This document shows positions 1 to 64,000 of a DNA stretch of 64,000 nucleotides, one piece after another. Made by a program: the position numbers and the translations under genes. The notes beneath the pieces were generated by a model. That model searched no databases and had not been told where the DNA came from. It worked only from the letters and a program-made list of their open reading frames with translations. Origin of the DNA: Profundicola chukchiensis (GTDB lineage Bacteria; Bacteroidota; Bacteroidia; Flavobacteriales; Weeksellaceae); contig NZ_JANAIE010000001.1 of the NCBI RefSeq assembly GCF_029664245.1, positions 62,001-126,000 on the forward strand. Reading direction: 5' to 3'. Numbering within the stretch: position 1 is the first letter of the stretch; every line of letters begins with the position of its first letter.

Positions 1-1560
1 GCATGTCATGCTGAACTTGATTCAGCATCTAGCGCAATGCTCGTTTAAAGCTTAAAAGATTCCGCATCAAGTTCGGAGTAAAACTTCGGGTTTTCATTTA
101 ACGAAATAGCTAGGCGCATGTCATGCTGAACTTGATTCAGCATCTAGCACAATGCTCGGTTATAGCTTAAAAGATTCCGCATCAAGTGCGGAATGACGCT
201 TCGGGTTATATTAGTTTAGGGTGTAGGGTTTAGAGTGTAGTGTTTAGAGAATTACTGCTTTACGGGATGCAAAATAATTCAAAATTTATAATTTAAAATT
301 CATCATTTCATCCTTGTCTTAGGCTTCGATACAATTTTGCTGCACAAAATCACTCAGCCTGACAAGAGGATGCTCTAGTCGAAAGTAGAAGGTAGAAAGG
401 AGAAAATAGTGAAGAGTGTAACGTTTTTCTGTCACATTGAGTGAATTTTTCCTTAGAAAAATTTGTATCGAAATGTCGACAGAAAAACAGCTTGACGTAC
501 TTCGTTCTTCTCTTGCCCTAGGCTTCGATACAATTTTGCTATGCAAAATCACTCAGCCTGACAAGAGTATGTTCTAGTCGAAAGCATAAAGTAGAAGGTA
601 GAAAGGAGAAAATAGTGAAGAGTGTAACGTTTTTCTGTCACATGGAGGAGGATTTTTCCTTAGAAAAATTTGTATCGAAATGTCGACAGAAAAACAGCTT
701 GACGTACTTCGTTCTTCTCTTGCCCTAGGCTTCGATACAATTTTACTCCACAAAATCACTCAGCCTGACAAGAGAGGTTCCGCATCAAGCTCAGAGTAAC
801 GTTTCGGGTTTTCATTTAACGAAATAACAAGCCGTGTGTCATGCTGAACTTGATTCAGCATCTAGCACAATGTTCGGTTAAAACTTAAAAGATTCCGCAT
901 CAAGTGCGGAATGACGCTTCGGAATATATTAGTTTAGGGTGTAGAGTGTAGTGTTTAAAGAATTACTGCTATACGGCATGCAGAATAATTCAAAATTTAT
1001 TATTTAAAATTCAACATTTAACTCTTGTCTTAGGCTTCGATACAATTTTGTTTCACAAAATCACTCAGCCTGACAAGAGGATGCTCTAGTCGAAAGCATA
1101 AAGTAGAAGGTAGAAGGAAGGAAATAGTGTAGAGTTTAGAGCTTTCTGTCACATTGAGTGTTTTTCTCCTTAGAGAAAAATGTATCGAAATGTCGACAGA
1201 AAAACAGCTTGACGTACTTCGTTCTTCTCTTGCCCTAGGCTTCGATACAATTTTGCAGCGCAAAATCACTCAGCCTGACAAGAGAGACTTTAGGTTAAAC
1301 AACCTTTAAACTATTTAAACTACCTTTAAACCACCTTTAACCCACTTGAGCATGAGATTCCGCATCAAGTGCGGAATGACGCTTCGGATTTGATTAGTTT
1401 AGGGTGTAGGGTGTAAGGTTTAAGGATTCCTAGTGTTGCAATATGAAGAGTAATTCAAAGTTTAGAATTTAATATTCATCATTTCATCCTTGCCTTAGGC
1501 TTCGATACAATTTTGCTACGCAAAATCACTCAGCCTGACAAGAGGAACTCTGAATCAAGT
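1..1560. repeat. Mosaic of dispersed palindromic intergenic repeats, no genes
   Basis: This 1.5-kb stretch has no credible gene and is built from a few recurring modules. Module a is a hairpin with arms ATGCTGAA/TTCAGCAT (8-28, 123-143, 841-861). Module b is a hairpin with arms ATTCCGCA/TGCGGAAT (174-194, 892-912, 1357-1377). Module c is a 54-bp imperfect palindrome running from CTTGYC to GACAAG (313-366, 512-565, 719-772, 1024-1077, 1229-1282, 1489-1542). Module d is a hairpin with TTTCTGTC/GACAGAAA ends (424-487, 630-694, 1143-1202). Modules c and d alternate to give three composite units of about 250 bp. Spacers rich in 'tttagggtgtag' and 'aattcaaaattt' are also repeated. From memory, similar palindromes are scattered between genes in many Flavobacteriia. 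Function is unknown. Confidence 0.85.
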
Positions 1561-1624
1561 GCGGAATGACGCTTCGCGTTAAACAGCCTTTAATCAGTCT
1601 TCGTCACAACTTATTAGCAATAAA

Positions 1625-1650
1625 AAAGCCGACTCTAATGAGTCGGCTTT
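1625..1650 (-). terminator. Rho-independent terminator of the 1673/2238 pair
   Basis: A perfect 10-bp stem (AAAGCCGACT/AGTCGGCTTT) with a 6-nt loop lies 22 bp beyond the stop codon of the 1673-2230 gene. On the minus strand it is followed by a run of T (the A run at 1622-1627). Confidence 0.85.
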
Positions 1651-1672
1651 CTTTATGAATGTGTTAATTGAA

Positions 1673-2230
1673 TTAATTCCAAAAATGCCATAGGCTACCA
1701 TTGAATACGGCTATGGATTTACTTTTTAAATCATAAACCAAAGCACCTGGCTGTGGATTAACTACCTCTTCGATTCCATTAACTCTTGGCAGGACTAATG
1801 CCTTGTCTTTACTATTTAATTTTAGAACCGCTGGAGCATCAGCTGTAACCTCTGCTGATTCTGTAAATGTACCATCCGTAATCTCAACACCTGCGTTATC
1901 CTGAGTGCTTCCTTGAACTTCATTAGAAACCTCTTCAGTTCCAGCCTCTGTAAGATCTACCCAAACATCGCCCTCCTTTAAAAGCTTTACTTTTTTGTCT
2001 GCAGCGTCATAAACAATCGTTCCTTGCTCTCCTGTTTTATCTGCTCCAACCCAAGGAAGGATAATGGATTTAGCTTTTCCATTCGTATTCCCTTCTGCTT
2101 GATCATTAAACTCTAATAAAACTGAATTGTTGGTGACATTGTCTTTTTCAATGGCAACTTGTGCCTGTATCATACTAAATCCTACTATTGTAAATAGTAT
2201 TATATATATATTTTTCATTATTATTTTCAT
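1673..2230 (-). CDS. Secreted hypothetical protein with two LPR...GxxVYD...W motifs
   Basis: Protein of 185 aa with a Sec signal peptide (hydrophobic core up to about residue 24, ending IQAQ). Met1 or Met5 could be the start; Met5 gives the more typical signal peptide. Two copies of one motif are visible, at about residues 33-92 and 133-185: a hydrophobic LP(W/R)V segment, a G(T/A)(I/L)VYD strand, then a short strand ending in Trp. The same motif closes the neighbouring 852-aa protein. No T9SS sorting domain is present. The stop codon of the upstream gene lies only 7 bp before this start, so the two are almost certainly one transcript, ended by the hairpin at 1625-1650. Probably an envelope or extracellular structural protein; the family is not recognised further. 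Confidence 0.7.
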   Translation of the reverse strand: MKIIMKNIYIILFTIVGFSMIQAQVAIEKDNVTNNSVLLEFNDQAEGNTNGKAKSIILPWVGADKTGEQGTIVYDAADKKVKLLKEGDVWVDLTEAGTEEVSNEVQGSTQDNAGVEITDGTFTESAEVTADAPAVLKLNSKDKALVLPRVNGIEEVVNPQPGALVYDLKSKSIAVFNGSLWHFWN

Positions 2231-2237
2231 TTATTTA

Positions 2238-4796
2238 TTATTGATTACAACCTTTTTGTGTACAAACCCATTGTGTACCATTGTACAACTCTAAACATTG
2301 CGTATCGATATTCCAAATCACCATTCCCTCGATAGGTTCAGCAATAGCATCTCTTTCGTCTGTTTTAATTCTAGTAGGTACAAAACCATATTTATCAGAC
2401 TCTAGCTTGATAAATCCATTTTTATGTTGCGTCACCCAATCCGTTGTATTTCTATTTAATGTAGAAATTCCGATAGGTGTATTTGAATCTGTGCCACCGC
2501 GAGTTGGTTCGGCTGTACAGTTACAAGCATTTATGCTTGCATCCTTAGAGGTTCCTACTCCTTGTCCTCTATCTCCTCCAACATCAGCAGCTCCACCATC
2601 ATTTACTAAAGTTGGAACTCCCTTATCATCTACAGGTGAATTAATTGTATTATCATCATTTAAATCATGCCTCGTTACATTTTCGTCCCCTTCAATCGCA
2701 TCTGGGCAACCATCTCCATCACTATCTGTATCTAAATAATTTGGAATCCCATCGTTATCTGTGTCACACACCAAGAAAAGACCAATCGCAAAGGCTTGCT
2801 GTTGTGTTGAAGGTGATTTAAGCTCAAAACTCAATTCAGTAGCATTAGGTGAATAGAAGAATGCATTACCTGTATTTAATTCTGTATCAGTGGTTGTAAT
2901 CTTATTACTTCCAACGCCTTCCCATACACCCCCCGTACCTATGTGATCTAGATATTGCCAATTACCACCGTTGGTAGTTGCCGACCAACTTTCTTCTAAG
3001 CCTAAAGAAGGGGTAGTTGTCTCAGAATCCATTGCTATCAGATCTAGCCTAAAAGGAATATCAACACCATCAACAGTTTTATGGGCTGAGAAAGTTACTG
3101 TGGCTTTTAAAGAAGTAACCGCTTGATTACCATAGAAACTCGTATGATTACTCTCGGTGTTATATTTTTTAGCTAGCCAAGAATGAGTCCAAGTTTTAAA
3201 AGGTTTGGTGTCTACCGCAGCTGCACCTTGGCTTCCCCCGCCGCCGCCAACAATCTCAACATTAGAAAATGTAGCAGTAATTGTTAAACCATCTGGAAGG
3301 GTAAACGTTTTAGTAGCACCATTCGTTAAGCTTATACCTTGCCAATCAAAGAAATATAATTGTTGTTTATAAGCTCCAGGATTATAATCACCACCGGCAT
3401 TCTGAACAATATTAGACACATCTGGGGTATCACACCTCAGTTCATCAGCATCTAAAATACCATCGTTATCATTATCCAAATCACAAATATCACTAACACC
3501 ATCACCATCAGTATCTATCCCCGAATTACATGGTTTAGCTACGACTTCTACAGCCACACTAGAAGTATTATCTCTAGTATCTAAATCCACATCTGCACTA
3601 GTAATAGTAGCCGTGTTTAATAAATTATTAGTATCAGCTCCTTGTGCAACCGTAGCTGTTATATCTAAGATCTCTGTTTGGTTTGCATCCAAGTCTCCAA
3701 TACTCCATTGATTATCTGCCCAAGTACCAGCAGAAGGACTAGCAGAAACAAAAGTATAACCTGCTGGAAGTTGGTCGTCTACTTTAACAGCCGTTGCATT
3801 TTCACCACCAATATTTTTAGCTGTCAGCCTAAATATTACAGTTTCTCCCACTTGAGCCTGCGCTGGATATACTGTTTTAGAGATACTTAAATCTACTGTA
3901 TTACACCCACCAAATGGGTCTTGTTTTGAGGTAGCGCCCAAAAAAGTTTTACCTGGGCCTAAATCTACGTCTTGAACCTGTTCATAATCTAATACATAAT
4001 TATCATTTGCTACTGTAGGTACAACTATTTTTTGTAAACCACGATCCACCGTGGCATAAAGTTGCCCATCTACACCAGCCAAACCTAATGGTTTTGCTCC
4101 GAATCTCCCTAAAGACCTAAGAGATGAATAGTTATAATTAGAGTCTAGCGTAATTTCATACAACCTAAACTGCCCATCACGGTGCGAAAATGTTGCATAA
4201 AGCTTACCATTTAAATAAACCAAATCACCAATAGGCCCATAGCCTTGATATGAAAATTGGAAGTCCAAATCTTTCCAAACTGAGAGCTGATCTGAACTTT
4301 GATTTAGCTTAAGCCTATAGACAATCGTACTTCTACTAAAACTCATAAGAGCCGACCCATCCGGCAAAAAGGTTAATGATTCTCCAAAATCATACGTTGT
4401 ACCTTCAGAGGAAAAAGTGTATTTCAGAGTATTATTTCTTGCCGCGCACGAAACAGAAGTAGTAGAACCAAGGTCTGTCACAGAGGTGTTCACCTCATAA
4501 ATCTTAGCTGGGTTTTCCCTTGTGATACCATACAACTTACCATCTACATCAAATGCTATATCACCAAATATGCTTCGCCCGCTTCCAACATCACACCTTG
4601 GATTCCAAGAGTTACCGTCAATTGTGTCTAATTCAATATAGCCTAACATACCGTCTGAATCTGTATACCATATGTGCTCGCCTTCCGGCGTACCACATGG
4701 TGAAATTTGCGCCTGCACAGCTTGCAGGAAAATAATTTGTAGAAGGCCGCAACATAGCCATAACAGCTTATGCCGACCTTGAGGATTAAAAATCAT
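2238..4796 (-). CDS. Large secreted protein with DUF11 and thrombospondin type 3 repeats
   Basis: Protein of 852 aa with a signal peptide (hydrophobic residues 10-27, AVQAQ cleavage area). In order: an N-terminal half (about 35-295) with repeated short strands such as 'DGQLYATV' and 'LNGKLYATF', looking like a beta-propeller; a DUF11-type beta domain (about 302-417; 'DLSISKTVYP', 'GETVIFRLTAKN'); a calcium-binding thrombospondin type 3 segment (about 420-450; DTDGDGVSD, DNDNDGILD); a beta-rich region (about 460-675); a second type 3 segment (about 677-720); and a C-terminal motif ending in 'LYNGTQWVC' like the one in the downstream 185-aa protein. It lacks a T9SS sorting domain. Likely a surface or extracellular adhesion-type protein, transcribed with the 1673 gene. 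Ligand unknown. Confidence 0.75.
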   Translation of the reverse strand: MIFNPQGRHKLLWLCCGLLQIIFLQAVQAQISPCGTPEGEHIWYTDSDGMLGYIELDTIDGNSWNPRCDVGSGRSIFGDIAFDVDGKLYGITRENPAKIYEVNTSVTDLGSTTSVSCAARNNTLKYTFSSEGTTYDFGESLTFLPDGSALMSFSRSTIVYRLKLNQSSDQLSVWKDLDFQFSYQGYGPIGDLVYLNGKLYATFSHRDGQFRLYEITLDSNYNYSSLRSLGRFGAKPLGLAGVDGQLYATVDRGLQKIVVPTVANDNYVLDYEQVQDVDLGPGKTFLGATSKQDPFGGCNTVDLSISKTVYPAQAQVGETVIFRLTAKNIGGENATAVKVDDQLPAGYTFVSASPSAGTWADNQWSIGDLDANQTEILDITATVAQGADTNNLLNTATITSADVDLDTRDNTSSVAVEVVAKPCNSGIDTDGDGVSDICDLDNDNDGILDADELRCDTPDVSNIVQNAGGDYNPGAYKQQLYFFDWQGISLTNGATKTFTLPDGLTITATFSNVEIVGGGGGSQGAAAVDTKPFKTWTHSWLAKKYNTESNHTSFYGNQAVTSLKATVTFSAHKTVDGVDIPFRLDLIAMDSETTTPSLGLEESWSATTNGGNWQYLDHIGTGGVWEGVGSNKITTTDTELNTGNAFFYSPNATELSFELKSPSTQQQAFAIGLFLVCDTDNDGIPNYLDTDSDGDGCPDAIEGDENVTRHDLNDDNTINSPVDDKGVPTLVNDGGAADVGGDRGQGVGTSKDASINACNCTAEPTRGGTDSNTPIGISTLNRNTTDWVTQHKNGFIKLESDKYGFVPTRIKTDERDAIAEPIEGMVIWNIDTQCLELYNGTQWVCTQKGCNQ

Positions 4797-4889
4797 AATT
4801 AAAGTTTTATGGTTAAAATTTAGTTTAGTTTGTTTGGGCGCTGATTTAAATTATAAATATTTTACTATCAATTACTTAAACCAACCTCG

Positions 4890-4917
4890 CAAACATACAA
4901 ATAAAATTAAATTCAAA
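4890..4917 (-). promoter_or_regulatory. Candidate promoter for the 852-aa secreted protein gene
   Basis: On the minus strand a perfect Bacteroidota -7 element TATGTTTG (4890-4897) follows a TTTG (4914-4917) by 16 nt. This is slightly shorter than usual for the -33 element. It would give a leader of about 85 nt. Confidence 0.45.
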
Positions 4918-5149
4918 AAAAATCTTTAATATTTTAACATTTCACCCTACAAATCAAACCATATTTCTCTTAAAATATTAATTTCTAGATGCTATTTTTA
5001 ATGATTATAAAAATTGTGCTGCAAAATATTTTTGTTTAATAATCATGAATAAAAAGTTTCCAGATTTTAAAAGTTAAGGCCGTGTACACTCTACACAAAG
5101 TCTATGACTAAAGACGTTGAGGAAGCACAAAAAAATATGAACAAAAAAA
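4918..5149. other. AT-rich intergenic stretch, nothing recognised
   Basis: Together with 4797-4889 this separates the secreted-protein pair from pckA. It is AT-rich, with stops in all frames, no tRNA-like or repeated elements and no convincing small ORF. Confidence 0.6.
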
Positions 5150-5180
5150 AAATCAGCTTGAGAAAATCTCAAGCTGATTT
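5142..5180 (-). terminator. Rho-independent terminator of pckA
   Basis: A perfect 13-bp stem AAATCAGCTTGAG/CTCAAGCTGATTT (5150-5162 and 5168-5180) has a 5-nt loop. On the minus strand it is followed by nine T (the A run 5142-5150). It lies 25 bp after the pckA stop codon. Confidence 0.9.
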
Positions 5181-5205
5181 ATATATAATTAAACTATGTG
5201 AATTC

Positions 5206-6816
5206 TTATAACTGTGGTCCAGCAGCAACTAATGCTTTTCCTTCGTCGTTATCTGTATATTTCTCGAAGTTTTTGATGAATCTCTGACCTAAATCACGAG
5301 CTTTCTCTTCCCATTTGTCTGGGTTTTCGTAAGTATCTCTTGGATCTAAGATATCAGGGTTCACATTTGGCAATGCAGTAGGAACCTCTAAGTTAAAGAT
5401 AGGAATCATGGTTGTTTCCGCTTTTTCGATAGAGTCATCTAAAATAGCATCAATAATAGCACGCGTATCTTTAATAGAAATTCTCTTTCCTGTTCCGTTC
5501 CATCCTGTGTTTACTAAATAAGCTGTTGCATTGTTAGCTTCCATTTTCTTCACTAACTCCTCACCATATTTGGTTGGGTGTAATGATAAGAAAGCCTCAC
5601 CAAAACATGCAGAGAAAGTTGGTGTAGGTGTATCTACTCCTCTTTCTGTACCTGCCAACTTAGCTGTAAATCCAGATAAGAAGTGATATTTAGTTTGCTC
5701 AGGTGTTAATTTAGATACTGGAGGCATAACTCCAAACGCATCTGCTGTTAAGAAAATAACCTTCTTAGCAGGTCCAGCTTTAGAAACTGGCTTAACAATA
5801 TTGTCAATATGGTAGATTGGGTAAGAAACGCGTGTATTTTGTGTAGTAGAACCATCTGTAAAGTCAATTTTACCGTTTTCGTCTACAGTTACGTTTTCTA
5901 ATAATGCATCTCTCTTGATAGCACCGTAGATGTCTGGCTCAGCTTCTGGATCTAAGTTAATAGTCTTAGCATAGCATCCACCTTCGAAGTTGAATACACC
6001 TTCGTCGTCCCATCCGTGCTCATCATCACCAATTAATTTTCTTTTTGGATCTGTAGATAAAGTAGTTTTACCAGTTCCAGATAAACCAAAGAATACCGCA
6101 GTATCACCATCTTCGCCTACGTTAGCAGAACAGTGCATAGAAGCGATACCTCTTAATGGTAGGTAATAGTTCATCATCGCGAACATACCTTTTTTCATTT
6201 CACCACCATACCAAGAACCACCGATTAACTGCATTTTCTCAGTTAAGTTGAAGGCAATAAATACTTCTGAGTTAAGACCGTGCTCTTCCCATTTGTCGTT
6301 TACAGCTTCAGAACCATTCATAATAACGAAATCTGGTTCACCGAAGTTTTTAAGTTCTTCTTCCGTTGGGCGGATAAACATATTAGTAACGAAGTGAGCT
6401 TGCCATGGCACTTCCATAACAAATCTAACTTTAAGGCGAGTATCCTCATTAGCACCACAAAAAGCATCAACAACATATAATTTTTTGTTGCTCAACTCGT
6501 CTGTAACAAGACCTTTAAGGTCGTTCCAAACTGCTTGTGTAGTAGGTTTATTATCATTTGGCGCTGCAGGCGAGTTCCACCAAATAGTATCTTTAGTCAC
6601 GTCGTCTTTAACGATGAATTTATCTTTAGGTGATCGTCCGGTAAATTTTCCAGTCATTACATTCACAGCACCTAATTCGGTATCCTGTGCGCGTTTGAAC
6701 CCCTCTAATCCAGGTTGCATTTCTTCCTTATATAATACATCATAAGAAGGATTATACATGATTTCCTGGACGTTTTTAATTCCGTAAGATTCTAGAGCTG
6801 ACTTTATTTTTTCCAT
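5206..6816 (-). CDS. pckA: Phosphoenolpyruvate carboxykinase (ATP)
   Basis: ATP-dependent PEP carboxykinase (EC 4.1.1.49), a cytoplasmic enzyme that decarboxylates and phosphorylates oxaloacetate to PEP at the entry to gluconeogenesis. The 536-aa length is normal for the family. Visible signatures: substrate-binding [10 protein letters not shown] (58-67), the P-loop GLSGTGKTT (244-252), the metal-binding kinase-2 segment [10 protein letters not shown] (262-271) and the GGCYAKT stretch after it. The start at 6816 gives the expected N-terminus. It is a single-gene unit with its own strong terminator, divergent from acpP across about 210 bp. No clear TAnnTTTG box was found upstream. Confidence 0.97.
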
Positions 6817-6972
6817 TTAATAATTAATTTAGAAGGGTAAATTTATGAAGATTCAATTAAAGAATCATTATAAAAATCCCTAATTTTAATCATTAAATAA
6901 AAATTGGATTTAATAATTATTGTGTTGGTAGCCAACTCACTACAGGGGTTATTATGCATACATTGTAAAAAT

Positions 6973-7005
6973 TTGGTGCCATATTGATAAAGTTTCTTAT
7001 TTTTG
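6973..7005 (+). promoter_or_regulatory. Promoter of the acpP-fabF-rnc-pyk operon
   Basis: A -33 element TTG (6973-6975) is followed, 22 nt later, by a perfect -7 element TATTTTTG (6998-7005). Transcription would begin about 7010, giving a leader of about 20 nt before the acpP ATG at 7030 and ruling out an upstream TTG start at 7003. Confidence 0.7.
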
Positions 7006-7029
7006 CCCAATAATCTAAAAAGTAAAATT

Positions 7030-7266
7030 ATGTCTGATATTACATCAAGAGTAAAAGCAATCATCGTTGATAAGCTAGGAGTAGAAGAAAGCGAAGTTAC
7101 TACAGAAGCTAGCTTCACCAATGATCTTGGAGCAGATTCTCTAGACACAGTTGAATTAATTATGGAATTCGAAAAAGAATTTGATATCCAAATTCCTGAT
7201 GATCAAGCAGAGAAAATCTCTACAGTTGGTCAAGCTATTCAATATATTACAGAAGTAAACAAATAA
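7030..7266 (+). CDS. acpP: Acyl carrier protein
   Basis: Acyl carrier protein of type II fatty acid synthesis, 78 aa from the ATG at 7030. Phosphopantetheine would attach to Ser37 in the conserved DSL motif ([10 protein letters not shown]). An open frame continues upstream to a TTG at 7003, but that codon lies inside the predicted -7 promoter box, and 78 aa is the family length, so the ATG is chosen. First gene of an operon: fabF follows after 13 nt, matching the common acpP-fabF-rnc order. The protein is acidic, as expected. Confidence 0.97.
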
Positions 7267-7279
7267 TAAAACATTATTT

Positions 7280-8524
7280 ATGGAGCTCAAAAGGGTAGTT
7301 ATTACCGGATTAGGCGCACTTACACCAATTGGTAACACGTTCTCAGAATACTGGGAGGGATTAATTAATGGTGTAAGTGGCGCAGCTCCTATTACTTTAT
7401 TTGACGCTTCGCTTTTCAAAACACAATTCGCTTGTGAGGTGAAAAACTTTGATCCTCTAGACCATTATGATCGCAAAGAGGCGCGAAAAATGGATAGGTG
7501 CGGACAATTAGGTATAGTAGCAGCAAGAGAAGCGGTAGCACATAGTCAATTATTGGATGCTAAACCGGATAAAGGAAGAGTGGGCGTTATTTGGGGTTCA
7601 GGAATTGGTGGACTTACCACCTTTGAACAAGAAGTAACTTCTTATGTTAAAGGGAATGGGATTCCAAGGTTCAATCCATTCTTTATTCCGAAAATGATCG
7701 CTGATATCACTCCAGGTCTTATTTCTATGGAATATGGATTTATGGGACCTAATTACACAACAGTTTCTGCTTGTGCGTCATCATCAAATGCTTTGATTGA
7801 TGCGTATAATCTATTAAGATTAGGAAAAGCAGATGCTATTATTACAGGTGGTTCAGAAGCTGCAGTTACGGCTGCAGGTGTAGGTGGATTTAATGCATTA
7901 CATGCGATGTCGACCAGAAACGATGATCCAAAATCAGCATCACGTCCTTTTGATAAAGGAAGAGATGGTTTTGTTTTAGGTGAAGGAGCTGGTGCGATGG
8001 TTCTAGAAGAATTAGAACACGCACTAAAAAGAGGTGCAACAATTTATGCAGAAGTTGTTGGTGGAGGTTTATCTGCCGATGCTTATCATATGACAGCACC
8101 ACATCCGGAAGGATTAGGCGTATATCGTGTAATGAAAAATGCATTAGAGGATGCCGAAATCACAGCAGATAAGATAGATCACATTAACATGCATGCTACC
8201 TCAACGCCTTTAGGTGATATTGCGGAGCCAAAAGCAGTGGTTGATTTATTTGGAGATCACGCAAAAAACATTCAAATCAATGGTACGAAGTCTATGACTG
8301 GCCATTTATTGGGAGCAGCAGGCGCTGTAGAAGGAATTGCCACCGTGGCAGCTATTTATAATAGTTTAGTTCCTCCTACTATCAACCTTCATGAAAAAGA
8401 TGAAGAAGTACCTGATCTTAATTACACCTTTAATAAGGCGGTAGAAAAAGACATCGAATATGCGATGAGCAATACCTTTGGATTTGGTGGACACAATGCA
8501 TGTGTTTTATTCAAAAAATATTAA
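7280..8524 (+). CDS. fabF: Beta-ketoacyl-ACP synthase II
   Basis: 3-oxoacyl-ACP synthase II (KAS II, EC 2.3.1.179), which condenses malonyl-ACP with acyl-ACP in fatty acid elongation. The 414-aa length fits. The Cys-His-His triad is present: Cys165 in VSACASSSN, His305 in NMHATSTPLGD and His342 in GHLLGAAGAVEG, with Lys337 in GTKSMTGH. The C-terminal NTFGFGGHNA glycine motif is intact. It lies between acpP and rnc; the rnc ATG follows directly after the fabF stop codon, so the genes are translationally linked. Confidence 0.97.
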   Translation: MELKRVVITGLGALTPIGNTFSEYWEGLINGVSGAAPITLFDASLFKTQFACEVKNFDPLDHYDRKEARKMDRCGQLGIVAAREAVAHSQLLDAKPDKGRVGVIWGSGIGGLTTFEQEVTSYVKGNGIPRFNPFFIPKMIADITPGLISMEYGFMGPNYTTVSACASSSNALIDAYNLLRLGKADAIITGGSEAAVTAAGVGGFNALHAMSTRNDDPKSASRPFDKGRDGFVLGEGAGAMVLEELEHALKRGATIYAEVVGGGLSADAYHMTAPHPEGLGVYRVMKNALEDAEITADKIDHINMHATSTPLGDIAEPKAVVDLFGDHAKNIQINGTKSMTGHLLGAAGAVEGIATVAAIYNSLVPPTINLHEKDEEVPDLNYTFNKAVEKDIEYAMSNTFGFGGHNACVLFKKY

Positions 8525-9274
8525 ATGTTATCTGGGCTTAGGAAATTTCTAAAAATTGGAGCAAAACAGAAAGTTGCTTCCACCGAAGAGTTGTCTCCTA
8601 AACTCCTAGATATACTACAATTCAAGCCTCTTAAACCTCATTTGTTTAAAGAGGCTTTTATACCTCGTAGCGCTCAGATTCTTGACGCTAACGGAATTTC
8701 TGTCAATTACGAACGTTTAGAATTTTTGGGAGATGCCATGTTGGGTGCAGTGATTGCCGAATTTTTATTCGATCAAGCGCCCGAACAAAAAGAAGGCTAC
8801 CTAACTCAGATGCGTTCTAAAATTGTAAGCCGTAGACATCTAAACGAAATTGGTAAAGATTTAGGCTTAGTTGGATTTGTTGATAAAGGCAACAAACAAA
8901 AAAGCGCCCTAAGCAATAATGTGGCGGGAGATTTATTCGAAGCTTTAGTGGGTGCTGTCTACGAAGATCAAGGTTATGCTGAGACCAAAAAATTTATTGA
9001 TCGCATAGTTATTAAGCGATATGTAGATTTAAATCAGCTAGAAAATCGAATTAGTAGCTACAAAAGCTATATATTGGAATGGGCTCAAAAACAAAAGGTG
9101 AACCTAGAGTTCAATACTTTTGAAGAGCAAAATGCAGAAGACATCACAGTTTTTGTGAGTATTGTGCGTATAAATAAGACGGTGATTGCGAAAGGTAGAG
9201 GTACGTCTAAGAAAAAAGCAGAAGAAAATGCTGCAAAACGTACTTTCTATACCAAACAAAATGAGATGAATTGA
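8525..9274 (+). CDS. rnc: Ribonuclease III
   Basis: Double-strand-specific endoribonuclease III (EC 3.1.26.3), acting on rRNA precursors and structured mRNAs. 249 aa: an N-terminal RNase III domain with the signature ERLEFLGDAMLG (63-74) and the second acidic cluster NVAGDLFEALVGA (132-144), then a dsRNA-binding domain (about 175-245) ending in KGRGTSKKKAEENAAK. The first base of its start codon directly follows the fabF stop. The N-terminal extension of about 25 residues is slightly longer than in E. coli. Confidence 0.95.
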   Translation: MLSGLRKFLKIGAKQKVASTEELSPKLLDILQFKPLKPHLFKEAFIPRSAQILDANGISVNYERLEFLGDAMLGAVIAEFLFDQAPEQKEGYLTQMRSKIVSRRHLNEIGKDLGLVGFVDKGNKQKSALSNNVAGDLFEALVGAVYEDQGYAETKKFIDRIVIKRYVDLNQLENRISSYKSYILEWAQKQKVNLEFNTFEEQNAEDITVFVSIVRINKTVIAKGRGTSKKKAEENAAKRTFYTKQNEMN

Positions 9275-9275
9275 T

Positions 9276-9734
9276 ATGGCACTACAATTATGGGATGATT
9301 TCGAAGATGAATTTACACTATTCGGAATAAGCTCTAATCGCCTAGACGAAGTCAAATTTATCTATTCAATCAACAAAATTTTCAAGGTTAAGTTTGCCCG
9401 TATAAAAGACTTTGATATTTACCTAGACGAGCAAGTTTTTCACTACTCGCTTTATAGTTGTGCCTTAGGGTCTGAGCAAGATCCATTCTATATCATCAAA
9501 AACCTTTCACATCCCAATCAAGGTAAAGGAAACAAGGATTCCTTATTCCCCAATATGGGCTCACAAAGACATATATTAAAAAAACATAAACATTTTGATT
9601 ATCTGCTTAAAATACCCTATCATTTGGAAGCAGGTGAATTAAATCCTCTACCTTTGGAGCAAGCTTGGTTTGTTTCAAATTATAGCCAAATTATAGATTT
9701 ATCTAACAAAGAAGAAAAACTATTTTTCATATGA
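9276..9734 (+). CDS. IPExxxVDY-type small protein, degenerate motif
   Basis: Protein of 152 aa with no signal peptide or membrane segment. In many Flavobacteriia the slot between rnc and pyk holds a small protein called 'IPExxxVDY family', named for a motif near its centre. Here the corresponding stretch reads LKKHKHFDY followed by LLKI, so only the DY end is kept. Position, size and the FDYLLKI context support membership, but the named motif is degenerate. It starts one base after the rnc stop and overlaps pyk by 4 nt (ATGA at 9731-9734), so it is co-transcribed. Function unknown. Confidence 0.65.
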   Translation: MALQLWDDFEDEFTLFGISSNRLDEVKFIYSINKIFKVKFARIKDFDIYLDEQVFHYSLYSCALGSEQDPFYIIKNLSHPNQGKGNKDSLFPNMGSQRHILKKHKHFDYLLKIPYHLEAGELNPLPLEQAWFVSNYSQIIDLSNKEEKLFFI

Positions 9735-11173
9735 CAATCGAAAGAAAAATATTTAATAAAAAGACTAAAATCGTTGCAACCCTAGGTCCAGCAACGAATA
9801 CCAAAGAAATATTACGCGAATTAGTTTACGCAGGTGTAAACGTATTTCGAATCAATTTCTCGCATGCTGATTATGAAGATGTTCTTCAGAAAATGGCTTG
9901 GATTAGAGAGATTAACGAAGAAGAAAATGTTTCTATTGGGATTTTAGGAGACTTACAAGGTCCAAAGTTACGTGTGGGCGTAGTTGAGGAAGGATCTTTC
10001 TTAAATCCTGGAGATGTTTTAACCTTCACCAATGATAAAGTTACCGGAAACGCTGAAAAAGTTTTTATGACTTATAAGCAGTTTGCGAAGGATGTAAAAG
10101 TTGGGGAAAATATTCTTATCGATGATGGTAAATTGATTCTTGAAGTTTTATCAACCGATCAAGACAAAGAAGTTACGGCGAAAGTAATTCAAGGAGGTGA
10201 ATTAAAATCTAAAAAAGGGGTTAACTTACCTAAAACCAATGTTTCCTTACCCGCTTTAACTGAAAAAGATATTGAGGATGCTAAGTTTGCCATTGAGCAA
10301 GAAGTAGATTGGATTGCTTTGAGTTTCGTAAGACATGCACAAGATGTAATCGACCTTAAGAACTTAATCAACGAGCATTCTCCACATAAGATTCCAATTA
10401 TTGCTAAAATCGAAAAACCAGAAGCAATTGAGAATATCGACGAGATTATCACCCAATGTGATGGATTAATGGTAGCCAGAGGAGATTTAGGTGTTGAAAT
10501 CCCTATGGAGCAAGTTCCGGTAATTCAAAAAGTCTTAGTAGATAAAGCAAAAATTGCTAGAAAACCTGTGATTATTGCGACTCAAATGATGGAGTCTATG
10601 ATCGATAGCTTAACGCCTACGAGAGCGGAAGTGAACGACGTAGCCAACTCTGTAATGGATGGCGCTGATGCGGTTATGTTAAGTGGTGAAACTTCGGTAG
10701 GAGAAAATCCAGTGGAAGTTATCAAAGTGATGGCGAACATTTGTAAGACAGTGGAAAATGATCCGCACATTAGTGTTCCTACGCATACACCATCAGATAC
10801 AGAGGGCAAAAGACATATTACCAATGTAATTTGTTTTAATGCAGCTAAAATGGCTGAACACACAAAAACAAAAGCTATTATTACTATCACCTACTCGGGA
10901 TACACCGCTTTCCAAATTTCATCGCACAGACCAGATGCTAACATCTTTGTATTCACACCTAACAGAACCATTTTAGGTATGTTGAATTTACTTTGGGGTG
11001 TAGAGGCTTTCTACTACCAAGGAGATAAGAGTACAGACGAAACTGTGATTGAAGTAAACCGTTTCTTGAAGCGTCGTGGATTGGTAATGGATGGTGATTT
11101 TGTGATTAACTTAAATGCCATGCCAGTATTTAGAAAGGGTATTACGAACACTTTAAGATTTACTACCATCTAA
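9731..11173 (+). CDS. pyk: Pyruvate kinase
   Basis: Pyruvate kinase (EC 2.7.1.40), the last ATP-forming step of glycolysis, 480 aa. Visible landmarks: KIVATLGPAT at the N-terminus, LGDLQGPKLRVG, the active-site Lys region IPIIAKIEKPEAI, the MVARGDLGVEIP loop and ATQMMESMI, followed by the C-terminal allosteric-domain fold (ICFNAAKMAEH...). The start ATG overlaps the stop of the preceding small gene by 4 nt. With pckA nearby in the opposite orientation, the two enzymes of the PEP/pyruvate branch flank the fatty-acid genes. Confidence 0.97.
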   Translation: MTIERKIFNKKTKIVATLGPATNTKEILRELVYAGVNVFRINFSHADYEDVLQKMAWIREINEEENVSIGILGDLQGPKLRVGVVEEGSFLNPGDVLTFTNDKVTGNAEKVFMTYKQFAKDVKVGENILIDDGKLILEVLSTDQDKEVTAKVIQGGELKSKKGVNLPKTNVSLPALTEKDIEDAKFAIEQEVDWIALSFVRHAQDVIDLKNLINEHSPHKIPIIAKIEKPEAIENIDEIITQCDGLMVARGDLGVEIPMEQVPVIQKVLVDKAKIARKPVIIATQMMESMIDSLTPTRAEVNDVANSVMDGADAVMLSGETSVGENPVEVIKVMANICKTVENDPHISVPTHTPSDTEGKRHITNVICFNAAKMAEHTKTKAIITITYSGYTAFQISSHRPDANIFVFTPNRTILGMLNLLWGVEAFYYQGDKSTDETVIEVNRFLKRRGLVMDGDFVINLNAMPVFRKGITNTLRFTTI

Positions 11174-11213
11174 GGCATAATATTTGCACTTTCTACCGGT
11201 CAATTGGTAGATA

Positions 11214-13616
11214 ATGAGCTATAGAATATTATTACTTTTTACCTTATGCATAGGGTGCTTTATTAGTGGTCAAAATATTGTTGTAAAAGACAGCCTCACA
11301 AACATACCGTTGGAGGCTGTTCTCATTAAATCAAATAACGGCTCTAAACCTACGTCTACCAATCATTTAGGTGTTGCACATCTACCAGAAGTTCTAGGAG
11401 ATTCGATTAGTTTTTATCATGATAAATATGAACCGAAAACTATTGCTACTAGCCGATTATCTAAGTCAGAACAAAATACAATCTTCCTACAACACGAGAT
11501 TTTTACACTACAAAGTGTTATTACAACAGGTACCAACTGGAAAAATAACTCTCAAAAATCTCCGATTTATGTTTCTTCACTATCTGAATCAGAAATTCAA
11601 ATTTTAAATCAACCTACCACAGCTGATTTACTAAGTCAGACCAATGAAATTTATGTTCAAAAAAGTCAACTTGGTGGCGGAAGCCCTATGATTAGAGGCT
11701 TTGCGACCAATAGATTGTTGTTAACTGTGGATGGTGTGAATATGAACAATGCGATTTTTAGATCTGGAAATCTGCAAAACATCATTGCAATTGATCCTTT
11801 TACGGTTAAAAACATAGAGGTAATTTCGGGTCCTGCATCTGTTTTATATGGTTCTGATGCCATTGGTGGTGTAATTAGTTTTGAAACTAAATCTGTTTTA
11901 CCCACCTCAGAATTTAAGGTTATTGGAGATGCCAGCGTAAGATACGCTTCGGCTTCAGAAGAGAAGACCATACACGCAGATGTTGACATTTCAATGCCTA
12001 AATGGTCTTCTATTACTTCCATTACCTACACCGATTATGGTGATTTAAAAATGGGAAAACATGGTCCACAAGAGTATTTGCGTCAACATTATGTTACACG
12101 TGTAAATGGACAAGATATTCAAGTTGAAAATGATAATCCACATATCCAACGCGAGACAGGTTATAATCAAAAGAATTTGTTGCAGAAGTTTCATTTTCAA
12201 CCTTCTTCGAGTTTGGATTTAACAGCTTCCTTTTCCTATTCAGAAACTTCAGATGTTCCGCGATATGATAGACTATTGAGATATCGAGGCGAGAATCTTA
12301 GATCTGCAGAATGGTATTACGGACCTCAACAATGGTTGTTTTCAAATATTAAGGCTGATTATCATCAACCCAATCTTTTGTTTGATGAGGTTCAAAGTAT
12401 TTTTTCTCATCAATACTTTACAGAAAGCAGACATGATAGAGACTTTGATTCATTCCTTAAGAACAATCGATTTGAGCGTGTGAATGTTTGGGGCTGGGAA
12501 AATGCTTTCTTGAAAAAGATTGATGATAAGAATACCCTACGCTATGGAACCGACATGAAGTTCAACTATGTGAACTCTTCGGCTAACATAGAAAATATCA
12601 ACACGGGAGAGAAAGTTCCTGGTGCTAGTAGATATCCAGATGGTTCAACATGGAACCAATATGGAATTTATGCTAAATATATTAGAGACATTACCAGCCG
12701 ATTGAATATAGTTTCAGGAATTAGATATGGTTATGTAACTTCTAAATCTAAGTTTTCTAATGAATTTTATCCTTTGCCATTCGAAGAATCTGAATTAAAA
12801 ACGGGTTCTTGGACAGGTAAAGTTGGTGCTTATTACAAACCTTTTCGCCAATTGGTGTTAAACGCTCAATTCTCTACCGGCTTTAGAGTTCCGAATATAG
12901 ATGATATGTCTAAAGTTTTTGATTCTGAGCCAGGAAGTGTAGTTGTTCCAAATCCTGATTTAAAACCTGAATATATTTATAATATAGAAGCAGGAATTTC
13001 TAAATCTTTTGGAAATACGTTTTACATAAATGGAATCGCATATTATAGCTGGCTAGAGGATGCATTGGTTAGAAGAGATTTCACGCTCAATGGTGAATCA
13101 ACTATGATGTATGACGGAGAGTTAAGTCAAATTCAAGCTATTCAAAATGCGGCAAGCGCTAGAGTTTATGGTGGTATGATCCAAATGGAGCTTAACATAA
13201 GTAAAGAGTTTAAGTTTTTGAGTAAAGTTAATTACACCCATGGTGAAGAAGAGTTAGATGATGGTAGTATTGCACCTTTGAGACATGCTGCCCCCCTTTT
13301 TGGTAATCTTGGTTTAGAATATGCGAAAAATAAGTTTAAAGCTAAATTACTCTACCAATACAATGATGGTGTGAAGGCAGAAGATATGCCACCTAGCGAG
13401 AAACACAAGGAATATTTATACGCTTTAGATGAGAATGGAATGGCTTATGCGCCTTCTTGGAATATTTTCAATATTTCAGCAAAGTATAAATTAACCGACT
13501 ATATCTCATTACATGGGCGCGTAGATAATATTTTTGACCATTTATATCGTCCTTACTCCTCTGGAATTTCTGCACCGGGTAGAAATTTCGTATTTTCGAT
13601 TCGAACAATTTTTTAA
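11214..13616 (+). CDS. TonB-dependent outer membrane receptor, heme/siderophore-like
   Basis: 800-aa outer membrane receptor energised by TonB. A signal peptide (to about residue 20, CFISGQ) is followed by a short carboxypeptidase-regulatory-like domain (about 20-95), a plug domain (about 115-235; 'IYVQKSQLGGGSPMIRGF', 'TVDGVNMNNA', 'VISGPASVLYGSDAIGG') and a C-terminal beta-barrel ending in Phe (SIRTIF). The plug phrasing, including SGNLQNI and GPASVLYG, is closest to hemoglobin/heme-type receptors, but the substrate is inferred only. A near-match -7 box (AATATTTG, 11179-11186) lies 27 nt upstream, so it may have its own promoter. No SusD partner, so it is not a polysaccharide-utilisation receptor. 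The deaminase-like gene follows after 8 nt. Confidence 0.88.
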   Translation: MSYRILLLFTLCIGCFISGQNIVVKDSLTNIPLEAVLIKSNNGSKPTSTNHLGVAHLPEVLGDSISFYHDKYEPKTIATSRLSKSEQNTIFLQHEIFTLQSVITTGTNWKNNSQKSPIYVSSLSESEIQILNQPTTADLLSQTNEIYVQKSQLGGGSPMIRGFATNRLLLTVDGVNMNNAIFRSGNLQNIIAIDPFTVKNIEVISGPASVLYGSDAIGGVISFETKSVLPTSEFKVIGDASVRYASASEEKTIHADVDISMPKWSSITSITYTDYGDLKMGKHGPQEYLRQHYVTRVNGQDIQVENDNPHIQRETGYNQKNLLQKFHFQPSSSLDLTASFSYSETSDVPRYDRLLRYRGENLRSAEWYYGPQQWLFSNIKADYHQPNLLFDEVQSIFSHQYFTESRHDRDFDSFLKNNRFERVNVWGWENAFLKKIDDKNTLRYGTDMKFNYVNSSANIENINTGEKVPGASRYPDGSTWNQYGIYAKYIRDITSRLNIVSGIRYGYVTSKSKFSNEFYPLPFEESELKTGSWTGKVGAYYKPFRQLVLNAQFSTGFRVPNIDDMSKVFDSEPGSVVVPNPDLKPEYIYNIEAGISKSFGNTFYINGIAYYSWLEDALVRRDFTLNGESTMMYDGELSQIQAIQNAASARVYGGMIQMELNISKEFKFLSKVNYTHGEEELDDGSIAPLRHAAPLFGNLGLEYAKNKFKAKLLYQYNDGVKAEDMPPSEKHKEYLYALDENGMAYAPSWNIFNISAKYKLTDYISLHGRVDNIFDHLYRPYSSGISAPGRNFVFSIRTIF

Positions 13617-13624
13617 TCAAGCGC

Positions 13625-14056
13625 ATGGATTCCAAACAGAAAAAATACGACAAGGCTTATTTGAAAATGGCCATGGAATGGGCAAAACTTTCCTATTGCA
13701 AAAGAAAACAAGTAGGCGCACTTATTGTCAAAGATCGCATGATTATTTCTGACGGTTATAATGGCACGCCAAGTGGCTTTGAAAATCATTGTGAAGATGC
13801 CGAAGGCGACACCAAATGGTATGTATTGCATGCCGAAGCTAACGCTATTTTAAAAGTAGCATCCTCTACACATAATTGTAAGGATGCGACCTTGTACATA
13901 ACTCTTTCTCCATGTAGAGATTGTAGTAAATTAATCCACCAAGCAGGTATCAAACGTGTGGTTTATATTAACCCCTATTCAGATACTGCTGGTATAGACT
14001 TTCTAGATCGTGCTGGTGTTGTTGTAGAACAGATCACCATGGAAGAATTAGCTTAA
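13625..14056 (+). CDS. Deoxycytidylate deaminase family protein
   Basis: 143-aa zinc-dependent deaminase of the dCMP deaminase/ComEB type, expected to convert dCMP to dUMP for dTTP synthesis. The metal-binding and catalytic motifs are complete: HAEANAI (His ligand and catalytic Glu) and PCRDCSKLI (two Cys ligands), with the family's GYNGTPSGFENHC segment near the N-terminus. It lies 8 nt after the TonB receptor and 7 nt before the S41 protease gene, an arrangement suggesting one transcript. Substrate is inferred from the family and not proven by context. Confidence 0.9.
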   Translation: MDSKQKKYDKAYLKMAMEWAKLSYCKRKQVGALIVKDRMIISDGYNGTPSGFENHCEDAEGDTKWYVLHAEANAILKVASSTHNCKDATLYITLSPCRDCSKLIHQAGIKRVVYINPYSDTAGIDFLDRAGVVVEQITMEELA

Positions 14057-14063
14057 ATCGCCT

Positions 14064-15653
14064 ATGAACTCTACCCTCCGCACTTTAAATATTATTCTAG
14101 CTTTGATAGCTGTCCTCATTATTTTTGGACTTGGCTACCAGACCGGGAAGAGATATGATATTGCGGTAGATGAGAATGATAAATATGTTGCTATCTCCTA
14201 TTCGGTAAATGAACAAAAAATGCGTCGATTGATGAGTTTAATCGACAATCACTATGTACATGATATCAATACGGATAGCTTAGTGGATAAGACCATTGGT
14301 TTTGTAATGTCTAACCTAGATCCACACAGTGTTTACTTAGAAAAGAAACTATCCAGAAATATGGATAGAGAAATGAAAGGCTACTATGTTGGAATTGGAA
14401 TCCAATATGTGATTTATAAAGACACAATAGTCATTACGCACGTAGATAAAAACAGCCCCAATAAGAAATTGTTTAAACTTTCGGATCGTGTCATTCAGGT
14501 AGGCGACTCTACGGTTGTAGGCCAAGCAGCCGAACGGGTGGGTGATATGATACAAGGAGAAAATAATTCTACGGTTGAATTAGACATTCTTCGTGATGGA
14601 AAACGACAAACACTCACTGCAAAACGTGGTGTAATACCAAAAGCTAGCGTTACCGAATATTTCATGATAAATGAAAATTTAGGTTATGTGAAGATAGCAC
14701 GCTTTGTTTCTACCACTGCCGAAGAATTTAGCGAAGCCCTAAAGCAACTTAAAAAAGAAGGCATGCAAGAGCTGGTTTTGGACTTAAGGGGAAACCCTGG
14801 TGGAATCATGAGCGCTGCCGAGAAGATTGCCGATGAGTTTTTAACCGAGAATAAGCTAATTGTGTTTACGCAAGACAATCAAGGTAAAAAAGAATTCCGC
14901 TATGCTACCAACAGAGGTACAATGGATGGCAAACCACTTTATGTCTTGATAGACGAAGGTTCGGCATCGGCGAGTGAAATTATAGCCGGTGCAATTCAGG
15001 ATAACGATGCGGGCGTTATAATTGGCCGAAGAAGTTATGGTAAAGGACTTGTTCAAAGAGAAATTAGCTTGGGCGATGGTTCTAAATTAAGATTAACCAC
15101 TGCCAAGTACTTTACACCTTCAGGTAGATCTATTCAAAAACCCTATTTAAACGGAATCGAGGAATATAATAGAGATATTAGTGCGCGCTACATGAGTGGC
15201 GAAGTTTTTAATAAAGACAGCATTAAAGTTCCGGATTCATTAATGTTTAAAACCAGTAAGGGAAGAACTGTATTTGGCGGTGGAGGTATTATTCCGGATG
15301 AGTTTATTCCGATTGATTCTGTAGGCTATGGAAGATGGTATTATGAGCATGCGCATCGCAATATTTTTAATACAAGAATCTTTGAATACATTGAACAAAA
15401 TAACAAGAGTTTAAGTAAGATTAAAGAAGAGCATTTTATAGCTTTTCACAATCCAAAGGAATTGGCAGAGGAGTTATTGGCTAAAATAAATCTAGTTCCA
15501 GAGCAGTTTAGTGAAGCTGAAATGATGAACTTCCATACATTTATTAAGGCTACCATGGCTAGATTTTTATATGGTGAATCTGCTTATAACAAAATTTGGA
15601 ATCAACGCGACCCTATGATTCAGAGGGCGATTGAACTTAATCAAGCGAATTGA
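14064..15653 (+). CDS. S41 family C-terminal processing protease
   Basis: 529-aa periplasmic carboxyl-terminal processing protease (tail-specific protease family). An N-terminal hydrophobic segment (8-25) anchors or exports it; a PDZ domain (about 95-185) precedes the S41 catalytic core. Ser302 in GSASASE and Lys327 in SYGKGLVQ, 25 residues apart, match the Ser-Lys dyad; the core also has ELVLDLRGNPGG. A C-terminal region of about 150 residues follows. It probably trims or degrades exported proteins. The stop codon is 1 nt before the xerD ATG. Confidence 0.93.
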   Translation: MNSTLRTLNIILALIAVLIIFGLGYQTGKRYDIAVDENDKYVAISYSVNEQKMRRLMSLIDNHYVHDINTDSLVDKTIGFVMSNLDPHSVYLEKKLSRNMDREMKGYYVGIGIQYVIYKDTIVITHVDKNSPNKKLFKLSDRVIQVGDSTVVGQAAERVGDMIQGENNSTVELDILRDGKRQTLTAKRGVIPKASVTEYFMINENLGYVKIARFVSTTAEEFSEALKQLKKEGMQELVLDLRGNPGGIMSAAEKIADEFLTENKLIVFTQDNQGKKEFRYATNRGTMDGKPLYVLIDEGSASASEIIAGAIQDNDAGVIIGRRSYGKGLVQREISLGDGSKLRLTTAKYFTPSGRSIQKPYLNGIEEYNRDISARYMSGEVFNKDSIKVPDSLMFKTSKGRTVFGGGGIIPDEFIPIDSVGYGRWYYEHAHRNIFNTRIFEYIEQNNKSLSKIKEEHFIAFHNPKELAEELLAKINLVPEQFSEAEMMNFHTFIKATMARFLYGESAYNKIWNQRDPMIQRAIELNQAN

Positions 15654-15654
15654 T

Positions 15655-16539
15655 ATGCAGTGGAAAGAAGCACTCGAACAATATCGCATCTATCTTAAAT
15701 TAGAAAGAAATTTATCTGAAAACACGATTTCAAACTATATCCGGGACATCCTGAAACTAAAAACAATGTTTCCCGATCTTGCACCTACCAAAATCACTTC
15801 GGAACAGGTGAGAGAATTTAACTACGAGAACGGAAAGAAATACGCTGTACGTTCACAGGCTAGAATTCTTTCAGGTATTAAAAGTTTCTATGAGTTTATG
15901 ATAGAAGAAGAATGGATTGAAATTAATCCTACCACTTTGATTTCTGCTCCAAAAATCGGAACCAATATTCCTGACACTCTTTCTACCAAAGAGATTGACA
16001 AAATCATTGCAGCAATAGATTTATCAGCTGCGCATGGAGAGAGAAATAGAGCCATTATCGAACTCTTGTATGGGTGTGGGCTTCGTGTGTCGGAGTTAAC
16101 AGAGATTAAAATTTCTGATTTATTTTTTGATGAAGATTTCATTCGTGTGGTGGGAAAAGGAAATAAACAACGCTTAGTTCCTATTGCTTCTTATACCCAG
16201 AAAGTGATTAATATTTATAAAGACCAAGTTCGTGTTCATCAAAAAATTCAACCCAAGTTTAGCGATCATTTGTTCTTGAATAATCGTGGTGGTAAGCTAA
16301 CTCGAGTGATGATTTTCACCATTATAAAAAAATATGTTGAACTAGCTGGGATTAAAAAGAATATTAGCCCACACACTTTTAGACATAGTTTCGCTACACA
16401 TTTATTGGAAAACGGAGCTGATTTACGCTCTATTCAATTGATGCTTGGTCATGAAAGCATCACCACGACGGAGATTTACATGCATATCGACAAGAAATTC
16501 TTAAGAGAAAACATCGAGAAGTTTCATCCTAGAAAATAA
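15655..16539 (+). CDS. xerD: Tyrosine recombinase XerD
   Basis: Site-specific recombinase of the XerC/XerD class, resolving chromosome dimers at dif. From the ATG at 15655 it is 294 aa; an in-frame TTG at 15631 overlaps the upstream protease gene and is rejected. The N-terminal SAM-like core-binding domain spans about 1-90. All catalytic residues are present: Arg144 (CGLRVSEL), Lys168 (GKGNKQR), His240 and Arg243 (HTFRHSFATH), His266 (LGHESI) and Tyr275 (EIYMHI). The surroundings contain no integrase-linked mobile genes, so this is the housekeeping recombinase. XerC versus XerD cannot be decided with certainty from one gene. Confidence 0.9.
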   Translation: MQWKEALEQYRIYLKLERNLSENTISNYIRDILKLKTMFPDLAPTKITSEQVREFNYENGKKYAVRSQARILSGIKSFYEFMIEEEWIEINPTTLISAPKIGTNIPDTLSTKEIDKIIAAIDLSAAHGERNRAIIELLYGCGLRVSELTEIKISDLFFDEDFIRVVGKGNKQRLVPIASYTQKVINIYKDQVRVHQKIQPKFSDHLFLNNRGGKLTRVMIFTIIKKYVELAGIKKNISPHTFRHSFATHLLENGADLRSIQLMLGHESITTTEIYMHIDKKFLRENIEKFHPRK

Positions 16540-16619
16540 TTCGAACTAACTATAAATTTAAGCTTTTATTAAATTAAATAATAGGATAGTAAAAGTGACT
16601 TTAACGTCTAAGCTTGCTA

Positions 16620-16627
16620 TATCTTTG
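16620..16627 (+). promoter_or_regulatory. -7 box abutting the MFS transporter start
   Basis: Perfect TATCTTTG, four nucleotides before the GTG at 16632. No TTG is seen at the -33 position. The expected transcription start falls at or next to the start codon. Confidence 0.5.
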
Positions 16628-16631
16628 CTGC

Positions 16632-17831
16632 GTGGAAATTACATCGAGAGAAAAATTAATATTAGTCTTAATATTAGGTAGTATTGCTGCCTTAGGACCT
16701 TTTACAGTAGATATGTATTTACCAGCATTCCCTGCGATTGCTGAAGATTTATCTACGTCGCTAAAGGTGATGTCTTATACCCTAACAAGTTACTTCTTGG
16801 GGATTTCTATCGGACAATTAATCTATGGTCCTATCATCGACAAATATGGTAGAAAACCTCCATTATTAATTGGTTTGGCGATTTATTCTATTGCCTCATT
16901 TTGCATTATTTTCTCGCCCAATATCGATACGATGATTGTGCTGAGGTTTGTTCAAGCTTTGGGCGCCAGTGTAGGTATGGTGGCAAGTATGTCGATTGTT
17001 AGAGATATTTTCAAAGGAAAGGAAATTGCCAAAATGCTCACCAATATTATGTTGGTGATGGGTGTTGCTCCTGTGATTGCTCCTACTTTGGGTGGTCTTT
17101 TTCTAGATAACTTTAAATGGGAAGCTATCTTCTTTTTCTTGTTTGCTATCTCAGCCGTGGTTTTAATTGCCGTTTATTTTTTACTCAAGGAAACCACAGG
17201 ATATCAACCAGATGTGAAGTTGAGGTTTGTTTCTAGCGTTAAGAACTATTACAAAACGTTGCAAAATAAAGCTTTTACTAAATTCACCATATCGGGAAGT
17301 ATGGCGATGGCATTTTTATTCTGTTATATCGCATCCATTCCATTTATTTTCATGACTTGGTATGAGGTTTCACAACAAAATTTTGGTTTGTTATTCGGGA
17401 TGAATGCCTTTGGATTAATCATCGGAAGTCAGGTGAATCGCGTATTGCTCAAGAAGTTTAACTTAATCTACATCACCAATGTAGTCTTTGTAATTATGTT
17501 GGTAGTAATGCTTGGTTTACTAATAGCCTTTTATATCACCACTGTTAATTTGGTGGCTTTTGCTATTACCATCTTTTTTATCATGTTTCTGATTGGCTTT
17601 TTAAACCCTAATTCGATGGCACTAGCTATGGACAATGTTGACAAAAACATTGGTTTAGCCTCTGCCCTCAATGGAAGCTTTAGAATGGCGTCTGGTGCTG
17701 TAGCCTCTGCTGCAATTGCAATTTTCTTTGATGGAACACCTATGCCTTTTGTTTGGTTTATTTTTATTCTAATGAGCCTAAGTTTTGCATTACACCTTTG
17801 GGCTATGAAAGGAAGCAAAGTGGCAGAATAA
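16632..17831 (+). CDS. Bcr/CflA-type multidrug MFS transporter
   Basis: Inner-membrane proton-coupled drug efflux transporter of the DHA1 (Bcr/CflA) group. Twelve membrane segments are expected in about 400 aa and the hydrophobic blocks fit. Group signatures: 'GPFTVDMYLPAFPAIAEDL' at TM1, 'GQLIYGPIIDKYGRKPPLL' (MFS loop 2-3 motif) and 'MGVAPVIAPTLGG'. No ATG precedes TM1; the GTG at 16632 (VEITSREK) is the best start, since the TTG at 16614 lies before the -7 box at 16620-16627. Translation probably starts on an almost leaderless mRNA. Convergent with gmk; drug substrate unknown. Confidence 0.85.
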   Translation: MEITSREKLILVLILGSIAALGPFTVDMYLPAFPAIAEDLSTSLKVMSYTLTSYFLGISIGQLIYGPIIDKYGRKPPLLIGLAIYSIASFCIIFSPNIDTMIVLRFVQALGASVGMVASMSIVRDIFKGKEIAKMLTNIMLVMGVAPVIAPTLGGLFLDNFKWEAIFFFLFAISAVVLIAVYFLLKETTGYQPDVKLRFVSSVKNYYKTLQNKAFTKFTISGSMAMAFLFCYIASIPFIFMTWYEVSQQNFGLLFGMNAFGLIIGSQVNRVLLKKFNLIYITNVVFVIMLVVMLGLLIAFYITTVNLVAFAITIFFIMFLIGFLNPNSMALAMDNVDKNIGLASALNGSFRMASGAVASAAIAIFFDGTPMPFVWFIFILMSLSFALHLWAMKGSKVAE

Positions 17832-17885
17832 AAAATAAAAGACACAAAAAGCGAAAAGCAGAGCTTTACCCCACCATTCTAGATT

Positions 17886-18455
17886 TTAATTTTCTAAAAA
17901 CTGATTTACAATTTGTTGAACCTCTTTTTTAGCTTCATCTAATTGGTCATTAATCAAAATCGTATCAAATTTTTCGGCAAAAGCCAATTCATCTGCAGCT
18001 TTCTCGATACGCATTTTTAGCTTTTCTGGGCTATCTGTATTTCTAGCTGTTAAACGTTTAGCTAATTCATCCAACGTTGGAGGTTGAACAAAAATAGATA
18101 AAGCTTGGTCGCCGAAGAGTTTCTTTAATCTCAATCCACCTTGAACATCGATATCAAATAATACATGTTTTCCTTCAGCCCAAATACGTTCGATTTCTTG
18201 GTTTAAAGTTCCGTAAAAGTGATCTGGATAAACCTCTTCCCACTCAGCGAACTCTTTGTTTTCTATCTTTTTGTTAAACTCATCTACAGAAATAAAGTAA
18301 TAATCTTTTCCGTGGACTTCTCCTCTTCTTTTATCGCGCGTAGCACAAGAAATAGAAAAGCATAAATTATCGTTTTGTTCTAATAAATGCTTTACCAATG
18401 TGGTTTTACCAGCACCCGATGGCGCAGAAAATATGATTAATTTACCCTCTTGCAT
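17886..18455 (-). CDS. gmk: Guanylate kinase
   Basis: GMP kinase (EC 2.7.4.8), phosphorylating GMP to GDP. 189 aa, normal length. Visible: P-loop SAPSGAGKTTL (10-20), the GMP-binding stretch CATRDKRRGEVHGKDYYF, the lid region, and RIEKAADELAFAEKFD near the C-terminus. Its ATG overlaps the stop of yicC (TAATG on the minus strand, 18453-18457), so the pair is translationally coupled as in many bacteria. The stem at 17855-17867 downstream is too weak to call a terminator. Confidence 0.97.
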   Translation of the reverse strand: MQEGKLIIFSAPSGAGKTTLVKHLLEQNDNLCFSISCATRDKRRGEVHGKDYYFISVDEFNKKIENKEFAEWEEVYPDHFYGTLNQEIERIWAEGKHVLFDIDVQGGLRLKKLFGDQALSIFVQPPTLDELAKRLTARNTDSPEKLKMRIEKAADELAFAEKFDTILINDQLDEAKKEVQQIVNQFLEN

Positions 18456-19312
18456 TATAGTACGTTTAACATTTGTTCTTTGATTTTCTCTAGCTCGTCT
18501 TTCATGTCTACCACCAACTTTTGCATTTCGGCGTGATTGGATTTAGAACCTAAAGTATTGATTTCTCTACCTAATTCCTGAGAAATAAAATTAAGTTTCT
18601 TACCATTACTCTCCTCTGAATTCATGGTTTCTAAGAAGTATTCACAGTGGTTTTTTAAGCGAACTTTCTCTTCTGTGATATCCAACTTCTCTAAGTAGAA
18701 AATAAACTCCTGCTCTACTCTATCTTGGTCTACATCTTTAAAATCTTCTAAAGATTTATGAATTCTTTGCTTTAATCTTTCAATACGCTCTTCCTCATAC
18801 GCAGGAACTTGCGCCAGCAAATCCATAATGTTATGAATTCTTTGTCTAAACTCTTCTTCTAACACTTTTCCTTCGTCTAGCCTAAACTGCTGAATATTAT
18901 CTAAAGCTTCCTTCAAGCCCACTTGGAATTCCTTCCAATCCTCTTCAGAAAATTCATTTTGATCTGATTGCATTACATCAGGCAAGGTCATAGCTGCCTG
19001 AAATCTCTGCTCAATACTCAACTCATGTGATATAGCATCCATTTGACTCATATAAGCCTTAATCACCTTAATATTAAGATTGGTAAGTGCAGCAGGGTCT
19101 AACACATCTGTATTTACATACACATCCACCTTTCCGCGCATAAGCGACTCTGTGATTTGCTTTCTCATGTCTAGCTCTATCGAGCGCATCCAATGCGGTA
19201 AGCGAATATTTAAGTCTATATTCTTACTATTCAGAGACTTTATATCTAAATTATATCGAATTCCGTTGATGGTAACACTAGATTTACCAAAGCCCGTCAT
19301 GGATTGTAACAT
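18455..19312 (-). CDS. yicC: YicC/YloC family endoribonuclease
   Basis: 285-aa YicC-family protein; members have been described as endoribonucleases in RNA turnover. The N-terminal family signature MLQSMTGFGKSS and the C-terminal DUF1732 block (VEQEFIFYLEKLDITEEKVRLKNH split over residues about 210-235, then QELGREINTLGSKS) are intact. Operon with gmk by a one-base stop/start overlap. A -7 box (TACTTTTG on the minus strand, 19332-19339) lies 19 nt upstream of the ATG. Confidence 0.93.
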   Translation of the reverse strand: MLQSMTGFGKSSVTINGIRYNLDIKSLNSKNIDLNIRLPHWMRSIELDMRKQITESLMRGKVDVYVNTDVLDPAALTNLNIKVIKAYMSQMDAISHELSIEQRFQAAMTLPDVMQSDQNEFSEEDWKEFQVGLKEALDNIQQFRLDEGKVLEEEFRQRIHNIMDLLAQVPAYEEERIERLKQRIHKSLEDFKDVDQDRVEQEFIFYLEKLDITEEKVRLKNHCEYFLETMNSEESNGKKLNFISQELGREINTLGSKSNHAEMQKLVVDMKDELEKIKEQMLNVL

Positions 19313-19331
19313 AAGATTGTATTATTTGCAT

Positions 19332-19339
19332 CAAAAGTA
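19332..19339 (-). promoter_or_regulatory. -7 box of the yicC-gmk operon
   Basis: Minus-strand TACTTTTG matches TAnnTTTG exactly, 19 nt before the yicC ATG. Confidence 0.5.
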
Positions 19340-19492
19340 CTAAAATGTGTTAAGAATTCCTTGTATAATGCCCTGTTAAACTATATTTAAACTCAATCTA
19401 TCATCAAATAAATGGTGTAAGATTTGCATAAAAATCAAGTCGAATTTAAATTAAAACATATCTTGATTTAACCTATTAAGAACAAGCTCTCA

Positions 19493-20719
19493 ATGAAAAA
19501 TTTATTATATTTTTTTATACTTATTTCTAGCCTAAGCTACGCCCAAGATTTAAGTGGAAGATGGGTAGCTATTACAGGCTATGACTCGGGATATTATGCC
19601 GAACTTTATTTAGTTCAGAATGATAAGGATGTATACGCCGGACATTGCTATGACACCCAAGAGGGTGGCTATTGTAGACATTGGTTGGATGCTACTTATA
19701 ATCCCGACACCAAAGAGTTTATTGGTTTGGATATGGAGCTTATTCAAAAATCCTATAGCCACGAACCCACGGACTATATCTTGAAATATGAAAAGGGAGA
19801 AAATGGTAAAGAATATTTAGTAGGAACTTCGGGTACTATTCCTTATTTCATACGACCGAATGGAATCATGCGTCCTAATAAAGCTCAACTTTTTGATTTA
19901 AGGTTTCGTAGTAGAAGTATTCCTAATGTGGTTCGCTATGTTAAGGTTTCGGACGATTATAAAATTTACAATGATGAAATGCCTTTAGCGATGACAGAAG
20001 ATCAGATTATGTTTGAAAAAGCTGCTTTTCCAGAGGTTTATGACGAGGAAGAGGTGTCTAAATTGAATGAATTACACGATCTTCAAAAAGCACCAGACGT
20101 TATTTCATTCCCGAATATTTTAGATATTCCAATGAGACGAAATAGACCCAACCCTCCAACGCTAGAAATTCCTGAATTGCCAAAGGCTCCCGAGGAATTA
20201 GCCGAAGCAGAAGAAATAATCCCAGAGGAGGAGGAAGTTGTTGCAATTCCAGATGAGGAAATTAAAACCGAAGAAACCCAACCCGAGGTTGAAATAGAAG
20301 GTTATGTAAGTGTAGAACCAAAAAAAGAGGAAGTAGAGGTCAGCATTACTGAAAAGAAAGAAAAGCGAAGTAATCAAATCTTCTCTCATTTAAGATTGAA
20401 AACCAATAAAGTCACTTTACTCATTATGGACTACGGAACTATTGATAATGATACTGTTACCGTCTTTTATAATGATAAAATCATTGCAGATGGGATTCGT
20501 TTAACTCATACAGCTGCTGAGTTTGAGTTGGAATTAGATCCTAACAAAAGAAATGAATTAACTTTTGTTGCCAATAATTTGGGTGACGTACCTCCGAACA
20601 CAGCGAGAATTACATTAATCGCCGATGACAAGAGATATAATTATAGACTTTTTTCTGACGAGCAAACCAATGCGGTGATTCTGTTAGAAAATGTTGGACG
20701 AATGGAAGAAGAAGATTAA
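19493..20719 (+). CDS. Secreted acidic hypothetical protein with C-terminal beta domain
   Basis: 408 aa with a clear signal peptide (residues 1-18, ending SYAQ). Three parts are visible: an N-terminal domain (about 19-140) opening with LSGRWVAITGYDSG and rich in Tyr and Gly, resembling a lipocalin-like 'extracellular barrel'; a Pro/Glu-rich linker (about 205-300) of repeated PEELAEAEE-like acidic segments; and a C-terminal beta domain (about 305-400) with LRLKTNKVTLLIMDYG and NELTFVANNLGDVPPNTA. No sorting domain or lipobox. It stands alone, divergent from yicC, and shares a bidirectional terminator with the rimK-like gene. Periplasmic or extracellular; function not recognised. Confidence 0.7.
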   Translation: MKNLLYFFILISSLSYAQDLSGRWVAITGYDSGYYAELYLVQNDKDVYAGHCYDTQEGGYCRHWLDATYNPDTKEFIGLDMELIQKSYSHEPTDYILKYEKGENGKEYLVGTSGTIPYFIRPNGIMRPNKAQLFDLRFRSRSIPNVVRYVKVSDDYKIYNDEMPLAMTEDQIMFEKAAFPEVYDEEEVSKLNELHDLQKAPDVISFPNILDIPMRRNRPNPPTLEIPELPKAPEELAEAEEIIPEEEEVVAIPDEEIKTEETQPEVEIEGYVSVEPKKEEVEVSITEKKEKRSNQIFSHLRLKTNKVTLLIMDYGTIDNDTVTVFYNDKIIADGIRLTHTAAEFELELDPNKRNELTFVANNLGDVPPNTARITLIADDKRYNYRLFSDEQTNAVILLENVGRMEEED

Positions 20720-20740
20720 ATTGAAAAAACCATAAAACAA

Positions 20741-20768
20741 AAAGCCACTTTCTAAAGAAAGTGGCTTT
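20741..20768. terminator. Bidirectional rho-independent terminator
   Basis: Perfect 12-bp stem AAAGCCACTTTC/GAAAGTGGCTTT with a TAAA loop between two convergent genes (stops at 20719 and 20792). A/T runs lie on both sides, so it can serve both strands. Confidence 0.85.
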
Positions 20769-20791
20769 AATATTTTAAACTAAAATTTGTT

Positions 20792-21685
20792 TTAGTTTAC
20801 TTTAGACTTAATGTAATCAACTAATTCTTGTGCTACGTCTTTTCCAGTTGCCTGTTCCATTCCTTTGAAGCCTGGTGATGAATTAACTTCGCAAATCATA
20901 TAACCATCTTCTCCAAATAGTAAATCAACGCCAGAAATTTCTAATCCTAATTCTGATGTTACACTTAATGCTAATTTTTCTATTTCAGGAGTCACTTCAA
21001 AATATCTTACACCACCTCCGCGAGAGAAATTCGCTTTGAAGCTATCATCTGTAGCATATCTTTCCATACAACCTACCACACGATTTCCAATCACGAAAAC
21101 ACGCAAATCTCGACCTTTACTGCTGCTAATAAACTCTTGTAGAATAATCTCAGCATTAGGATTCGTAATTTGAATTAAATTTCCTAAATCCTCAAAAGAC
21201 TGAGCATCGTGAGATAGAATCACACCACTTCCTTGAGAACCTGATAGTGTTTTTATAATCACTGGAAAACCTAATTTCTTAGCGACTATATCTGCATTCA
21301 CAGGAAACTTAACCATAATGGTTTTAGGAACTGGGAATTTCTCTGCTAAAATCTGCATTTGAAAAAGTTTGTCTTTTACTTTTTCAATCGCCTCCGAAGA
21401 GTTTACACTATAAACACCTAATCTCTCTAAATGACGAATTACTGCCAAGGCAAAATAACTCGTTGTAGCTCCCATTCGTGGGAATATAAAATCTGGTAAT
21501 TTGGTTATTTTATCATCTAAAAGAACACTCTTTCTGTCGTCTTGGGTAACAATAATTTCTATTTGGCGAGGGTCGTGCAACTCAAGCTCAATTCCTGCTT
21601 GCTTTGCAGTTTCTATCAGCTTTAATGTTTCGTACGAAGGCTCCTTTCCATAGACTTGCTTTTGCAAAATCCAACCTTTCATCAT
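20792..21685 (-). CDS. rimK: RimK-family ATP-grasp ligase
   Basis: 297-aa ATP-grasp enzyme of the RimK (alpha-L-glutamate ligase) family, which adds glutamate residues to ribosomal protein S6 or makes poly-glutamate chains. Visible: an N-terminal preATP-grasp domain (about 5-100; DFIFPRMGATTSYFA), 'PVIIKTLSGSQGSGVILS' with the glycine-rich ATP loop (about 138-155), the 'RDLRVFVIG' strand and the metal-binding end 'ICEVNSSPGFKGME'. Other RimK-fold ligases (LysX, CofF) remain possible. Two ATGs open the gene (21685, 21682). A -7 box lies at 21703-21710. Alone between convergent and tandem neighbours. Confidence 0.85.
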   Translation of the reverse strand: MMKGWILQKQVYGKEPSYETLKLIETAKQAGIELELHDPRQIEIIVTQDDRKSVLLDDKITKLPDFIFPRMGATTSYFALAVIRHLERLGVYSVNSSEAIEKVKDKLFQMQILAEKFPVPKTIMVKFPVNADIVAKKLGFPVIIKTLSGSQGSGVILSHDAQSFEDLGNLIQITNPNAEIILQEFISSSKGRDLRVFVIGNRVVGCMERYATDDSFKANFSRGGGVRYFEVTPEIEKLALSVTSELGLEISGVDLLFGEDGYMICEVNSSPGFKGMEQATGKDVAQELVDYIKSKVN

Positions 21686-21702
21686 ATAAATATTTAAAGT
21701 TG

Positions 21703-21710
21703 CAAAGGTA
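21703..21710 (-). promoter_or_regulatory. -7 box of the rimK-like gene
   Basis: Minus-strand TACCTTTG matches TAnnTTTG, 17 nt before the ATG at 21685. Confidence 0.45.
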
Positions 21711-21739
21711 GACTATTCACCGATATGAATAATCATGAT

Positions 21740-22042
21740 TTAATCCTGATTCTTTATCCCTAAAAACTTATCTCTACCCACCAAATACACAAAAACAGCA
21801 AGCATTGGAATCGTAGCGAGAAATAATATCCACATCAGCTTATCGTGAACGGGATTTTTAATTAAATCTATAATCACAGCAATTAGAGAAACTAAATTTA
21901 ATCCTATACCTACATACAGCCAAGTGGTATCTACATTATTCTGCTGAAAGGCACTGTAGAAGGCTCCTATAATCATGGCAATACCAATCCCAGAGAAGGC
22001 TACCAATAGTTTCTTAGGTAATATTAAATCTTGAATCTGCAT
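21740..22042 (-). CDS. Small three-helix membrane protein, PLDc_N-like
   Basis: 100 aa with three hydrophobic segments (about 11-31, 38-62 and 67-89). The last one, 'LMWILFLATIPMLAVFVYLVGR', resembles the PLDc_N segment found at the start of cardiolipin synthases and in small stand-alone membrane proteins. No phospholipase HKD motif follows, so no enzymatic role is claimed. The first base of its ATG is the last base of the thiL stop region (1-nt overlap at 22042), indicating co-transcription with thiL. Confidence 0.6.
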   Translation of the reverse strand: MQIQDLILPKKLLVAFSGIGIAMIIGAFYSAFQQNNVDTTWLYVGIGLNLVSLIAVIIDLIKNPVHDKLMWILFLATIPMLAVFVYLVGRDKFLGIKNQD

Positions 22043-23142
22043 TATTCTTCTTCTGAATTACTTTCCTTCTTAGCCTTAATAACTTCTTGCTTATACTTTT
22101 GAAATGAATCCCAACCTTGTGAAGTTAAAGGCACTTTCGTTTGAAAACCTCTACTTACCAAATTACATCCTTCGCTTTTGGCTGTTGCATGACCAATAAC
22201 GGTTAAATGAGGATTGGCTTTAATTTTTTCGTGATCTTCTAATGGAATTGTAAACAACAATTCATAATCCTCTCCTCCATTTAGAGCCGCGATAGATGCA
22301 TTTACATCAAACTCCTCTCCTGCACTAATCACTTGTTGATCCATTGGAATTTTTTCTTCATATACCACAAAACCAACATTACTCTCCTCAGATAAATGAA
22401 GAGTTTCTGAAGCTAATCCATCGGAGATATCAATCATAGCTGTTGGCTTAACATCTAATTCTTTTAGAAGTTTCACGATATCCAACCTTGCCTCTGGCTT
22501 TAATTGTCTTTCGATCAAATAATTATAAGGCGACAAATCAGGTTGTACAGCAGGATTCGCTTTCCAAACTTCGTTTTCTCTTTCTAGGATTTGCAATCCA
22601 AAATAAGCAGCTCCCAAATCACCGGAAACTACTAATAAATCATTTTCTTTAACCCCATCGCGATAGACAATCTCCTCCTCTTTTTGATGTCCGATAGCTG
22701 TAATACTGATGACCAATCCCGATTGAGAAGAAGTTGTATCTCCACCAACTAAATCCACCTTGTATTTCTGACAAGCGATTAGCATTCCGCTGTATAATTC
22801 ATCGATGGCTTCTACCGGAAAACGATCTGAAACCGCAATAGAAACAAGTATCTGAGAAGGAATGGCATTCATGGCACAAATGTCACTTAAATTAGTAACT
22901 ACGGCTTTATATCCCAAATGTTGTAAAGGAACATATCCCAAATTGAAATGCACTCCCTCGGTCAACATATCTGTAGACAAAATAGTTTTTTCACCTTCAA
23001 AAGAAAGCACAGCAGCATCGTCACCAATACCTTTTATACTACTTTCGTTTTTAAGTTGTACAGAATCTTTAATCCTATGAATTAAACCGAATTCACCTAT
23101 TTCACTAAGTGGCGTTCGTTGTTGCTCTTTATCTTCTAACAT
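22042..23142 (-). CDS. thiL: Thiamine-monophosphate kinase
   Basis: ThiL (EC 2.7.4.16) phosphorylates thiamine monophosphate to the diphosphate cofactor. 366 aa, slightly longer than E. coli ThiL because of a C-terminal tail rich in Lys/Glu. Motifs: GIGDDAAVL (41-49) with the metal-binding Asp pair, STDMLTEGVHF, VGGDTTSSQSGLVIS, DISDGLASE and NGGEDYELLFT. The PurM/AIR-synthetase fold is intact. No other thiamine genes are nearby. It is 1 nt after the thioesterase gene, so both belong to one operon. Confidence 0.95.
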   Translation of the reverse strand: MLEDKEQQRTPLSEIGEFGLIHRIKDSVQLKNESSIKGIGDDAAVLSFEGEKTILSTDMLTEGVHFNLGYVPLQHLGYKAVVTNLSDICAMNAIPSQILVSIAVSDRFPVEAIDELYSGMLIACQKYKVDLVGGDTTSSQSGLVISITAIGHQKEEEIVYRDGVKENDLLVVSGDLGAAYFGLQILERENEVWKANPAVQPDLSPYNYLIERQLKPEARLDIVKLLKELDVKPTAMIDISDGLASETLHLSEESNVGFVVYEEKIPMDQQVISAGEEFDVNASIAALNGGEDYELLFTIPLEDHEKIKANPHLTVIGHATAKSEGCNLVSRGFQTKVPLTSQGWDSFQKYKQEVIKAKKESNSEEE

Positions 23143-23143
23143 C

Positions 23144-23641
23144 TTATTTTAAATCTTCTGGATTAATATTTTGTGGAGCTACACCCAAGTTTTTGATATC
23201 CATTTTACTCAAAATTCTTGCTCCTTCTGTATTTAAGGCCTCCATTACTCCCATCATTTCTTGTGGAAGTTCTGTGGCCATTTTGCGGGTTGTAAAGTCT
23301 AACCAACAACCAAATATTTTAGATTTAGCCTTGTGTTGACCTTGCTCATCATACAAATCATGTTCAAATTCAAAAAGAACAAAATCTTCTGATACACCTG
23401 AAATTTTGGTATGAATATAAATCGTTGTATCAGGTAAAATCTCTCTGAAGAAATTAAATTTTTCTTCAAAAATAACTGGACCTCTTTTCCAAATATGCAT
23501 GTGTTTGGTGTCAAATCCAAGTTCGTTTAATGCTTTCATTCTCGCAAAAGAAGTAAAGCTCATATAGGATTGATTAGCCAAGTGCATATTAGGATCTAGG
23601 TCACTCCATCTAACTTGTACATGGGATTTAAATATCTTCAT
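23144..23641 (-). CDS. Hotdog-fold acyl-CoA thioesterase
   Basis: 165-aa 4HBT-family protein. The family motif is at the N-terminus: VRWSDLDPNMHLANQSYMSF, where the Asp (SDLD) and the following His are typical of acyl-CoA thioesterases of the YbgC/FadM type. Cytoplasmic, no signal. The start codon overlaps the end of the histidine-kinase gene by 14 nt and thiL follows after 1 nt, so these are tightly packed. The natural acyl substrate cannot be told from sequence. Confidence 0.85.
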   Translation of the reverse strand: MKIFKSHVQVRWSDLDPNMHLANQSYMSFTSFARMKALNELGFDTKHMHIWKRGPVIFEEKFNFFREILPDTTIYIHTKISGVSEDFVLFEFEHDLYDEQGQHKAKSKIFGCWLDFTTRKMATELPQEMMGVMEALNTEGARILSKMDIKNLGVAPQNINPEDLK

Positions 23642-25088
23642 CTTCTAAATTTAAGGGTAATGTGATAATAAACGTTGTCCCCTTGTCTGGGTTGTTTCTA
23701 AAACGAATACTACCATCGTAATCTTTAATAATTTTATTCACCATCGGTAAGCCCAATCCAGAGCCCGATGATTTTGTGGTAAATTTAGGTTCAAATAGCT
23801 TTTCGGCAATGTCATCGGGAATTCCAACACCATTATCTTTAATGAAAATTTCTACTACTTTTTTAGATTTAACCACATCGATTTTAACTTCTGGTTTTAC
23901 ACGAGCTGGAACCGATTGAATTGCATTTTTAACTAAATTGGTAATAACTCTTACCAAATAATTCGGGTCGAATTGAATATAAACCGGTTCTTGACTTGAA
24001 TCAAATTCAATTAATTCATCATCAAAAATATCTAAACTGGTATCTATTTCTTCGATTAAGTTGATATCCTCATCTTTTCTAAGCGGCATTCTTGTGAAGT
24101 CAGAAAAGGCTTCTGCAATTCCACTTAGGGTATCAATTTGTTTAATAATTCCTTTGGCTAATTCTGCAACTTTTTCGTTCGCATCAGGTGCCGTGGGGTC
24201 AAATCTTCTTTGGAAACTCTGCATCTGTAGACGCATCGGAGTTAATGGATTTTTCAGCTCATGAGCTACTTGTCGTGCTGCTTCGCGCCAAGTTTCTTCA
24301 CGCTCTATTTTCAATAATTGCTCTGATTGTTCATTCAACTCACAAAGCATACTATTATAAGATTCAATCAAGACTTTCACCTCATCATTAAACTGATATT
24401 CAATAGGTTTATTCCCTTTAATCATGTGAGTAGATTGCAAAATTTCAGCAATTTCATTTAATCTACCCGTAATGGATTTAGAAATCCACCATGATACCAA
24501 AGCACCAATCACCAATACACCAATCACTACTCCCAAGAAAAGTTCTAACAAGGCGTATAATTCTTCTTTCAAGAATGAATCATCGTGCAAGTAAGGCAAA
24601 CTCACAATTGCAATCGGTTGCTGAAAAATATTATAAATGAGACTATAGGTGGTTAAAAAGGTATTATCACCTTCTGTTCTTCTCACCTCAAATCTATCAT
24701 TGCTTGGATTAATTCTCTCTAGAATATAACTTGGTACTTCTCGTCTTTGATCAGAAATTTTAGCTTCTGAGGTAAGTAATAATTTTCCGCTTAAATCATA
24801 AATATTAATTGGAATATCATTAATGTCAGCAAATTCAAAGAGTTTGTGCTCTAGAATATCCTTGATGTTTTCTTCTGTTCCTTCCTCTGGATAATCTGTA
24901 ATAGCATAATCCAAAGTTTCGATAATGGTTTTTTCCTTTCTCGCCAGTCTGTTTTCGTGATAAACTTTAGTGGTTTGTTGGAAATGGAAAAAGGTTAACA
25001 GACCAATAATAGTAGCCGTAAATAAAATCATCACCACTAGGGCAATGAAAATGCGCATTCGCAGCGTAAGTCTGTCTATGATATTCAA
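23628..25088 (-). CDS. Membrane sensor histidine kinase, NtrY-like, orphan
   Basis: 486 aa. Membrane segment 1 (13-35), a periplasmic sensor region (about 36-180), membrane segment 2 (182-203) and a HAMP domain (about 204-255). The kinase core has His276 in the H-box (RQVAHELKNPLTPMRLQ), an N-box (VITNLVKNAIQS) and G-boxes (DNGVGIP, GSGLGLPMV). The HELKNPLTPM phrasing is typical of NtrY-like kinases. No response regulator gene lies in the neighbourhood, so the partner is elsewhere. It overlaps the thioesterase gene by 14 nt; signal and target are unknown. Confidence 0.88.
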   Translation of the reverse strand: MNIIDRLTLRMRIFIALVVMILFTATIIGLLTFFHFQQTTKVYHENRLARKEKTIIETLDYAITDYPEEGTEENIKDILEHKLFEFADINDIPINIYDLSGKLLLTSEAKISDQRREVPSYILERINPSNDRFEVRRTEGDNTFLTTYSLIYNIFQQPIAIVSLPYLHDDSFLKEELYALLELFLGVVIGVLVIGALVSWWISKSITGRLNEIAEILQSTHMIKGNKPIEYQFNDEVKVLIESYNSMLCELNEQSEQLLKIEREETWREAARQVAHELKNPLTPMRLQMQSFQRRFDPTAPDANEKVAELAKGIIKQIDTLSGIAEAFSDFTRMPLRKDEDINLIEEIDTSLDIFDDELIEFDSSQEPVYIQFDPNYLVRVITNLVKNAIQSVPARVKPEVKIDVVKSKKVVEIFIKDNGVGIPDDIAEKLFEPKFTTKSSGSGLGLPMVNKIIKDYDGSIRFRNNPDKGTTFIITLPLNLEDEDI

Positions 25089-25130
25089 ATTATTTCTTTT
25101 TTTGATTAAGCCCTAGCATCAAAAATCATG

Positions 25131-25718
25131 CTATGACCTTTTCTCCATGAGTTTCTGGACATATTTCCCCAATATATCAAATTCTAAGTTCACTTGATCT
25201 CCTACTTTAAGGTCTCCTAAGTTGGTATGCTCCCAAGTATATGGAATAATGGCAATCGAAAATCCGTTATCATCAGAATCAACCACCGTTAAACTAACAC
25301 CATTTACACAAATAGAACCTTTTTGAACCGTCACAAAAGTGTTCGCTTTATAAGAAATATAGATTTTATAACTTCCGTTTTCATCGGTAATGCGCTCTAC
25401 TGTACCAACTTGATCTACATGCCCTTGAACCACATGACCATCTAGTCTGTCGTTTAATTTAATACAACGTTCTAGGTTGATGTTCTTACCAACTTCCCAA
25501 GCATTAAGATTGGTTTTTTGTAAAGTCTCTTCAATTGCAGTTACCGTGTAAGTTGTATCCGTAAGCGCAACCACGGTCAAACAAACACCATCATGGGCAA
25601 CACTTTGGTCAATTTGAAGCTCATCTACAAAAGAGCAGCTCAAAGTATAATGAGTGTTTGATTTATCTTGTTCAATGGCTTCAACTTTAGCCATTTCCTC
25701 TACAATTCCTGTAAACAT
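25131..25718 (-). CDS. ribE: Riboflavin synthase alpha chain
   Basis: Riboflavin synthase (EC 2.5.1.9), dismutating two 6,7-dimethyl-8-ribityllumazine molecules. 195 aa with two tandem lumazine-binding domains: the first begins MFTGIVEEMAKVE and has VAHDGVCLTVV; the second (about 98-190) has GHVVQGHVDQVG, then SICVNGVSLTVV. Length is normal. No other rib genes are adjacent and no FMN riboswitch was seen upstream. It is 42 nt upstream of the kinase gene and may be co-transcribed with it. Confidence 0.95.
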   Translation of the reverse strand: MFTGIVEEMAKVEAIEQDKSNTHYTLSCSFVDELQIDQSVAHDGVCLTVVALTDTTYTVTAIEETLQKTNLNAWEVGKNINLERCIKLNDRLDGHVVQGHVDQVGTVERITDENGSYKIYISYKANTFVTVQKGSICVNGVSLTVVDSDDNGFSIAIIPYTWEHTNLGDLKVGDQVNLEFDILGKYVQKLMEKRS

Positions 25719-25757
25719 AATTTTCTATTACTTAATTCAACCTAAATATAAGGTATT

Positions 25758-26279
25758 TTACCAATAGCCATTAGAGCTATAATCACCACCAAATCCATAA
25801 GGATCATCATCTTCGTCTTCATCGTCAAAATCGAACTCCGAGTCGATGTCTAATTCACCTAATAAATCCTTTTCTGGCGCTTCTTCGGGTCTTTGCCCAT
25901 AGCTGAATACAACGGCTGGAAATTCAGAATTTACAGAAATTACATCAGTTTCCACAACTTCAACATAGAAAGTCCAAAGTGAAAGGAAATCATAAACAAA
26001 GATCATTTTATTTCCTTTTTGTGGAATCACTTGTCCCACGGTGATATCAGCCATGGTTTCGGCTGCCTCTTCTTCCGAGATATCCATCAATGGAATTTCG
26101 CTTCCTTGAAACCAATCATCATTAGAAAGATAAAAAGATGCCATTTCCTCTCCTTCCATTTCAAAGGCTTTTTTGATTCCCTTGTGCAATTCTAGAAGCG
26201 TTTGATCGTCTTTGATTTCAATATCTCTGAAAACGTCTTCCTCTGCCTCTAGTATTATTCTTAGTTTGGTTATTGTCAT
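25758..26279 (-). CDS. Plasmid pRiA4b ORF-3-like protein
   Basis: 173 aa, strongly acidic at the C-terminus (DSEFDFDDEDEDDDPYGFGGDY). The fold signature TKLRIILEAEEDVFRDIEIKDDQ ... LLELHKGIKKAFEM (read as two segments, about 3-40) and 'FVYDFLSLWTFYVEV' match the pRiA4b ORF-3 family, often found in Bacteroidota housekeeping regions despite its plasmid name. No biochemical role is established. Its ATG overlaps the stop of the CCA-adding enzyme by 4 nt (26276-26279), so it is expressed from the same message. No transposase is nearby. Confidence 0.8.
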   Translation of the reverse strand: MTITKLRIILEAEEDVFRDIEIKDDQTLLELHKGIKKAFEMEGEEMASFYLSNDDWFQGSEIPLMDISEEEAAETMADITVGQVIPQKGNKMIFVYDFLSLWTFYVEVVETDVISVNSEFPAVVFSYGQRPEEAPEKDLLGELDIDSEFDFDDEDEDDDPYGFGGDYSSNGYW

Positions 26280-27712
26280 TTGCTGATTTTATTGCTGTTT
26301 GTTTGCGTCATTCCCATTTTCTCACCCAAAGCAATCATATACTTATAGGCATCTTCGCGATTGTTGTGCAAATCGCCTTCCAAAATGGCTTCTTTTATTT
26401 GGTTTTTAATTTTACCCACTGCCGGACAAGGCTTAATATCAAAAGCTTGCATGATATCCTCTCCACTAATAGGCGGCTGAAAGTTTCTTACGTGATCCCT
26501 ATCCTCTACTTCTTTAATTTTTTGCTCTACCAGGATAAAGTTTTCAGTAAAACGCTTTTGTTTTTTGTTATTCTTGGTCGTGATGTCTGCTTTACACAGG
26601 ATAAATAAATCCTCTAAATCATCACCAGCATCAAATAATAGTCGTCTTAAAGCAGCATCTGTAGCAGTTTCGCTCACCAAGGCAATGGGGCGCGAACTTA
26701 GCATCACCAACTTTTTAACGTATTTCATTTCTTGGCCCATTGGTAATTTAAGCCTTCTGAATAACTTTGGAACCATTTTACTTCCCACAAATTCATGGGA
26801 ATGGAATGTCCACCCGATTTTTTTATGGAATTTCTTGGTAGGTGCTTTTCCAATGTCGTGTAATAAAGCTGCCCAACGAAGCCATAAGTTATCGGTGTTT
26901 TTTGAGATATTATCAACCACTTCAAAAGTGTGATAGAAATTATCTTTATGTCGCTGACCTTCTATTTCTTCTATTCCTTTAAGCGCTACTAATTCCGGTA
27001 AGAATTTCTCTAAAAGTTTAGCCTGATCTAGCATGATTAAACCTACAGATGGTTTATCGGTCATTAAAATCTTATTGAACTCATCCATGATGCGTTCCTT
27101 TGAAACGATTTTTAATCGATCGGATTTATCTTGAATCGCAGCAAATTCGGTGTGATTGATATCAAAACCTAGTTGTGCTGCAAAACGAATGGCGCGCATC
27201 ATGCGCAAGGGATCGTCTGAAAAAGTAATATCAGGATCCAAAGGTGTGCGAATCATTTTGCTTTCAAGGTCTTGTAGGCCTTCAAAAGGATCTACAAATT
27301 CGCCATAAGTTTCTTGATTTAAGGAAATCGCCAAGGCATTGATGGTAAAATCTCGTCGAAGTTGGTCGTCTTGAATACTACCATTTTCTACCGCAGGATT
27401 TCGGCTATCTTCTGAATAACTTTCTTTTCTAGCACCCACAAATTCCCAGTCTACGCCTTGATAGCGAAACATAGCGGTCCCAAAGCGCTTAAATACAGAA
27501 ACCTTGGGTTGATTGGGTAGACGCTGAGCTACTTTGCGCGCTAGTTCTATTCCGCTTCCCTCGGTAACGATATCTATATCTTTCTTGCCAGGCCGTTGCA
27601 AAATATGATCACGTACGAATCCTCCAATCACAAATGTTTTTTGGGCTAATTGATCTCCGACCTTTCCAATTTCCTGAAAAAGTGGCTCCTCCAGAGCATC
27701 TTTCAAATTCAT
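26276..27712 (-). CDS. CCA tRNA nucleotidyltransferase with HD domain
   Basis: 478-aa class II nucleotidyltransferase adding or repairing the 3' CCA of tRNAs; it also fits poly(A) polymerase-type relatives. The head has GGFVRD (30-35) and the catalytic DID (45-47), then the RRDFTINALAI motif (B) and the DPLRMMRAIRFAAQ motif (D). A C-terminal HD domain (about 260-400) has HTFEVVDN and LLHDIGK. Neither tRNA gene in this window encodes CCA, so such an enzyme is needed. A -7 box (27717-27724) sits 4 nt before the ATG, implying a leaderless message. Confidence 0.93.
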   Translation of the reverse strand: MNLKDALEEPLFQEIGKVGDQLAQKTFVIGGFVRDHILQRPGKKDIDIVTEGSGIELARKVAQRLPNQPKVSVFKRFGTAMFRYQGVDWEFVGARKESYSEDSRNPAVENGSIQDDQLRRDFTINALAISLNQETYGEFVDPFEGLQDLESKMIRTPLDPDITFSDDPLRMMRAIRFAAQLGFDINHTEFAAIQDKSDRLKIVSKERIMDEFNKILMTDKPSVGLIMLDQAKLLEKFLPELVALKGIEEIEGQRHKDNFYHTFEVVDNISKNTDNLWLRWAALLHDIGKAPTKKFHKKIGWTFHSHEFVGSKMVPKLFRRLKLPMGQEMKYVKKLVMLSSRPIALVSETATDAALRRLLFDAGDDLEDLFILCKADITTKNNKKQKRFTENFILVEQKIKEVEDRDHVRNFQPPISGEDIMQAFDIKPCPAVGKIKNQIKEAILEGDLHNNREDAYKYMIALGEKMGMTQTNSNKISK

Positions 27713-27716
27713 GGGG

Positions 27717-27724
27717 CAAAGATA
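27717..27724 (-). promoter_or_regulatory. -7 box abutting the CCA enzyme start
   Basis: Minus-strand TATCTTTG followed by CCCC and then the ATG at 27712. The expected transcription start coincides with the start codon. Confidence 0.5.
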
Positions 27725-27771
27725 TAAATTTGTTATCTGAAATATAGGTTTTAGACGAAAGACTGCGGTGC

Positions 27772-27918
27772 TGATTGTAGCAAAAATCCTTTTCTTTCTT
27801 TGGGCACTACAAAATACGAAATACAGAGAGCGACCCTAGAAGCTCCTCTGGATGAGATATTTTGTTGGCAAAAGAAGGAAAGATTGCCGCGGAAAGCAGC
27901 TTCAACCGCCCTAATCAT
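27772..27918. repeat. Possible dispersed GC-richer intergenic element
   Basis: The gap between the CCA enzyme and the Sua5 gene carries a stretch with higher GC than other spacers. It contains 'attgccgcggaaagcag' and, on the minus strand, an open frame of 55 codons from 27918 with no recognisable domain. The wording resembles an intergenic element I recall from other Flavobacteriia genomes, but there is no second copy in this window to prove it. Confidence 0.3.
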
Positions 27919-27928
27919 ATTTATTTTT

Positions 27929-28495
27929 TTAAGTTCTTAAAACTTTAACCTGAAAATCGTGCGTGATTTGAATCAGCGACGAGGATGGGAATTCGGGTAC
28001 AAAGTTTTGGGCTTCGGGCATAATGTAGTCTACTTGTTCAAGAATTTGATTTGAGATCTGCTGATAATTCGTTGGGGCAGCTTCGCCAGCAATATTAGCC
28101 GAAGTGGAAATTAATGGTTGTTTGCTACGTTGAATAAGACGTTGCAACAAGGGATATTTTACCACTCGAATGGCGATAGTGCCTTCGGGAGACAATAGAA
28201 AGTCTGGCAACTCGAGGATTTTCTCGTAAACTATGGTTACGGGTTTTTCGGATAAATCAATGATGTCCCAAGCTAAATCGGGCACGTCTACATATTTCTG
28301 TAAACTAGCATCGCTGTCGACTAGCAAAATATAGGATTTATTGTCGGGCCTGTGTTTTAATTGGTTGAGTTTGACAATGGCTTTTTGGTCAAAAGCAAGA
28401 CAACTCAGACCAAAAGTGGTGTCTGTGGGCGTGAGAATTACGCCTGAATTTTGTAGGATTTCTGTGATTTGTTGCATATATGATTTAGAAAACAT
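27929..28495 (-). CDS. tsaC: Sua5/TsaC threonylcarbamoyl-AMP synthase
   Basis: 188-aa YrdC-domain protein, making threonylcarbamoyl-AMP from threonine, bicarbonate and ATP (EC 2.7.7.87) for the t6A modification of ANN-decoding tRNAs. Visible: GVILTPTDTTFGLSCLA (about 14-30), the KHRPDNKSYILLV stretch with the conserved Lys-Arg, 'GTIAIRV' and 'PLISTSANIAGE'. It is the short form (no C-terminal Sua5 domain). No other t6A genes are adjacent. Function of neighbours is unrelated apart from the nearby tRNA-repair enzyme. Confidence 0.92.
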   Translation of the reverse strand: MFSKSYMQQITEILQNSGVILTPTDTTFGLSCLAFDQKAIVKLNQLKHRPDNKSYILLVDSDASLQKYVDVPDLAWDIIDLSEKPVTIVYEKILELPDFLLSPEGTIAIRVVKYPLLQRLIQRSKQPLISTSANIAGEAAPTNYQQISNQILEQVDYIMPEAQNFVPEFPSSSLIQITHDFQVKVLRT

Positions 28496-28513
28496 TGAAC
28501 TTTATAACAGAAA

Positions 28514-28539
28514 TAGTCGCCTACAATTATAGGCGACTA
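28514..28539 (-). terminator. Probable terminator of the lipoprotein gene
   Basis: 10-bp perfect stem TAGTCGCCTA/TAGGCGACTA with a 6-nt loop, 18 bp after the stop at 28558. The T tract on the minus strand is short (TATTTCTG), so efficiency is uncertain. Confidence 0.6.
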
Positions 28540-28557
28540 ATCAATGAATTTGAAATT

Positions 28558-29523
28558 CTATTCTTGCCAATTTGCTTCTATATTAATTGAATCATACATA
28601 TCCCAGTTGCTGGCACCATTATCTGATTGTTTGTAAAACCATAATTGACCACTCCAATAGAAATCATAATCTTTACCCAAATTATTAACCAACCCTTTAA
28701 GATTTGCCGAAGCAAGAACGTAATCCTGTATACCTTGTACAATTGTCATTTGAGCCGGGGTAGGTGAGTAAGAAGTCATTGGTATATCCGAAGCGTAAAT
28801 CCATGAATCTGTAACTTGATAAGGTGGAGCAGAACTGAAACCTATTCTATAAACATCTGAACTATCATACCATCTTCCAGTCCAAAGACTTCTCGAATGG
28901 TGTTGTAAAGCAATTGCTAACTTTATTTTACTGCTAGTGTAAGTGCCATTCCACACAATAGCTTCATTTCTCATCCAACAATACATCCTTCTGAGAGTAG
29001 CACCTGTATTATAAGAACCAGTAATATAATTTTGCTGCCAATCACGTAAATCAAAAATATCCATACGTTTTGTTGATGTATTTAAATCGTGATTAACAAT
29101 CCTCCCTAAAACTAAATTGTCTTTTGTAATAAATTTATTATTATTTAAGGTGATTACTTCGCCTGAAATGATAATTTTATAGTCTGAATTAAATAATCTA
29201 CTAATACTGTTTGAATAAAATTCATTAATAGAAATATCATTTTTACTAAGAAAATTCTTTTTCAATAGACTTGAATAATTTAGTTGATTTAATTCACTAA
29301 TTACCAATTCATTACCCTTATCCAATTCATTGTAATAATACATAAAATCATCAAAACTATCCAAAGTTAATATTCCATTATAAACTTTAGCCTTGACTTT
29401 ATTATTTGAAGATTGTAATTCTTCACTTAACGTAAACTCATCTTCATCATAGCTATTGCATGAGAAAGTAATACTCAATGCCATTACAGCAAACCATACT
29501 TTGAAAATTAAATTTTTTATAAT
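28558..29523 (-). CDS. Probable surface lipoprotein, likely non-ATG start
   Basis: The clear frame from the ATG at 29484 codes for 308 aa, but that start leaves only eight residues before a lipobox-like TFSC and no positive charge. Reading upstream in frame to the TAA at 29536-29538 adds IIKNLIFKVWFAV, which completes a normal lipoprotein signal peptide (Lys, hydrophobic core, Cys). The only codons available there are ATT (29523) or ATA (29520); no ATG, GTG or TTG occurs. The -7 box TAAATTTG (29544-29551) is 20 nt before the ATT, the spacing seen at other genes here. After the Cys comes NSYDEDE, resembling the acidic lipoprotein export signal of Bacteroidota surface lipoproteins. The Trp/Tyr-rich C-terminal half is not recognised. 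Confidence 0.6.
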   Translation of the reverse strand: MIKNLIFKVWFAVMALSITFSCNSYDEDEFTLSEELQSSNNKVKAKVYNGILTLDSFDDFMYYYNELDKGNELVISELNQLNYSSLLKKNFLSKNDISINEFYSNSISRLFNSDYKIIISGEVITLNNNKFITKDNLVLGRIVNHDLNTSTKRMDIFDLRDWQQNYITGSYNTGATLRRMYCWMRNEAIVWNGTYTSSKIKLAIALQHHSRSLWTGRWYDSSDVYRIGFSSAPPYQVTDSWIYASDIPMTSYSPTPAQMTIVQGIQDYVLASANLKGLVNNLGKDYDFYWSGQLWFYKQSDNGASNWDMYDSINIEANWQE

Positions 29524-29543
29524 GTAAATTTTAAATTATGATT

Positions 29544-29551
29544 CAAATTTA
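29544..29551 (-). promoter_or_regulatory. -7 box of the lipoprotein gene
   Basis: Minus-strand TAAATTTG, 20 nt before the ATT codon at 29523 and 59 nt before the first ATG. Confidence 0.45.
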
Positions 29552-29564
29552 CAATCCCTTTTTG

Positions 29565-30527
29565 CTATAAAAAATGACTTAAATCATTCTTCAATGTTAT
29601 TTGTTTTACCCAGTTCTCTATTGTGTATTTTTTGTAAATTTCGTTAGGAATATCCTCATAAGGTGTTGTTAAAAAGTCGATTGGGATTTTCGAATCATTT
29701 TTTAATATATGAATATTATTAGGGTTGAAAAAGTCGTAATTTTCAATGTCTTGATTGGTCGTTATTACTTTTTGCTGCAAGCCCATAGCTTCAAAAATTC
29801 TAAAAGAAACCCCTGACTGCCTATCTCTCTGAATATCAATTTGAAAAGATGCTTCTTCTAATTTTTCATATACTTTTTGTAGAGGAATTCCTTTAGTTTG
29901 GATTTGGATGAAATCGTTATTTTCTGGTTTTTTTGAAATCAAAAAAATATCATACGGAATTTTAGAAGATTTGAGCTGTTGCGCAATTTTGGTCAATATT
30001 TCTTTACGGTTTTTTCTTTGAGAACTGATATGAAAAAGGTAATTTTTCTTTTTTTCACAAAACTGCAACTCATTGTATGGGTTAAAATTAGGCAAAAAAT
30101 CAATGTCATAATTTTCTGCATCTTTTGGTTCAAAAGTATAAACTTTGTCAAAATAATAAATCATTTTTGGAATTCGTGGATAATTGGCGACAGCGTCGTA
30201 AAACCATGCGATTATCTTATCTGTTTTTTTCTTTAATTTTTTGATTGTTTCTTGCGGTAACCAATCAGAACTCACTACAAGTATCAAATCTTGCCTAGGC
30301 ATTTCATTAATCTCTTTTTCAATGTTTTGCGCTAATTTTTCTCTTTTGAAGTTATAATTAAAGAGTGTTTTTGTGAAAGCATTTACAAATTTGATAAAGA
30401 AATTAGGATAGCTATAACTTAGCTCGTTCATTTTTATATGATTTACCGTGTGACCTTGTCGTTTCATCTCTTTATCTACCAAAGAAATGTATCCTAAATT
30501 ATCCCAACTAATCAGCGTAATTTTCAT
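29565..30527 (-). CDS. CgeB-like glycosyltransferase, second twin
   Basis: 320-aa cytoplasmic GT-B type glycosyltransferase resembling the CgeB / glycosyl transferase 1-2 group. An N-terminal Rossmann strand (MKITLISWDNLGY) is followed by 'IIAWFYDAVANYP' and a C-terminal donor-binding domain with SFRIFEAMGLQQKVITTN and NYDFFNPNNIHIL. It is clearly paralogous to the gene just upstream (RVFEAIGNEKKLITTN, NYEFYHPQNILLL), and the two overlap by 4 nt. It is the last gene of the dapD-glycosyltransferase run, probably acting in LPS or surface polysaccharide assembly. Sugar donor and acceptor unknown. Confidence 0.75.
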   Translation of the reverse strand: MKITLISWDNLGYISLVDKEMKRQGHTVNHIKMNELSYSYPNFFIKFVNAFTKTLFNYNFKREKLAQNIEKEINEMPRQDLILVVSSDWLPQETIKKLKKKTDKIIAWFYDAVANYPRIPKMIYYFDKVYTFEPKDAENYDIDFLPNFNPYNELQFCEKKKNYLFHISSQRKNRKEILTKIAQQLKSSKIPYDIFLISKKPENNDFIQIQTKGIPLQKVYEKLEEASFQIDIQRDRQSGVSFRIFEAMGLQQKVITTNQDIENYDFFNPNNIHILKNDSKIPIDFLTTPYEDIPNEIYKKYTIENWVKQITLKNDLSHFL

Positions 30528-31459
30528 TTCGTATACAATACTTTTTTAACCCAATTTTCTACTTTGTATGGAGTCACAAATTCGTCTGAAACAGGAACAT
30601 AATCAACTTCAAAGAATTCTTTTGGGATGTGCATTTTGTCCCAGTCTAATAAAAGTATATTTTGTGGATGATAAAATTCGTAATTAACAATATCTTTATT
30701 GGTTGTGATGAGCTTTTTTTCATTTCCGATTGCTTCAAAAACACGGAATGTCAAACCATTTTGAATAGGTCTTTGAATATCTAGCATGATTTTACAACTT
30801 TTAATGTAGGGCAAGACTTCGTGAACAGTAAGTTTTTCTTTGATTTGTTGAAAGTTATCGAATTTCTTTTGGTTGAAAAGCATGAATTTAAAGGATATGT
30901 TGTGATTCTTTAAATAGGAAGCTAATTGTTGAATTTTGGAATATCTCTCGTCTATTCCACCTACATTAAAAACCGTATAATCATATTCACTAGATTTGTA
31001 ATTTGTTGAAGGAATAAAGTTGGTAATGAATTGGTATCCTTCTACCTCACAATCAATTGGCTCATAAGAAAAAACTTTGTCGAAATGCGGCGCAATCGTT
31101 TTTTGTTGTGGCATTTTTGCCAAACTATCAAAAAAATAAGCAACATATTTTTTAGAAATGGACTTTAGAAAAACATGTGTTTCTTGATTTAGGTATTGTC
31201 CGTGGATAATTAGGGTATAATCAAATGCTTTATTACTTAATGTTTTTTTTAATGCTTTTTCACGAGCTTTCTTTTTAGCATTTTCGCCAAACAACTTACC
31301 TATTCCCGCGCTAATCTTATGAAAGATATTTTTGTATTCAAATTTAAGCGGTGCATCTTCATAGTACAAAACTTCCACCTCATGACCTTGGCGTTTCATT
31401 TCTTCCACTGCAAAATCCATGTATCCGAAGATATAACTAGAAATAAGTAGAATTTTCAT
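30524..31459 (-). CDS. CgeB-like glycosyltransferase, first twin
   Basis: 311-aa glycosyltransferase paralogous to the next gene. N-terminus MKILLISSYIFGYMDFAVEEMKRQGHEVEVLYY is a GT-B Rossmann start (given here as its first 33 residues in two motifs: MKILLISSY and EEMKRQGHEVEV). Middle segment 'KKYVAYFFDSLAKMP' matches the twin's 'DKIIAWFYDAVANYP'. C-terminal donor domain: TFRVFEAIGNEKKLITTN. It overlaps the preceding gene (31456) by 4 nt and the following twin by 4 nt, so all are co-translated. Likely LPS or surface glycan synthesis. Confidence 0.75.
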   Translation of the reverse strand: MKILLISSYIFGYMDFAVEEMKRQGHEVEVLYYEDAPLKFEYKNIFHKISAGIGKLFGENAKKKAREKALKKTLSNKAFDYTLIIHGQYLNQETHVFLKSISKKYVAYFFDSLAKMPQQKTIAPHFDKVFSYEPIDCEVEGYQFITNFIPSTNYKSSEYDYTVFNVGGIDERYSKIQQLASYLKNHNISFKFMLFNQKKFDNFQQIKEKLTVHEVLPYIKSCKIMLDIQRPIQNGLTFRVFEAIGNEKKLITTNKDIVNYEFYHPQNILLLDWDKMHIPKEFFEVDYVPVSDEFVTPYKVENWVKKVLYTK

Positions 31460-32229
31460 GCTTTTGGAATCTTGATTAAACCCAACTTTCTTTTAAAATA
31501 AACTTTTCGAACTTTGTTTGTCCAATTTTTTCTCATGTCGCCTAACCAATAGATATAAGGATTTCCTCGCCTTATATCACCTGGAATCGTCGCAAATTCA
31601 AAATTATTTTTCCAAGCGACATAATTAAAACTCATTTGGTCCCTTTTGCTATAGTTTTCTACCATATACCACCAATCTTCCATTAATTTAATGACTTCAA
31701 GATGGTTATGATTTCTAACTAAGCATCCTCCTTTTATAAGTCCATTATCAGCTGGATAATTTTCACTTTTTAAAAATTTTAAATGATTATCGATAATAGA
31801 TAAGTCATCTTTAAAATATAGACCTTGTTCATGTAAATCTTTGATGGCCCGACCTTCTTCGTAAATGCAATTTCTGATGTCTGGAAAGGTCTGCGCATGA
31901 CTAAATGCTGCCATATTGTGATGTTCTAAACTCTTCTGAAGCAAGTGATTCATATCGCCAACAATCAGAAAATTGGCATCTATATAAATACTTGTTTCGT
32001 ATTCGCCCACAAACTGATGTGCCAATATTTTAATTTGACGGTTAGAACGTGTAAAATCTGTAGCATCGTAAGGCGTGACTTGAATTACTTTCCAAGGAAT
32101 TGCTTGTAGGTTAGATTGATCGGTAAAACAAATAAAATCGAAACCCTCTATTTTAGGTTGCGGAACAAGTCCACATTGATCCCCAAAAATAGCTGTATAA
32201 ATTACTTTCTTGTTTATTGGTTTTCCCAT
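31456..32229 (-). CDS. TOD1/MUCI70-like glycosyltransferase-domain protein
   Basis: 257 aa, no signal peptide. The start KVIYTAIFGDQCGL, the phrase FDFICFTDQSN, 'RSNRQIKILAHQF' and the DxD-like 'SIYIDANFLI' are those of the TOD1/MUCI70 (formerly DUF616) glycosyltransferase-like domain found in bacterial polysaccharide clusters. A GT-A fold is expected, with the Asp-x-Asn replacing a strict DxD. It overlaps both neighbours (16 nt with the GT9-GT2 gene, 4 nt with the CgeB-like gene), so it belongs to the same surface-glycan operon. Confidence 0.75.
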   Translation of the reverse strand: MGKPINKKVIYTAIFGDQCGLVPQPKIEGFDFICFTDQSNLQAIPWKVIQVTPYDATDFTRSNRQIKILAHQFVGEYETSIYIDANFLIVGDMNHLLQKSLEHHNMAAFSHAQTFPDIRNCIYEEGRAIKDLHEQGLYFKDDLSIIDNHLKFLKSENYPADNGLIKGGCLVRNHNHLEVIKLMEDWWYMVENYSKRDQMSFNYVAWKNNFEFATIPGDIRRGNPYIYWLGDMRKNWTNKVRKVYFKRKLGLIKIPKA

Positions 32230-34070
32230 AATTCATCTAGATACACATATCTTTTGTGTACGTAATCCGCGAGTAATTTAGACATTTTAAAACCAACAAG
32301 ACCATCTAAGAAACCAAATCTCAACACATAATGATGGAAAAACCTGAATCCAGGTTTAATATAAAAATGAAAGAAATTAGGCTTCACTCGTTTTTCATAC
32401 AATTCTTGAGCTCTTAATTGAGAGTAAAAGAAGAGTTTCTCCTTATAATTATCAAAAGACTTATAAGAGTAATGATCTAGTTTTGTTTTAAGCTTACCAG
32501 GCTTTTTATCACATTCTAGAATTTCATGCACTAAGAACTCATCTTTATATCGACAACATGATTTTCTAAATAATCGAATCGCTTTATCATTTTGCCAACC
32601 ACTGTATTTCAAGCGGTTATTTTGAACATAGAATTTTCTATAATTATAAAAAGAGCTAATTTCCTTTTCTGTTCTCACGGTATGTAAAATCTCTGCGATT
32701 AAGGCTTGCGGCAATCTTTCGTCGGCGTCATAAAAGGTTATCCAGTCATATTGAGCTTTTTCTAAGGCAAAATTTCTCTGACTAGAGAAGTTATCGAATT
32801 TGCGCTGATAGACTTTCACTTTCGAATTTCTTTTAGCCAACTCTACGGTTCTATCCGTACTAAATGAATCTACCACAATAATTTCATCAGCAAATTTATC
32901 CACCTCCGATAAATATGCCAAAATATTCTCTTCCTCGTTTTTAGTGATTACCAATGCCGAGATATTTTGATGTTGAGACGGAACTATTTGCTGAGACTGA
33001 AACTGAGGGAAATTTTGACTTAAGAATTCTGAAAGTTTTTCTATCACAAAATCCTCCGTTAGCAAATCATAATAAGTTGCAGCCTTTTCCTCGTATAATT
33101 TCAGATCCGGTTTAATGTATAAATCTGGTCGAAGTTGTCTTAAATGAACACTCGAGTGCTCTACCTTATTTTCCATACATCCCCAAATTTCTGGGAATTT
33201 ATGAGGAGAGTAAATACTAAAAGTTTTTTTATCTAAAGCCTTAGCCATATTGATTCCGCCACCTTCGTTTCCAATGTAGGCATCACAATTCGACATTATT
33301 TTTAGATACTCGCGTACACTTTTCCCAATTAAATGAGGATAGATTTTATCTTTAGACTTTAAGTTCTTTAAGATTAAATCAACTGATTCTTGCTGTTTAG
33401 GAATATAATTAAAGAGAATATTCACGTCATAATACTCCTGAATGAATTCAATGAGCTGAGCCATTCTCTCTAGACTCCATGATTTAACAGGACTACTTCC
33501 TAGAATTCCTAACATAAAACTAGGACGACTCAAATCTAAGCCAGCATCTTGCATGAGTTGCTTGCCTTCTTCTTTTTCCTCTTCAGAAAGAAATAATTTA
33601 AAACTAAAATCCAACTGCGTTAAGTCCTCACAAAAAGGTTTTAATAACTTCAAACGATCCTCCAGGGCTTTGCAATAACCCATTTGAGTAGTATCTGCTT
33701 GATTTATCAAATCCGTATATAAATGTCGGAAAATAGGCTTGTTATAACTCACGCGTTGTTTAGCTCCAGAACGCCAAGTGATGTATCGACTCTGTAACTT
33801 GGCATAAGGATCAATCAGGATATCGTAGTTTTCTTTACGAATGAGGCTAGCATATTGCTTAAGAACTTTAAACTTTTTTAATTCTACATCATCAAAAGAT
33901 ATTACCCTATCGATATTAGGATTTCCTTTTAGCACATCTAAAGCCTGTTTATAACAGAAAAAATGAATTTCGCTATTAGGGTAAATCTTCTTTAAATTAT
34001 TGGCAATGACCGACGAAGCCAAGACATCACCAATGAATTTATTTTGTATGATTAAAATCTTCTTCAACAA
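32214..34070 (-). CDS. Fused GT9 heptosyltransferase-like and GT2 glycosyltransferase
   Basis: 618 aa with two catalytic halves. Residues 1-350 form a GT9 (heptosyltransferase/WaaF-like) GT-B enzyme: KKILIIQNKFIGDVLASS at the start, 'SNCDAYIGNEGGGINMAKAL' in the donor domain. Residues about 368-618 form a GT2 domain of the WaaE/KdtX type: ISALVITKNEEENILAYL, 'DEIIVVDSFSTDRTVELA', 'FYDADERLP'. In most genomes these are separate genes. No ATG is available: the frame is closed by a TAA just upstream (34086-34088), so TTG at 34070 (or 34067) is the start. It follows dapD by 19 nt. Probable role: sequential sugar addition to LPS core. Confidence 0.82.
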   Translation of the reverse strand: MLKKILIIQNKFIGDVLASSVIANNLKKIYPNSEIHFFCYKQALDVLKGNPNIDRVISFDDVELKKFKVLKQYASLIRKENYDILIDPYAKLQSRYITWRSGAKQRVSYNKPIFRHLYTDLINQADTTQMGYCKALEDRLKLLKPFCEDLTQLDFSFKLFLSEEEKEEGKQLMQDAGLDLSRPSFMLGILGSSPVKSWSLERMAQLIEFIQEYYDVNILFNYIPKQQESVDLILKNLKSKDKIYPHLIGKSVREYLKIMSNCDAYIGNEGGGINMAKALDKKTFSIYSPHKFPEIWGCMENKVEHSSVHLRQLRPDLYIKPDLKLYEEKAATYYDLLTEDFVIEKLSEFLSQNFPQFQSQQIVPSQHQNISALVITKNEEENILAYLSEVDKFADEIIVVDSFSTDRTVELAKRNSKVKVYQRKFDNFSSQRNFALEKAQYDWITFYDADERLPQALIAEILHTVRTEKEISSFYNYRKFYVQNNRLKYSGWQNDKAIRLFRKSCCRYKDEFLVHEILECDKKPGKLKTKLDHYSYKSFDNYKEKLFFYSQLRAQELYEKRVKPNFFHFYIKPGFRFFHHYVLRFGFLDGLVGFKMSKLLADYVHKRYVYLDELWENQ

Positions 34071-34089
34071 TACCGATACAAGAAATTAA

Positions 34090-34905
34090 TTAAACAGCAA
34101 CATTATGCGTTCTCAAAGCTTCGTTTAAAGAAGTCTTTTTATCTGTAGAAGCTTTTCTTTGACCAATAATCAGAGCACAAGGAACTTGGTACTCACCTGC
34201 TGGGAATTTTTTGGTATAACTACCTGGAATCACCACAGATCTAGGTGGCACATATCCTTTAATTTCTTTTGGCTCATCACCGGTTACATCGATGATTTTA
34301 GTTGAAGCTGTTAAAACAACATTAGCTCCTAAAACGGCTTCTGTTCCAACCCTAACACCTTCTACTACAATACAACGAGAACCAATAAATGCATTGTCTT
34401 CAATGATTACAGGAGCAGCTTGCAATGGCTCTAAAACCCCACCAATTCCTACCCCTCCACTTAAGTGAACGCCTTTACCAATCTGTGCACAACTACCCAC
34501 TGTAGCCCAAGTATCTACCATGGTTCCCTCGTCTACATATGCACCTATATTTACATAAGAAGGCATCATGATTACTCCTTTAGCTACAAAAGCACCATGT
34601 CTAGCAATCGCATGAGGTACTACGCGCACTCCTTTAGCAGCATAATCTTTCTTTAATGGAATTTTATCATGAAACTCAAAAGGGCCTACTTCAATGGTTT
34701 CCATTTCTTGAATCGGAAAATACATTACAACTGCTTTCTTCACCCATTCATTCACTGTCCAACCACCTTCACTAGGCTCTGCCACACGTAGCTCTCCTAG
34801 ATCCAACATATCTACTACTTTTCTAATGGCATCTTGATTTTTTTTATCTTTCAATAAATCCCTGTTTTCCCAAGTATCATTGATAATCTGTTGAAGTTCT
34901 TGCAT
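34090..34905 (-). CDS. dapD: Tetrahydrodipicolinate N-succinyltransferase
   Basis: DapD (EC 2.3.1.117), the succinylase step of lysine and meso-diaminopimelate synthesis, needed for peptidoglycan. 271 aa, normal length. The left-handed parallel beta-helix of hexapeptide repeats is evident (for example VNIGAYVDEGTMVDTWATVG and GAFVAKGVIMMP), with the family phrase FIGSRCIVVEGV. It leads the minus-strand run of glycosyltransferase genes, 19 nt before the GT9-GT2 gene, so envelope precursor and glycan genes may share a message. A perfect -7 box lies at 34926-34933. Confidence 0.96.
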   Translation of the reverse strand: MQELQQIINDTWENRDLLKDKKNQDAIRKVVDMLDLGELRVAEPSEGGWTVNEWVKKAVVMYFPIQEMETIEVGPFEFHDKIPLKKDYAAKGVRVVPHAIARHGAFVAKGVIMMPSYVNIGAYVDEGTMVDTWATVGSCAQIGKGVHLSGGVGIGGVLEPLQAAPVIIEDNAFIGSRCIVVEGVRVGTEAVLGANVVLTASTKIIDVTGDEPKEIKGYVPPRSVVIPGSYTKKFPAGEYQVPCALIIGQRKASTDKKTSLNEALRTHNVAV

Positions 34906-34925
34906 GTTCGTATTTTCTAATTTTA

Positions 34926-34933
34926 CAAAGATA
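34926..34933 (-). promoter_or_regulatory. -7 box of dapD
   Basis: Minus-strand TATCTTTG, 20 nt before the dapD ATG. No TTG at the expected -33 distance. Confidence 0.5.
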
Positions 34934-35332
34934 ATTTCTAATTCTTAAAAGCCTCGAAAATAGGCAAATTAATTTTATTTAAGAATTAAAAGGAATGTGA
35001 GCAGTTAAGCTTGAGTTTGGGTCGGGAGTCTGTATTTTTTAAAACTAAATGCATCATTGATAATTTAATTATAAATTATGCATTCCTCAACAATAAAACA
35101 CCCTAAGTCTTAACACACCTAATTGTTTTAAATTGAACTAATTAAGAAATCTCGACAAAAAAATAAACTTTCTTAAAATATACTTTCCGCAAAGGAATTA
35201 ACTAAAAGCGCCAATGTTTTGTTAAAAATCCAATAAAATTTAACATTCGTAAAAAATAATTTTCTAAATCGGCTCATCTCTTAAATTATCATATTCTCAA
35301 AATATAGCAAAGCATATATCGAATTCAATAAA
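34934..35332. other. AT-rich divergent intergenic region
   Basis: Between dapD and the first surface-protein gene. It is very AT-rich, with no ORF, tRNA or repeat seen. It lacks the 21-bp direct repeats found before two of the later surface genes. Confidence 0.6.
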
Positions 35333-35337
35333 TATAT

Positions 35338-35367
35338 TTGTTTTATACGTATATATCCATATATTTG
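35338..35367 (+). promoter_or_regulatory. Promoter of the first surface-protein gene
   Basis: -33 TTG (35338-35340), 19-nt spacer and a perfect -7 TATATTTG (35360-35367); a second TATATTTG stands at 35333-35340. The leader would be about 22 nt. Confidence 0.65.
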
Positions 35368-35394
35368 ATAGTTCACAATTAAAACTTTTATATT

Positions 35395-38300
35395 ATGAAG
35401 AACTTTTACTTCTGGATGTTAACGGTGGTCAGTAGCACGTTAATGTTTTCAGGAACTAACAACTTTACGTTTGAAACCCAGACCAAGGGTTGGTCTATGT
35501 TTCAAACGCGGGCATTTGGTCCAGAAACAGCATTTAAATACGATGGTAACTTCAACCATGTGTTTTATGCGAATAACTCGGCAACTTTAGCTGAACCTTA
35601 TTGTACCCCTGAAGGAACTAATTCTGGTAGGTACATTAATAACTTTACTACTAGTCCAGGAATTTCTAATTTAAACTCTGGTTTTTCTGAAGGTGGTTAT
35701 GGTGAGTTTAATTCGATGACAGTTTCTCAAGGAAGAGGTGAGTCAGTAAATTTCACTGCAGGTGTAAATGGTGGTACTGCTGGATTCAGAATTTGGGTTG
35801 ATTGGAATCAGGATGGTGTATTTGATACTTCCACAGAAGTAGCTTATGCCTCTAATGGTTATTTAGACAATCATGTAGGTTCCTTTACGGTCCCTACTTC
35901 TGCTCTAACAGGACAGACTACAATGAGAATAGTTAGTCATTGGCTAAGTTCTACTGGTAATATCGATCCATGTGAGACTGGATTTACTTATGGTGAGTTT
36001 GAAGATTATACATTTAATGTAACTACAGAAGCAGTTTGGGATTGTCCAAATCTTCAAGCTAACATTGGAGATTCTTGTGATGATGGTGATGCAACAACTT
36101 CTAATGATACTATTAACGAAAACTGTGAATGCGAAGGTATTCCAGCTGCTACGAATGATGAAGCATGTACTGCTACGACATTAGCATGTGGAGATGTAAT
36201 TACGCAAACTTTGATTGGAGCAACGGAATCTGTAAATGATAGCTGCTATGGCTCGGGCACAAGTGATGTATGGTTTACATTTACTTCAGATGGTTCTCAG
36301 ATATATACAGTAGCAGAGACTTCAAATTTTGACGCAGTTGTTCAACTTTTTGTTGGTGATGATTGTGGAAATTTAGTACAAGCAGCTGCTTGTAAAGACG
36401 GTCCAGAAAACTTTACCGTAACAGAAGCTGGAACTTATTACTTCAGGGTAAGACCTTATTACTCTAGCGACAATGCTGGAACGATTGTAGTTGGACTTAC
36501 TTGTGTTGATTATGATTGTCCAACACTACAGGCTAATATTGGTGATACATGCGACGATGACAATCCAGACACTTTTAATGATGTTGTAAATGAAAACTGT
36601 GAGTGCGAAGGAATTATTCCTCCTGCAGGATCTACACAGGAAAACCCTATTGAATTAACATGTAACGATGACCCTTCAACGCATTCATCAACTACGAGCA
36701 TTGCAACGAATACTACAGGTTGTTCAATGGGAAATAAGGGTCTCTGGTTCTCATTTGAAGGTACTGGTGGAGATATTACTGTAAATTCTTCAGCCACTTT
36801 CGATCACGAAATGTCTATTAATTTTGAGGTTTATGGGGACTTGGTAAGTATAGTGTGTAGAGATCTAGCACTTTCTGGTAACACGGAAACTTATACGATT
36901 GAATCCACAGAAATAAATCAAACGTATTTAGTATATGTGGCTCACTATGGTTCAAATAACACTACAACTGGTGATATAACCATTGGTATTGAATGTGCGA
37001 GTCCACCAGTATTATGTAACGATGTGGACGCTGGAGTAGCTAGCTCTAGCAGTAATGAAGTTTGTGCAGGCCAATCATTCACCTTAACTTCAGAAGGCAG
37101 CACAATGGATGAGGAGAACATTACCGGACTTTCAGGACAGTGGCAAGTCTTGATAGATGGTGAATGGACAGACATTGCAGGCGCCAACAGTACATCTTAT
37201 ACAGTTCAAGATGGTATTAATGCACCAACATCTTATCAGTTTGTTGTAAATTGTTCTGAAGGTAATTCTGATACTTCAAATGAAGTTACTTTAAGTATTA
37301 ATTCAAATATAAATGAATGTTATTGTGATGTGAATTTCTCCAATGCAGTTGAACCAATTACTTATGTTGGATTTGCTGGAATTGATAACACTTCGGATGC
37401 AACTATCGACGGAAGTCCAGCTTGGGAGGATTTTACAGCCCAAACAGCTTTTGTAAACGCAGGCAATGAATATGCTATTGAAGTTAAAGGAAATACAGAT
37501 GGTAATTATACATCTAGAGTAGTCGTTTATATAGATTGGAATCAAGATGGTATTTTTGATAATGCTGCAGGTTCTAATGAAATGTATTCACTTCCAGATA
37601 TTATAAGTTCAACTGGTGAAGATGATATTAGTTCTGAAGGAATGATTGCAGTACCTGAATCGGCAATAGCTGGTAATACGCGTATGCGAGTTATTAAGAG
37701 ATTTCTTACTGTTCCCACTCCTTGTAATACATCAGGATATGGTCAAGCAGAAGATTATACTGTTAATGTGAGTTCGGAGGAGCCAGTAGAATGTGAATCT
37801 CCATTAGGAATCACCGTTAATGATATTACAGAAAGTTCTGCCAATATCACTTGGTCACCAGCTAATGATGGTGATAATATGTGGGAGATTTCTCTTGTTA
37901 CTGGAGGTTTAAGCGCAGATGAAGGTATGATAGATACAGTTTCTGAAACACCAATGTATGATGCAATGGGATTAGATTCAAGTACCACTTATAGAGTTTA
38001 TTTACGTACTATCTGTACAGATGCTAGCAGCGAGTGGGAATATAATGGGGAATTTACAACTAATGAAGCAACTCCTGAATTCGACTGCCCTGAATTACAA
38101 GCTAACATTGGCGATAGTTGTGATGACAGTGATGACACAACAGAAAATGATGTTGTTACAGAAGACTGTGAGTGTGTTGGTACGCCAATCATTGTTGAAC
38201 CTGAATTCGACTGCCCTAGCTTGCAAGCTAATATTGGCGATAGTTGTGATGACGGTGATGACATGACAGAATATGATGTTGTTACAGAAGACTGTGAATG

Positions 38301-39324
38301 TGTTGGTATTCCAATCATTGTGGAACCTGAATTTGACTGTCCTGAACTACAAGCTAACATTGGCGATAGTTGTGATGACGGTGATGACACAACAGAAAAT
38401 GATGTTGTTACAGAAGACTGTGAATGTGCTGGTACGCCAATCATTGTTGAACCTGAATTCGACTGCCCTAGCTTAGAAGCTAACATCGGAGATAGTTGTG
38501 ATGACGGTGATGACATGACAGAAAATGATGTTGTTACAGAAGACTGTGAATGTGTTGGTACGCCAATCATTGTGGAACCTGAATTTGACTGTCCTAGCTT
38601 ACAAGCTAACATTGGTGATAGTTGTGATGACGGTGATGACATGACAGAAAATGATGTTGTTACGGAAGACTGTGAGTGTGTTGGTACGCCAGTTGAACAA
38701 AATGATATGGATGGAGATGGTATTCCAGATGATATCGACAACTGTCCTAGCGTTTACAACCCAGATCAAGCTGATGGAAACGGCGATGGTATTGGTGATG
38801 CTTGTGAGGAATGTGACGTTCCATACATGGTAGAATTAGCTAGAACTAGCCCTACAACGGCTACCTTCAATGCTGGTAACTCTGTGTGGCATTATCAAGG
38901 TTCTGCGAACAGAGCAGGTAGACCATTACGCCCTTATCCAATGTATGGTATGAATGACATGACCGTTCCGCATACGCAGTATGCTTTGGTTCCTGCATTT
39001 GAATACGATGTTTGGTTGAGAACAATCTGTGATGATGGATCATTTAGCCCTTGGGCAGGTCCTTACTTCCTTCCAACCTTCGAAACAGGCGCTAGAAGGA
39101 CTCCAAGAATGGACATTACGCCTAACCCTGCTATTGCAATCGTGAAGATTTCTAAAGTAGAGGCTAAAACTATCGAAGTATTTGATATGAATGGTGGACA
39201 TGTGAAAACATTCAACACCAATGACAATCAATTTGATATGACAGGACTACCAACTGGTAAATATAACTTAAGAGTTATAGATACAGAAGGTAATATCCAC
39301 TACGATCAAGTGATTAAAAAGTAA
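35395..39324 (+). CDS. T9SS surface protein 1: GEVED/PPC/Ig/FN3, repeats, shared C-terminal module
   Basis: 1309-aa exported multidomain protein. In order: signal peptide (about 1-20); GEVED domain (about 65-207, GEFEDYTFNV); one divergent 42-residue Cys/Asp repeat (from 216); PPC-like domain (about 255-370); a second divergent repeat (from 374); another beta domain (about 410-540); Ig-like domain (about 543-640); second GEVED (about 642-795, GQAEDYTVNV); FN3 (about 800-890); five near-identical 42-residue repeats (897-1099); thrombospondin type 3 segment (about 1103-1137); FN3-like module (about 1140-1236); and a type A T9SS sorting domain (1239-1309; PNPAIAIVKISK, GLPTGKYNLRV). It should be secreted across the outer membrane and attached to the cell surface. 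First of five paralogues; probably an adhesin-like stalk. Ligand unknown. Confidence 0.88.
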   Translation: MKNFYFWMLTVVSSTLMFSGTNNFTFETQTKGWSMFQTRAFGPETAFKYDGNFNHVFYANNSATLAEPYCTPEGTNSGRYINNFTTSPGISNLNSGFSEGGYGEFNSMTVSQGRGESVNFTAGVNGGTAGFRIWVDWNQDGVFDTSTEVAYASNGYLDNHVGSFTVPTSALTGQTTMRIVSHWLSSTGNIDPCETGFTYGEFEDYTFNVTTEAVWDCPNLQANIGDSCDDGDATTSNDTINENCECEGIPAATNDEACTATTLACGDVITQTLIGATESVNDSCYGSGTSDVWFTFTSDGSQIYTVAETSNFDAVVQLFVGDDCGNLVQAAACKDGPENFTVTEAGTYYFRVRPYYSSDNAGTIVVGLTCVDYDCPTLQANIGDTCDDDNPDTFNDVVNENCECEGIIPPAGSTQENPIELTCNDDPSTHSSTTSIATNTTGCSMGNKGLWFSFEGTGGDITVNSSATFDHEMSINFEVYGDLVSIVCRDLALSGNTETYTIESTEINQTYLVYVAHYGSNNTTTGDITIGIECASPPVLCNDVDAGVASSSSNEVCAGQSFTLTSEGSTMDEENITGLSGQWQVLIDGEWTDIAGANSTSYTVQDGINAPTSYQFVVNCSEGNSDTSNEVTLSINSNINECYCDVNFSNAVEPITYVGFAGIDNTSDATIDGSPAWEDFTAQTAFVNAGNEYAIEVKGNTDGNYTSRVVVYIDWNQDGIFDNAAGSNEMYSLPDIISSTGEDDISSEGMIAVPESAIAGNTRMRVIKRFLTVPTPCNTSGYGQAEDYTVNVSSEEPVECESPLGITVNDITESSANITWSPANDGDNMWEISLVTGGLSADEGMIDTVSETPMYDAMGLDSSTTYRVYLRTICTDASSEWEYNGEFTTNEATPEFDCPELQANIGDSCDDSDDTTENDVVTEDCECVGTPIIVEPEFDCPSLQANIGDSCDDGDDMTEYDVVTEDCECVGIPIIVEPEFDCPELQANIGDSCDDGDDTTENDVVTEDCECAGTPIIVEPEFDCPSLEANIGDSCDDGDDMTENDVVTEDCECVGTPIIVEPEFDCPSLQANIGDSCDDGDDMTENDVVTEDCECVGTPVEQNDMDGDGIPDDIDNCPSVYNPDQADGNGDGIGDACEECDVPYMVELARTSPTTATFNAGNSVWHYQGSANRAGRPLRPYPMYGMNDMTVPHTQYALVPAFEYDVWLRTICDDGSFSPWAGPYFLPTFETGARRTPRMDITPNPAIAIVKISKVEAKTIEVFDMNGGHVKTFNTNDNQFDMTGLPTGKYNLRVIDTEGNIHYDQVIKK
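38083..38691 (+). repeat. Five tandem 126-bp repeats in surface protein 1
   Basis: Units start at 38083, 38209, 38335, 38461 and 38587 (the last lacks its tail). Each encodes 42 residues of the form DCPxLQANIGDSCDDG, then DDxTENDVVTEDCECxG, then a TPIIVEPEF linker. Copies differ at only a few bases. Four Cys per unit and many Asp suggest disulfide- or calcium-stabilised modules. Confidence 0.95.
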
Positions 39325-39350
39325 TTATTATTAACCCTTAAATAGATAAA

Positions 39351-39380
39351 TAAGCCGCTCAATGAGCGGCTTATTTTTTT
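39351..39380 (+). terminator. Terminator of surface gene 1
   Basis: Stem TAAGCCGCTC/GAGCGGCTTA with an AAT loop and a T run. The core GCCGCTC(A/T)(A/T)TGAGCGGC recurs after all five surface genes. Confidence 0.93.
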
Positions 39381-39476
39381 GTATAAACTTAAATGCTTTT
39401 TGACTATAATTTAAACCCAACCCTAATATATAAAGTTTTAGCACAAAAGTTGGAGGAGGTTGAATTAGACTAATTT

Positions 39477-39527
39477 ACCGTTTATACAGCATTCCTTACC
39501 GTTTATACAATATTTCTTGCCGTTCAT
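39477..39527 (+). promoter_or_regulatory. Three LytTR-type 9-bp direct repeats, 21-bp period, upstream of surface gene 2
   Basis: ACCGTTTAT (39477-39485), ACCGTTTAT (39498-39506) and GCCGTTCAT (39519-39527). The first two match the LytTR/AlgR-family consensus [TA][AC][CA]GTTN[AG][TG] at every position and the third differs only at its first base. The period is exactly 21 bp (9 + 12), two helical turns. A -7-like TAATTTAG lies at 39560-39567, 41 bp from the start of the third repeat. Probable binding array for a LytTR response regulator; no such regulator is in the window. Confidence 0.7.
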
Positions 39528-39594
39528 ACAATTTTCACACAAGTTTTAAACTAATTTGATAATTTAGTGTTACTAACAATTAAAACTTAACACA

Positions 39595-41862
39595 ATGAAA
39601 AATTTTTACTTCTGGATGTTAACTGTATTTTATAGCACGTTAATATTCAGCTCTCCCAACAATTTAAATTCTGAACATTCATCCCCTGATGAAACGTGGT
39701 ATCAGACTAAAGCTTTTAACCTAGACACCTCCTTTAACTATGAAGGTAAGTTTAACAATGTCTTTTATGCTAACAATTCTGTGAACCCAGAATATTGTGA
39801 TGTATCAATTAGTATTATTCACCCAATAACACTAGTTAGCTTTGGGGACATCAACAACTCAACTGCTGCAGACTCAACCGTTGGCTATGAAGACTTCACC
39901 CATTTATCTACAGAATTATCCCTATTAGAAAATGTTGAAATTACTCTTAAAGGCTATACCGATTCATCGAATGGTTATTTTGCTTTTATTGATTGGAATC
40001 AAAATGGCATTCTTAATGATCCAGGTGAATGGTATTGGTTAGGGGGCCATGGTCCTAGCTCCGGTGAGGATGACATTTCCCAAATCACTTCATTTCAAGT
40101 CCCTATAGATGCCTTGCCAGGAGTTACACGTATGCGTATAATTAAATATGCTAGAGGGAATTTTAGTGGCAATCCTTGCGGCCGCCATTATGATCGAGGA
40201 CAGATAGAGGATTACTCTATAATAGTAACAGAAAATATTATGTGGGAATGCCCTAACTTGGAGGCTCAAATAGGCGATGCGTGTGATGATGGCGATCCAA
40301 ATACAAACCATGATACAGTAACGGAAGACTGCCTATGTGTAGGAGAACCAGCCCCAATTAATGATGATTGTATAGATGCAATACCATTAACCTGTGGAGA
40401 TAGATGGATTCCTGGGACAACTTATGGAGCAACATATAGCGAACTCGGTAACATGTCTTGCCAAAATGAAGTAGGTCAGGATGTTTTCTACAGTATAGAT
40501 GCAGTTCCAGGGATAACTTATCACATAGGAATAAGTCGTCAAACACTAGGATATAGAGCAGCTATAGCTATTTATTCGGGGACATGTGGTGATTTAACTG
40601 AAATAGGTTGTAGCTCTGGTTCTTATCCTGAATATTATGATTTTTATGTCGATGAACCTTCAACAATTTATGTTAGAACTTTCGATAGGTCTTATAATAG
40701 CCAAAGAGGGGACTTTACTATTTCATTAAATTGTTCGTCAAATTACACCTGTCCTAACTTACAAGCTAACATTGGCGATAGTTGTGATGACGGTGATGAC
40801 ACGACAGAAAATGATGTTGTTACGGAAGACTGTGAATGTGTTGGTACGCCAATCATTGTTGAACCTGAATTTGACTGTCCTAGCTTACAAGCTAACATTG
40901 GTGACAGTTGTGATGACGGTGATGACACAACAGTAAATGATGTTGTTACAGAAGACTGTGAATGTGCTGGTACGCCAATCATTGTTGAACCTGAATTTGA
41001 CTGTCCTAGTTTACAAGCTAACATTGGCGATAGTTGTGATGACGGTGATGACACAACAGTAAATGATGTTGTTACAGAAGACTGTGAATGTGTTGGTTCG
41101 CCAATCATTGTGGAACCTGAATTTGACTGTCCTAGTTTACAAGCTAACATTGGCGACAGTTGTGATGACGGTGATGACATGACAGAAAATGATGTTGTTA
41201 CAGAAGACTGTGAATGTGTTGGCACGCCAGTTGAACAAAATGATATGGATGGAGATGGTATTCCAGATGATATCGACAACTGTCCTAGCATTTACAACCC
41301 AGATCAAGCTGATGGAAACGGAGATGGTATTGGTGATGCTTGTGAGGAATGTGACGTTCCATACGATGTAGTTCTAAACAGAACGAGCCCGACGACAGCT
41401 ACATTTACTGCGGGGAATACCGCATGGCATTATCAAGGTTCTGCGAACAGAGCAGGTAGACCATTACGTCCTTATCCAATGTATGGTATGAATGACATGA
41501 CTGTTCCGCATACGCAGTATGCTTTGGTTCCTGCATTTGAATATGACGTTTGGTTAAGAACAATCTGTGATGATGGATCATTTAGCCCTTGGACAGGTCC
41601 TTACTTCCTTCCAACCTTTGAGACAGGCGCTAGAAGAACTCCTAAAATGGATTTAACGCCTAACCCTGCTATTGCAATCGTGAAGATTTCTAAAGTAGAG
41701 GCTAAAACTATCGAAGTATTTGATATGAATGGTGGACATGTGAAAACATTCAACACCAATGATAATAAATTTGATATGACAGGACTACCAACTGGTAAAT
41801 ATAACTTAAGAGTGATAGATGCAGATGGTAATATCCACTACGATCAAGTGATTAAGAAGTAA
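39595..41862 (+). CDS. T9SS surface protein 2: GEVED-like and repeats, shared C-terminal module
   Basis: 755-aa paralogue of protein 1, sharing even the N-terminal phrase NFYFWMLTV. In order: signal peptide (about 1-20); GEVED-type domain (about 64-212, RGQIEDYSIIV, with FIDWNQNG); one divergent Cys/Asp repeat (from 218); a PPC-like domain (about 255-382, DVFYSIDAVPG); four near-identical 42-residue repeats (from 385); thrombospondin type 3 segment (about 550-584); FN3-like module (about 588-683); type A T9SS sorting domain (685-755). Its promoter region carries three LytTR-type repeats, unlike gene 1. The last 500 bp are nearly identical to gene 1 apart from a 60-bp divergent patch (41365-41424). 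Cell-surface protein, ligand unknown. Confidence 0.88.
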   Translation: MKNFYFWMLTVFYSTLIFSSPNNLNSEHSSPDETWYQTKAFNLDTSFNYEGKFNNVFYANNSVNPEYCDVSISIIHPITLVSFGDINNSTAADSTVGYEDFTHLSTELSLLENVEITLKGYTDSSNGYFAFIDWNQNGILNDPGEWYWLGGHGPSSGEDDISQITSFQVPIDALPGVTRMRIIKYARGNFSGNPCGRHYDRGQIEDYSIIVTENIMWECPNLEAQIGDACDDGDPNTNHDTVTEDCLCVGEPAPINDDCIDAIPLTCGDRWIPGTTYGATYSELGNMSCQNEVGQDVFYSIDAVPGITYHIGISRQTLGYRAAIAIYSGTCGDLTEIGCSSGSYPEYYDFYVDEPSTIYVRTFDRSYNSQRGDFTISLNCSSNYTCPNLQANIGDSCDDGDDTTENDVVTEDCECVGTPIIVEPEFDCPSLQANIGDSCDDGDDTTVNDVVTEDCECAGTPIIVEPEFDCPSLQANIGDSCDDGDDTTVNDVVTEDCECVGSPIIVEPEFDCPSLQANIGDSCDDGDDMTENDVVTEDCECVGTPVEQNDMDGDGIPDDIDNCPSIYNPDQADGNGDGIGDACEECDVPYDVVLNRTSPTTATFTAGNTAWHYQGSANRAGRPLRPYPMYGMNDMTVPHTQYALVPAFEYDVWLRTICDDGSFSPWTGPYFLPTFETGARRTPKMDLTPNPAIAIVKISKVEAKTIEVFDMNGGHVKTFNTNDNKFDMTGLPTGKYNLRVIDADGNIHYDQVIKK
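40747..41229 (+). repeat. Four tandem 126-bp repeats in surface protein 2
   Basis: Units begin at 40747, 40873, 40999 and 41125 (the last is shortened before the type 3 segment). They are almost identical to the units of surface protein 1, including the IIVEPEF linker. Confidence 0.95.
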
Positions 41863-41888
41863 TTAGTATTAACCTTTAAATAGATAAA

Positions 41889-41918
41889 TAAGCCGCTCAA
41901 TGAGCGGCTTATTTTTTT
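41889..41918 (+). terminator. Terminator of surface gene 2
   Basis: TAAGCCGCTC/GAGCGGCTTA stem, AAT loop, seven T. Identical in stem and loop to the one after gene 1. Confidence 0.93.
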
Positions 41919-42533
41919 GGGATTTACCTTTAAATACGTTTGTACAGCCATAAGGATAATCTCTCTATAAACAACTATCCCTGGTAATCTGCACAAAATA
42001 AAATACTCAAAATATCCAAAGCCCTTGAATAATATTTATTTTGAGCAAATAATATTTAAATAATTTTTATAATAGTTCATTTATTATTATCTTTAAGGTA
42101 TCAACTACTCAAAAAACTTATTTTTATGAAAAAACATTCCCACTCTTTACTTGACTTGCTATTCCTATTGATTACAAAATAATTCAATAAGCATTATTTA
42201 CACTTACAGCCAAGCATGAAACTCAAAAGTCTATATTAACTTTCTGAGGAAGTATATGAATGTGAACAACAAAACTATTAAACCTTTTAAAAACGAGTGT
42301 TTTCTGTCTCTAGTTCAGAAAATTAACTGAAATGTGAATATTATTCACATCATTAAAAGCTCAAGGCTAAATGGCGCTTAAAGCGTATATCAATCTATCA
42401 ATATTTTTGATCAAATATTCTTTAGAATTTTTGATACGATGAAAAGATTATTATTTGATAGATTAATATGACTAAACCGAAATTCAAATAAACTAAATTA
42501 GGAAACCATTCATTATTTCCCTTATAGTTGAAT
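41919..42533. other. AT-rich spacer with inverted repeats
   Basis: No gene is supported. An 18-codon frame at 42126 (MKKHSHSLLD...) looks like a signal-peptide start that stops at once. A perfect inverted repeat ATGTGAAT-att-ATTCACAT lies at 42332-42350. A second pair of 15-bp arms with one mismatch (42387-42401 and 42455-42469, core AATCTATCAA/TTGATAGATT) could form a long hairpin. Confidence 0.5.
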
Positions 42534-42659
42534 TTGAAAATCAATTTAGAATTTTATAGCAACACTGCTATTGTATTAGGCTTGATTTCTATTTTGGCAA
42601 TACTTGTCTTATGGAAATACTCTTCAATAAAAAAAACACAATCTACTCATTATCAATAA
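42534..42659 (+). CDS. Possible 41-aa single-pass membrane peptide
   Basis: A TTG at 42534 (or 42528) opens a frame of 41 codons ending 15 bp before surface gene 3. The peptide begins MKINLEFYSN, has a 17-residue hydrophobic stretch (TAIVLGLISILAILVLW) and ends in a basic tail (KYSSIKKTQ), a plausible single-pass topology. There is no ATG, no clear promoter and no homologue I can name. It could equally be chance or a remnant in AT-rich DNA. Confidence 0.25.
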   Translation: MKINLEFYSNTAIVLGLISILAILVLWKYSSIKKTQSTHYQ

Positions 42660-42674
42660 TTAAAAATTAAAATC

Positions 42675-44576
42675 ATGAAAAAGTCTATATTATTAATTCT
42701 TGCATTTCTAAGCTTTCAACTTAGTGCTCAGATGACTACAGCCCAGCTAGAAACAAGGCCTGAAGTTTCGTTAGAAATGCAAACACAAATACAGCAGGCA
42801 TTAAGTAATTCTACGGCGATTAATCCTCATACCAACAGAACTATGACATATACATATGTTGGTTCATTTCAAACCGATGCTGGTCCGAATTGGACAACTA
42901 ATCCAGATGTATATAGTGGTGTAGAAGCCGCTGCTCAAATTTTTGGCGGCAATCCATCGGATTATGCTATTTCTACAAATTCTAATACGACAGATCCTAA
43001 TACTATTACCCATACAGCATGGGCAAGCATTTGGGGAATAACAGGTTGTCACGAAGTTGCAGAAGATTATTCTTTAGACCTAGGAAATCCTGGCTATAAT
43101 GATCCAGGAGGAGCCAATACAGCTACCTCGTCTTATGTTGATGACAATTGCACCTCTAATAACATAAACCATGTTTGGCTTGTCAACCATACTCCTTCAA
43201 ATTCATTCATCACCACTTGGCAGACAACATCAGATAATGAATCCATTACAATTCCCACCACAGGAAGTGGATATAATTATAATATAGATTGGGGGGATGG
43301 AGATACACAAACAGGTCTGTTAGGAGATGCAACACATACCTATTCAACTGCTGGGCTTTATACGATTGAGATTAGCGGAGATTTTCCACGTATTTATTTT
43401 AATAATACTGGTGATAAAGATAAAATTATGTCAATTGAACAATGGGGAGATATTAACTGGACTTCCATGGAAAATGCGTTTACGGGATGTAGTAATTTAA
43501 TTAGTAATGCCTTGGATATGCCAGATCTTTCAATGGTAACTAATATGAAAGGCATGTTCGGTTATGCAACTTCTTTTAATGGTGACGCGAATATAATGAA
43601 TTGGGATGTTAGCAATGTAACTAATATGCATGGTATGTTTGGCGGAGCCTCTAATTTCAATGCTGACATAAACAATTGGAATGTGGAAAACGTGAGCAAC
43701 ATGAAGCTTATGTTTAGCTATGCAACTTCATTTAATCAAGATTTAAGTTCATGGAATGTTGGAAGCGTTATAAATATGGATAGTATGTTCCGAGGCGCTA
43801 CCGCTTTTGATCAAAATATAGGCAATTGGAATGTCACCAACGTAGTAAACATGTCGAACATGTTGAAGGGCGCTTCTCTTTCAACCGAAAACTATGACGC
43901 TTTATTGATTGGATGGAGCACTCAATCTCTGAATAACGGAATCGATTTTCACGCTGGAGATAGCATGTATTGCTCAGGTGAAGATGCAAGGCAAGAAATT
44001 ATAGACAATTTTGGATGGACTATCACAGATCTTGGCTTAAATGAAGGTTGTACCTTAGAGCCATGTGGAATTCCCTATGATGTGGTGCTAACAAGAACTA
44101 GTGGGACAACGGCTACCTTTATGGCTGGTAATACAACTTGGCATTACCAAGGATCTGCCAATAGAAGCGGTAGACCTTTACGCCCTTACCCAATGTATGG
44201 CATGAACAACATGACAGTTCCGCATACACAATATGCTCTTGTACCTGCCTTTTCATATGATATTTGGTTAAGAACTATTTGTGACGATAATAGTTTTAGT
44301 CCATGGGCTGGACCTTTTTCTTTACCTACATTTGAAGGAAACATCACTAAAGTTTCTTCCATGAATTTATCCCCTAACCCAACCGTTTCAATGGTTAAGA
44401 TAAATAAAGTTGACGCTCGAACTATTGAAGTATTTGACATGAGTGGCACACATATTAAAACTTTTATTACTCAAAACAATCAATTTGATTTAACCGGCTT
44501 ACCAGTTGGAAAATATAACTTAAGAGTTATAGATGCAGAAGGTAATATCCACTATGATCAAGTGATTAAAAAGTAA
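42675..44576 (+). CDS. T9SS surface protein 3: PKD and BspA/DUF285 repeats, shared C-terminal module
   Basis: 633 aa. A clear signal peptide (1-19, FQLSAQ) is followed by an unrecognised N-terminal part (about 20-170, with 'HTAWASIWGITGCHEVAEDYS'-like text around 115-130), a PKD-like domain (about 175-245; NIDWGDGDTQTG, HTYSTAGLYTI), and four BspA-family/DUF285 repeats (about 265-425) of the pattern MFxxAxxFNxDixxWNVxxVxNM. Then come the FN3-like module (about 469-555) and a type A T9SS sorting domain (about 563-633). It lacks the 42-residue Cys/Asp repeats and the type 3 segment of its paralogues. BspA-type repeats elsewhere serve in adhesion, so a surface-binding role is inferred. Confidence 0.87.
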   Translation: MKKSILLILAFLSFQLSAQMTTAQLETRPEVSLEMQTQIQQALSNSTAINPHTNRTMTYTYVGSFQTDAGPNWTTNPDVYSGVEAAAQIFGGNPSDYAISTNSNTTDPNTITHTAWASIWGITGCHEVAEDYSLDLGNPGYNDPGGANTATSSYVDDNCTSNNINHVWLVNHTPSNSFITTWQTTSDNESITIPTTGSGYNYNIDWGDGDTQTGLLGDATHTYSTAGLYTIEISGDFPRIYFNNTGDKDKIMSIEQWGDINWTSMENAFTGCSNLISNALDMPDLSMVTNMKGMFGYATSFNGDANIMNWDVSNVTNMHGMFGGASNFNADINNWNVENVSNMKLMFSYATSFNQDLSSWNVGSVINMDSMFRGATAFDQNIGNWNVTNVVNMSNMLKGASLSTENYDALLIGWSTQSLNNGIDFHAGDSMYCSGEDARQEIIDNFGWTITDLGLNEGCTLEPCGIPYDVVLTRTSGTTATFMAGNTTWHYQGSANRSGRPLRPYPMYGMNNMTVPHTQYALVPAFSYDIWLRTICDDNSFSPWAGPFSLPTFEGNITKVSSMNLSPNPTVSMVKINKVDARTIEVFDMSGTHIKTFITQNNQFDLTGLPVGKYNLRVIDAEGNIHYDQVIKK

Positions 44577-44605
44577 TGAGTATTAACCTTTAAATAAATA
44601 AAAAC

Positions 44606-44629
44606 GCCGCTCAATGAGCGGCTTTTTTT
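44606..44629 (+). terminator. Terminator of surface gene 3
   Basis: GCCGCTC/GAGCGGC stem with AAT loop and seven T, the same core as after the other surface genes. Confidence 0.92.
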
Positions 44630-44721
44630 GTTTACAACTTAGGGTCAACTTGAAGAACTCAATAATATGTCAAAATAACTTTGAACCGAATATAAACCTA
44701 AAACTTCACGCACTAACGAAT

Positions 44722-44772
44722 ACCGTTTAAACAGCATTTTGAGCACTTTATACATCATATCCTACCGTTTAA
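44722..44772 (+). promoter_or_regulatory. Three LytTR-type direct repeats, 21-bp period, upstream of surface gene 4
   Basis: ACCGTTTAA (44722-44730), GCACTTTAT (44743-44751, degenerate) and ACCGTTTAA (44764-44772), again with an exact 21-bp period. A -7-like TAACTTAG lies at 44805-44812, 41 bp from the start of the third repeat. Both that distance and the 73-76 bp from third repeat to ATG match surface gene 2. Confidence 0.65.
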
Positions 44773-44836
44773 AAAGTTTTCTTAAATCGACGATGCATAA
44801 GTTATAACTTAGCCTATATACTTTAAATAAAAGTTC

Positions 44837-46888
44837 ATGAAAACAATTCAACTACTCAGTTTGAGCCTCGCATTAGCTGTAGGCTCCACAAATTTGGTAA
44901 GTGCTCAGCATTCACCATTGGATCAGATGCCAAAGCCCGGTACAAATGCATATAAAACAGCTAAGAAAAATGGGGATTTAAATGCATTTCAACCCCAATC
45001 TATTCCCTCATTACAGAAAAATAATATTTCTAGTCAGGGATTACAAAGTCCAGCCATGGACAATATGTCTGTAGGATGTTATATTCCACATGATATAAAT
45101 ACCTATACCATGATTCCTATGAATGACGATGACTCATCCGATGAAATAATTTTACCTTTTACATTTAATATGTATGGCACGGAATACACTTCAGTGTTTG
45201 TAAATAACAACGGAAACATAACATTTGATGAAGAGTTCTCTAATTACACAGCGGATGGTTTTCCTATCGAAACGCCTATGATAGCACCATTTTGGGCAGA
45301 TGTTGATACAAGAGGGACAGGATCGGACGCAGTTTGGTATAAAGTTACTCCACATGCTTTGTATGTGAATTATCCAGGAGTTGGATACTATGATTCAGAA
45401 GACGACAAACTCAATACATTTCAAGTGATTATTACTGATGGCACTGACCCAGTAATTGGCATTGGGAATAATGTAGCTTTCTACTATGGAGATATGCAGT
45501 GGACAACAGGAGAGGCTTCCGACGGTATCAATGGATTTGGAGGAACACCATCAACGGTGGGAGTTAACAGCGGAGATAATGTTAACTTTTTTCAAATTGG
45601 AAGATTTATTCAACCTGGAGATACTTTCAATGGTGCTTATGATATGAATGGTGGTGTAGACTGGTTGGATAATAAATGTTTCATTTTTAATGTAGATTCA
45701 GAAAGCACATCCAACATTCCACCTTTATTATTAAACATTTCCAGCACTTCTGAAACCATTTGCGAGGGCGAAAGCAAAGATATAAACTTCAGTTTTATCG
45801 GTCCAGAAGCAGGACAAGTAATTGCAATTAACCTTGTTGATCCTTCAAATACAGGTAGTTCAATCATTACAAGCATGGAAGGTGACTCAACCAATGGCAT
45901 TTTAACTTTAACAGGAGCAACCGCTGGCACTTATAACCTACAATTAGTTGCAACAGATAATGGAGTACCATCTGAATCGACTACGGTTAATATTGAATTA
46001 ATTATTGAGAATTGCGAGGTAATCGATTGTCCCGAGTTAGGTATAAGCATAGGCGATGCATGTGACGATGGCGACGACAACACTGAAAATGATGTTGTTA
46101 CTGCAGATTGCGAATGTGCTGGTACACCAATCGTAGTTGAGCCAGAATTTGATTGCCCTAGCCTACAAGCTAACATTGGTGATAGTTGTGATGACGGTAA
46201 TGACATGACAGAGAATGACGTAATAACTTCTGACTGTGATTGTATTGGTACGTCAGTAGAACAAAATGATTCGGACGGAGACGGCACTCCAGACAATATC
46301 GACAACTGCCCTAACGTTTACAATCCTGATCAAGCTGATGGGAACGGAGATGGTATTGGCGATGCTTGTGAAGAATGTGGTCCTCCATATATGGTAGAAT
46401 TAGCAAGAACCAGTGGCACTACTGCTACATTTAATGCTGGTAATTCCGTATGGCACTACCAAGGTTCTGCCAACAGAGCAGGCAGACCACTACGTCCTTA
46501 CCCTATGTATGGCATGAATGATATGACTGTTCCACATACGCAATACGCTTTGGTCCCTGCATTTGAATACGATGTTTGGTTAAGAACTATATGCGATGAC
46601 GGAAGTTTTACATCTTGGACAGGACCTTACTTCCTGCCTACATTTGAAATGGGCTCAAGAGTTAATTTATCCATGAATTTATCCCCTAACCCCTCTTCAT
46701 CTATTGTGAAAATATCGAAAGTAGATGCTAAGTTGATTGAGGTTTACAACATGAATGGCACACTCTTAAAAACATTAACACCTTCTGAAAATCAATTTGA
46801 TTTAACTGGATTACCTGTTGGAAAATATAACTTAAGAGTTATTGACGCTAATGGAAACACCCACTACGATCAAGTGATTAAAAAGTAA
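44837..46888 (+). CDS. T9SS surface protein 4: nidogen-like domain, two repeats, shared C-terminal module
   Basis: 683 aa. Signal peptide (1-24, NLVSAQ); linker; a nidogen-like domain (about 73-285) with ILPFTFNMYGTEYTSVFVNNNG split over two strands, the 'IAPFWADVDTRG' signature, and 'GGVDWLDNKCF'; a beta domain (about 298-392); two 42-residue Cys/Asp repeats (from 397; 46025-46150 and 46151-46255), more divergent than in proteins 1 and 2; a thrombospondin type 3 segment (about 476-512); the FN3-like module (about 516-605); a type A T9SS sorting domain (about 613-683). Preceded by LytTR-type repeats like gene 2. Expected on the cell surface. Confidence 0.88.
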   Translation: MKTIQLLSLSLALAVGSTNLVSAQHSPLDQMPKPGTNAYKTAKKNGDLNAFQPQSIPSLQKNNISSQGLQSPAMDNMSVGCYIPHDINTYTMIPMNDDDSSDEIILPFTFNMYGTEYTSVFVNNNGNITFDEEFSNYTADGFPIETPMIAPFWADVDTRGTGSDAVWYKVTPHALYVNYPGVGYYDSEDDKLNTFQVIITDGTDPVIGIGNNVAFYYGDMQWTTGEASDGINGFGGTPSTVGVNSGDNVNFFQIGRFIQPGDTFNGAYDMNGGVDWLDNKCFIFNVDSESTSNIPPLLLNISSTSETICEGESKDINFSFIGPEAGQVIAINLVDPSNTGSSIITSMEGDSTNGILTLTGATAGTYNLQLVATDNGVPSESTTVNIELIIENCEVIDCPELGISIGDACDDGDDNTENDVVTADCECAGTPIVVEPEFDCPSLQANIGDSCDDGNDMTENDVITSDCDCIGTSVEQNDSDGDGTPDNIDNCPNVYNPDQADGNGDGIGDACEECGPPYMVELARTSGTTATFNAGNSVWHYQGSANRAGRPLRPYPMYGMNDMTVPHTQYALVPAFEYDVWLRTICDDGSFTSWTGPYFLPTFEMGSRVNLSMNLSPNPSSSIVKISKVDAKLIEVYNMNGTLLKTLTPSENQFDLTGLPVGKYNLRVIDANGNTHYDQVIKK

Positions 46889-46912
46889 TTATCATTAATT
46901 TTTAAATAGCTA

Positions 46913-46940
46913 TAAGCCGCTCAATGAGCGGCTTATTTTT
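46913..46940 (+). terminator. Terminator of surface gene 4
   Basis: TAAGCCGCTC/GAGCGGCTTA stem with AAT loop and T run, as after genes 1 and 2. Confidence 0.93.
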
Positions 46941-47118
46941 GTTTTTATGAAAATTAACTTGATTTTAAAAAATATAAAACCAATATAATATGCAAGCCAA
47001 TTATTCTTTACCACTAATTCCGATTTTAACCGAGTTATGATTTTGTGTAAGTATCAAAAAAATAATTTTCCACTGGATTAAAATTATTGATGTTGAAATT
47101 ATAAGCATTGAAGTATAA

Positions 47119-47260
47119 AATCATCATGGACTTTCATCATTATCCATAACAGATCCAATATTAAATATTAGTTTATCTGTATTATTTTCAGGTAACTCTT
47201 ATAATGAAAATTATAGATGTTATGGGAAAAACTTATAAAGAACAAATCAATAAGAATTAA
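47119..47260 (+). pseudogene. Probable frameshifted remnant of a T9SS sorting domain
   Basis: In one frame the stretch reads SITDPILNISLSVLFSGNSYN, resembling the first strand of a type A sorting domain. After a shift at about 47202 the next frame reads MKIIDVMGKTYKEQINKN and stops, matching the following 'kIyDvmGk' strand. Neither frame has a start or upstream domains. It fits the end of a former surface-protein gene between genes 4 and 5, but the match is short and judged by eye. Confidence 0.35.
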
Positions 47261-47398
47261 AGTTTAAAAAAAACCTAGATGTTTCAATATTATTTATATC
47301 TCAAATCAAATGAATTCTACTGATAATCAGCGCTAAATTTTGTTATAATTATTATAAATTCCTAAATTAGAACATTATTAACCAATAAATTCATAATT

Positions 47399-49888
47399 AT
47401 GAAGAAATTTACTTTTTTTCTCTGTGCAATCTTCCTATCTCTTATAGGATATGCACAGAATTCAGAAACATTTACAAACCTTGACAACGCTTCAGGTGGT
47501 GGAAATGGAATATCAAGTTCATATCAAACATGGACGTGGATAGGAGACAATGGTGCAACATGGGAAGCTACAGATGCAAGAAAAGATCAAAATATTGATG
47601 GAAAAGCAATCACTGTTCGAGATGGAAGTTTAACCACAACGATTTCTGGAGGCATTGGTAACTTAACGCTTACAACCCAACGTAAATTTACCGGTGGCTC
47701 AGGTAATTTAACCGTTTTAGCCAATGGAGAGGTTGTAGGAACTTTTGCGTACGGTGATTCTGAGCAAACCAATACAATCGCCGGAATTAATCTATCGGGT
47801 AATGTAGCCTTAGAAATACAGACTCCAGGTAATGGTGATAGAGTGGCTATGGACAACTTGAATTGGACAAATCCCATTGATAGTCCAGATTATGACTGCC
47901 CAAGTTCACAAGCCAACATTGGCGATAGTTGTGATGACGGAAACCCACTTACAAATAACGATACGATTAATGAAGATTGCGAATGTGTTGGTACACCAGT
48001 AGACGTTGGTAATCTATGCGGTTTTGAGAATTTTGATAATGCTGATCTTTCAGGGTCATATGAAGATGGTAGCTTTGTAGGAAATGATAATATCACTTGG
48101 ACTTATATAGAAGCTAGAAGTGAATCTGCAAATTCTGATACTGATGTTAATGCACTACTTGATGGAAATGCAATCATATTAAGAAACTCAGATACTGGTA
48201 GTAAGATTTACTCTAGTACTATTTCTGGCGGAATCAGTAGGTTCTCTGTTAAATTATATAAAGCATTTACTGGTGGCGGAGATAGACAAGTGGAACTATT
48301 TATTAACGGAGTATCCTATGGAAATTCAACAGTATTTGATGATTATAATGAACACATCTTTACAGTAGATGATATTGATTTGGCGGGTGATTTCACCTTA
48401 GAAATTAGAAATACTACAAGCAAACAAATCATTATAGATGATATTTCATGGACTTGCTTTGAGGATGAAGGAGGACCAGCTGATTGTGAAGCTCCAGATA
48501 CGCTTGAAGTAAATAACATTACTGAGAACAGTGTTGACTTAATTTGGAGTGGAGGAAGCATTGAATATCATTGGCTCGTTGCCTATGGAGAATCTCCTTA
48601 TACACCTTCCGAGGAAGATGGAGAACTAGTTTATGGTTTTATTGACTACGATTCAACGAATTTTATGACACATTCTTTAGGAGAGTTGAATCCTGGAACC
48701 CAGTATGATGTTTATGTAAAAACAATGTGCGAAGAATCATGGGATAATTTAAGTGATTGGATTCAAACATCCTTCACAACTGAAGCTCCAGCACAATGTT
48801 TAGCTCCACAATCAGCAGAAGCTTCTGACATTACTCCTCATACTGCTAACATATCATGGACTGGCGGTAGCGCTGCTGAGGCATGGATTATTGCTTATGG
48901 CGTAGCACCTTATACTCCAATGGAAAGTGATGAGGAACTGGTAATAGGTAATGCACAATATTTATTGGAGAGATTAGAGGCTGATACAGAGTATGAGTTT
49001 TATATCAGAACAGCTTGTGATGAAGATCTTGAAAACTTAAGTGATTGGCTATTTATTACGTTTACAACGGAAGCAGCAGAACCTTGTTTAGCTCCTGAAA
49101 CTATTGATGTTACAGAAATCACTGAAACTTCAGCACAAGTTTCTTGGTCTGCAGGTAGCCAAGAATATTGGTTTGTTTCTTATGGAGAGTCTCCTTTTGA
49201 GCCTTCAGGAGATGTTACGATGGTTAGCGGTAACCCAAGTATTAGTTTAGATAATTTAGAGCCTGGAACAAGCTATGATGTGCATATTCAATCAATTTGT
49301 AATGATTTTGACACCGCAAGTGAGTGGACCACTGTAACATTCACTACAACAAGTACAGAACCTGAGCCAGAAGAATGTGATATACCTTATGGTGTTGCAT
49401 TAAATAGAATTAGCCCTACGAGTGCAACATTTGTTGCTGGAAACTCAGTTTGGCATTACCAAGGTTCTGCAAATAGAGCAGGTAGACCATTACGTCCATA
49501 TCCAATGTATGGAATGAATGATATGACAGTTCCACATACTCAACATAGACTTGTTCCTGCATTTGATTATGATGTTTGGATTAGAACAATCTGTGAAGAC
49601 GGAACGTTTAGTCCATGGGCAGGGCCATTCTATCTTCCAACGTATGAAGATGCGTCTAGACGTACACCAGACATGATTCTTAGCCCTAACCCAGCTGTTG
49701 CGATGGTAAGTATCTCTAAAGTGGATGCTAGAACCATTGAAGTGTTTGATATGAACGGAAGTCATATTAAAACTTTCAATACAAAAGACAGTCAATTTGA
49801 TGTAACGGGATTACCAACTGGTAAATATAACCTAAGAATTATAGACGCTGATGGTAGTATACATTATGATCAGATGATCAAGAAGTAA
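47399..49888 (+). CDS. T9SS surface protein 5: twin beta-sandwich, three FN3, shared C-terminal module
   Basis: 829 aa. Signal peptide (1-20, IGYAQ); a beta-sandwich domain (about 21-163; 'WIGDNGATWEATDARKDQN', GNLTLTTQRKFTGG); one Cys/Asp repeat (from 166; 47894-47998); a second copy of the beta-sandwich domain (about 203-355; 'NITWTYIEARSES', RFSVKLYKAFTGGGDRQ); three FN3 domains (about 362-460, 466-557, 562-655), each starting C-x-AP; the FN3-like module (about 661-752); a type A T9SS sorting domain (about 759-829). No thrombospondin type 3 segment and no LytTR-type repeats upstream. The last member of the cluster; probably an adhesin or carbohydrate-binding surface protein. Confidence 0.88.
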   Translation: MKKFTFFLCAIFLSLIGYAQNSETFTNLDNASGGGNGISSSYQTWTWIGDNGATWEATDARKDQNIDGKAITVRDGSLTTTISGGIGNLTLTTQRKFTGGSGNLTVLANGEVVGTFAYGDSEQTNTIAGINLSGNVALEIQTPGNGDRVAMDNLNWTNPIDSPDYDCPSSQANIGDSCDDGNPLTNNDTINEDCECVGTPVDVGNLCGFENFDNADLSGSYEDGSFVGNDNITWTYIEARSESANSDTDVNALLDGNAIILRNSDTGSKIYSSTISGGISRFSVKLYKAFTGGGDRQVELFINGVSYGNSTVFDDYNEHIFTVDDIDLAGDFTLEIRNTTSKQIIIDDISWTCFEDEGGPADCEAPDTLEVNNITENSVDLIWSGGSIEYHWLVAYGESPYTPSEEDGELVYGFIDYDSTNFMTHSLGELNPGTQYDVYVKTMCEESWDNLSDWIQTSFTTEAPAQCLAPQSAEASDITPHTANISWTGGSAAEAWIIAYGVAPYTPMESDEELVIGNAQYLLERLEADTEYEFYIRTACDEDLENLSDWLFITFTTEAAEPCLAPETIDVTEITETSAQVSWSAGSQEYWFVSYGESPFEPSGDVTMVSGNPSISLDNLEPGTSYDVHIQSICNDFDTASEWTTVTFTTTSTEPEPEECDIPYGVALNRISPTSATFVAGNSVWHYQGSANRAGRPLRPYPMYGMNDMTVPHTQHRLVPAFDYDVWIRTICEDGTFSPWAGPFYLPTYEDASRRTPDMILSPNPAVAMVSISKVDARTIEVFDMNGSHIKTFNTKDSQFDVTGLPTGKYNLRIIDADGSIHYDQMIKK

Positions 49889-49912
49889 AATTATAGTTTA
49901 ATCTTTAAATTT

Positions 49913-49939
49913 AAGAAGCCGCTCATTGAGCGGCTTCTT
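49913..49939 (+). terminator. Terminator of surface gene 5
   Basis: AAGAAGCCGCTC/GAGCGGCTTCTT stem with an ATT loop. The core equals that of the other four, with diverged flanks. Confidence 0.92.
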
Positions 49940-50451
49940 TATTTATATTATTTTTTATTAAAACACCTTTAAATATAATTTATATAGTTGTTCTGCTTTA
50001 AGCTAGTTTTGACCTTTTCACTAATTTGGAGCCCTTCATAAGCTTTGTGATAAAATGATAAATAATAACCTCATAAAATGAAGAATCAGTCTTCGTGAGT
50101 TCAATTAAGAACTAAATTAAATTTGAAATAAGAGCCTTAAATGATTCTTAAGAAAACGCAGAAACATTAAGTAGCCATATTTATACCTACTAGATTTACT
50201 ACAAAGGCATTATCAACTATTCTTTACTAACGCATGTACTTAACAAATAATGTATTCATACCTATTTTTACCTAGGATCAGACAATACGCATAGAGACTA
50301 TAGCTATTCCTTATTCTAAAATTTAAAGACTTGGACTTCCTTTATTAAGAAAGCGAATACTTACAGGACTCACTATTTTCTAACTAGCAAGATTAGTACT
50401 ACCTAAGTTACATACAAGATTAAGAATATTGTCCTCCAAAAGTTATTAGAT
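49940..50451. other. AT-rich intergenic region, nothing recognised
   Basis: About 510 bp between the terminators of surface gene 5 and the ompA-type gene. Both strands are broken by stops. No LytTR-type repeat, tRNA, palindrome or duplicated surface-gene fragment was seen. Confidence 0.6.
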
Positions 50452-50484
50452 AAAAAAAAGGCTACTCACTGGGAGTAGCCTTTT
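50452..50484 (-). terminator. Terminator of the OmpA-family gene
   Basis: Perfect 12-bp stem AAAAGGCTACTC/GAGTAGCCTTTT (50456-50467, 50473-50484) with a 5-nt loop and an A run at 50452-50459 giving Ts on the minus strand. Confidence 0.9.
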
Positions 50485-50506
50485 CTATATATTATTCTTT
50501 AATGAT

Positions 50507-51961
50507 TTATTTCTCAATAAAGATTACACGTCTGTTTGCATGGTTTTTCCACTCAGGACATTTAGTCGCTGGTTGACACTCAGGGAATCTAAGGTCATCT
50601 TTACCCATAGCTACTACGTTTAATTGACTAGCAGGAATTCCGTGCTTCTCAACTAAGTAGTTCTTAACATTTGTTGCACGTCTTTCAGATAAGCTTAAGT
50701 TATAAGCTCTAGACGCTCTAGCATCTGTATGTCCAACAATGTCAAATGATTTGTCATTGAAGTGCTTCAAGTACTTAGCTGCTTGATCTAAGATTGGATA
50801 GTAGTTAGGAGAAATTACGTCAGAATCTAATGAGAACTCTAAGTTAGCAATCGCTAAGTTCAACATTTCTTCTGCACTTCCACCTTCTGGACATCCATTG
50901 TTACTTGCAGGACCAGGTAATGTAACACATTCATCATATAAGTCAATTACACCATCTAAGTCAGTATCTAATGCACGACCTGCACCATCAACTCTTGCAC
51001 CAGCTGGAGTATCTAATTCTCTATCCCAATCATCACAAACTCCATCATCATCTTTGTCTCCTGAAGCACAAACTACTAACATACTTTGTAATTCCTCTGG
51101 AGAAGGACCTGGATAAATATCTGCTAATGGATCAGCCCAAGCTAAATGCTCTTGGTGTTTACCAATTTTATACATTAAACCAAGGTTAAAAGTAAACATA
51201 CCGTCATCTTTACCTTCTTCAATATCAGCAATTGCACCATGCGAACCAGAGCCATCAAACTCCTCATCTCCTGTTAATACATACATAGCTTTAAGCTCTG
51301 CATCAAACTTTTGGTTGATTTTATACCTTAAACCAGTACCAGCTGTTGCGTACATTGAACCAAACCCTCCTGGATCTGCAACTTTCTTGAATCCAGCATT
51401 ATTAGATTTATCTCTAATATGCGCCTCATACTGTAAAGTACCGATTCCAGCATATCCATGTAAAGCCCATCCAAAACGAGACTTATTGTCAACTCTTCTG
51501 AACAATTGGCTGAAGTTTAAATCTCCCATTAAAGCCCACATCCAATATTTTGTATGCGCTCTATATTGAGTAGATTGTTGTTCTGTTCTACCCCAGTTTA
51601 CTTGTGCTCCTAATCCAAATGCATGCGTGATTTGTTTCATCAAAACAGCGTGAACATCATAACTATATAAGTTTGACATATCATCACTATCAATCCAAGA
51701 GTTTAAATCAGCACCTTGAACTAAGTTCATACCACCGTAAACACCGATAGACCAGTCATTAAATTTCTTTTGATCGGAAGTAAAATCAACATAGTTTTGA
51801 TTCATTCCGTAATATTTGTTTTCAAAATATTCGTCTGCCGTAAGTTCGTCTGTTTCCACAGCACTGTCTGTTACCACTACAACTGTTTCCTCCTCCTGTG
51901 CGAACAAAGGAAGTGCACAAAACAGTAAGGTAAGCAATGTTAAATAATTCAGTTGCTTCAT
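50507..51961 (-). CDS. OmpA-family outer membrane protein
   Basis: 484 aa. Signal peptide (1-22, LFAQ); an acidic linker; an N-terminal outer membrane beta-barrel (about 65-275; many alternating aromatic strands such as FNDWSIGVYGGMNLVQG and GLGAQVNWGR); a thrombospondin type 3 calcium-binding linker (about 300-360; DKDDDGVCDDWD, DTDLDGVIDLYDEC); and a C-terminal OmpA peptidoglycan-binding domain (about 370-484; FDIVGHTDARASRAYNLSLS, ANRRVIFIE). It links outer membrane to cell wall. Own promoter (51998-52028) and terminator. It may be an abundant porin-like structural protein. Confidence 0.92.
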   Translation of the reverse strand: MKQLNYLTLLTLLFCALPLFAQEEETVVVVTDSAVETDELTADEYFENKYYGMNQNYVDFTSDQKKFNDWSIGVYGGMNLVQGADLNSWIDSDDMSNLYSYDVHAVLMKQITHAFGLGAQVNWGRTEQQSTQYRAHTKYWMWALMGDLNFSQLFRRVDNKSRFGWALHGYAGIGTLQYEAHIRDKSNNAGFKKVADPGGFGSMYATAGTGLRYKINQKFDAELKAMYVLTGDEEFDGSGSHGAIADIEEGKDDGMFTFNLGLMYKIGKHQEHLAWADPLADIYPGPSPEELQSMLVVCASGDKDDDGVCDDWDRELDTPAGARVDGAGRALDTDLDGVIDLYDECVTLPGPASNNGCPEGGSAEEMLNLAIANLEFSLDSDVISPNYYPILDQAAKYLKHFNDKSFDIVGHTDARASRAYNLSLSERRATNVKNYLVEKHGIPASQLNVVAMGKDDLRFPECQPATKCPEWKNHANRRVIFIEK

Positions 51962-51997
51962 AAGTTTATCGTTTTAATTTCATTAGTTTTCAAGACG

Positions 51998-52028
51998 CAA
52001 ATTTAACACATCATTCGTCAATAACAAA
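51998..52028 (-). promoter_or_regulatory. Promoter of the OmpA-family gene
   Basis: Minus strand: -33 TTTG (52025-52028), about 19-nt spacer, perfect -7 TAAATTTG (51998-52005). The leader would be about 30 nt. Confidence 0.65.
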
Positions 52029-52073
52029 TTAATCGTTACTAAACTTTAGTCTTGTAGACAAAAATACAATAAT

Positions 52074-52487
52074 TTAAAACATTTCCAACAAATCGCTTAC
52101 GAATTTTCGTGTAAAAATTTGATTATGAGGAACAACTAAATCCTTAGACACATAATTAACACCTCCGAATTGAAGTATGTCAATGTCTATAATTCTGGAA
52201 ACATATTTTTCGTTGGGAAGAGGTTCGGTATATTTTCTACCCATTTTATGTTCTATTTCTTTAATAGATTTTAACAGTTTTATAGGACTTAGATTAATGT
52301 TAATTTCTATCAATTGATTCAAAAACATAGTAGATGATGTGAAACCTACAGGTTCTGTTTCTATAATTTCTCCAACCTTAACAATCCCCCCTACTTCAGT
52401 ATCTATGTAGGTTCTAGCTAGCTCTAGGTTTTTATTTCTATCACCTAAATCACTTCCGAGTAACAAAATGGCATTCATTGTCGACAT
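52074..52487 (-). CDS. folK: 2-amino-4-hydroxy-6-hydroxymethyldihydropteridine pyrophosphokinase
   Basis: HPPK (EC 2.7.6.3), transferring pyrophosphate from ATP to the pterin in folate synthesis. 137 aa, shorter than the roughly 160 aa of E. coli because of shorter loops. Visible: LLLGSDLGDRNKNLELA (8-24), the pterin site 'ETEPVGFTSSTMFLNQLIEI', 'IEHKMGRKY', and the magnesium-binding RIIDIDILQFGG. Met1 (52487) or Met4 (52478) could be the start. Divergent from sppA with only 29 bp between starts. Confidence 0.92.
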   Translation of the reverse strand: MSTMNAILLLGSDLGDRNKNLELARTYIDTEVGGIVKVGEIIETEPVGFTSSTMFLNQLIEININLSPIKLLKSIKEIEHKMGRKYTEPLPNEKYVSRIIDIDILQFGGVNYVSKDLVVPHNQIFTRKFVSDLLEMF

Positions 52488-52516
52488 ATAGAGGTAAAAG
52501 TAAGTAATTTAAAAAT

Positions 52517-54262
52517 ATGAAGACATTTTTTGGAAGAGTAATAGCCGTTGTATTCGGTATTACGCTATTTATTATAGGATGCTTTATTGTGATTTCGATT
52601 CTAGGCTCAATCTTAGGTGGCGCAGATAAAGTGACAGTTGATTCAGGTAGCGTTCTAAAACTAGACTTTAAGGAACCTATTTATGAAAGCAATATGGAGA
52701 TTCAAACATCTTTGTTTAATCTTACTGAGAAAGAATCCCCGAATTTATTGCAAATTCTTAATGCCATTGAAAATGCTAAAGAAGATGATAACATAAAAGG
52801 TATCAGCTTAGAGCTTAATACAACAACACCAGAGGAGATAACTCAAATTGATTTAATTAGAGATAAAATTCAAGACTTTAAATCTAGTGGAAAGTTTGTA
52901 TACGCTTACACGAATAGAGCTTCACAAGCTGATTATTACCTAGCTACGGTAGCAGATTCTATTTTCCATAACCCTCTTGGAAGCATTGACCTTAAAGGAC
53001 TTTCATCTGAAGTTATGTTCTTTAAGAACTTTGGAGAAAAGTATGGAATTGAATTCGAAATTATTCGCCATGGTGATTATAAATCTGCTGTTGAACCATT
53101 CTTACGCGATAATTTATCTGATGAGAATAGAGAGCAATTAACACAAATTGTTACTCAAATTTGGGATGGAATGACAACCAAAATGTCTGACTCCCGAAAC
53201 ATATCAACGGAACAATTAAATCAATACACTGATAGTTTAGTAGCATTTAATGCTAAATCTGCCTTGAGTCACAAACTAGTAGATGCGCTATATCAAGAAA
53301 GCGAATACCATGAGTTTTTAAAGTCTAAATTAAACATTGATGATGATAAAAAACTTAAAGCTATTGAGATAAAGGATTATGCGACAACCTTAAAGAACAA
53401 ATTTGAATCTGATAAAATCGCTGTTTTATATGCACACGGAACCATTATGCCAGGCGACAGTCAATTTGGGATTCAATCAGAAACTTATAAAGAAGCTATT
53501 CAGAAGATTGCTAAAGACGATAAAATCAAAGCTGTTGTACTACGTGTCAACTCTGGTGGTGGGGATGCGAATACTTCAGAAGAGATTTTACACGAAATGA
53601 GAAAACTTCATGCTAAAAAGCCAATCGTTGTTTCGTTTGGAGAAGTAGCGGCAAGTGGAGGTTATTATATTGCCATGGATTCGGATAAAATCTTTGCAGA
53701 ACCTTATACCATTACTGGTTCAATCGGTGTTTTAGGAATGATTCCTAACATAAAAGGTTTGGCTAACAACAATGGATTTACCACTGATTATGTTAAAACC
53801 AATGAAAACACCATATATTATAGTCCGTTCCAAGGTTTATCTAAGGGTGGATTAGAAACCATCACTAAATCTACAGAATCGATTTATGAAATCTTCGTGA
53901 ACCACGTGGCTGCCAATAGAAACAGATCTTTCGAAGAGATTGATGCACTAGGTGGGGGAAGAATTTATACTGGAACCGAAGCTAAAAAGCTTGGTTTAGT
54001 AGACGAGCTAGGTTCATTACAAGATGCAATATCTTATGCTGCAGAGATAGCCGAAATTAAAGATTACCAACTTAAATCTTATCCACAAAAGAAAACGGAT
54101 TTGGAAACGCTAATGAAAGAATTAAACTTATCTACAGAGGTTAAAGCTCAAATCCAAAACTCGATGGATCCAGCTCTTTTGAAAACTTATATTCAAATCG
54201 ATCAAATGCGTAAATTGAATGGCGTACAGGTTCTTTGGCCCTACGACCTCAACATTAGATAG
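52517..54262 (+). CDS. sppA: Signal peptide peptidase SppA, 67K type
   Basis: 581-aa membrane-bound S49 protease degrading cleaved signal peptides. One N-terminal membrane anchor (8-30), then two tandem S49 domains. The catalytic Lys189 is in GDYKSAVEPF of the first domain and the nucleophile Ser380 in EVAASGGYYIAMDSD of the second, the arrangement of the E. coli-type tetramer. Family phrases SGGGDANTSEEI and TGSIGVLG are present. Monocistronic, with a terminator at 54284-54324. Confidence 0.95.
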   Translation: MKTFFGRVIAVVFGITLFIIGCFIVISILGSILGGADKVTVDSGSVLKLDFKEPIYESNMEIQTSLFNLTEKESPNLLQILNAIENAKEDDNIKGISLELNTTTPEEITQIDLIRDKIQDFKSSGKFVYAYTNRASQADYYLATVADSIFHNPLGSIDLKGLSSEVMFFKNFGEKYGIEFEIIRHGDYKSAVEPFLRDNLSDENREQLTQIVTQIWDGMTTKMSDSRNISTEQLNQYTDSLVAFNAKSALSHKLVDALYQESEYHEFLKSKLNIDDDKKLKAIEIKDYATTLKNKFESDKIAVLYAHGTIMPGDSQFGIQSETYKEAIQKIAKDDKIKAVVLRVNSGGGDANTSEEILHEMRKLHAKKPIVVSFGEVAASGGYYIAMDSDKIFAEPYTITGSIGVLGMIPNIKGLANNNGFTTDYVKTNENTIYYSPFQGLSKGGLETITKSTESIYEIFVNHVAANRNRSFEEIDALGGGRIYTGTEAKKLGLVDELGSLQDAISYAAEIAEIKDYQLKSYPQKKTDLETLMKELNLSTEVKAQIQNSMDPALLKTYIQIDQMRKLNGVQVLWPYDLNIR

Positions 54263-54283
54263 GAGTAATTAATAAATCATCTT

Positions 54284-54324
54284 AAAAACTGGAGCATCAC
54301 TTGATATTCCAGTTTTTATTTTTT
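54284..54324 (+). terminator. Terminator of sppA
   Basis: Stem AAAAACTGGA/TCCAGTTTTT with a 14-nt loop, followed by ATTTTTT. Confidence 0.75.
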
Positions 54325-54441
54325 ATAATACATACTTCTTTAATAATCAATTCATTAAAAAATAAATTTCAATTTTAAGCTCAAAAATTATAGTCATTTA
54401 TAACTTGATTTTTAAGCATTCATTTACAATTTGAAAAAACG

Positions 54442-54449
54442 TAACTTTG
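54442..54449 (+). promoter_or_regulatory. -7 box of der
   Basis: Perfect TAACTTTG, 14 nt before the ATG at 54464. It lies downstream of the in-frame TTG at 54431, excluding that start. Confidence 0.5.
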
Positions 54450-54463
54450 CAAAAATTTATTCA

Positions 54464-55771
54464 ATGTCAAATATTGTAGCTCTTGTTGGAAGACCCAATG
54501 TCGGAAAGTCAACCTTGTTCAACCGAATGCTAAAGAAACGCCAAGCGATTGTAGACAGCGTTGCTGGTGTAACGCGTGACCGTCACTATGGAAAATCGGA
54601 TTGGAACGGAAGAGAATTCACAGTTATCGATACGGGTGGATACATTGAAGGTTCTGATGATGCTTTTGAAGGTGAAATCAGAAAACAGGTAGAACTTGCT
54701 ATTGAGGAAGCTACCGTAATTCTTTTTGTTGTAGATAACCAGATTGGCCTAACCGATATGGACAAAGAGGTTTCGCGTTTATTACAAAAAACAGATAAAC
54801 CAGTTTTATTAGTAGTTAATAAGGTTGAAACAAATAAAAATCGCCTTGACGCTGTTGAGTTCTACGAATTAGGTTTCGAAAGATATTATACTATTTCGGC
54901 TATGGATGGAAGTGGAACAGGTGATTTGTTAGACGCTGCTATTTCTCATTTTAGCCCAGAGGTACATGTGGATAAATTTGAAGGCTTACCTAAATTCACG
55001 ATTGCGGGTAGACCCAACGCAGGAAAATCAACCTTCACCAATGCTTTATTGGGAGTTGATAGAAACATTGTAACCGATATAGCTGGAACTACAAGGGATT
55101 CGATTGAAACTATTTACAATAAATTCGGACAAGAGTTTGTGTTAATCGACACGGCGGGAATGCGTAAGAAACGTAATGTTGAAGAGGACTTGGAATTTTA
55201 TTCTGTTATGCGTGCCGTTAGAGCGATTGAAGACTCTGATGTAGTTTTATTAATGTTAGATGCACAGCGTGGAATTGAATCACAGGATATGAAGATATTC
55301 CAGTTGGCTCAGAAAAACCGCAAAGGTTTAGTTATACTTGTTAACAAATGGGACCTTGTTGAAAAGGATTCTTATACTATGAATGAGTTTGAAGATCAAA
55401 TCAAACGCAAAATTTCTCCTTTTACAGATATTCCAATTTTGTTTATTTCTGCTCTTACAAAACAACGTATTTTCAAAGCTGTTGAATTGGCGATGAGAGT
55501 TTATGAAAATAGAAATAGACGAATTAAAACAAGCGAATTAATTGATGTCATGATTCCGATTATTAATGCTACTCCTCCACCAGCAGTTAGAGGTAAGTAC
55601 ATTAAAATCAAATACGCGACTCAATTACCGACGAAAACACCTCAGTTTGCATTTTTTGCGAATTTCCCTCAGCACGTCAAAGAACCCTACAAGCGTTTTA
55701 TAGAAAATCAAATACGCGAAAGGTTCGATTTTTCTGGTGTACCAATTCAAGTTCATTTCAGAAAGAAATAG
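54464..55771 (+). CDS. der: Ribosome-assembly GTPase Der (EngA)
   Basis: Double-GTPase needed for 50S subunit maturation. 435 aa from the ATG at 54464; the upstream TTG at 54431 would add 11 basic residues but sits before the promoter box. The first G domain starts at residue 4 (VALVGRPNVGKST), the second at about 175 (FTIAGRPNAGKST). Each has its own DTGG/DTAG switch and NKxE/NKWD specificity motif, and a C-terminal KH-like domain follows (about 350-435). Convergent with era, a second ribosome GTPase. Confidence 0.96.
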   Translation: MSNIVALVGRPNVGKSTLFNRMLKKRQAIVDSVAGVTRDRHYGKSDWNGREFTVIDTGGYIEGSDDAFEGEIRKQVELAIEEATVILFVVDNQIGLTDMDKEVSRLLQKTDKPVLLVVNKVETNKNRLDAVEFYELGFERYYTISAMDGSGTGDLLDAAISHFSPEVHVDKFEGLPKFTIAGRPNAGKSTFTNALLGVDRNIVTDIAGTTRDSIETIYNKFGQEFVLIDTAGMRKKRNVEEDLEFYSVMRAVRAIEDSDVVLLMLDAQRGIESQDMKIFQLAQKNRKGLVILVNKWDLVEKDSYTMNEFEDQIKRKISPFTDIPILFISALTKQRIFKAVELAMRVYENRNRRIKTSELIDVMIPIINATPPPAVRGKYIKIKYATQLPTKTPQFAFFANFPQHVKEPYKRFIENQIRERFDFSGVPIQVHFRKK

Positions 55772-55827
55772 AACTTTTGTTTGGAGCTGAGGAGGGGTAT
55801 AAAGTGTAAAGATTCTAGTTAATATTT

Positions 55828-55914
55828 AGAGATTGCAACTCTGCAGGTTCATTAATTTCAATGATTGATTTGATATTTAAATTTTAAATATCTGAATCTG
55901 CGGATTACAGCTCT
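55828..55914. repeat. Nested palindromic element between der and era
   Basis: Outer imperfect inverted arms (55828-55851 and 55893-55914; CTGCAGGTTCA against TGAATCTGCGG) enclose a perfect inverted repeat GATATTTAA-att-TTAAATATC (55872-55892). Placed between two convergent genes, it may act in termination on both strands, or be a mobile-repeat copy. Confidence 0.55.
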
Positions 55915-55954
55915 CTTGTACTATTCATAATCTAGAAATCAGAACTCTCAACCT

Positions 55955-56842
55955 CTAGCCATCGTAGCCAAAACGTTTAAGCTCGATATCTCTTTTTCTC
56001 CAATCTTTTTTAACCTTAACAAATAATTTAAGGTAAATCTTTTTATCGAAAAACTTTTCTAACTCTTCTCTAGCCTCCTTCCCTACTTTTCCTAAGGAAC
56101 GACCTTTGTGACCAATTAAAATTCCTTTTTGAGAATCACGTTCAACATAGATATCACTATCTATTTTAATGATATTTGCTTCTTCCACAAAACGCTCTGT
56201 AACCACTTCTACAGCATACGGAATTTCTTGTTGAAAGTTTTCTAGAATTTTTTCTCGAATCACTTCGTTAATAATAAACCTCTCTGATTTATCTGTAAGC
56301 TGATCCGCTGGGTAATACATAGGTCCCTCTGGCAGCAACTCTTGAATTTTTGCCAACAAAAAGTCTGTATTCAATCCTTCTAAAGCTGAAATCGGCAGAA
56401 TGTTAGCCTCTGGTAATTGCTCGTGCCAATAATTCACTGCTTTTTCCATGATTTCCTGAGATGTTTGATCAATTTTATTAATCAAAACAATAATCGGAAC
56501 GTTCAAGGATTTCAGTTTATTATTAAAATCTTCGTTTAAAAGCTCGGTATCATTAGGTTCTACTACATATAAAATTATGTCAGCATCATCAAAGGCTTCT
56601 TTAACGAAGTTCATCATCTTTGATTGCAGTTCATAAGCTGGGTTTAAGATACCCGGTGTATCCGAAAACACCACTTGCATATCTTTAGTGGTAACAATCC
56701 CATGAATCCTATGTCTGGTAGTTTGTACTTTATTTGTAATAATAGAAAGGCGCTCTCCCACCAATTGATTCATCAGTGTAGACTTGCCTACATTGGGGTT
56801 TCCAATAATATTAACAAACCCAGATTTAAACTTTTTTTGCAT
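55955..56842 (-). CDS. era: Ribosome-assembly GTPase Era
   Basis: Era binds the 3' end of 16S rRNA and aids 30S maturation. 295 aa from the ATG at 56842 (MQKKFKSGFVNIIGNPNVGKST). The same frame stays open 64 codons further and runs through tRNA-Gly, but that part is not protein-like and is rejected. G1 GNPNVGKST, G3 DTPGIL and G4 NKID are present, with a C-terminal KH domain (about 205-290; ILIGHKGRSLGKVGKEA). A -7 box (56847-56854) sits 4 nt before the ATG. Confidence 0.96.
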   Translation of the reverse strand: MQKKFKSGFVNIIGNPNVGKSTLMNQLVGERLSIITNKVQTTRHRIHGIVTTKDMQVVFSDTPGILNPAYELQSKMMNFVKEAFDDADIILYVVEPNDTELLNEDFNNKLKSLNVPIIVLINKIDQTSQEIMEKAVNYWHEQLPEANILPISALEGLNTDFLLAKIQELLPEGPMYYPADQLTDKSERFIINEVIREKILENFQQEIPYAVEVVTERFVEEANIIKIDSDIYVERDSQKGILIGHKGRSLGKVGKEAREELEKFFDKKIYLKLFVKVKKDWRKRDIELKRFGYDG

Positions 56843-56846
56843 GCTA

Positions 56847-56854
56847 CAAAAGTA
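56847..56854 (-). promoter_or_regulatory. -7 box abutting the era start
   Basis: Minus-strand TACTTTTG, then TAGC, then ATG. Predicts a leaderless era mRNA. Confidence 0.45.
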
Positions 56855-56902
56855 CGAAAAGCTATGATAAGAAAAATAAATAAAAATTATTTTCAGAATT
56901 AT

Positions 56903-56933
56903 TTGCTTCATATAAAAAGTGTTTCTATATTTG
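56903..56933 (+). promoter_or_regulatory. Promoter of the tRNA-Gly/tRNA-Leu unit
   Basis: -33 TTG (56903-56905), 20-nt spacer, perfect -7 TATATTTG (56926-56933). Transcription should begin about 20 nt before the mature tRNA-Gly. Confidence 0.75.
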
Positions 56934-56958
56934 CCGTCCGATTCAAGAAAATTGAAAG

Positions 56959-57031
56959 GCGAAAATAGCTCAGCTGGTAGAGCACAACCTTGCCAAGGTT
57001 GAGGTCGCGGGTTCGAGCCCCGTTTTTCGCT
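56959..57031 (+). tRNA. tRNA-Gly (GCC)
   Basis: 73 nt. Acceptor GCGAAAA/TTTTCGC, D arm GCTC...GAGC, anticodon stem CAACC/GGTTG with loop TTGCCAA (anticodon GCC at 56992-56994), T arm with TTCGAGC loop and one G-T pair. Discriminator T; CCA is not encoded. Confidence 0.96.
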
Positions 57032-57067
57032 CAAATTATCACTCCGGTGATGATTGGCAATTAAGCC

Positions 57068-57151
57068 GCCCTGGTGGTGGAATTGGTAGACACGCAGGAC
57101 TTAAAATCCTGTGCTCATTAGAGCGTGCGGGTTCAAGTCCCGCCTGGGGTA
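57068..57151 (+). tRNA. tRNA-Leu (TAA)
   Basis: 84 nt with a long variable arm (TGCTCATTAGAGCG). Acceptor GCCCTGG pairs with CTGGGGT using G-T pairs; anticodon stem CAGGA/TCCTG with loop CTTAAAA, anticodon TAA at 57102-57104; T loop TTCAAGT. Discriminator A; no encoded CCA. Same transcript as tRNA-Gly, 36 nt apart. Confidence 0.96.
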
Positions 57152-57152
57152 C

Positions 57153-57180
57153 AAAAGCTGTTCGAAAGAACAGCTTTTTT
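57153..57180 (+). terminator. Terminator of the tRNA unit
   Basis: Stem AAAAGCTGTTC/GAACAGCTTTT with a GAAA loop and T run, immediately after tRNA-Leu. Confidence 0.93.
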
Positions 57181-57255
57181 GTTTTGTATTAATTGGTAAA
57201 CACGTCATGACATAGACGCTGATGCTCATTTAATCATTCGGCTTCAAAACCTACT
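57181..57255 (+). pseudogene. Decayed tRNA-Leu copy
   Basis: Past the tRNA terminator the sequence still follows tRNA-Leu: AATTGGTAAACACG (57191-57204) against AATTGGTAGACACG, TGCTCATT (57223-57230) identical in the variable arm, and CGGCTTCAAAACC (57239-57251) against CGGGTTCAAGTCC, in the same order with one base of length change. The acceptor and anticodon stems no longer pair. It is a non-functional remnant of a tandem tRNA-Leu. Confidence 0.6.
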
Positions 57256-57310
57256 TGAAAAAGTAATTGAGCGTTTTAATCTATAAAACAATCCAAATTC
57301 GTTGTAAATA

Positions 57311-57338
57311 AAAAAAAGCTGCACCTAAATGCAGCTTT
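57311..57338 (-). terminator. Terminator of the thioredoxin-like gene
   Basis: Stem AAAGCTGCA/TGCAGCTTT with a 6-nt loop, T run on the minus strand (A run 57311-57317), 27 bp past the stop. Confidence 0.85.
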
Positions 57339-57364
57339 AACTTTTATATAATTTTGAATAAATT

Positions 57365-57799
57365 TTATTGCTCTTCTAACATACTCTCTAATGAGTAAAA
57401 AAGCCTATTCTGAGCACCATCTTGTGATCCAAAAATAGATTTATACAATTCTCCCTCTTTATTAATTAAGAGCCAATGTGGCGTTCCGTCTGCTTTTAAC
57501 TGATCATATACTTTGTGATTCTCATCAATGTAAATTGGAAACGGTGCTTCTCCACTTGTAAAAATGGCGTTGATGTTTTCCTTGGTTCCTTCTCTGTTGG
57601 GGAAATCAGAGTGAATTCCCACTACTTTAATCGATGGGTACTTTTGCTGAAAGTCATAAGCCAATGGAATTCCTCTTCCAGTACAACCCATACAATCATT
57701 ATTATAAATTATAATTAATAAGTTTTCATTGGCGTATTTCTGCATTAAATCCACAGCATTACCTTCAAAATCTTTGAGCTTTATATTATTGATTTTCAT
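57365..57799 (-). CDS. Thioredoxin-fold redoxin, TlpA-like
   Basis: 144 aa, no signal peptide, so cytoplasmic. Thioredoxin-fold elements: strand LLIIIYNND followed by a CMGC redox motif (CxxC, about 36-39), a central 'IKVVGIHSDFPNREG', and 'DGTPHWLLINKEGEL' with the cis-Pro region. It resembles TlpA/redoxin-domain proteins, but the disulfide partner is unknown. A -7 box (TACCTTTG, 57823-57830 minus) lies 23 nt upstream. Monocistronic with its own terminator. Confidence 0.75.
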   Translation of the reverse strand: MKINNIKLKDFEGNAVDLMQKYANENLLIIIYNNDCMGCTGRGIPLAYDFQQKYPSIKVVGIHSDFPNREGTKENINAIFTSGEAPFPIYIDENHKVYDQLKADGTPHWLLINKEGELYKSIFGSQDGAQNRLFYSLESMLEEQ

Positions 57800-57915
57800 A
57801 TCGTTCTTACCTTAAACATTTACAAAGGTAAGTGATTCCTCACTCAAAGTTGGTGACAAGAGTATCCTACTTCAAAAAGCTGTTTCGGATTAATTTAAAA
57901 AAATGTAGTTAATAA

Positions 57916-58683
57916 CTAAGGCTTCTTAACAATAGGAAGAATTTCTCCTTTCATTAAGGCATATTTTCTTTGCTCTTCAACCGAAAATTGGGATGTTGCA
58001 TAAGTTGTATCCACTTCAAAACCTGCGGACCTCAACCTTTCAAAATAGTCCATTCCATACCAACGAACATGATCATACTGACCAAAATGCTTTTGTCGCT
58101 CTTGTGGTGAAGTTATTGAGAAATCCTCATAAGTTTCTTGCTGGTCATATTTCATCGGAACTTGAAAAATCCCCCAACCACCAGGCTTCATAACGCGATA
58201 CAATTCTTTCATCGCTTGGATATCCTCTGGTATATGCTCTAAAACATGATTGCAAAAAATAACATCATAAGTGTCATCCTCTAAAGGCAATTCCCTAATA
58301 TCTGCCTTAATATCAGCTAATGGAGACTCTATGTCTAATGTAGTGTAATCTAAATTAGACATTTTTCTAAAACGCTTTAGAAAAGCTTGTTCTGGAGCAA
58401 TGTGCAGAACCTTTAAAGGTGCTGAAAAAAAATTGGTTTCATTCTTTAAATAAAGCCACATCAGGCGATGCCTCTCCAATGATAAGGTTGAAGGAGAAAG
58501 AACATTTGGACGAGGGTTTTCATAACCGTAGGCCAAAAGCTTTCGGTAGGATTTACCATCTATAGGATCTACATAATTATTTCCTTTATAGAATTGAACC
58601 AAAAATGGTCGTGCTACATAACTCATGCGAATAAGCCACGGGCGTGGAAAAAGATTTAAGGCTTTTTTTAAAAGATATTCCAT
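57916..58683 (-). CDS. Class I SAM-dependent methyltransferase
   Basis: 255 aa. The Methyltransf_11-type core is at about 95-200: VLHIAPEQAFLKRF (motif I, with HIAPE in place of DxGxG), 'YTTLDIESPLADIKADI', then 'YDVIFCNHVLEHIPED' and 'VMKPGGWGIFQVPM'. An N-terminal region (1-90) is rich in aromatic and basic residues. Substrate is unknown; HIAPE-type methyltransferases are often near glycan genes, but none are adjacent here. Confidence 0.8.
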   Translation of the reverse strand: MEYLLKKALNLFPRPWLIRMSYVARPFLVQFYKGNNYVDPIDGKSYRKLLAYGYENPRPNVLSPSTLSLERHRLMWLYLKNETNFFSAPLKVLHIAPEQAFLKRFRKMSNLDYTTLDIESPLADIKADIRELPLEDDTYDVIFCNHVLEHIPEDIQAMKELYRVMKPGGWGIFQVPMKYDQQETYEDFSITSPQERQKHFGQYDHVRWYGMDYFERLRSAGFEVDTTYATSQFSVEEQRKYALMKGEILPIVKKP

Positions 58684-58713
58684 AAGCTATGTAGCCGACG
58701 AAGCTTGTTTTAA

Positions 58714-59535
58714 TTAATTAAAAGTAGCGTCTTTAAACAAAAACTCTTGTTCTTCGTCACTTTCAATTCCTAAAACATCATAAATATATTGGAAAGTAGA
58801 AAGCAATCTAGGCTCTCCATTTACCATCGCCACATCGTGTTCAAAATGCGCTGAATATTTATTATCTCGGGTTGTTACCGTCCAGCCATCTCTGTGAAAC
58901 TTAACAGCTCTAGTTCCCATATTAATCATAGGTTCAATAGCTAGCACCATTCCATCTTTTAAAGCTTTACCGGTACCACGACGTCCATAATTTGGCACTT
59001 GCGGATCTTCGTGCATAGTCTTACCCAAACCGTGACCTACTAGTTCTCTAACAACACCATAACCTTCGGCTTCGCAATAAGTTTGGATAGCATAGCCAAT
59101 ATCACCTACTCTATTACCTTTTTTAAAGGCGCGAATTCCTTCGTATAAACTTTCCTTGGTGATTTTAAGTAATTTTTCAACTTCAGGCGAAACTTCTCCT
59201 ACCTTAAAAGTATAAGCATGATCCCCATAAAACTCATTCATATAAACACCAATATCCACAGATACAATATCGCCATCTTTTAATGGTTCATCATTAGGAA
59301 TTCCGTGTACAACTTGCTCATTAGGCGAAATACAAAGTGATTTTGGAAAATCATACATCCCAAGAAAGGCTGGATAAGCACCATGGTCACGAATAAATTC
59401 ATCACCCAAATCATTGATTTGCTGCGTCGTTACGCCTGGTTTAATGATTTTCGCAACCTCGCCCAAGGTTTTGGACACCAATTGCGCACTTTGATACATT
59501 AACTCTAATTCCTCTGCTGTTTTAATTATAATCAT
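58714..59535 (-). CDS. map: Methionine aminopeptidase type I
   Basis: Removes N-terminal Met from new proteins (EC 3.4.11.18). 273 aa, normal. The pita-bread metal ligands are visible: Asp in VSVDIGVYMNEFYGDHAYTF (two Asp), His in VGHGLGKTMHEDP, Glu in LAIEPMINMG and Glu near HFEHDVAMV. The last 20 residues extend a little beyond E. coli Map. It precedes the HAD-like gene in the transcription direction by 8 nt, suggesting an operon. Confidence 0.95.
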   Translation of the reverse strand: MIIIKTAEELELMYQSAQLVSKTLGEVAKIIKPGVTTQQINDLGDEFIRDHGAYPAFLGMYDFPKSLCISPNEQVVHGIPNDEPLKDGDIVSVDIGVYMNEFYGDHAYTFKVGEVSPEVEKLLKITKESLYEGIRAFKKGNRVGDIGYAIQTYCEAEGYGVVRELVGHGLGKTMHEDPQVPNYGRRGTGKALKDGMVLAIEPMINMGTRAVKFHRDGWTVTTRDNKYSAHFEHDVAMVNGEPRLLSTFQYIYDVLGIESDEEQEFLFKDATFN

Positions 59536-59543
59536 ACTTTATT

Positions 59544-59963
59544 CTAAAATCCGAACCAACCTTTTTTCTTTTTCTCTTCTTCTCTACCGTGTATATCAAG
59601 ATCGAATTCAATTCCTTCTGTGATAATACGATAAACTTCTCCCCAACCAGGGAAACCACCTAAATTTCTATCATCGATAAAAATATCAGCGTTTAATTTT
59701 CTACTTGCTTTTGCTGGATCATAGTTTTCTCCACTAAAGCTGTTGTTGATGGCATAAAACTCAATCCCATTTTCTCTACAAAACTCAACCGCATCGTCTA
59801 ATGTTTGTCCGTGACGATAAGTCCAAAGAATCAATCTATGGCCATCTTCTTGTAACTTTCTTAAAGTTTCAAAAGCAAACATCTTTGCTCTACCCACTTT
59901 TGGATAAGCGTCATCTGCAATAGTTCCGTCAAAATCAACGGCAATAATCTTACTTTCTGTCAT
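59544..59963 (-). CDS. HAD-superfamily hydrolase, BT0820-like
   Basis: 139 aa with the HAD motif I DFDGTIADD (9-17), motif II 'LILWTYRHG' and the acidic motif 'ADIFIDDRNLGG'. These match the small BT0820-type phosphatases of Bacteroidota, which lack a cap domain. Substrate unknown. It starts 1 nt after gpmI ends and ends 8 nt before map begins, so gpmI, this gene and map form one transcript. Confidence 0.85.
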   Translation of the reverse strand: MTESKIIAVDFDGTIADDAYPKVGRAKMFAFETLRKLQEDGHRLILWTYRHGQTLDDAVEFCRENGIEFYAINNSFSGENYDPAKASRKLNADIFIDDRNLGGFPGWGEVYRIITEGIEFDLDIHGREEEKKKKGWFGF

Positions 59964-59964
59964 C

Positions 59965-61497
59965 TTAAATTTCTTCTATAATAATATTTCCTGTCATAGC
60001 CTCTGGAACAGGAACATTCATCCATTTCAAGAAACTAGGAGCTAAATCTCCCAATTTTCCGTTCGAAATTTTCGCATTTCCATGAGGAGTAGCAAAAAAG
60101 AACGGAACTGGATTAGTTGTGTGCTGTGTATTTGGCGAACCATCCTCATTGATCATCATGTCTGAATTTCCATGGTCAGCAATAATTGCTACTGAATATC
60201 CATTCGCTAAAGCTGTTTCAGCTACTTTCTGAGTACATTCATCTACTACTTCGCAAGCTTTAACCGCTGCTTCAAAAACCCCTGTATGCCCAACCATATC
60301 TGCATTAGCAAAATTTAAACAAATAAAATCTGCTTCACCTTTTTCTAATTCAGGAATGATACTATCTCTAATATCATATGCTGCCATTTCTGGTTTTAAA
60401 TCATAAGTCGCAACCTCTTTTGGAGAAGGACATAGGATTCTAGATTCCCCAACGAAAGGCTCTTCTCTACCTCCTGAAAAGAAAAATGTAACATGTGGGT
60501 ACTTTTCAGTTTCTGCTATTCGAATTTGATTTTTACCATGTTTCTCTAGCACTTCACCCATTGTTTCATTTATGGTGTCTTCTTTATATATAACATGAAT
60601 ATTTCTATACTCCTCGTCGTAACTTGTCATTGTGACAAAATACAAATCAAGTGTTTTCATGTTGTACTCTCCAAAATCTCTTACCATTAAGGCTTCTGTA
60701 ATTTGGCGAGGTCTGTCTGTTCTAAAGTTAAAGAAAATTACCACATCTCTATCTTCCACCTTGGTTTGTGGTTCTCCATCTTCGTTTAAGCAAATAATTG
60801 GCTTTAAAAACTCATCTGAAATTCCTTCATCATAAGAATTCTGAATCTCTTGAAGAGGATGAGAAGTATGCGTACCCATGGCATTCACTATCGCATCATA
60901 AGCGAACTTAACGCGCTCCCATCTTTTATCACGATCCATTCCATAGTATCTTCCGGTAATTGAAGCTAACTTACCTATAGAATGATCCATATAATCCATT
61001 ATATCCGCGATAAATCCTTTTCCACTATGTGGATCACAATCGCGTCCATCTGTAAATGCATGAACAAAAACATCTTGTAATCCTTCATTTTTCGCAGCAT
61101 CTAACAATCCTTTTAAGTGATTGATATGCGAATGAACGCCACCATCTGAAACCAATCCCATAAAGTGAACTTTCACTTGATTGTTTTTAGCGTATTCAAA
61201 AGCTTTTTTTAACTCCTCTTGTTGAGCTAAAGATCCATCTCTAACGGCAATATTGATTTTTTCAAGATTTTGATAAACCACTCGACCCGCACCGATATTC
61301 ATGTGTCCAACTTCTGAATTCCCCATTTGACCAGCTGGTAAACCAACCGCAGTACCCGAAGTATCTAATTCTGCGTGTGTATAGTTTTTATAACAACTAT
61401 CAATAAATGGTGTATTGGCTTGGGCTATGGCAGAAACTTGAGGGTTTTGGGTTTGTCCCCAACCATCAAGAATCATTAAAATCACTTTATTTTTCAT
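59965..61497 (-). CDS. gpmI: 2,3-bisphosphoglycerate-independent phosphoglycerate mutase
   Basis: Interconverts 3- and 2-phosphoglycerate (EC 5.4.2.12) in glycolysis and gluconeogenesis. 510 aa. Alkaline-phosphatase-type metal motifs: ILDGWG (Asp11), nucleophile Ser61 in QMGNSEVGHMNIGAGR, HAFTDGRDCDPHSG, RYYGMDRDKRWER, and the C-terminal 'NFANADMVGHTG' and 'IIADHGNSD'. First gene of the gpmI-HAD-map unit; a -7 box TAACTTTG (61517-61524 minus) lies 19 nt upstream. Confidence 0.97.
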   Translation of the reverse strand: MKNKVILMILDGWGQTQNPQVSAIAQANTPFIDSCYKNYTHAELDTSGTAVGLPAGQMGNSEVGHMNIGAGRVVYQNLEKINIAVRDGSLAQQEELKKAFEYAKNNQVKVHFMGLVSDGGVHSHINHLKGLLDAAKNEGLQDVFVHAFTDGRDCDPHSGKGFIADIMDYMDHSIGKLASITGRYYGMDRDKRWERVKFAYDAIVNAMGTHTSHPLQEIQNSYDEGISDEFLKPIICLNEDGEPQTKVEDRDVVIFFNFRTDRPRQITEALMVRDFGEYNMKTLDLYFVTMTSYDEEYRNIHVIYKEDTINETMGEVLEKHGKNQIRIAETEKYPHVTFFFSGGREEPFVGESRILCPSPKEVATYDLKPEMAAYDIRDSIIPELEKGEADFICLNFANADMVGHTGVFEAAVKACEVVDECTQKVAETALANGYSVAIIADHGNSDMMINEDGSPNTQHTTNPVPFFFATPHGNAKISNGKLGDLAPSFLKWMNVPVPEAMTGNIIIEEI

Positions 61498-61516
61498 TCG
61501 ATTTATTTCAGATTGA

Positions 61517-61524
61517 CAAAGTTA
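61517..61524 (-). promoter_or_regulatory. -7 box of gpmI
   Basis: Minus-strand TAACTTTG, 19 nt before the gpmI ATG. Confidence 0.5.
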
Positions 61525-61540
61525 CGAAATGCGTTTTTGT

Positions 61541-61987
61541 TTATAGAATTTCAGCCACTTTGGTCATTAAATCCTCTAATAAGGCTTTATCCTCTGCTGT
61601 GATAGAATCTTTATAATGAGAATCTATATCAATTTGCCCAATGTTAACTCCATCCTTAAAAATAGGAACTACAATTTCGGCTTTAGTTTCAATACTACAT
61701 GCAAGATAGTTTGACTCTTCATGAACATCATTTACAAGCATAGCTTCATTGCTAACAGCCACTTGACCACAAACTCCTTTACCATATGGAATAATCGTGT
61801 GATCCGTAGCAGCTCCAACATATGGACCTAACTTAAGTTCATCTTTATCGCCATTTTTGAAATAAAATCCAACCCAATTAAAATGTTCAAATTCGTCGTG
61901 TAATAACTGACAAATCATTTGAAGTTTTGCATTGGTTTCTTGTTTTGAGCTTAAAATTGTGTCTAAACGTTTTTGCATGGGATTCAT
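61541..61987 (-). CDS. GAF-domain protein, probable free Met-R-sulfoxide reductase
   Basis: 148-aa single GAF domain. 'FNWVGFYFKNGD', GPYVGAATDH, 'GKGVCGQVAV', 'NDVHEESNYLACS' and 'KAEIVVPIFKDG...IGQIDIDS' follow the free methionine-(R)-sulfoxide reductase (fRMsr) pattern. Two of the family's redox Cys positions (GVCG and LACS) are kept; I cannot confirm the third. It would reduce free Met-R-sulfoxide using thioredoxin. Divergent from xrtF; a -7 box TAATTTTG (62003-62010 minus) lies 15 nt upstream. Confidence 0.8.
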   Translation of the reverse strand: MNPMQKRLDTILSSKQETNAKLQMICQLLHDEFEHFNWVGFYFKNGDKDELKLGPYVGAATDHTIIPYGKGVCGQVAVSNEAMLVNDVHEESNYLACSIETKAEIVVPIFKDGVNIGQIDIDSHYKDSITAEDKALLEDLMTKVAEIL

Positions 61988-62002
61988 TTAATTTTATTTT
62001 GA

Positions 62003-62034
62003 CAAAATTAGTGAATTAAATCTTCGTATTTTTG
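62003..62034. promoter_or_regulatory. Divergent -7 boxes for the GAF gene and xrtF
   Basis: Minus-strand TAATTTTG at 62003-62010 serves the GAF gene. Plus-strand TATTTTTG at 62027-62034 is 5 nt before the xrtF ATG, implying a leaderless xrtF message. Both sit within a 52-bp gap. Confidence 0.5.
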
Positions 62035-62039
62035 CATTT

Positions 62040-62570
62040 ATGTGGAAGGAATTTAAACCTATTGTATTATTTATCGCCAAATTCTTTTTGGTTTATATCG
62101 TCCTTACCGTTATTTATAGTTGGTATTTACAGCCCTATTTATACGAACAAAACATAACAGACCCCATTACAAGTTGGATGGCAGATGTTTCTGCGTCTCT
62201 AATGAGAGCAGTTGGTTTTGATGCTTATACGGTGCAAGTTGAAGGCGAAACCCATAAAAGATTTTTTCTTGATGGCGAATTTGCTTCCTTGGTCAACGAA
62301 GGTTGTAACGCTCTTTCAGTCGTAATTATTTTCATTTCCTTTATCGTTGCATTTTCAAATGGAATCCTTAGAACCTTAAGCTATGTCCTTGGCGGATTAG
62401 TTCTTTTATTAGTGACAAATATTTTTAGAATTAGCCTATTAACCTACATTTACAGGCATTTACCGGAATATTCTAAAAGTGCACATGACTACCTTTTCCC
62501 AGCGATTATCTATGGAATGGTTGTGGTTTTATGGTTTATTTGGGTCAACAAATTCGCATTTAAGAAATGA
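62040..62570 (+). CDS. xrtF: Exosortase family protein XrtF
   Basis: 176-aa polytopic membrane transpeptidase-like protein of the exosortase/archaeosortase superfamily, type F. Catalytic residues: Cys89 in VNEGCNALSV, Arg130 in TNIFRISLL and His149 in SAHDYLFP. About five hydrophobic segments. Exosortases cut and sort proteins with short C-terminal signals; the substrate of XrtF is not evident here, and the T9SS proteins in this window have a different signal. The next gene overlaps by 4 nt. Confidence 0.9.
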   Translation: MWKEFKPIVLFIAKFFLVYIVLTVIYSWYLQPYLYEQNITDPITSWMADVSASLMRAVGFDAYTVQVEGETHKRFFLDGEFASLVNEGCNALSVVIIFISFIVAFSNGILRTLSYVLGGLVLLLVTNIFRISLLTYIYRHLPEYSKSAHDYLFPAIIYGMVVVLWFIWVNKFAFKK

Positions 62571-62998
62571 AAATCCTAAGAGGTTTATTGGTTGTGATAT
62601 TAATCATTGGTTTGGTGATGGTTCGCAAATACGAAACACAACTATTCTATGATCCTATTTTAGCCTTTTTTAAGGGAGATTTTCATCACGCTGCATTCCC
62701 AGAAATTCAATTGGGTAAACATTTATTAAGTATTAGCAGCAGATATGCTTTGAACGCATTGATAACGCTTGGAATAATTCAGCTTATTTTTAATGATGCG
62801 AAGATTTTAAAGTTCTCTTTATTAATCCTTTTAATCTTCTTCATTCCATTTATATCCCTGTATACCTATTTTATAAATATAGAATTTAAGGAAGTGTTCA
62901 CAGCTGGGTTTTATGTCAGAAGGTTTCTTCTACAACCCATTATGTTACTGATTCTAGTTCCAGCAATTTGGTTCTATAAGAAGCAAAAGGAAGCTTAA
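62567..62998 (+). CDS. Exosortase F system-associated protein
   Basis: 143-aa membrane protein with four hydrophobic segments (about 3-20, 54-70, 78-101, 118-136). It has no catalytic motif. A gene of this size and topology regularly follows xrtF in Flavobacteriia, and here its ATG overlaps the xrtF stop by 4 nt. It probably forms a complex with XrtF; role unproven. Confidence 0.8.
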   Translation: MKILRGLLVVILIIGLVMVRKYETQLFYDPILAFFKGDFHHAAFPEIQLGKHLLSISSRYALNALITLGIIQLIFNDAKILKFSLLILLIFFIPFISLYTYFINIEFKEVFTAGFYVRRFLLQPIMLLILVPAIWFYKKQKEA

Positions 62999-63027
62999 GT
63001 TAAGTAAATTTAAAATTTACTTAAAAT

Positions 63028-64000
<973 letters not shown>

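Follow-up and report, generated by a model that had tools for sequence, protein, structure and literature searches.

Surface-protein genes and probable operator repeats in the window

The analysed window is a stretch of 64,000 nucleotides from contig NZ_JANAIE010000001.1 of Profundicola chukchiensis. Five genes for surface proteins lie on its forward strand. The T9SS sorting domain PF18962 was found above cut-off in all five encoded proteins, as well as in a related protein encoded on contig C98. A shared C-terminal module unites eight genes of this genome, namely the five of the window, the C98 gene and two at C32:178-180 kb. Using a cutoff of E<=1e-20, the module was found at 8 places in the congener G001, at 1 in the congener G002 and in none other of 320 family genomes. 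The features discussed for the window are listed below.

35337..35367, forward strand: promoter-like pair TTTG-N19-TATATTTG before sibling gene 35395
35395..39324, forward strand: sibling surface protein without operator
39476..39538, forward strand: LytTR triple operator 5' of gene 39595, 9-bp cores at 39477, 39498 and 39519, period 21
39560..39567, forward strand: -7-like box TAATTTAG before gene 39595, +41 from the start of the third repeat
39595..41862, forward strand: surface protein, predicted regulon member, with GEVED, sub-threshold TSP3, shared C-terminal module and T9SS sorting tail
42675..44576, forward strand: sibling surface protein (DUF285) without operator
44721..44783, forward strand: LytTR triple operator 5' of gene 44837, cores at 44722, 44743 and 44764, period 21
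44805..44812, forward strand: -7-like box TAACTTAG before gene 44837, +41 from the start of the third repeat
44837..46888, forward strand: surface protein, predicted regulon member, with NIDO domain, shared module and T9SS sorting tail
47399..49888, forward strand: sibling surface protein (fn3) without operator

The first-pass annotation of this DNA had described three direct repeats with an exact 21-bp period before genes 39595 and 44837, followed in both cases by a -7-like box that begins exactly 41 bp downstream of where the third repeat begins. Both observations were confirmed, the repeats being far above chance and the boxes starting at 39560 and 44805. The repeat cores read, in order, ACCGTTTAT, ACCGTTTAT and GCCGTTCAT before gene 39595 and ACCGTTTAA, GCACTTTAT and ACCGTTTAA before gene 44837. 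LytTR operators have been defined as two repeats of 9-11 nt with 11-13 nt between them (PMC4847170). The 9-nt cores and 12-nt spacers found here agree with this definition, but there are three repeats. The strict consensus proposed earlier, [TA][AC][CA]GTTN[AG][TG], held for two of the six half-sites and failed for the rest. The true half-site is longer than the 9-bp unit originally proposed, comprising approximately 13 bp of about TACCGTTTATACA. Iterons or CRISPR-like repeats were considered and rejected, as the units are few and placed before promoters.

A genome-wide scan for the repeats, which had also been proposed, was performed on all 108 contigs (2.62 Mb). The pair TACCGTTTATACA-N8-TACCGTTTATACA with at most 3 mismatches yielded 6 matches versus 0 for the reversed-pattern control. 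The looser ACCGTTNA pair with at most 2 mismatches gave 29 matches versus 21 for the reversed control and thus did not discriminate. The sequence-only model R2 (described below) scored the operators at 39476 and 44721 with E 6.1e-18 (128 kb searched) and 2.4e-14, respectively, both being members of its training set. At E<=5 these two operators were the only sites it found in the window. The best repeat pairs 5' of genes 35395, 42675 and 47399 reached scores of -10.3, -6.2 and -6.2 versus 42.1 and 31.7 for the real operators. The R2 scan and the repeat-pair scores therefore agree with the original notice that these three siblings lack the operator.

Different control within one surface-protein family, as suggested earlier, is supported at the sequence level. 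Three of the eight module genes of this genome carry the operator, while gene 35395 is preceded by the TTTG-N19-TATATTTG pair instead. Pairs of this type occur 9 times in the window with both strands counted, which corresponds to an expectation of approximately 0.08 for the six upstream regions of 180 nt that were inspected. Model R2 detected no operator in the stretches of the two C32, the eight G001 and the one G002 module genes (start located for seven of the eight in G001).

The operator set of the genome

Operators were collected by a weight-matrix scan of loci combined with the models R1, R2 and R3, which were built from 7, 12 and 13 operators, respectively. R1 was trained on the P. chukchiensis genome only. 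In total, 8 operators were found in this genome (2.6 Mb), seven of which had trained R1 and all of which had trained R2 and R3. Built from seven, R1 recovered the eighth in the same genome. With R2, eight sites were obtained at E<=1e-12, the next match following at 0.04. The six operators outside the window are the following.

C98, L034:8084, reverse strand: before a third surface gene with the shared C-terminal module
L033:11904, forward strand: before the operon of the LytTR regulator on contig C32
L033:11754, reverse strand: before an OmpA operon divergent from the regulator, second gene DUF4870-like
L033:7869, reverse strand: before a 70-aa lipoprotein-like gene
L033:8263, reverse strand: before a stretch without ORF of size
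L151:7050, forward strand: before a stretch without ORF of size

The DUF4870 label is borderline, with 24.2 bits versus a cut-off of 25 in this genome and no DUF4870 match for the G001 counterpart. The terms "lipoprotein-like" and "membrane protein" were assigned by eye to products of 70, 77 and 74 aa, none of which scored above a Pfam cut-off.

Promoter geometry

The position of the -7 box was analyzed for 12 operators located by their repeats, 8 from P. chukchiensis and 4 from G001. Ten of the 12 have a box that begins at +41 or +42 and agrees with TAnnTTTG in at least 7 of its 8 positions, while the boxes of the remaining two matched at only 6 of 8 positions. None of 5,000 shuffles equaled this geometry, and none of 1,000 did so at any distance of 25-74, where we were aware of the fact that the reference repeat of each operator had been chosen by hand, on sequences already inspected, before the -7 test. 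The fixed spacing between repeat and box proposed for the two window genes was hence borne out and widened to +41 or +42.

In the transcription-start map of F. psychrophilum, TAnnTTTG is located at -12 to -5 (PMC9723704). On this basis the G of the repeats falls at positions -51 and -72 in the +42 operators, just as in the C. difficile promoter PspoZ, while the +41 operators lie one base nearer. At PspoZ, mutating these two bases, whose numbering is taken here as counted from the transcription start, impaired the RgaR-controlled promoter and showed direct control (PMC10602386). A weak promoter, which the first-pass annotation had deduced for the two surface genes, was upheld in part. Their boxes deviate from TAnnTTTG by one base, but a perfect box is found at some other operators. 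The lack of a -33 element carries little weight, since efforts to identify such an element in F. johnsoniae gave none (PMC7366714).

These positions bear on the sign of the regulation. Real LytTR sites might serve mainly for repression or silencing, and binding alone gives no sign of the effect. However, the sites lie wholly 5' of the -7 box in 10 of the 12 operators, and their register is that of the LytTR activator sites described in PMC6193735 and PMC10602386. A repressor or silencer function is consequently regarded as very unlikely, and activation is the reading followed below.

The LytTR regulator and its locus

A search for LytTR regulators, likewise suggested at the outset, yielded three matches in the genome, comprising two intact regulators on contigs C32 and C43 and one broken relic at C32:86390. 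The C32 regulator (L033:12009-12752) combines a Response_reg and a LytTR domain (PF00072, E 2.3e-20; PF04397, E 3.2e-19), both above the curated cut-offs. By eye, its receiver has kept the acidic pair as well as the Asp in DIEMP and the Lys in LKP. Its best named matches are from species which we take to be Flavobacteriaceae. The only two mismatch-free matches of the loose search outside the window are both found directly 5' of this regulator gene. An operator in this place is where autoregulation would be expected, and autoregulation is documented in other LytTR systems (PMC6193735). Of the LRS arrangement, the repeats 5' of the regulator and a 7TM gene in the same orientation, 3 nt 3' of it, are present at this locus. 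The regulator itself has a receiver domain. The C43 regulator is accompanied by a TPR kinase of its own.

From these data we conclude, with a probability of roughly 0.8, that the repeats are operators of the C32 LytTR regulator and would act as activator sites. In this reading binding and activation are deduced from the arrangement of the sequences.

Conservation of the operators in congeners and relatives

The congener G001 possesses an orthologue of the C32 regulator with 62% identity, while the only regulator match at E<=1e-20 in G002 is 32% identical. As an independent test, R1 was applied to G001 and found four operators with E values from 2.3e-7 to 1.9e-3. They are located before the orthologous regulator, a divergent operon led by a gene with 62% identity to the DUF4870-like protein of P. 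chukchiensis, a terminator-ended stretch without ORF, and a gene for 258 aa. One G001 operator has its distal repeat offset by a 20-bp step rather than 21. For G002, R1 found no operator at E<=0.01, and the best match in that genome reached only E 0.04. The same triple operator thus stands 5' of the LytTR regulator in P. chukchiensis and in G001, while G002, which lacks the orthologue, gave no operator better than E 0.04, which sustains the assignment of the sites to the LytTR class.

R3 extended the G001 set to six sites at E<1e-5, the four R1 sites plus C2:176598 and C7:69358, and two weaker ones. The site at C2:176598, part of the R3 training set, is located approximately 355 nt 5' of a T9SS surface-protein gene. 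The one at C7:69358, outside the training set (E 5.5e-6), precedes the gene of a 74-aa protein and has a weak -7 match by eye. At C7:97866 (E 0.003) TATTTTTG was found at +41 and at C11:265251 (E 0.008) TAAATTTG at +42 by eye. No significant similarity was observed between the lipoprotein-like targets of P. chukchiensis and G001.

Promoters might simply have been copied together with their genes, so that the identical geometry would have no present function. In favor of such copying, the promoter of gene 39595 is homologous to that of the C98 surface gene (77% identity over 134 nt) and has 72% identity to the promoter of gene 44837 over 61 nt. Because of this shared sequence the operator geometries of the window and C98 are not fully independent. 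Nevertheless, the same period and the +41/+42 spacing are also seen in front of unrelated genes and in a second species, and the congener without the regulator has no operator better than E 0.04. Copying alone was therefore rejected as the source of the geometry, and operators devoid of present function are regarded as extremely improbable.

The existence of a second intact LytTR regulator makes cross-binding possible. The operators might belong to the C43 regulator or be common to both regulators, the more so as the weak C7:97866 site in G001 precedes another LytTR kinase-regulator operon. However, no operator is listed before the C43 kinase-regulator operon. Moreover, with an identity of 37% to the G001 regulator, the C43 regulator falls well short of the 62% of the C32 pair and hence does not explain the sites kept in G001. 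A role of C43, alone or shared, is accordingly considered unlikely, and the C32 regulator remains the favored owner of the sites.

At E<=0.01, R1 matched in 7 of 99 relatives. At E<=0.001 across 320 family genomes, any match was found in 4 genomes with R1 and in 7 with R3, and more than two matches occurred solely in P. chukchiensis and G001. Outside the genus single weak or partial matches were obtained, apart from G026, where a four-repeat site was observed near another LytTR-type locus. The operator had been expected at the regulators with 44% identity from Maribacter, Flagellimonas and others, but a triple scan of the 80 named loci revealed nothing comparable, with a best score of about 10 versus 30-60 for real sites. 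Repeat pairs in 8 upstream regions of such regulators were no better than shuffles in a test of low power, because one in 100 shuffles equaled the score of 10 out of 10 obtained for the true site of P. chukchiensis. The lack of such an operator at the 44%-identical regulators indicates that its range is narrow.

A degenerate 7TM sensor and a nearby TPR kinase

The ORF located 3 nt 3' of the C32 regulator gene encodes a 7TMR-DISM plus His_kinase protein according to Pfam. In both species NPHF is changed to NSHF and DNGxG to DNGIY or DNGYY, G2 is lost and the His is kept. The Asn of the N box is lost in G001 only, where a Phe is found. No Pfam match to HATPase_c was obtained at E<=1. The protein thus falls short of the full active-kinase motif set of H box, N box, G1 DxGxG and G2. 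In comparison, all 14 kinases at related regulators and all 10 family homologues read have kept an intact G1 motif D[N/D]GxG. Among these homologues, one likewise carries NSHF, and in four a stop falls within the matched span. Judged by these motifs, the 7TM protein is probably catalytically dead.

An intact LytS kinase of the TPR type is encoded near the regulator locus in both species, without an adjoining regulator gene. The motifs NPHF, ENALWHG and DNGVG are all present in both species and make up a full active-kinase set. Its HATPase_c match is below the curated cut-off (E 3.3e-4 in P. chukchiensis, 0.088 in G001), and all three TPR kinases scanned match this domain weakly, below that cut-off. 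In G036, one genome of another genus, a regulator and a TPR kinase share one operon and are 42% and 40% identical to the P. chukchiensis proteins. Comparing the proteins, this pair is closer to the C32 regulator and its nearby TPR kinase than to the C43 pair, with 210 versus 160 and 382 versus 193 bits. Between P. chukchiensis and G001 the identity amounts to 45% for the 7TM protein, 62% for the regulator and 57% for the TPR kinase.

The loss of the ATP motifs in the 7TM sensor next to a regulator with an intact orphan TPR kinase nearby is new in this analysis. We give about even odds to the TPR kinase being the phosphate source for the C32 regulator. The 7TM protein would be a pseudokinase receptor, a phosphatase or an inhibitor. 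For two-component signalling other than by LytTR systems, partners of the pseudokinase type have been described (PMC4211667, PMC9491836).

Candidate small RNAs

Two operators of P. chukchiensis precede stretches without ORF of size. The first candidate RNA extends from L033:8166 on the reverse strand to a terminator at 8003-7980, with a longest same-strand ORF of 13 aa. The terminator search in this region gave 1 versus 0.3 expected. The second extends from L151:7146 on the forward strand to a hairpin near 7360, which may also serve the convergent gene, and its longest same-strand ORF has 10 aa. The predicted RNAs would be approximately 195 and 217 nt long. The -7 boxes match at 7 of 8 and 8 of 8 positions, respectively. 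Compared to shuffles, fold z values of -5.3 and -5.5 were calculated, to which the terminator hairpins contribute partly. No Rfam family was matched, and the two candidates have only short matches in common. In the ORF-less stretch of G001 the operator is followed by TATATTTG at +42 and by a terminator-like hairpin within approximately 80 nt. It appears fairly likely that both ORF-less targets are small RNAs, their transcription being predicted from these features.

Proposed regulon and comparison with known systems

In the proposed mechanism the phosphorylated C32 regulator would bind the 21-bp-spaced, same-face repeats just 5' of a TAnnTTTG-type promoter. Phosphorylation would be provided by the nearby intact TPR-type kinase, and the adjacent 7TM protein would modulate the regulator in one of the three ways named above. 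The bound regulator would activate its own operon in a positive feedback. Further activated targets would be the divergent OmpA operon, the small lipoprotein-like gene, both likely small RNAs and three genes for T9SS surface proteins, namely 39595 and 44837 of the window and the C98 gene. If this holds true, a single regulator switches on a choice of adhesins jointly with envelope proteins and small RNAs, LytTR regulons of relatives can be read from their sequences by means of the operator logo, and the system illustrates a possible path from a two-component pair to an activator-inhibitor pair. In the titles and abstract starts screened and in passages of PMC5395568 no such Bacteroidota LytTR regulon was found. 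For Bacteroidota the literature screened yielded only the predicted autoregulatory repeats of two Bacteroides operons (PMC6193735). In these LRS-like operons of B. thetaiotaomicron and B. ovatus, predicted repeats of 11 bp, set 11 bp apart, precede TATCTTTG promoters.

LytTR systems of Gram-positive bacteria govern quorum sensing, competence and toxin control. Similar in operator design are VirR of C. perfringens and RgaR of C. difficile, LytTR regulators with direct repeats 21 bp apart, with G-51 and G-72 at PspoZ, and with a few scattered targets, small RNAs among them (PMC10602386), the small RNAs of P. chukchiensis being predicted only. Unlike there, we found three repeats, a Bacteroidota-type promoter, T9SS surface proteins as cargo and an operator-bearing, presumably autoregulated operon with a degenerate 7TM kinase.

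AgrA of S. aureus feeds back on its own operon. Its action on RNAIII is a further parallel, as a LytTR activator drives a regulatory RNA (PMC10602386). The kinase type, however, is different here, and no agrB- or agrD-like gene was noticed by eye among the ORFs around the C32 regulator. BtsS/BtsR resembles the present pair in joining a LytS-type 7TM sensor to a LytTR regulator (PMC10653868), whereas the sensor found here is of the 7TMR-DISM type by Pfam and lacks the ATP-binding motifs.

The LRS systems HdrRM and BrsRM combine a LytTR regulator with a membrane inhibitor and are autoregulated via 9-bp repeats mostly 12 bp apart (PMC6193735). In contrast to them, the P. chukchiensis regulator keeps its receiver, the membrane protein is probably a kinase relic, the repeats are three in number and dispersed targets exist besides the own operon. 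We tentatively propose a form half-way between a two-component and an LRS system, in which the feedback loop might produce the activator along with a membrane partner that is catalytically dead and both senses and restrains it, while the TPR kinase would supply the phosphate. Such a system would control adhesins, envelope proteins and small RNAs in Bacteroidota.

Surface-gene cluster

Five adjacent surface genes of the window (35395-49888) were found to have a nearly invariant module in common, WHYQGSANRAGRPLRPYPMYGMNDM, which by eye sits within an fn3-like stretch. Several of the five also contain repeats of about 40 residues of the IGDSCDDGDD type. Using a cutoff of E<=1e-20 across 320 genomes of the family, the module was confined to this genus. 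Such near-invariance between neighbouring genes, together with the restriction to the genus at this cutoff, suggests duplication or gene conversion. Near-identical copies of a terminator-like palindrome, GCCGCTCAATGAGCGGC, were observed behind two of the genes:

Window 39350-39380, terminator-like palindrome 3' of gene 35395
Window 44600-44628, terminator-like palindrome 3' of gene 42675

In the surface gene on contig C98, the third with a predicted LytTR operator, the gene body is out of frame with the ATG and the signal-peptide-like start, and a T10 tract lies between them (L034:7965 to 7917, minus strand). Either the tract is a contingency tract that allows phase variation, or the assembly is wrong at this point.

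Further LytTR-type sites and loci

Two weak sites were detected in the congener G001; offsets denote the start of the -7 box counted from the start of the third repeat:

L207:4867-4954 (contig C7), minus strand, weak LytTR-type site, TATTTTTG at +41
L230:1501-1593 (C11:265251), weak site, E 0.008, 21-bp steps, TAAATTTG at +42 by eye

Downstream of the L207 site lies a second kinase and LytTR regulator operon of G001, and judged from this arrangement several LytTR systems may use a common site type or be wired to one another.

In P. chukchiensis itself, a LytTR domain relic with an in-frame stop was found (L036:6391-6582; C32:86390). The leader of the OmpA operon, a predicted operator target divergent from the LytTR regulator gene, holds a possible hairpin near the start codon, CCCAAGGAA...TTCCTTGGG (L033:11570-11630, minus strand, by eye).

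In G026, a genome of another genus, four ACCGTT(T/C)ATG repeats with 21 bp spacing and two more about 380 bp from these (L152:6900-7400 for the whole) are located close to another locus of a kinase and a regulator, LytTR-type by eye.
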